Origin: a virus
Length of the DNA: 20,496 nt
Direction: 5' to 3' (one strand)
IMG/VR virus record: IMGVR_UViG_3300035698_002091
Coordinates: 1-20,496 of that record
The notes under the pieces were generated by a model. It worked only from the letters and a program-made list of their open reading frames with translations, was not told the DNA's origin and made no database searches. A program made the position numbers and the translations under genes. Below are positions 1 through 20,496 of this stretch, piece by piece; within the stretch, counting starts at the first letter, position 1, and the number at the start of each line of letters is the position of its first letter.

Positions 1-262
1 CTACAAATTCGTGTGTAGCTACTGCAATTTCACAATATTGATTGCTTGCTGCTGTCAATTCAACTGCTTTATTTGCATATCCAAATCTATCTTTAGCAAA
101 ATCAGGTGAATTAACAGGGGTAGCATTATACGCATTGCCACTTACATCATTTGCATTGCCATCAAATGTATATGCTGCAATTAATGCGTTATCACCTACA
201 TCACCATTTCTGATATACCCAGTAGTATCTTCAATTTTCGTATATTTAAGTCCTGTTTTCAT
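1..262 (-). CDS. LamG-like lectin-domain virion protein (partial, N-terminus only)
   Basis: Only the first 87 codons are in the window; the gene continues past the left edge. The translation begins MKTGLKYTKIEDTTGYIRNG and then shows the signature of a concanavalin A-like/LamG jelly-roll domain: LIAAYTFDGNANDVSGNAYN at about residues 25-44, then a DRFGYANKAVEL segment and the start of a strand ending in ATHEF. LamG domains are beta-sandwiches that often bind carbohydrate, and in tailed phages they sit in tail or head fibres. The ATG at 262 lies one base beyond the stop of the preceding tail protein gene (stop at 264-266), so the two are almost certainly co-translated. The likely role is binding host surface glycan. 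The domain call is good; the exact particle location is inference. Confidence 0.7.
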   Translation of the reverse strand, partial: MKTGLKYTKIEDTTGYIRNGDVGDNALIAAYTFDGNANDVSGNAYNATPVNSPDFAKDRFGYANKAVELTAASNQYCEIAVATHEFV

Positions 263-263
263 A

Positions 264-1793
264 CTATACTTCTATTATTTTAACTTTTAAATAACCATTA
301 ATTATACTTCCTCCGGCACTACCATTTCCAGTTACAACATAAATACCTATCTGATCATTATGGCTAAATGTATTTAATGTCTGATTTATACCACTTGTTA
401 AATCTGTATGAAATCCTGTTACTTTTGCTGCATCTGTAGTAATAGGAATTGTAATATTACTTGTCATTATTGTAGACGTATTCTTATATATCGCTAATAC
501 ACAATCAGTAGACGCGTCTCCATTTGGATCTTTAATATAAAATGAAGCCCTATCTATTTTATATGCTTTTGCATCACTACCATCATCTATATCATCTATT
601 AAAAAAATAAACTTGTTATTTTCATTTATCGCATGATCAAATAAATAATCACTTGTCTGATCATTTATTGTATTAAAACCATAAGTAGCTTGCATTAATT
701 CACTTACAAATTCTAATGCGTTTACTCCTAATGGAGTGGACACTGTACCTGCTCCTGTTAATGTATCATCTGTTGTTACAGTACTTAAATAGTTACCTTG
801 TGGGCTACTTGTTTGACTAAATTTACTACCAGTTAATGCTTCTACATTAACAATTTCCCAGTTTGCACCTGAGTATTTAATTGTGAGCTTTGAAATATAC
901 GTTGTTTCTGGTGTCAAATCAATTAATTCACCAAGTGTTAAATCACTTGTTGTTTCTCCTAATGCTCCATATTCATTGGTGTATACTTGTTGCCCTTGTA
1001 TAAATAAATATCTTAATTTTTGACTATTAGCATTTGCTGCCATAGGTATAGCAAGCACATACACATTCATATAATCATTATTTGGTACTACTGTTTGTTG
1101 CCAAGCTCCACCTGTAAATTCATTATAGTATGGTTGATTACCACTTAAAGGTACTATTTCACTTGCTGTTGTTATAAAATTAGCAGTACTACCCGCGCCA
1201 CTTAAATAAAATTGTGAGTAATCTCCTGCTGCTCCTGTACCTGCACTTAATGCACCATTTGTTGAAGGCAAATCTTCATCATATAATAAAGCACTTGCTA
1301 CACTTGGTCGTCTATCTGCTACAGTTGTGCTATCTAATACATAATCTGCTAATGTACCACCTTCTTCTTTATACGTACCAATTGTATCATGTAATGTTCT
1401 GTGTGCTTCCCAATTCATTATACCATGACATTCTCTTTGATATACCCAAGTTGCATCAGTTGCATTATAAAAAGCTAATGCAATCAATAATTGTTTATAA
1501 TAATCTTCTCCTAATACGCTAATGTCTCTCCAATCTATATCTGTACCATTATCTGTTAATAACCATACTTTAGTTGTAGTATTATCATGTGCAGGACTTA
1601 ACCATCCTGTTATAATTGTAGAACTTAAAATACCATTATAATAAGCATTAACTGTCCCACTAATAGTTACTTTTCTTGTAGTATTATCTCCTGTTACTAT
1701 TACATCTTCTGGACTTGTAAAACCAGTAGGGTCTCCTGTATAATCATTCTGTATTGCTAATTTATCTGAATATATTAATCCTGCGTTTCCCAT
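264..1793 (-). CDS. Tail fibre / receptor-binding-type protein, 509 aa
   Basis: A long Thr/Asn/Gly-rich protein without signal peptide or membrane segment. Three parts are visible. The N-terminal beta-rich part (about 30-100) includes TISGTVNAYYNG and a WLSPAHD segment. At about 119-146 there is a His-rich module (HGIMNWEAHRTLH then DTIGTYKEEGG) of a kind I recognise from phage tail proteins. At about 339-357 the sequence TTDDTLTGAGTVSTPLGV is a common tail-fibre linker motif. The C-terminal part (about 380-509) looks like a beta-sandwich. It starts 3 bases after the preceding stop (1797) and its stop abuts the LamG-type gene, so the group reads as a receptor-binding cluster. Function is inferred from motifs and position; a baseplate or head-fibre role cannot be excluded. 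Confidence 0.6.
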   Translation of the reverse strand: MGNAGLIYSDKLAIQNDYTGDPTGFTSPEDVIVTGDNTTRKVTISGTVNAYYNGILSSTIITGWLSPAHDNTTTKVWLLTDNGTDIDWRDISVLGEDYYKQLLIALAFYNATDATWVYQRECHGIMNWEAHRTLHDTIGTYKEEGGTLADYVLDSTTVADRRPSVASALLYDEDLPSTNGALSAGTGAAGDYSQFYLSGAGSTANFITTASEIVPLSGNQPYYNEFTGGAWQQTVVPNNDYMNVYVLAIPMAANANSQKLRYLFIQGQQVYTNEYGALGETTSDLTLGELIDLTPETTYISKLTIKYSGANWEIVNVEALTGSKFSQTSSPQGNYLSTVTTDDTLTGAGTVSTPLGVNALEFVSELMQATYGFNTINDQTSDYLFDHAINENNKFIFLIDDIDDGSDAKAYKIDRASFYIKDPNGDASTDCVLAIYKNTSTIMTSNITIPITTDAAKVTGFHTDLTSGINQTLNTFSHNDQIGIYVVTGNGSAGGSIINGYLKVKIIEV

Positions 1794-1796
1794 TTC

Positions 1797-2804
1797 TTAT
1801 GCTTTATAATAAATTTCAGCATGAACATTCGTTGCTAATACTGTTGTATCACTATCTGCAAGTAATTTAGTAGCTGCTATAGTTATTCCTGTACTATAAC
1901 GTTCTAATCTTGCCCCACTATATGCTAATATCACTTCACCATGTGCAGGTATAGACAAAGTAGTTATTACAGCACTTGTACCTACTGTTACTCCTCCTAC
2001 TAATATATTATATAATTTAATATATATAGGATACGCATTATTATTAATAAATGTATAACCTACTATATCTGCTGCACTTGCAACTACTGTTTGTGCTGCA
2101 TTATTTAAGTTAGTTATTCTTGTTTTACTTGGTGCTGTTTCTGATTCATTAGTAGTTGTAACTGTTCCTGATATAACAACTGCACCTGTATTACAAGCCG
2201 TTATTTTACCATCTATAGATGTTGTATCACCTGCAATAGTATTAGTATCTGCATCTATAGTTCCTAATAATGTGTTTGCATCATCATCTCTTACTTGTGC
2301 CTCTAATGAAGCATTTACAGCCATTAAATTAGTACCATTTCCTATTCTTGTACTATCATAATTAGCTCCTGCATCTGATAATTGTACATTCAAATCACCT
2401 GCTGTAATATTAATATCTCCTGCCGTACTTGTTATTTTAACAGGTAATGGAGTATTATTACTTGGTGTAACTGTATCTTCTACTACTTGAGTATTTACCC
2501 CATCTAATACAAATTGTGTAGGTGCTGTAGTCATTACTGCATCAACTGGAAATGGATTAGCAACACTTACATCAGTACCACCAAGTGTTACATTTACATC
2601 TAAATCATTATTTGTATTAACTGCTCCTCCTAAATAATTCAGAGCGGATACTGTACGTAACTGTGTAGCTTCTAATGATAAACCTGATACATTTGCACTC
2701 ATATTACCAATTACTTGTAATCCTTCTTTATCTTTTAAGACACTTGAGAATGCGCTCAATACTTGTCTTAATATTTTTTCAGTATAACCTTGTTCTGTTG
2801 TCAT
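1797..2804 (-). CDS. Fibre or head-decoration protein, 335 aa
   Basis: A low-charge, Thr/Asn/Ala/Val-rich protein. A short N-terminal helix (about 5-27) is followed by repeated short strands such as LDVNVTLGGTDVSVANPFPV (68-87) and NTPLPVKI (117-124). The N-P-x-P-V type repeat is typical of phage fibre and decoration proteins. A middle segment with the spacing of a trimeric coiled coil (about 175-200) follows, and a C-terminal jelly-roll-like domain (about 228-335) contains YPIYIKLYN and LSIPAHGEVILAY. The ATG lies only 12 bases downstream of an intrinsic terminator, so the gene is read either by read-through or from a promoter I cannot see. Virion location is inferred from composition and neighbours. 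Confidence 0.55.
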   Translation of the reverse strand: MTTEQGYTEKILRQVLSAFSSVLKDKEGLQVIGNMSANVSGLSLEATQLRTVSALNYLGGAVNTNNDLDVNVTLGGTDVSVANPFPVDAVMTTAPTQFVLDGVNTQVVEDTVTPSNNTPLPVKITSTAGDINITAGDLNVQLSDAGANYDSTRIGNGTNLMAVNASLEAQVRDDDANTLLGTIDADTNTIAGDTTSIDGKITACNTGAVVISGTVTTTNESETAPSKTRITNLNNAAQTVVASAADIVGYTFINNNAYPIYIKLYNILVGGVTVGTSAVITTLSIPAHGEVILAYSGARLERYSTGITIAATKLLADSDTTVLATNVHAEIYYKA

Positions 2805-2816
2805 ATTTATAGTATT

Positions 2817-2852
2817 AAAAAAGGGTAAATCATATTAAATATAACCTACCCT
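2817..2852 (-). terminator. Intrinsic terminator after the 392-aa fibre gene
   Basis: On the minus strand the arm AGGGTA (2852-2847) pairs with TACCCT (2827-2822), and an inner ATATT/AATAT helix is possible in the loop. A run of six T follows directly (2822-2817). It stands 25 bases past the stop of the upstream gene. On the plus strand the same hairpin is followed by a T tract at 2860-2865, so it may work in both directions. It closely resembles the terminator at 4089-4122. Confidence 0.75.
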
Positions 2853-2876
2853 ATAAACATTTTTTATTAATTATTA

Positions 2877-4055
2877 TTAATCCCAAATTGCTGCTGCTAC
2901 TGTAGCACCTATACTAATTGGTTTCCATGTACAATAAAATGTTAATGTGCCATCAGTAATACTATTACTACCTAATACATTAATATCAATATCTGTTCCA
3001 CTAACTATGAAACTTTCATCATTCGCTACTAATACTTGTTTAACTGTTGATGTTCCTGCAACATTTGCCCAAAGATCATTAGTTACTAACGCATCACCTA
3101 CAGTTGCACCAATCATTACATCAACATCATCTGCTGTTCCTATTGATACAGTATTATCTGCTCCTACTCCTTCAACAACTGTTTCATTAACAACTGCAAA
3201 TATTTTATCAATTTCAACTATACCACTTACTGTAAATAACTTATGTGCTGCTACTGTCCATGGTGTTACACTTGCATCTACAGTTGTTACTGTTGCTGTT
3301 TGTACTCTACTTGCTGTGTCTTTTACAACTTCTGCATCTACAATAGTATCCAATGCTACTATATCACTTGCAACATCTGCACCTGTAGCATTAGTAATAG
3401 TTCCTACAATTATAGCATCTAAGTCAGTTTGATTAGCTGCAATATCAGTAGCTAAATCAGTAACAGGTGTCCCAATTAAAGCAGGAATATCTGTACCTGT
3501 ATCAACTATAATTTGTTTTGCTATAGCAACTAAACTTGTTCCTGCTATAGTATCACTTTTTTTACCTATTACTTGATTAATTGTAGTATCAGTTGCTAAA
3601 TCTTCAGTTGGTACATCTAAAAGACCATCTATTGTATCTAATTTAGTTTCATTAGTATCACCTTGTACCGTTATCTCATCTAATATCAAATCTAATCTAC
3701 CGCCATTTGTCCAATCACCCTGTAACTCATTAGTATCAACTAAAATTGCATCTGCTACTATATCTGTAGCTAACAACTGTGTTACTAACTGTTTTATGTA
3801 TCCCATAATTTCTGTTGCATTATCTACTGCTCCTATAGCTGCTGCTGTATCTAAAGCTCCTAATAACGCCAATACATCCGCATCAGTATTTATATTTGCT
3901 ACGATATATCTAAGTAAACCTATTAAACTTGCTTGATCTGCTGTTATATTACTTGCATCAGTTTTGTTACCTATAACATCAATTAAAGTAACATTAGTAG
4001 TAGCATCTGCTACTGCTATGCTCGCATTTGAATTCCTTATAATTAATTCAGTCAT
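2877..4055 (-). CDS. Trimeric fibre-like protein with GGRLD motif, 392 aa
   Basis: An Asp/Thr/Ala/Ile-rich, nearly Cys-free protein. The motif DTNELQGDWTNGGRLDLILD at 107-126 is widespread in phage tail and head fibres and precedes heptad-like coiled-coil stretches (about 130-145 and 200-245). Two related internal units beginning DVIGNKTD (26-33) and QVIGKKSD (161-168), each followed by a hydrophobic helix, look like a duplicated fibre module. The C-terminal part (about 252-392) is predominantly beta with WKPISIGATV near the end and is probably a globular receptor- or capsid-contacting domain. Intrinsic terminators lie on both sides (4089-4122 and 2817-2852), so the gene looks like a single transcription unit. 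Fibre is the best guess; whether head or tail is unknown. Confidence 0.6.
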   Translation of the reverse strand: MTELIIRNSNASIAVADATTNVTLIDVIGNKTDASNITADQASLIGLLRYIVANINTDADVLALLGALDTAAAIGAVDNATEIMGYIKQLVTQLLATDIVADAILVDTNELQGDWTNGGRLDLILDEITVQGDTNETKLDTIDGLLDVPTEDLATDTTINQVIGKKSDTIAGTSLVAIAKQIIVDTGTDIPALIGTPVTDLATDIAANQTDLDAIIVGTITNATGADVASDIVALDTIVDAEVVKDTASRVQTATVTTVDASVTPWTVAAHKLFTVSGIVEIDKIFAVVNETVVEGVGADNTVSIGTADDVDVMIGATVGDALVTNDLWANVAGTSTVKQVLVANDESFIVSGTDIDINVLGSNSITDGTLTFYCTWKPISIGATVAAAIWD

Positions 4056-4058
4056 GTA

Positions 4059-4082
4059 TTAATTTGTATTTTAATTTGTATT
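4059..4082. repeat. Perfect 12-bp tandem duplication in fibre gene leader
   Basis: TTAATTTGTATT occurs twice back to back (4059-4070 and 4071-4082) in the 34-base gap between the ATG of the 392-aa fibre gene and the upstream terminator. On the coding strand this reads AATACAAATTAA twice. It may be part of a promoter or leader; no standard Bacteroidota promoter motif is visible in it. Confidence 0.8.
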
Positions 4083-4088
4083 ATTAAT

Positions 4089-4122
4089 AAAAAAGGGTAA
4101 CACAATAATACATGCTACCCTT
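4089..4122 (-). terminator. Intrinsic terminator after the 428-aa virion gene
   Basis: On the minus strand the arm AAGGGTA (4122-4116) pairs with TACCCTT (4099-4093), with a 16-base loop and a T tract encoded by the A run at 4089-4094. It stands 22 bases past the stop of the 428-aa gene. Stem sequence and layout nearly match the second terminator at 2817-2852. Confidence 0.75.
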
Positions 4123-4144
4123 AAAACAACCACTATGACATATC

Positions 4145-5431
4145 TTATGTTAAATTAGTATCTTGTGCTGTAGTAATACCACTTGCTTTAGCTGCTAACC
4201 ATGTATCTAATACTTCAAGTACTCCCTGATCTGATCCTACACTACCACTATCAAATACATTTATTTTTAACCACATTTCAATCTGGAAACTTTGATTAGT
4301 AACACTTGAATTTAAAGTACCTTTACCTTCTACAAATTGTAAAATCACGTAATCATGTGTATCACCAATTGTTGCATTAAGTTCTGCTCTCGCATACGCT
4401 TTTACATCAGGAGGTGTGTGCATAACTCTTGACCAATAGTCTTCACTTTCTGATTGCACTGCCATTTCATAAGTACCTATTCCTGGGTCTGACGCAGTTC
4501 CAGTAGTAAGAGTATTAGTAGTTGTAGTAGTGAAGTCTCCTTTAAGGAATACATCAAAACTTACAATAGAGTCTTGGAATAACATCTCTTCAAAATATAA
4601 ATCTTTTGCTGTAATTATAATACCCCATTCTGTATTATCATGTATAGCAATAGCTCTTGTTATTACATCTACATTTGCTTCTAATACCGTACCACTATCA
4701 CCCATGTAATGTTGATCTAATGTTAGAATTTTATTAGTTGTATCATTAGCTGTAATTTTATATACTCTATCTTCAATAGCTACATACGCATTAACATCTA
4801 AACCTACACCAGTTGTAGTAGTAGCAAATATTACTTGTTTACTATATTGTACTACTGTAGCATTTCCCCATGAGTTATTAGCAACCGAACTATTAGGGTT
4901 GATTAATCTTTCCATTTTAAGCCATTTATTAGTATTTCTACCATCTGCTATTCTATTACTATATAAAGAAGTTAAACCATCAACTACATCTACTTCATAA
5001 GCGGCTTCTGCCACAACTGTATGAAATATTGGTTTCTCAACCAACAACCCATTAAATGGGTCTACTGGATGAACTCTTTTTTGTAAAACAATACCATAAT
5101 TATTACCTACACTTATGTAATCATTTTCTAAGAAATGCTGTACTGTAGTACCATCATAACCAACAGTTGTTACTTGTTGTATTGGTGCAGTATAAGCATG
5201 TGCTTTATATTGTTTAATTGTAGTTCCTATATTTGTACTAAATAATGTTCTACCATTTCGTCTCACTCCTATCTTAATGTCATCGTTTGTTAATACTGTT
5301 GTTTTATCAAGTACAACGCCTGCACTATTACAAACTGCAAGACAACCATCAGCACTATCTGAAATATTAGCGGCTGCATCTGGTAAAACATTACCTACTG
5401 CAACAAAATTAAAATCGTTTAATCCGTACAT
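4145..5431 (-). CDS. Probable structural virion protein, 428 aa
   Basis: I do not recognise the family. The protein starts MYGLNDFNFVAVGNVLPDAA, is beta-rich and Thr/Val/Asp-rich, has no signal peptide or membrane segment, and has a C-terminal part (about 270-428) with alternating strands ending in a helix near VLEVLDTWLAAKASG. It lies between a probable connector and the fibre genes and is followed by its own terminator, as expected of an abundant virion component. Candidates are a tail or ring component or an auxiliary capsid protein. The ATG at 5431 is preceded by a perfect AT-only palindrome (5433-5450) that overlaps the stop of the gene before it. Confidence 0.5.
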   Translation of the reverse strand: MYGLNDFNFVAVGNVLPDAAANISDSADGCLAVCNSAGVVLDKTTVLTNDDIKIGVRRNGRTLFSTNIGTTIKQYKAHAYTAPIQQVTTVGYDGTTVQHFLENDYISVGNNYGIVLQKRVHPVDPFNGLLVEKPIFHTVVAEAAYEVDVVDGLTSLYSNRIADGRNTNKWLKMERLINPNSSVANNSWGNATVVQYSKQVIFATTTTGVGLDVNAYVAIEDRVYKITANDTTNKILTLDQHYMGDSGTVLEANVDVITRAIAIHDNTEWGIIITAKDLYFEEMLFQDSIVSFDVFLKGDFTTTTTNTLTTGTASDPGIGTYEMAVQSESEDYWSRVMHTPPDVKAYARAELNATIGDTHDYVILQFVEGKGTLNSSVTNQSFQIEMWLKINVFDSGSVGSDQGVLEVLDTWLAAKASGITTAQDTNLT

Positions 5432-5432
5432 T

Positions 5433-5450
5433 CAAATAAATTTTTATTTG
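5433..5450. repeat. Perfect 18-bp palindrome over a stop/start junction
   Basis: CAAATAAA-TT-TTTATTTG is a perfect inverted repeat with 8-bp arms. It covers the stop codon of the connector-like gene (5444-5446) and ends two bases before the ATG of the 428-aa gene. In mRNA it would form a hairpin over the initiation region that a ribosome finishing the first gene would open, which suggests translational coupling. An effect is inference; the stem is all A/T pairs apart from one C-G pair. Confidence 0.6.
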
Positions 5451-6202
5451 TTTTTATTAGTTTCATTCTGAGCAATCTCATAATTAAATGATACTTCGCC
5501 CTGAATAGCCATTTCTACTGCTCTACGCACTATTTCTCTTTGTATAGTTTCACCAAGTTCACAATGTTTCTGATTAGCTGGTGTTACTATATTACATTGT
5601 ATTTCTTGTGGATACCTTAAATAACTAAGTTTATATGTAGTAAATGTAGTATTATTATCACCTATTAAATAAATAACTCTACCTGTTTGTGTACTACCAT
5701 AATCATATCCAGTATCAACTCTATTATATGTCAATCTTAATATTTTTCTATTATCTGGTTTTCTAAATGGATTATCAAGTATCTCATTAATTTCATCTTC
5801 ATTAACTGGTACTACTTTAACATCTGTATATGTCGTACTTGTACCATTTCTATCATAAGTTATATCTGCTCTTTCAAATTGATTAAATATAAAATTAGTG
5901 CTTACTCCATTAGGTAATGTAATACTTACTACACTATTATTTGGAAATATAACACTATCTATAGTTAATGCTAAATCATTAACAAATACTTTTAAATTAG
6001 CAAATTCTTCATCTCTTATTTTACCTATATCAATACCTTCTTTAAACCTATTACGTTTACCGTCTATTAGTTCAATTAATAAATCTAACTGAGATATATT
6101 AAATAGACGGCTAACTTCGCTTTCATCATCGTACCCCATATTAACTTCTGAGGCTGCGTTCTTTAATACTTGAAAAGTGTTATACATTTCGTTAGCCGTC
6201 AT
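5444..6202 (-). CDS. Probable head-tail connector/ring protein, 252 aa
   Basis: The protein opens with a helix (MTANEMYNTFQVLKNAASEV), then an acidic-basic helical segment (about 25-80), a central beta region (about 88-200) holding VVPVNEDEINEILDNPFRKP (130-149) and YLRYPQEI (194-201), and ends in a long helix containing CELGETIQREIVRRAVEMAI (214-233). A beta core with a late helix rich in E-x-x-x-E-I-V-x-x-A-V is typical of the small ring or adaptor proteins beneath the portal of crAss-like phages, and the position two genes after the capsid gene agrees. It could instead be a tail stabilisation protein. The family call is from memory of such motifs, not from a search. Confidence 0.5.
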   Translation of the reverse strand: MTANEMYNTFQVLKNAASEVNMGYDDESEVSRLFNISQLDLLIELIDGKRNRFKEGIDIGKIRDEEFANLKVFVNDLALTIDSVIFPNNSVVSITLPNGVSTNFIFNQFERADITYDRNGTSTTYTDVKVVPVNEDEINEILDNPFRKPDNRKILRLTYNRVDTGYDYGSTQTGRVIYLIGDNNTTFTTYKLSYLRYPQEIQCNIVTPANQKHCELGETIQREIVRRAVEMAIQGEVSFNYEIAQNETNKNK

Positions 6203-6209
6203 AATTTAA

Positions 6210-7097
6210 TTATTTACTGTATTCTTCTATTGATTTTTTAATTTGATCAACTAATATTTTATTCTTAGCCTGTCCTAAAAAGATTTTAATTGCTATTATT
6301 TCATCTCCTATTGGTGTACCACTTTTTGTATAATAAGTATCTCCTTGTTTGTATATCTCATCTATTTCAATTGCATTTATTAAGAATAAACGAATTTCAA
6401 AATCTTTATCCATAAGCAATTTATATAAACGTTTAAGATCTTTATCATCATCTATAATTGATTCTATTGCAATAGTTAAGTTAGCTGCTGTATCATTTTC
6501 TGGTGTAAGTTCACCAAATACTTTTAGATAATCACGCATTTTTTTAGTATTATCTTTAACACCAAGTAACCATTTATAACATTCGCCTTTAAGCATTACT
6601 TTATTTAAAGTTTGTTTTTCTTTAATTCCTTCTTCTCTAAATACATATTTTTGTCCTGCTGGTTTAAGTACTCTTTTTTCCCAACTCTCTGCTACATTAC
6701 TTTGAGCTTTAACAAATAGATATTGTAGTAACTCACCTATGTTGCTTAAATTAAACTTTATACTAAAGTTTTTCCAGTCTTCATCATCTACACTTGCTTT
6801 ATAATTATGTGAATGTATGTCTGAATTACTATCTCTACAATTTAAAGTTTTACCTGTTTCTTGTTCAAGTTCTTTTCTTAACCTTATATTGCCTTCAAAT
6901 ATATCTTTATATATACCAAGTTGATTTCTCGGTACTCCTATCCATTTAATAAAAGTATGAGGATACATGAATCTACCTACATGATCATCCCTACCCATAA
7001 ATGATTTTTTAATACTTAATGGATTAGCTTCAAGATATACTACTTTACCTTTATATTTATTTATTTCGTTTAATTCAAGTATTTCGTTATTTGCCAT
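6210..7097 (-). CDS. Conserved-looking structural-module protein downstream of the capsid gene, 295 aa
   Basis: I do not recognise a named family. The sequence starts MANNEILELNEINKYKGKVV and is a soluble, charged, mostly helical protein. It contains RFMYPHTFIKWIGVPRNQLG near the N-terminus and a C-terminal helical region (about 200-295) ending in LVDQIKKSIEEYSK. It sits 15 bases after the capsid gene and 7 bases before the connector-like gene, so a role in head completion or assembly is plausible. No catalytic motif is visible. Confidence 0.45.
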   Translation of the reverse strand: MANNEILELNEINKYKGKVVYLEANPLSIKKSFMGRDDHVGRFMYPHTFIKWIGVPRNQLGIYKDIFEGNIRLRKELEQETGKTLNCRDSNSDIHSHNYKASVDDEDWKNFSIKFNLSNIGELLQYLFVKAQSNVAESWEKRVLKPAGQKYVFREEGIKEKQTLNKVMLKGECYKWLLGVKDNTKKMRDYLKVFGELTPENDTAANLTIAIESIIDDDKDLKRLYKLLMDKDFEIRLFLINAIEIDEIYKQGDTYYTKSGTPIGDEIIAIKIFLGQAKNKILVDQIKKSIEEYSK

Positions 7098-7112
7098 AGT
7101 GTTTTATTGTTT

Positions 7113-8642
7113 TTAGTAAAGAATACTTGGTTTAAATTCTACTATTTTAGTAGGATCATCAATCATAATACCTTCTTTATCTCTAATACTGTATTTCCAA
7201 CCATCAAAATCACCACTTGCAATATGAGCACTACCCATACCACCAGCATTTTTAAGTATAGATTCTGGAAACGGAGGAGTACGCATACCTAATTGTACAG
7301 ATACACTCATTTCTGAACCTTTTTGTCTAATTCTATATACATTAGGTTCTTCTTTACAACCAAAATTCATTATTGTCATTCTATAGCTTTCTGCAACTCC
7401 ACCGTTAGGGTGTTTAATCTTATTCATGTTCGGATCATCGTACATAGGATTATGTATGAATTTAAAATGAATACCATGCACATCGTAAAATCCTATAAAA
7501 TTACCAAAGTTAGCAGTAATATCATTTACTCCTGATCGTTTATAACCTTTATTACTATCATCTCCCATCCATTGGAAATTATTATCATTGGCTTTATCTT
7601 TAATTAATTCGTGAGCTAATTTAAGACCTCTATTACCTGACATTACTACATACGTTCCACCTAATCTTTGATTTTGTTCATTAATATCTAATGCTGCATC
7701 AATAAGGTCATTATATGAAAGATTATCATAAGGAATAACATTACTTGGTAATATTTGTTGTCTAAAACCATTACCTGCAAATATATCATGTCCGCCTTCA
7801 CCTTTAACTTTACTATAACCTCTACCGTCTACTGTACTTCTGTTATAATACAAGTTCAAAAACTTAGTATGTTCAAATTCTTCAAATAATTTCATTAATT
7901 CATAGTCTAACCATACTGTAGCTTTTTTACCATTAGGTGCTTCTATTTCATACCAGAATGGTTTATCTAATTGTACATCTAACATTTCACCATGAAATTT
8001 ACGTTCAGCACGTAAAGGTATAGTATATTCTTGCATATCAAAAGGAGTACTAAATCCTACATCAAAACCCCTTGTTCCACCATAAGGTGAAGTTGCTGCA
8101 CCAATAACAGCCCATTTTGTTCCAACTGCAACCTCTGATGCAGGTGCGTAATAATCTTCATCATTAGTATTAAGAACTACCTTATACAACCATCCGTTTC
8201 TTGCTTTTACTGCATCTTCTTTAATGAGCCATGTATAATCATCTATTGTTTGACCTGAAATGTTATGAGTAATAAAAAAGATATTCTTATCAAATAACAA
8301 ATAAATTTCTTGTCCATTCTTACCTACAGTTACAGCTGATGTTAAACTTGTAGTCATACCTCTATCTGAATAAGCTCCACGTAAAATAGCTTGTCTATCT
8401 TCTATAGCTCGCAATTTCCATCTAAACGGTTGATTAGTCTCAACGTATTTAACTGGAAACTTTTCCATAAGTCTATTAAATGTATTACTATATTTAGTTT
8501 CTATAATACTTTTTACAATATCTAAATAATAAGGTTTTCTACCAAAAGCATAGTCAAGATGACTCTCCATTGTTGTTCCGTTCCATCCATGTCCAGGACT
8601 ATTTATAGCCGTAGCTGTAAATTTCGCATTGTTTATTGCCAT
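7113..8642 (-). CDS. Major capsid protein, 509 aa
   Basis: The length, the position directly after a scaffold-like gene, and the overall pattern fit a HK97-fold capsid subunit of crAss-like type. An N-terminal arm carries GHGWNGTTMESHLDYAFGRK, and a helical region follows (about 255-300, LDYELMKLFEEFEHTKFLNL). The C-terminal segment at 480-497 (DGWKYSIRDKEGIMIDDP) matches the form I associate with crAss-like capsid proteins. About 490-510 residues is usual for that group. The start at 8642 has an A-rich leader (TTTTAATAAACA) and no Shine-Dalgarno sequence, as normal in Bacteroidota. A short AT palindrome (AATTATA-GTT-TATAATT, 8653-8669) stands just upstream. The protein would form the icosahedral shell. 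Confidence 0.7.
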   Translation of the reverse strand: MAINNAKFTATAINSPGHGWNGTTMESHLDYAFGRKPYYLDIVKSIIETKYSNTFNRLMEKFPVKYVETNQPFRWKLRAIEDRQAILRGAYSDRGMTTSLTSAVTVGKNGQEIYLLFDKNIFFITHNISGQTIDDYTWLIKEDAVKARNGWLYKVVLNTNDEDYYAPASEVAVGTKWAVIGAATSPYGGTRGFDVGFSTPFDMQEYTIPLRAERKFHGEMLDVQLDKPFWYEIEAPNGKKATVWLDYELMKLFEEFEHTKFLNLYYNRSTVDGRGYSKVKGEGGHDIFAGNGFRQQILPSNVIPYDNLSYNDLIDAALDINEQNQRLGGTYVVMSGNRGLKLAHELIKDKANDNNFQWMGDDSNKGYKRSGVNDITANFGNFIGFYDVHGIHFKFIHNPMYDDPNMNKIKHPNGGVAESYRMTIMNFGCKEEPNVYRIRQKGSEMSVSVQLGMRTPPFPESILKNAGGMGSAHIASGDFDGWKYSIRDKEGIMIDDPTKIVEFKPSILY

Positions 8643-8674
8643 TGTTTATTAAAATTATAGTTTATAATTATTGA

Positions 8675-9703
8675 TTACTGTTCTAACGAATTAATAAAAG
8701 TATTCAAATCTTCTGTTGTAGAAGATGTTTGTTTAATTTTAGTTTTCTTTTTATCAAAAGGATTAGGATTATACTTTTCCTTTACTTTTCTTACAGCTTT
8801 AGTGTTATATATTTTATCTAAAGCATCTGTTTTACCATCCAATATTCCTAATTGATCTAATAATGTTAATGTAGCTGCATATTTACTATAGTTTTCATTT
8901 ATTTTTTGATGCGTTGTACCTAAACCTGTTTTAACTTTATCCTTTAATTGTTTTCTTATTTTAATACCTAAAAATTCATCAATACCATCTACATTTTTTG
9001 CATAATCATCTTCAAATTGTTTTTGTTTATTTACTTTTTCTTGTTCTTGTTGTTTTAACTGACTTTGTTTTTCTTCTTTTTGTTTAATACTTTTCTTTTG
9101 TGCAGATGGTAATATTAATTTAGCTTCATCTACTAACTCTTCAATATCTTTAAGTTTATCTATCTTTTTATTAATAACATCATCAGATAAACCTAATGCT
9201 TTATATTGTTCTGTTAATAATTTAACAGATTGTGTGTCATTTAACTCATCTGCGTTCCATGTACTGTAATCTGTTATTGCATCAAAACCATCTAAATTAC
9301 CATGTTCAATTAAATATGTTAATTTACCACCATTTTTAACATCCCAGTCAGTTAATGGTTTTAATATTTCATCTTGCTTTTTCTTTTCATGTTTTTCCAT
9401 TATTTCTGAATACGCATCATCAGTATTATCAAAATCTTCTGGTAATTCAAAATCATCTGGAAGTATACCACGTTCTTTTTGCCATTCCACTATGGAGTTA
9501 TAATCGTAATCCCCTGTTATTTCTTCTTGTCCTTCTTCTTTTTCTTCTTCTTGTATGATCTCTGTTTCTTTTTTCTTATCCTCATCTTCTATTTTTTCAT
9601 CTGCTGGTGTTTCAATTTCCTTTTCTACCACTATTTTTTCTTTGTTATCAGTTGGTGTATCAGCAGGTATGTCAAAACCTTCAAATTCATTAGTTTCTAC
9701 CAT
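8675..9703 (-). CDS. Probable capsid scaffolding protein, 342 aa
   Basis: The gene lies between portal and capsid genes, the classical scaffold position. Residues about 20-65 are almost only Glu, Lys, Asp and Gln; a less charged middle holds VEWQKERGILPDDFELPEDF. Residues about 205-235 are a Lys/Gln/Glu-rich helix, and the C-terminus is basic and then polar (NPFDKKKTKIKQ, then a short helix DLNTFINSLEQ). An acidic flexible N-terminus with a basic C-terminal helix is the usual design of phage scaffolds, whose end binds the coat protein. There is no protease motif. Sequence similarity to a named family was not recognised, so this call rests on composition and location. Confidence 0.55.
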   Translation of the reverse strand: MVETNEFEGFDIPADTPTDNKEKIVVEKEIETPADEKIEDEDKKKETEIIQEEEKEEGQEEITGDYDYNSIVEWQKERGILPDDFELPEDFDNTDDAYSEIMEKHEKKKQDEILKPLTDWDVKNGGKLTYLIEHGNLDGFDAITDYSTWNADELNDTQSVKLLTEQYKALGLSDDVINKKIDKLKDIEELVDEAKLILPSAQKKSIKQKEEKQSQLKQQEQEKVNKQKQFEDDYAKNVDGIDEFLGIKIRKQLKDKVKTGLGTTHQKINENYSKYAATLTLLDQLGILDGKTDALDKIYNTKAVRKVKEKYNPNPFDKKKTKIKQTSSTTEDLNTFINSLEQ

Positions 9704-9718
9704 AGTATTTTTATTTAT

Positions 9719-12157
9719 TTATTTAGTAGTTGTTGTTTTTGTTTTATTTTTTAATCGTTCTTTTTCTAATTCATACCGAGCTTTCATTTCAGTAAGTTGT
9801 TTTTCATGCTTTCTATCCTTTTCGTTTTCTAATTGTTCTATGCTTAACTTTTTAGTTACTGTATCATTTTGCATTTGTTGTTTTTCTATTTCTACATTAT
9901 CATTTATTAAATTATGATTTGTATCATTTTCCATATCCATATATTTTTGATATGCACCAGCTTCTATTTTCATCTGTTCGATCATTAATTTATTATCTAA
10001 TTCCATTTTCTTTATGTTTACTTCATGTTCCATTTCTTGTTGTCTTGTTTGAGTTTCCATTTGTTTTATCTTTTCAGCGTATTCCATTTCTTGCTGTTTC
10101 ATTTGTTCTTCTCGTTCTCTTCTGTCATTAGCAAGTTTTCTTAATTTTCTTGCTTTAGTTTGTAAACTATCTGTTGCCATTATTTCAAACATATCTTCAA
10201 CAGGTGTACCATTACTCATTGCTAATTCTTCTAATTTATTAGCTTTCTGCTCAAGTATCATTACATTGGAACTATTCATAACTCTAATACCGTAATCAGC
10301 TTCACTAAACTGTTCTCCATCTATCATTAAAGTAGTAATAGTTAAATCATCTAACACATAATTAATACGTTTATTTCCATTTCTATATGAATATTTACCA
10401 TATTCTAACAAACCTTGTAATAATCGCATTTTAGTATCATCGTGTTTGCTAAACAACTCCTCAGTCTGATGTGTACTTCTTACTATCCGTTCTTGTTGTA
10501 CACCTAAGCCCTCACTTGCTGCTCCTTCACCACGTCTTTGTTCATTAACTCCTACTACTCTATCTGCTTGTACCATTAACCAATTCATATAATCTAATGC
10601 TGTTGATATACTTTGTGATAATTCAGCATCTATTACTTTAACAGCATCACCTCCAAATTGTGCTGACATTTGACCCCTACCAACATCATTAAATGGATAT
10701 ATTGGCATTATATTATATTTAGCCATCCATTCTTTAAACATTTTTAAGTCTGATTGAGTATTATCTGTCCACTTTGGTATTTTACTAATATCAATCTGTA
10801 TAAGTTTACCTCTATTAATTGACCATAAGTGATCTACTTTCTTTTCAAATATTGTCCATTTACGTTGTAATTTTATCAATTCGTCTGTTGTACTTAAAGC
10901 CTTATGATCATTAATATTATATACAGTTCCTACAAACGGTGGGTAACTAACATAAATATTATTTGGGTCTCTACGTTGTAACTCACATGGTTTTACATTT
11001 ATAATAATCTCACTACCATCAAATGTCATACTATTAGCATTTAATATAGTACCTTGCCACCATTCTGTAACCCATATAATTTCAAGTTTTTCTCCTTTAA
11101 ATTCATCTGCTTTATAACTACCATCTACAAACATTTCTAATTCTTCTCCTGTTTCTTCATCTATATATTTAAGTATCCCTATATCTCGTAAAGATGCCCA
11201 GTATGTTTCTAATACTCTAATTTCACCTTTACCTGATGCAGTATCGTACACACCATCATAATCTTTTTGTAATGATAAGGCTTGTTCATCCCATTTTTGA
11301 TGAACATCTGTGTATGTAACAATCCCACTTGCGTTTTGTCCTTTTTTCTTACCGTGTTCATATATTTGATCTATCTCTGTAGTAGTCATATACTCACCAT
11401 AACTCTCTATTACATTATTTTTACTCATATATGATTCTTCACTAATCACTTCACTTTCTTCTATTAATGAAGAACTTCCTACTCTATATAACCATTTAGG
11501 ATCACATTTAATTACATCTATATCATCTCCTTTAATTGCATATTTGTATGCCTCTTCTGCAACAATTAAAACATCTTTCCAACCTTCATTTAATTTACGT
11601 CTTAAACGTAATCTCTCCCAATAATCTTTTAATATTTGTGTACTCATTCGTTCATGTGAACTTTGAAAATCATACAATAAATATTCTTTTAAATGCTCCA
11701 TTCGCTTCTGACTTTCTTTTTCATCAACTTCTTTTACATTTAATAAACTCATCAAAGTTTGTTTAACTAAATCAGATTGTTGTTCTTCTTTTGAAGATAT
11801 TGCTTCATCATTAACTACATAAGTTCTATAATTAATATTTCTGCGCCACTCTTCTCCAATTAATGTATTTAAAGAAGGGCTTATAAGACTAACTGTGTTT
11901 TCATTTAAAGCAGGTAATTGTGTATTTTCTCCTTCTAATCCTAAAGGGTTATTAGCTTTTTCTATTTCCTCTGTACTCATTCTACCCAATACATATCCAT
12001 AATTTCTAATCATTCTTTTTCTTGACATTCGTACATCATTTATTCTTTCTGATTTAGATACATTGTTACTATAGTATCTTACATTATCTTCTCCCCATTT
12101 TTTACCTTTTCTCTTACTTGTTATTCTTTGTTTAGGTTGATCGTATAATTTGTTCAT
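9719..12157 (-). CDS. Portal protein, 812 aa
   Basis: A large protein next to the terminase with portal-like architecture: a Tyr-rich N-terminal part, a mixed core, and a helical stem/clip region (about 500-590) containing LDYMNWLMVQADRVVGVNEQ and a Gly-rich turn RRGEGAASEGLGVQQERIVR, the form seen in crAss-like portals. The last 140 residues or so (about 665-805) are an unbroken, highly charged Glu/Lys/Gln/Met coiled coil ending in a Lys/Thr tail. Around 800 residues is usual for portals of this group and much longer than a minimal portal. It forms the dodecameric vertex ring through which DNA enters and leaves, and would dock the terminase encoded just upstream. A 78-base gap separates the two genes. 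Confidence 0.7.
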   Translation of the reverse strand: MNKLYDQPKQRITSKRKGKKWGEDNVRYYSNNVSKSERINDVRMSRKRMIRNYGYVLGRMSTEEIEKANNPLGLEGENTQLPALNENTVSLISPSLNTLIGEEWRRNINYRTYVVNDEAISSKEEQQSDLVKQTLMSLLNVKEVDEKESQKRMEHLKEYLLYDFQSSHERMSTQILKDYWERLRLRRKLNEGWKDVLIVAEEAYKYAIKGDDIDVIKCDPKWLYRVGSSSLIEESEVISEESYMSKNNVIESYGEYMTTTEIDQIYEHGKKKGQNASGIVTYTDVHQKWDEQALSLQKDYDGVYDTASGKGEIRVLETYWASLRDIGILKYIDEETGEELEMFVDGSYKADEFKGEKLEIIWVTEWWQGTILNANSMTFDGSEIIINVKPCELQRRDPNNIYVSYPPFVGTVYNINDHKALSTTDELIKLQRKWTIFEKKVDHLWSINRGKLIQIDISKIPKWTDNTQSDLKMFKEWMAKYNIMPIYPFNDVGRGQMSAQFGGDAVKVIDAELSQSISTALDYMNWLMVQADRVVGVNEQRRGEGAASEGLGVQQERIVRSTHQTEELFSKHDDTKMRLLQGLLEYGKYSYRNGNKRINYVLDDLTITTLMIDGEQFSEADYGIRVMNSSNVMILEQKANKLEELAMSNGTPVEDMFEIMATDSLQTKARKLRKLANDRREREEQMKQQEMEYAEKIKQMETQTRQQEMEHEVNIKKMELDNKLMIEQMKIEAGAYQKYMDMENDTNHNLINDNVEIEKQQMQNDTVTKKLSIEQLENEKDRKHEKQLTEMKARYELEKERLKNKTKTTTTK

Positions 12158-12235
12158 ATCATTGTATCAGTGTTTTTAATTAATACTTGCTAAAATAAGT
12201 AATAATTTTAAGTTCTATAATATAATATTCATAGC

Positions 12236-14407
12236 TTATTTCAATTCATCGAACCAAAATTTAGCATTCACTATGTCGCTGCTTTCCTGAAAGTTAGGTG
12301 TACTCATTATCTCTTTTTCATCTAATAATATCATTACCATTCCTAATGCACTAACCCTATCAAAATTGCCGTCTAAATGCCAGTGTATCATTTCTTCTAA
12401 TATACCTTTACTTTTAATTGTAAATGTATTTGGTATTTCTTCTTTACCATCTTGTTGTCGAAATAACCATGCTTTTACCCTATTTCTTGCATAATCATTA
12501 ATCTTTTTAGAAGCTGTTGTACCTTTCTTTCTGCTTGCTACACTTTTTATTTCTAATTTATCTCTAACATGTTTAGGTTCATCACATAAATATTGTACAC
12601 TATTTGTTGTTATAAAATGTCTATATATACCTTTTAAATTGTTTTCATAATTGATTTCTGCATTATAATATAGTGCTAATCTTCTTGTAGTCTCAAAGAA
12701 CTGATCTTCACTTATTGGTCTCGCTACATATTCAGCTACTATTCTATCTGTCCATGTATCAAATATATAAGTTACACCAAAACTATATTTTTCACCTACT
12801 TCTTTTCTTCCGTATTCAATAGGATCACAACCACCAATATATCTACCATATATACATTCACCTTCTCTTTCTATTATAGCTGGTTTTTCCCACATTACTA
12901 TACAACCTTCTGTAGCTTCATTCATTGGTGTTATTGCTTCTATTGGTAATATGTTACTTGGGGCTTCTTTCCATGTTACTTTATTTCCAGGTTTTAATAC
13001 TAAATGACCTACGTATCTATCTTCATATATCTTTTTATGTGTTTCTAATATACCTAATCGTTCACGTAAATCAGCAACCGGAAATATATTACCTCCTGTT
13101 CTTAATATTGCTTCTTGTATGGTTAATGGTCGTTCTGCACAATTTCTTGCATATTGTGTAGGATCAACACCCGTAGCTTTCCAATTCATTCTTAACTCTA
13201 TCAATTCTGCTTTAGCTTCTACCATATCACTATTGCCATATTTATCCATATAACCTTCCATATTGACATACTGGGGTGCAAAAAATCCTACTCGTTGTTC
13301 TTCACTATTGACATCCCATAAATTTGGCACACTCAATATATTATATCCCTCTGGCTTATAAATCATACTCCTCATTGCTCTAAAACTTGAACCTTCTTCA
13401 CCACCTGTTCCACCTGCTATCATCGTACCAAATACTTGTTTTCTTTTACCTTGTCCTTGTTCAACTGATGGTATAGATATTGTCCATACTTGCTCTCCAT
13501 TATCTAAACTACCAAATTCTTCATAACAAATTAACATACTACGTTTACCTCTTGCTTTATGTGGGTCATCTCTTAAAGATATTGCTGCAATTTCACTTCT
13601 AAAACCCCCTTCTCTTTCTATACCATCTACATCTTTAAATTTATACCCACTTTTAATTTCTTTTATCGTATTAGTAATTTTACGTTTTACAAATGGAGTA
13701 TTTTGATCAGCGAAAGAAATAAGACTTTTAGTCTTAGTCATTAACCCATCACTACCTGTTAAGTACTCATTGCTATTAGCGTATGTTAAACTACGACTGC
13801 GTGGATATATATAATAATCACATGTGCTCATGCCTGCTAATATCCATGAGAAACCAAATCCTCTTTTCTTTAATACAATACAATGACTTTTTAATCTTCT
13901 GGCTTCTTCAATATAATGAAACATATAATAGTGCCCATCCCAGAATGATGGAAATTCATACTCTCTTACTGTCTTTGGTTCTCCATTTTCAATTACATCT
14001 ATATTCCGTTCTATTCTACAGAAATTTAAGAACCAATAATGATAACCTGTAATCCATACATCTCCTGTATGATAACCATATCTACATCGTTTAAATTGTT
14101 CATCCCAAAATCGTTTATATTCACTTCTTGGATGTCTACTTTTTGTAGCCTTTGTATATACTTTATGTTTTTGATAATACATAGCTACTTCTCTAAACTT
14201 ATCTGTATTATATAATCTTACTGTTCCGTTATACCAATTCTTTAATTTATTATCAAATGTAAAATTAGAAGCATGATATATCACATCATTATCATCTATA
14301 TAATTACCACAAAGTATTTTTATATCATTTGATGGTATATTTATTTTATTCTTTAATAATAATTCTTTAGTTCTATCTAATCTTGCTTTTCCTACATCAT
14401 ATTTCAT
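12236..14407 (-). CDS. terL: Terminase large subunit (ATPase-nuclease), 723 aa
   Basis: The packaging motor subunit. A central ATPase domain carries a deviant Walker A KKRGFGFS (180-187), Walker B MLICYEEFG with catalytic acids E296/E297, and a coupling motif around QVFGTMIAGG (325-333). The C-terminal RNase H-like nuclease shows the expected acids D528 (in GGCDPIEYG), E588 (in NYENN) and D683 (in NFDRVSALG). The N-terminal 130 residues are a family-typical extension with several Tyr/Trp residues. The Walker A lacks the usual GKS/GKT lysine; K180 or K181 may serve, as lambda terminase does with KSARVGYSK. It would cut concatemeric DNA and pump it through the portal. The ATG is 2 bases after the stop of the 82-aa gene, indicating tight coupling. 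Confidence 0.9.
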   Translation of the reverse strand: MKYDVGKARLDRTKELLLKNKINIPSNDIKILCGNYIDDNDVIYHASNFTFDNKLKNWYNGTVRLYNTDKFREVAMYYQKHKVYTKATKSRHPRSEYKRFWDEQFKRCRYGYHTGDVWITGYHYWFLNFCRIERNIDVIENGEPKTVREYEFPSFWDGHYYMFHYIEEARRLKSHCIVLKKRGFGFSWILAGMSTCDYYIYPRSRSLTYANSNEYLTGSDGLMTKTKSLISFADQNTPFVKRKITNTIKEIKSGYKFKDVDGIEREGGFRSEIAAISLRDDPHKARGKRSMLICYEEFGSLDNGEQVWTISIPSVEQGQGKRKQVFGTMIAGGTGGEEGSSFRAMRSMIYKPEGYNILSVPNLWDVNSEEQRVGFFAPQYVNMEGYMDKYGNSDMVEAKAELIELRMNWKATGVDPTQYARNCAERPLTIQEAILRTGGNIFPVADLRERLGILETHKKIYEDRYVGHLVLKPGNKVTWKEAPSNILPIEAITPMNEATEGCIVMWEKPAIIEREGECIYGRYIGGCDPIEYGRKEVGEKYSFGVTYIFDTWTDRIVAEYVARPISEDQFFETTRRLALYYNAEINYENNLKGIYRHFITTNSVQYLCDEPKHVRDKLEIKSVASRKKGTTASKKINDYARNRVKAWLFRQQDGKEEIPNTFTIKSKGILEEMIHWHLDGNFDRVSALGMVMILLDEKEIMSTPNFQESSDIVNAKFWFDELK

Positions 14408-14409
14408 AA

Positions 14410-14658
14410 TTAAAATGGTATTTGTAATAAACCAGAAATACTATAAGTTGTACTAACTTTATATTTTTTTACTTTTATTATTGGTTTAATTTCTAATCTT
14501 TTAATAGCATCAATAAATAATAATACTTTCTCTCTTATTATAGGTACATAATAAGGAAGACAACAATCATTAAATACTATACCTAATGTATATTCTGGAG
14601 TACTTAGTTTTCTATTTCCTTTTTGCTTTGTGTATCGAGTAATTTCTATTTTAATCAT
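14410..14658 (-). CDS. Small uncharacterised protein before terminase, 82 aa
   Basis: I do not recognise it. It is basic and beta-rich with a central CCLPYYVPIIREKVLLFIDA helix-like stretch, and is flanked by the 197-aa gene (stop at 14661) and terL (start at 14407) with only 2-base gaps, so it is an operon member and likely real. The location before terL allows a packaging role, but size and sequence do not resemble known small terminases. Confidence 0.5.
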   Translation of the reverse strand: MIKIEITRYTKQKGNRKLSTPEYTLGIVFNDCCLPYYVPIIREKVLLFIDAIKRLEIKPIIKVKKYKVSTTYSISGLLQIPF

Positions 14659-14660
14659 AT

Positions 14661-15254
14661 CTAATTAGTTGGTACATTATCAGGGTCTTCATACATACCT
14701 TCTTCACCACCACCTCGTATGTTTCTTTGCACTCTACGTTTTTCATCAGCTCTCTGTTTATTATCGTCTAATTGCTTTACCATTTTATCTAATTCAGTAA
14801 CAGCTACTGATCTATCTTTTGGTGTGAGTTTTAATTTACCTTGTTTATCTACTTCATTGAATCCTATACTATTTAACATTTCTCTAATATCTTCTATTTG
14901 TTTTTGTGTAAATTCAGCTTGTAAATCATATTCATTTTTTGGATTATACTTTCTATATACTTTAACAGCGTCAATAACTAATGAGTCTATTTTAGGATCA
15001 TACTTTTTAGCTTCCCATAAATGATCCTTTAATACTCTACTTCTCTCATCAAGATTATTAATATCAGCATACCAATTAACACTACTGTCTTTACAACACA
15101 TACCAAATACATAAGTTAATTTTTTACGCGCGTTGGTTTTAGTTTTTGATTTGTCAGTATCCCATATTTGTCTATATCCTTCTATATTTAATAATTCTGG
15201 TCTTATTTCAACTAAAAAATTATCATTGTTTATTTCTTTAAAGAATGTATCCAT
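14661..15254 (-). CDS. Conserved-looking protein upstream of terL, 197 aa
   Basis: It starts MDTFFKEINNDNFLVEIRPE, carries a segment KKLTYVFGMCCKDSSVNWYA (45-64), then helices (about 75-105 and 112-130), and ends in a charged helix (about 145-180) and a Gly/Arg/Glu-rich tail. I associate this kind of gene with the position just before the terminase in crAss-like phages, but know of no assigned function. A DNA-binding or adaptor role, including a small terminase, is a possibility from context only. The ATG shares its A with the stop codon of the upstream exonuclease-like gene (TAATG at 15254), so translation is coupled. Confidence 0.55.
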   Translation of the reverse strand: MDTFFKEINNDNFLVEIRPELLNIEGYRQIWDTDKSKTKTNARKKLTYVFGMCCKDSSVNWYADINNLDERSRVLKDHLWEAKKYDPKIDSLVIDAVKVYRKYNPKNEYDLQAEFTQKQIEDIREMLNSIGFNEVDKQGKLKLTPKDRSVAVTELDKMVKQLDDNKQRADEKRRVQRNIRGGGEEGMYEDPDNVPTN

Positions 15255-16123
15255 TATAATTCATTTATAAAGTCATATAATTTTTTATTCCACTTAGCTC
15301 CAGCTAAAGCATTATGTTCATTAGTTTGTTTTGGATAATCTTCAGTATCTTTTAGGAACTCTAATTTCTCTTCTACTGATAGAATTCTTAATTTTACTTT
15401 TCCATATCCATTAGTTAATTCTACTTTCTTATCTAACTCTTGCTTTAAATCCTTACAATACATAAGAAATCCCTTAGGTAAATCAATCATTCTACCAAAT
15501 AACCAACAGAATACAACCCAATCATAATCTGCATAGTAAGCGTAGAACTCTGTCTGTGGTAAAAACATATTAGGCTTAACTTCATTTAAAGGTAATACTA
15601 CTTTATTATCTTTAGGATTATGTATTCTATTATATTCTACATCATCTAACATTTGTTTTAAATCCTTACGTCTCTCATTTATAAACTCCTTAATCTCCTC
15701 AGCTATCTGTTCTCTTGTCTTGCCGTATTTATTAATCATTAATTTAAGATGTCTATAACTACTAATAACAATATCATATTGATTAAATAAAGTTTTCAAT
15801 ACATTCTCTCTTAACCAATATTCTTTAACTCCATCTACTATACCGTCTTTCCATTGCCAATTATTCCAAGTAGCTCTTATATCAAACTCTTTACATATAG
15901 CGTAGTACTCTTTGTGAGTATCACAGGTATTTAAAAATTTAACTCCATATTTGTCTATACCTTCTTGTTGTTCTTTTGGAGAAATAATAGTTCCTTGTAT
16001 ATCCTCACTAACAATACCTATACTAATTAACTCTATAGTATCAATTGGTTTACGTACATTTAATCCTAATACTTTAGGTTGTTTTTTATATTCGTGAAAT
16101 TTAGTGTCAATAAAATATTTCAT
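15254..16123 (-). CDS. DEDDh 3'-5' exonuclease homologue, catalytic residues partly lost, 289 aa
   Basis: The fold signature is that of the RNase H-like exonucleases related to Rv2179c: strand YFIDTKFHEY (3-12), LISIGIV (32-38), a middle motif YYADYDWVVFCWLFG (196-210, likely D201), CKDL (223-226), and the closing block HNALAGAKWNKKLYDF (270-285). Two expected acids are absent: the D-x-E pair of motif I reads D6-T-K8, and the D-A that normally follows H-x-A-L-x reads G275-A. Both substitutions were read directly in the codons (AAA and GGA). D6, D201 and H270 remain. It is probably weakened or catalytically dead, perhaps now a nucleic-acid-binding protein. An intact reading frame with tight coupling argues against simple decay. 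Confidence 0.65.
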   Translation of the reverse strand: MKYFIDTKFHEYKKQPKVLGLNVRKPIDTIELISIGIVSEDIQGTIISPKEQQEGIDKYGVKFLNTCDTHKEYYAICKEFDIRATWNNWQWKDGIVDGVKEYWLRENVLKTLFNQYDIVISSYRHLKLMINKYGKTREQIAEEIKEFINERRKDLKQMLDDVEYNRIHNPKDNKVVLPLNEVKPNMFLPQTEFYAYYADYDWVVFCWLFGRMIDLPKGFLMYCKDLKQELDKKVELTNGYGKVKLRILSVEEKLEFLKDTEDYPKQTNEHNALAGAKWNKKLYDFINEL

Positions 16124-16440
16124 GGTATTTGTTTTTTATTTGTTATACGTTTTTGTTTACCATTATTAAAAGTGGTTAATACTCTATTAAATGCGTTCTC
16201 AGCAATCGGTACAAAATACCCTAATCTTGCCATTCTTACATTTTTACTTGCATCTCTACTTTTAGTATGTACTATTACTTTAGCAAATTCCTTATAATAT
16301 AATCTTAATATAGCATTAATTTCTTCTTCATTTATATTAAACTCTTTCTTTAATTTATTAACTACCTTTTGTTGTAATCTATTATCTATAAATACTTGTT
16401 TAGTAGATATTTTATCATTTATTATTAATCTTCTATCCAT
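16120..16440 (-). CDS. Small basic DNA-binding-type protein, possibly HU/IHF-like, 106 aa
   Basis: Helices at about 22-32 and 38-57 (EEEINAILRLYYKEFAKVIV) are followed by VRMARLGYFVP (68-78), which resembles the helix-helix-then-G-x-F strand layout of HU/IHF proteins, and by a basic tail (NGKQKRITNKKQ). The beta arms of a normal HU are hard to place and the resemblance is weak. Small IHF-like proteins are encoded next to packaging genes in crAss-like phages, which supports the guess. It overlaps the exonuclease-like gene by 4 bases and the 73-aa gene by 16 bases, so it belongs to the same operon. Confidence 0.45.
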   Translation of the reverse strand: MDRRLIINDKISTKQVFIDNRLQQKVVNKLKKEFNINEEEINAILRLYYKEFAKVIVHTKSRDASKNVRMARLGYFVPIAENAFNRVLTTFNNGKQKRITNKKQIP

Positions 16441-16646
16441 TTGCTATCTTTATTTACATCCGTACAATATACAAATTCTACATAATCCATTATTATTAAA
16501 TAATAATCAATACTGCATATACTATATGTACCATTTATTTCTTTAATTACTACTAACTCTTTTTCATATCGTTTTTTAAGTGTGTCAGATGTTCCAATTG
16601 CACCTTCTTCTGTATAAAATATACTTGTGTTTTTATCGTTTATCAT
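16425..16646 (-). CDS. Small uncharacterised protein, 73 aa
   Basis: Not recognised. It is beta-rich with a YEKELVVIKEINGTYSICSI core followed by a Tyr-rich hydrophobic run (YYLIIMDYVEFVY), perhaps a small SH3-like or beta-barrel fold. Its end overlaps the start of the 106-aa gene by 16 bases and it begins 6 bases after the nuclease stop, consistent with a co-translated real gene. Confidence 0.45.
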   Translation of the reverse strand: MINDKNTSIFYTEEGAIGTSDTLKKRYEKELVVIKEINGTYSICSIDYYLIIMDYVEFVYCTDVNKDSKWIED

Positions 16647-16652
16647 ATCATA

Positions 16653-17507
16653 TTAAATTAAAGACAGAATGTACTTTTTATTTGGATTATTTTTACTTCT
16701 GTTTACTAATGCTTTTTTTATTTCTTTTCTCATATCTGGTAATTTAGTATATTTACCTCCTCTTATTTCATGTGTACCATTATAATTTAATTTTACTATA
16801 AATATATCTTCTGGTTTAACATTATATTTACCCATTATACTATATGTAGTCATTTGAGCTATTGCTTTATTTTCCCCACTATCTTTAAATTTTGATAATT
16901 CATTTTTACATATATTATATGTTTTGTCTAAACTCTCTTTTGCTTTATAATCACCTATTGCATACCTACCTTTTTCTGTTCTATGTTCAGCTAATATATC
17001 TAATGTGCCTGCTAAATTATATTCTAAAGAAGCTAATCGCTTTTCACTTTCTATTATCTTCCATTCTTTGTTAAATTCTTCCCAAAATCCTAATACTGCT
17101 TTATGATAACCTGTTTTCACTTCTGTTTTTATAAATTCATCAACTGTTCTTTGTCCATATTTGTTATGAATAAATAAACGAGTAGCAAATTCATGGGCAG
17201 ATGTACCATCACAACTTGTACTATTACCTTTACAGTGCCAATCACGTCTTAAATCTATAGCATTTGTAATACCGTATCCTTTACGTGTATTTGCTTTTAT
17301 TACATTATTACTTATAAATATATGTTTATTTTCTTCTGTAAATTTAGGAAATAATTGTGCATCTAAAAATGTAGTAACAGACTGTAATTCTATACCATTT
17401 TTATAATACTTATGTTGTTGTTCATCGAATATTATATCATTACTATTATTAGTAACTTGTGGTATTTGTGTATTTATTGGTTCATTAAATTTATGCGTTA
17501 GTGCCAT
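16653..17507 (-). CDS. PD-(D/E)XK nuclease, RecB/Cas4-like, 284 aa
   Basis: The catalytic set of this superfamily is visible in order: GTSAHEFA (101-108, H105), E155 in IIESEKRL, D170 in AGTLDIL, D186-Y-K188 in AIGDYKAKE, and Q218-x3-Y222 (QMTTY), the RecB/Cas4-type motif IV. Enzymes of this group cut or resect DNA with a divalent metal. In crAss-like phages a PD-(D/E)XK nuclease is a recurring core gene, probably acting in replication, recombination or host DNA breakdown. The start overlaps the DHH gene end by 17 bases. All catalytic residues are present, so it is likely active. Confidence 0.8.
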   Translation of the reverse strand: MALTHKFNEPINTQIPQVTNNSNDIIFDEQQHKYYKNGIELQSVTTFLDAQLFPKFTEENKHIFISNNVIKANTRKGYGITNAIDLRRDWHCKGNSTSCDGTSAHEFATRLFIHNKYGQRTVDEFIKTEVKTGYHKAVLGFWEEFNKEWKIIESEKRLASLEYNLAGTLDILAEHRTEKGRYAIGDYKAKESLDKTYNICKNELSKFKDSGENKAIAQMTTYSIMGKYNVKPEDIFIVKLNYNGTHEIRGGKYTKLPDMRKEIKKALVNRSKNNPNKKYILSLI

Positions 17508-18561
17508 ATTGATTATTTATTATATTTAACATTGTTTCATTATCACATACAAAGCCAGAAGCTCCTTTATGTCCTCCACCACCATATTGTTTAGCTATAA
17601 TACTACAATCTATATTACCATTATCATTATATAAACTCCACATCCATTTACTATCTTTATACCAGAAACATGCAAATCCATCATAACCCTTTTTATGGTA
17701 ATCTATACCAAAGTTAATAGGGTTAAATCTCTCTTGATTTACACATAAGAATTTACATGCTAAATACCTACCTTTAGCATTCATTAAAGTTTCCTTTTCT
17801 AAATTAGGTAATAATACTACATCTACTACTTTTATATTACTCTTACCTATATAAATTTCAAATGCTTTACTATAAGTTTGTTTAGCTTCTGTACAAAGAT
17901 ATTTGTATATAGTTTTACCAGATTTTTGTATTATTTCTAATTCATTATATGATGCTAATGTTCTAATGATGTAACTATAAGCCTCCTCATAATTACTAAT
18001 TATCTGTCTTGCTCCATATTGAAATTCTAATACTTTTTGTTCTTCATCTGTTCCTTTATGACCAAAACAATCATATCTTCCAAGTAGTCTTACTATCTCT
18101 GGCATAGGATTATCAGGAAAGAAATATTGCCATGTTAATTCACAGGCTGCAAATTTAGTATTTCTTAATCCCCAAAATTCACCATGTATATTTTCATTGT
18201 AAATACCATCTTTATATTCTTCAATACTTTGTATTGCTGATTTATGGTGGTCATTCCATATTAATGATTTAGTATATAATAGATCATACATTGTTTCAGG
18301 TGGAAAACTCACATCGCACATGATTACCTTATCATATTCTGATAAGTCTGGTATAGTATCTCCGTAGTCCCAACCTAAGAAGTGTATCGAAGGTAGTAAC
18401 CTATCATTTGGCTTATTTAGTAAATTATCAACCTCTATAAAAATTACATCTATATCTAACAATGTTCCTTCTTTATTATTACTTATCCACCACTTCTTTA
18501 CTATTGCAGCACTCATCCAACCATCTAAATCTCTACTATGATATATACATATTGTATTCAT
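17491..18561 (-). CDS. DHH/DHHA1 family phosphoesterase, 356 aa
   Basis: All metal-binding motifs are present: YHSRDLDG (7-14; H8, D11, D13), D83 in VIMCDVSFP, NDHHKSAI (103-110; the DHH triad 104-106), D164 in GRYDCFG, and the DHHA1 substrate-binding loop YGGGGHKGASGF (326-337). The layout matches NrnA/GdpP-type enzymes, which hydrolyse short oligoribonucleotides, pAp or cyclic dinucleotides, rather than the long RecJ. Soluble and cytoplasmic, with no membrane segment. In a phage it may recycle nanoRNA from mRNA breakdown or remove a signalling nucleotide; the sequence does not say which. It is followed by the PD-(D/E)XK gene with a 17-base overlap. Confidence 0.8.
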   Translation of the reverse strand: MNTICIYHSRDLDGWMSAAIVKKWWISNNKEGTLLDIDVIFIEVDNLLNKPNDRLLPSIHFLGWDYGDTIPDLSEYDKVIMCDVSFPPETMYDLLYTKSLIWNDHHKSAIQSIEEYKDGIYNENIHGEFWGLRNTKFAACELTWQYFFPDNPMPEIVRLLGRYDCFGHKGTDEEQKVLEFQYGARQIISNYEEAYSYIIRTLASYNELEIIQKSGKTIYKYLCTEAKQTYSKAFEIYIGKSNIKVVDVVLLPNLEKETLMNAKGRYLACKFLCVNQERFNPINFGIDYHKKGYDGFACFWYKDSKWMWSLYNDNGNIDCSIIAKQYGGGGHKGASGFVCDNETMLNIINNQYGTNA

Positions 18562-18564
18562 ATA

Positions 18565-18696
18565 TTAATTATTAAGATTAGTTATTATTTGATCAATCAT
18601 ATTACAATTTTCTATTGCTTTCTTTATTAAGTTTCTTAGTTCATTTACTTTATTATCTTTTATTTGTTTTATATTTTTATCAAGTATTTGTTGCAT
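18565..18696 (-). CDS. Tiny helical protein, 43 aa
   Basis: An ATG-started frame of 43 codons encoding MQQILDKNIKQIKDNKVNEL followed by a Leu/Ile-patterned helix and LNN-stop. It ends 3 bases before the ATG of the DHH gene and has the same A-rich leader form (CTAATAAACA) as the capsid gene. The amphipathic heptad pattern suggests a small coiled-coil protein. It is short enough to be chance, but the position and leader favour a real gene. Confidence 0.45.
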   Translation of the reverse strand: MQQILDKNIKQIKDNKVNELRNLIKKAIENCNMIDQIITNLNN

Positions 18697-18812
18697 TGTT
18701 TATTAGTTGTTATTAAATTGGTATCAAGAGTGCATCGCTAACGCTCCTTTACAGTCGCTCATGTAGAAATATAGGAATGCGTGCTCGATATGTGTTGTTT
18801 ATTATTTCTTTA
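18697..18812. other. Intergenic stretch with a GC-richer island
   Basis: This 116-base gap holds a segment (about 18721-18795) clearly richer in G and C than everything around it. On the minus strand it contains GAGCGACTGTAAAGGAGCGT with GAGCG repeated, and a 12-codon frame MSDCKGALAMHS (18730-18759 region). No tRNA cloverleaf, convincing hairpin or promoter of the TTTG/TAnnTTTG type was found. It separates the upstream group of genes (19779-18813) from the DHH-to-terL operon and is the best place for a promoter or small RNA feeding that operon. Confidence 0.4.
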
Positions 18813-19262
18813 CTACAAATTAGCATAAGGTATATCAGCAGTGGTGGGTATTGAATTAATTAGTGATCCATTTCTATATTTATCTGCGTGATCAATAGTT
18901 TCTGAGTAATTAATAGCGACTGACAATTTAACAGGTTTTGTATGGTAATTATACATCATCATATTTGCCATTAAGTGTCCACTATGTCTTTTACCACTTT
19001 CTTTATCTATCTCTTCTCCTTGTATTATTGATATTAAATGCCGCATAGCACTTTGTAAATGTTGTTTAGGGTCTACTTCTTTTTTCCAATTATTTCTACC
19101 ACTCATTTCATCAACTGTATACTTATCTGCTCCGTATGTCATTACTTCTACTAATGGTATCAATGCTTCATAATCTATCAATGTCCAATCAAGTTTACCT
19201 TTATTATATCTTAATGCTTTATCTTCATTATTTGGTTGTTGTTCAGGATGTTTATTTTTCAT
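18813..19262 (-). CDS. dATP/dGTP diphosphohydrolase-like (MazG-type, DUF5664) protein, 149 aa
   Basis: The family pattern is clear: LRYNKGKLDWTLID (17-30), LVEVMTYGADKY (37-48), NNW (57-59), HLQSAMRHL (68-76), then GEEIDKESGKRHSGHLMANM (82-101). These are all-alpha MazG-like enzymes that remove pyrophosphate from deoxypurine triphosphates with acidic metal ligands (E39, E83/E84, D86, E88). Some phage members feed 2-aminoadenine (Z) DNA synthesis and others adjust purine pools. The start ATG overlaps the stop of the gene before it (ATGA at 19262-19259). The last 40 residues are a polar extension beyond the domain. Confidence 0.7.
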   Translation of the reverse strand: MKNKHPEQQPNNEDKALRYNKGKLDWTLIDYEALIPLVEVMTYGADKYTVDEMSGRNNWKKEVDPKQHLQSAMRHLISIIQGEEIDKESGKRHSGHLMANMMMYNYHTKPVKLSVAINYSETIDHADKYRNGSLINSIPTTADIPYANL

Positions 19263-19492
19263 AGTTGTTTAATTGTTATTTGATGAAATAAAGCACGTAT
19301 TTGTATATTACTTTTATTATCTAATTTATATGTTATGTCATTATCTTTTATAAACTTAACTATTTCTTTATATTTATTTGCTTTGAAACTATATATAGTA
19401 TACTCTAAATCTGTTACATTATTTTCTATATTGTCTGGTTTAAGTCTTTGTATTTCTTTTATTAATGCTATTTTTTTATATGTTTCTATCAT
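19259..19492 (-). CDS. Small uncharacterised protein, 77 aa
   Basis: Not recognised. It is a Lys/Ile-rich, probably helical protein beginning MIETYKKIALIKEIQRLKPD and ending FHQITIKQL. The in-frame TTG at 19498 could give two more residues, but the ATG at 19492 is preferred. Coupled by a 4-base ATGA overlap to the diphosphohydrolase gene. The DNA just upstream reads in the same frame, interrupted by TAG, as a short peptide related to a common phage motif (see the relic at 19476-19546). Confidence 0.45.
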   Translation of the reverse strand: MIETYKKIALIKEIQRLKPDNIENNVTDLEYTIYSFKANKYKEIVKFIKDNDITYKLDNKSNIQIRALFHQITIKQL

Positions 19493-19546
19493 ATTCAAAA
19501 CCTATATAAATTCATCTAATGTTGGTTTATAGTATTTATCATTCAT
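19476..19546 (-). pseudogene. Frameshifted relic of a K-P-T-x-x-E-F-x-x-G-F-E-Y protein N-terminus
   Basis: From the ATG at 19546 the frame reads MNDKYYKPTLDEFI and stops at TAG (19502-19504). A shift of -1 at that point continues IGFEYDRNI and then stops (19476-19478). The joined reading KPTLDEFIIGFEYD matches in spacing the opening K-P-T-[IL]-x-E-F-x-x-G-F-E-Y-[ED] that I recognise from small proteins of Bacteroidota phages. The simplest explanation is a one-base deletion in the N-terminus of such a gene whose remainder is gone. A functional 14-residue peptide or programmed frameshift is less likely. Confidence 0.4.
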
Positions 19547-19560
19547 AGTTTATATGTTTT

Positions 19561-19779
19561 TTATTTATTATTACATGTTATACCAAAAAATTCATTAAAT
19601 TCATCGTCTTTTGTTTTTAATGAGTATGCTAATATTTTACATTCTAATTCTCTATTAGCCATTTTTAAATTATTTGTTCGTTTATTAATCATATCTTCTA
19701 TTGCTTTACCAAATGTATAAGCTACTGCACTTATTTCATTATCTGTATCATATTCAATAGATAGTTTATTCATTGCCAT
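19561..19779 (-). CDS. Small uncharacterised protein, first gene of leftward transcript, 72 aa
   Basis: Not recognised. Starts MAMNKLSIEYDTDNEISAVA (a second ATG two codons in is an alternative) and continues as a mixed-charge helix ending in FNEFFGITCNNK. It is the gene nearest to the noncoding region and lies about 38 bases downstream of the predicted transcription start of a Bacteroidota-type promoter (19823-19854), which supports it being expressed. Confidence 0.5.
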   Translation of the reverse strand: MAMNKLSIEYDTDNEISAVAYTFGKAIEDMINKRTNNLKMANRELECKILAYSLKTKDDEFNEFFGITCNNK

Positions 19780-19822
19780 AGTTAAATTTGTTTTAAAGTT
19801 AGTATTTCATTTATTATTACTG

Positions 19823-19854
19823 CGAAGTTACTCAAAATTTTCGGATTTAACAAA
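19823..19854 (-). promoter_or_regulatory. Bacteroidota-type promoter for leftward genes
   Basis: On the minus strand TTTG (19854-19851), a 20-base spacer, and TAACTTCG (19830-19823) match the Bacteroidota primary sigma consensus TTTG / TAnnTTTG with one mismatch in the -7 box and correct spacing. The predicted start lies near 19817, giving a leader of about 38 bases to the ATG at 19779. Confidence 0.5.
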
Positions 19855-20078
19855 TAAATATCCAAAAACTTGTATAAATACCTCTGTCGCTTTCAGAGAT
19901 CAATCCTGATGAATGTTTATAACAAAAATAATATAAGTATCCAGATTAAAATAAATATTCTTAGAATAGAGCTTTGAATGCTTAGATTTGATTTATTGAA
20001 ATATGACCAAATATAATTGAATGTCAGTTAAGCCATAGTACGTGTTCTTAATAATACGCGGGTGTGCGCAAACAATGG

Positions 20079-20100
20079 TATATTTACTAAAGTAAATATA
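20079..20100. repeat. Perfect inverted repeat, 10-bp arms
   Basis: TATATTTACT, two A, AGTAAATATA. A symmetric operator-like or hairpin-forming site at the left edge of the repeat cluster. Confidence 0.75.
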
Positions 20101-20101
20101 G

Positions 20102-20236
20102 TATATAAACTATTATACTATGTATAATAGTAGAGATGAAAAGAATAGTGTTGTTATTTTAATTTGTTATATATTTTACAAGTGGTTAAATAAACTATTA
20201 GTAATGTATATAATTTAATGTATAATAGTTTATATA
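20102..20236. repeat. Nested inverted repeats sharing TAAACTATTA
   Basis: ACTATTATAC-TAT-GTATAATAGT (20109-20131) is a perfect hairpin with 10-bp arms. The 17-base sequence TATATAAACTATTATAC (20102-20118) recurs exactly inverted at 20220-20236, and its core TAAACTATTA recurs directly at 20191-20200. Repeated cores in both orientations resemble iterons or multiple binding sites for a dimeric protein. Confidence 0.7.
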
Positions 20237-20351
20237 AAAATAAGTAAATAATGATAGTGTGTTATAAAAATAAAAAATAGTATAAAAAATGTATATGAAT
20301 ATGTGAATAAAAATAATATAAAAAATATGTAAATAAACGTATGTGTGAACT

Positions 20352-20398
20352 ACCTCCTTGTTTAGACCTTTACTAATTCAGGGGCAACCAACCACCCC
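20352..20398. other. GC block: AAGGAGGT complement and G4/C4 hairpin
   Basis: The plus strand has ACCTCCTT (20352-20359), identical to the anti-Shine-Dalgarno of 16S rRNA, and GGGG (20381-20384) facing CCCC (20395-20398) across the loop CAACCAACCA. On the minus strand AAGGAGGT has no start codon at a usable distance, so it is not a ribosome site there. No T tract follows the hairpin, so it is not a standard terminator. Confidence 0.45.
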
Positions 20399-20451
20399 GT
20401 ACATATAATAACTAATGATGAAAATCAAAGTTAATACACGGAAAAGGTTCG

Positions 20452-20496
20452 ATGTCAAAAGCAATGATTAATACAATAAATATAACAATAATAATA
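20452..20496 (+). CDS. Possible start of a rightward gene (partial)
   Basis: ATG at 20452 opens a frame (MSKAMINTINITIII) that stays open to the window edge after 15 codons, preceded by purine-rich GGAAAAGG. It would be the first gene of a divergent rightward block. A competing ATG at 20418 encodes only 17 codons (MKIKVNTRKRFDVKSND, stop 20469-20471), perhaps a leader peptide. The visible part is too short to exclude chance. Confidence 0.25.
   Translation, partial: MSKAMINTINITIII

Follow-up and report, generated by a model that had tools for sequence, protein, structure and literature searches.

A probable pseudo-exonuclease of the RNase AS type in a phage related to crAss-like phages

A 289-residue phage protein with the predicted fold of the exoribonuclease RNase AS (Rv2179c) carries lysine and glycine in place of two near-invariant catalytic acids. 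Among the catalytic positions D6, E8, D201, H270 and D275, the window, by which we mean the whole stretch of DNA analyzed (an entire virus record of 20,496 bases, of the IMG/VR kind), encodes K8 and G275 and keeps the other three. The protein is very likely inactive. It is probably a pseudo-exonuclease that keeps nearly the whole of its conserved nucleic-acid pocket and has been retained for binding or as a scaffold.

On the strength of homology alone, DEDDh exonucleases of phages are routinely labeled “Rnase H” or “DnaQ-like” and taken to be active. By analogy, several exonuclease-related proteins of other organisms may serve as precedents for a pseudo-exonuclease in the window. Caf1/Pop2 of Saccharomyces cerevisiae is a DEDD deadenylase that has lost active-site acids, with SEDQ where DEDD is expected, and is thought to be architectural (PMC4032980); unlike the window protein, it is a eukaryotic deadenylase subunit with known partners. 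In the fungal Ssd1/Dis3L2 family of 3'-5' exoribonucleases, the active site was lost independently at least four times and an RNA-binding role was kept (PMC8097288), although here, in contrast to the window protein, the fold is that of RNase II and the non-nuclease role is attributed to conserved cold-shock domains. Maelstrom has a DnaQ-type (DnaQ-H) fold, and most of its members have lost the DEDHD residues (PMC2628886), but it possesses a new conserved EHHCHC set to which nothing in the window protein is comparable.

The exonuclease gene runs from ATG to TAA without interruption and overlaps the genes on both sides (Table 1), which bears out an initial annotation that had described an intact, coupled frame. 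The same annotation placed the gene next to terL; it lies near terL, but two small genes (14661-15254 and 14410-14658) intervene. Identities to crAss-like records of ~36% for TerL and ~26% for the major capsid protein (MCP) indicate that the phage is related to the crAss-like phages (Crassvirales). The neighboring DHH phosphoesterase and PD-(D/E)XK genes keep their motifs, and so the phage is not without nucleases in general. The window DHH phosphoesterase is 58% identical to the one adjoining the exonuclease in the related contig L001, and it is also found near the exonuclease in L007; nine further contigs that carry close relatives of the DHH gene gave no exonuclease match.

Table 1. Features of the exonuclease locus, in window coordinates
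Feature	Position	Strand	Evidence
RNase AS/Rv2179c-like pseudo-exonuclease gene (probable), K8 and G275, 289 aa	15254..16123	-	ORF; phrog_2259, E 4e-38; 4oke model match; alignments
Motif I codons D6-T7-K8, GAC ACT AAA (relatives D-T-E)	16100..16108	-	Sequence; alignments
D201 codon, motif II (YADYDWVVFCW), retained	15521..15523	-	
Codon 220, Leu (Pro in relatives and RNase AS)	15464..15466	-	Alignments
H270 codon, retained	15314..15316	-	
Codon 275, GGA (Gly); relatives Asp, GAT in L001 and L002	15299..15301	-	
ATGA, 4-nt overlap of upstream 106-aa ORF (16120-16440) with exonuclease start	16120..16123	-	
TAATG, 1-nt overlap of exonuclease stop with start of downstream gene (14661-15254)	15252..15256	-	
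Terminase large subunit (terL), crAss-like, third gene downstream	12236..14407	-	phrog_6681, 3e-108; crAss-like TerL matches
PD-(D/E)XK exonuclease-like gene, with D...DxK motif	16653..17507	-	phrog_298, 5e-15; sequence
DHH phosphoesterase (nanoRNase-like), motifs kept	17491..18561	-	phrog_4771, 8e-38; linked to exonuclease in L001, L007

Motif I of the window protein reads in full D-T-K-F-H-E (GAC ACT AAA TTT CAC GAA), and the closing block reads H-N-A-L-A-G-A-K (CAT AAT GCT TTA GCT GGA GCT AAG). HNALAGA departs from the HxAxxD of DEDDh motif III, and the catalytic set of D6, E8, D201 and D275 with H270 is left incomplete by E8K and D275G. Position 8 is glutamate in all 53 aligned homologues, and position 275 is aspartate in 52 of the 53. 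In a wider set the counts are 98/100 and 101/102, respectively, and one of the two lysines found there at position 8, that of L049, was rejected as belonging to a misaligned fragment. Across 103 unique family sequences, some of them from a wider search with patterns that cover neither position 8 nor position 275, K8 is found outside the window only in L081, itself retrieved by a pattern search for K, and G275 only in L076. Pattern searches for DTKF with a hydrophobic residue after it (L095/L096) and for HNALxGA[KR]W returned only unrelated frames. In Klenow-type DEDD exonucleases, the D and E of motif I and the D of motif III hold metal A. If this assignment carries over, E8 and D275 would hold metal A together with D6, and both of the window's losses would fall on a single metal site. 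The initial annotation had read a DTK motif I, an HNALAGA block and retained D201 and H270; the codons agree, and alignment with homologues and with RNase AS/Rv2179c, the check that it had proposed, marks E8K and D275G as true outliers.

The Pfam match to PF16473 (Rv2179c-like) is weak (E 0.0085; 16.2 bits, below the cut-off of 27), and the match to phrog_2259 (“Rnase H”) has an E value of 4e-38. An AlphaFold2 model of the window protein, built from 54 aligned sequences (pLDDT 86, pTM 0.82), superimposes on RNase AS (4oke) with Z 20.0 and 2.0 A over 158/160 residues, and other DEDDh enzymes reach Z 14 or lower. Structure prediction, also proposed at the outset, thus assigns the protein to the RNase AS (Rv2179c) fold. 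In addition, the family profile retrieves RNase AS at E 6e-30 and aligns with it in register at D6, E8, E11, the motif II D, P220 and HxALxDA. RNase AS (PF16473; PDB 4oke, 6s0m, 4hec, 4hvj) is a polyadenylate-specific 3'-5' exoribonuclease. Besides the fold, the window protein shares with it D6, E11, D201, H270 and the ELISIG block; it differs in having K for E8, G for D275 and L for P220, and in ~120 extra residues that lie in loops and in an insert helix (~137-168). The window family, phrog_2259 of Cellulophaga and other phages, is represented by the ~100 relatives that were collected. Its gene was present as a single copy in 31 of the 31 related contigs searched, so that in these relatives another copy is not available as a substitute. 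The window record is a fragment, and its genome could carry a second family copy.

The window protein deviates at only 3 of the 36 positions that are conserved in at least 95% of its relatives, namely E8K, P220L and D275G. With the other 33 positions kept and an ordinary substitution rate, it has the properties expected of a pseudonuclease, in which catalytic residues are lost and the rest of the fold is conserved. P220 is kept back to RNase AS and is absent from 2 of 99 proteins, exactly the two that have K8; the chance of such a coincidence is ~2e-4 if the losses are independent, for a pattern that was noticed post hoc. This suggests that P220 serves catalysis and was released along with it. 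Substitution in the window protein has been no faster than in its intact sisters L001, L002 and L005: among the 15 Tajima tests against them, 14 gave values below 3.84 and one a chi-square of 4.3. The dN/dS comparison raised in the initial annotation likewise indicates an ordinary rate, with NG86 estimates of ~0.34 for window-L001 and 0.32 for L001-L002, both of which are intact, but the values are rough, as dS is near saturation (~1 or more).

It is highly improbable that both substitutions are artifacts of sequencing or of the assembly of a metagenomic contig. The window is a single contig for which a second record of the same phage was not found; a DNA-level search of phage records gave no near-identical phage, and a TerL query for near relatives gave one distant locus only. 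However, GAT to GGA takes two base changes, so that a single base error cannot produce D275G, and E to K requires a separate change. The frame is open, P220L is a third outlier, and K8 is also present in a different contig, L081. No NCBI genetic code is known to translate AAA as glutamate or GGA as aspartate. An altered but active enzyme, in which K8 replaces metal A by its charge or another residue, such as E11, rebuilds the site, is quite unlikely. Such a protein would be a one-metal or metal-poor nuclease using D6, D201 and H270, all of which remain. Other nuclease folds offer known cases of a lysine that takes the place of a metal, and K8 recurs in L081, where D275 is kept. In the window, however, D275 is lost too. 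E11, whose occupation of the metal site the initial annotation had named as grounds for abandoning its dead-enzyme reading, sits beside E8 in intact relatives throughout and in RNase AS. Located five residues from D6 on strand 2-14, it should by parity lie on the opposite strand face, away from D6 and E8, and thus looks unlikely as a metal-site substitute. Comparison with the family alignment revealed no new acid near the motifs, the window-specific acids being only those at 117, 138, 150 and 288, all outside the motifs. Moreover, substitution of the motif I pair in Pol I, D355A/E357A, serves as a 3'-exonuclease-minus mutant (PMC6010275). The dead-enzyme reading is well supported: the lost residues are near-invariant, no acid compensates for them, and intact relatives already have E11.

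Recent loss under drift, with catalysis dispensable in the lineage and the gene in early decay with no new role, seems unlikely. It would fit the single window allele and the split copy of phage phi19:3, and contigs with relatives of the DHH gene often have no exonuclease match, which implies that the exonuclease gene can be dispensable. A single complex event from GAT to GGA would also allow for a very short neutral period. Nevertheless, three conserved codons have changed, yet the frame is still open over its 289 codons and 33 other conserved positions are unchanged. Neutral drift of as little as 0.05 substitutions per site would leave the frame open with a probability of ~0.04, and would preserve both the frame and the 33 positions with a probability of ~0.001. 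The ordinary substitution rate also argues against drift.

In the account that we favor, the pseudo-exonuclease would descend from an RNase AS (Rv2179c)-type 3'-5' exonuclease of phages, the fold of which has been kept. Loss of E8 and D275, with lysine replacing E8, would have left the protein unable to cut, and selection would have kept it to bind nucleic acid or to act as a scaffold, with the 3' ends of single-stranded RNA as its probable target. A point against this account is that D6, D201 and H270 are all still present, which might not be expected long after catalysis has ended. An RNA-specific pocket is assumed here from RNase AS, and binding of RNA 3' ends is a better guess than a decoy or DNA-end binding because the closest enzyme of known structure is an RNase. 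The broader proposal of the initial annotation, a retained non-catalytic role, appears reasonably likely in view of the ordinary rate, of conservation that is nearly perfect outside the metal site and P220, and of repeated active-site decay among relatives; the decoy and DNA-end binding that it offered as examples have no specific support.

Judged from the aligned sequences, active-site decay is recurrent in related phages and affects differing residues. The DEDDh set is intact in phrog_2259 members save L081 (K8), L076 (G275), L109 and L110 (H201) and L004 (Y270), and it is not intact in the window. L081 has P220N, deviates at 9 of the 36 conserved positions and keeps the fold (Z 16). A clade of L081 and the window is compatible with a quick 99-row tree (p-AU 0.61) and rejected by a careful 28-row tree (p-AU 0.02), the branch of L081 being long in the trees; E8K is probably independent in the two. 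Active-site losses number 4/20 near the window versus 1/78 elsewhere (Fisher 0.006), to which we give little weight, as the comparison depends on our own counting of events and the window was the starting point of the searches.

A tentative extension is that a second, non-catalytic function predates the losses in one group of crAss-like and related phages, so that catalysis was dropped repeatedly and the protein kept. The separate routes would then be E8K with D275G and P220L, E8K with P220N, and D201H, in parallel to fungal Ssd1/Dis3L2. If a lineage has repeatedly dismantled the active site and still kept the protein, this would show that the family does something other than cut, and would supply natural pairs of dead and live proteins with which to identify that function.

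Several relatives have features of their own. The exonuclease genes of L109 (18-869) and L110 (96-896) are identical over their first 621 nt, including the H201 codon, and then diverge, which points either to intragenic recombination at a conserved block or to chimeric assembly. Their H201 was counted as one event, and the dN/dS between the two, intended to represent an altered active site, was discarded, because a value from a mosaic or chimera is meaningless. In L004 (5001-5759), motif III has Tyr for His (NEYNALSDA); this may be a natural switch of DEDDh to DEDDy, a form in which the protein may be active. The exonuclease of Cellulophaga phage phi19:3 (L049:5001-5836) is split in two frames near residue 150, unlike those of phi18:3 and phi46:3, which are whole. 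L018 was rejected as a case of motif I loss: its DTEF is intact upstream of a hydrophobic, membrane-like insert of ~50 residues (~4790-5000) between exonuclease strands 1 and 2.
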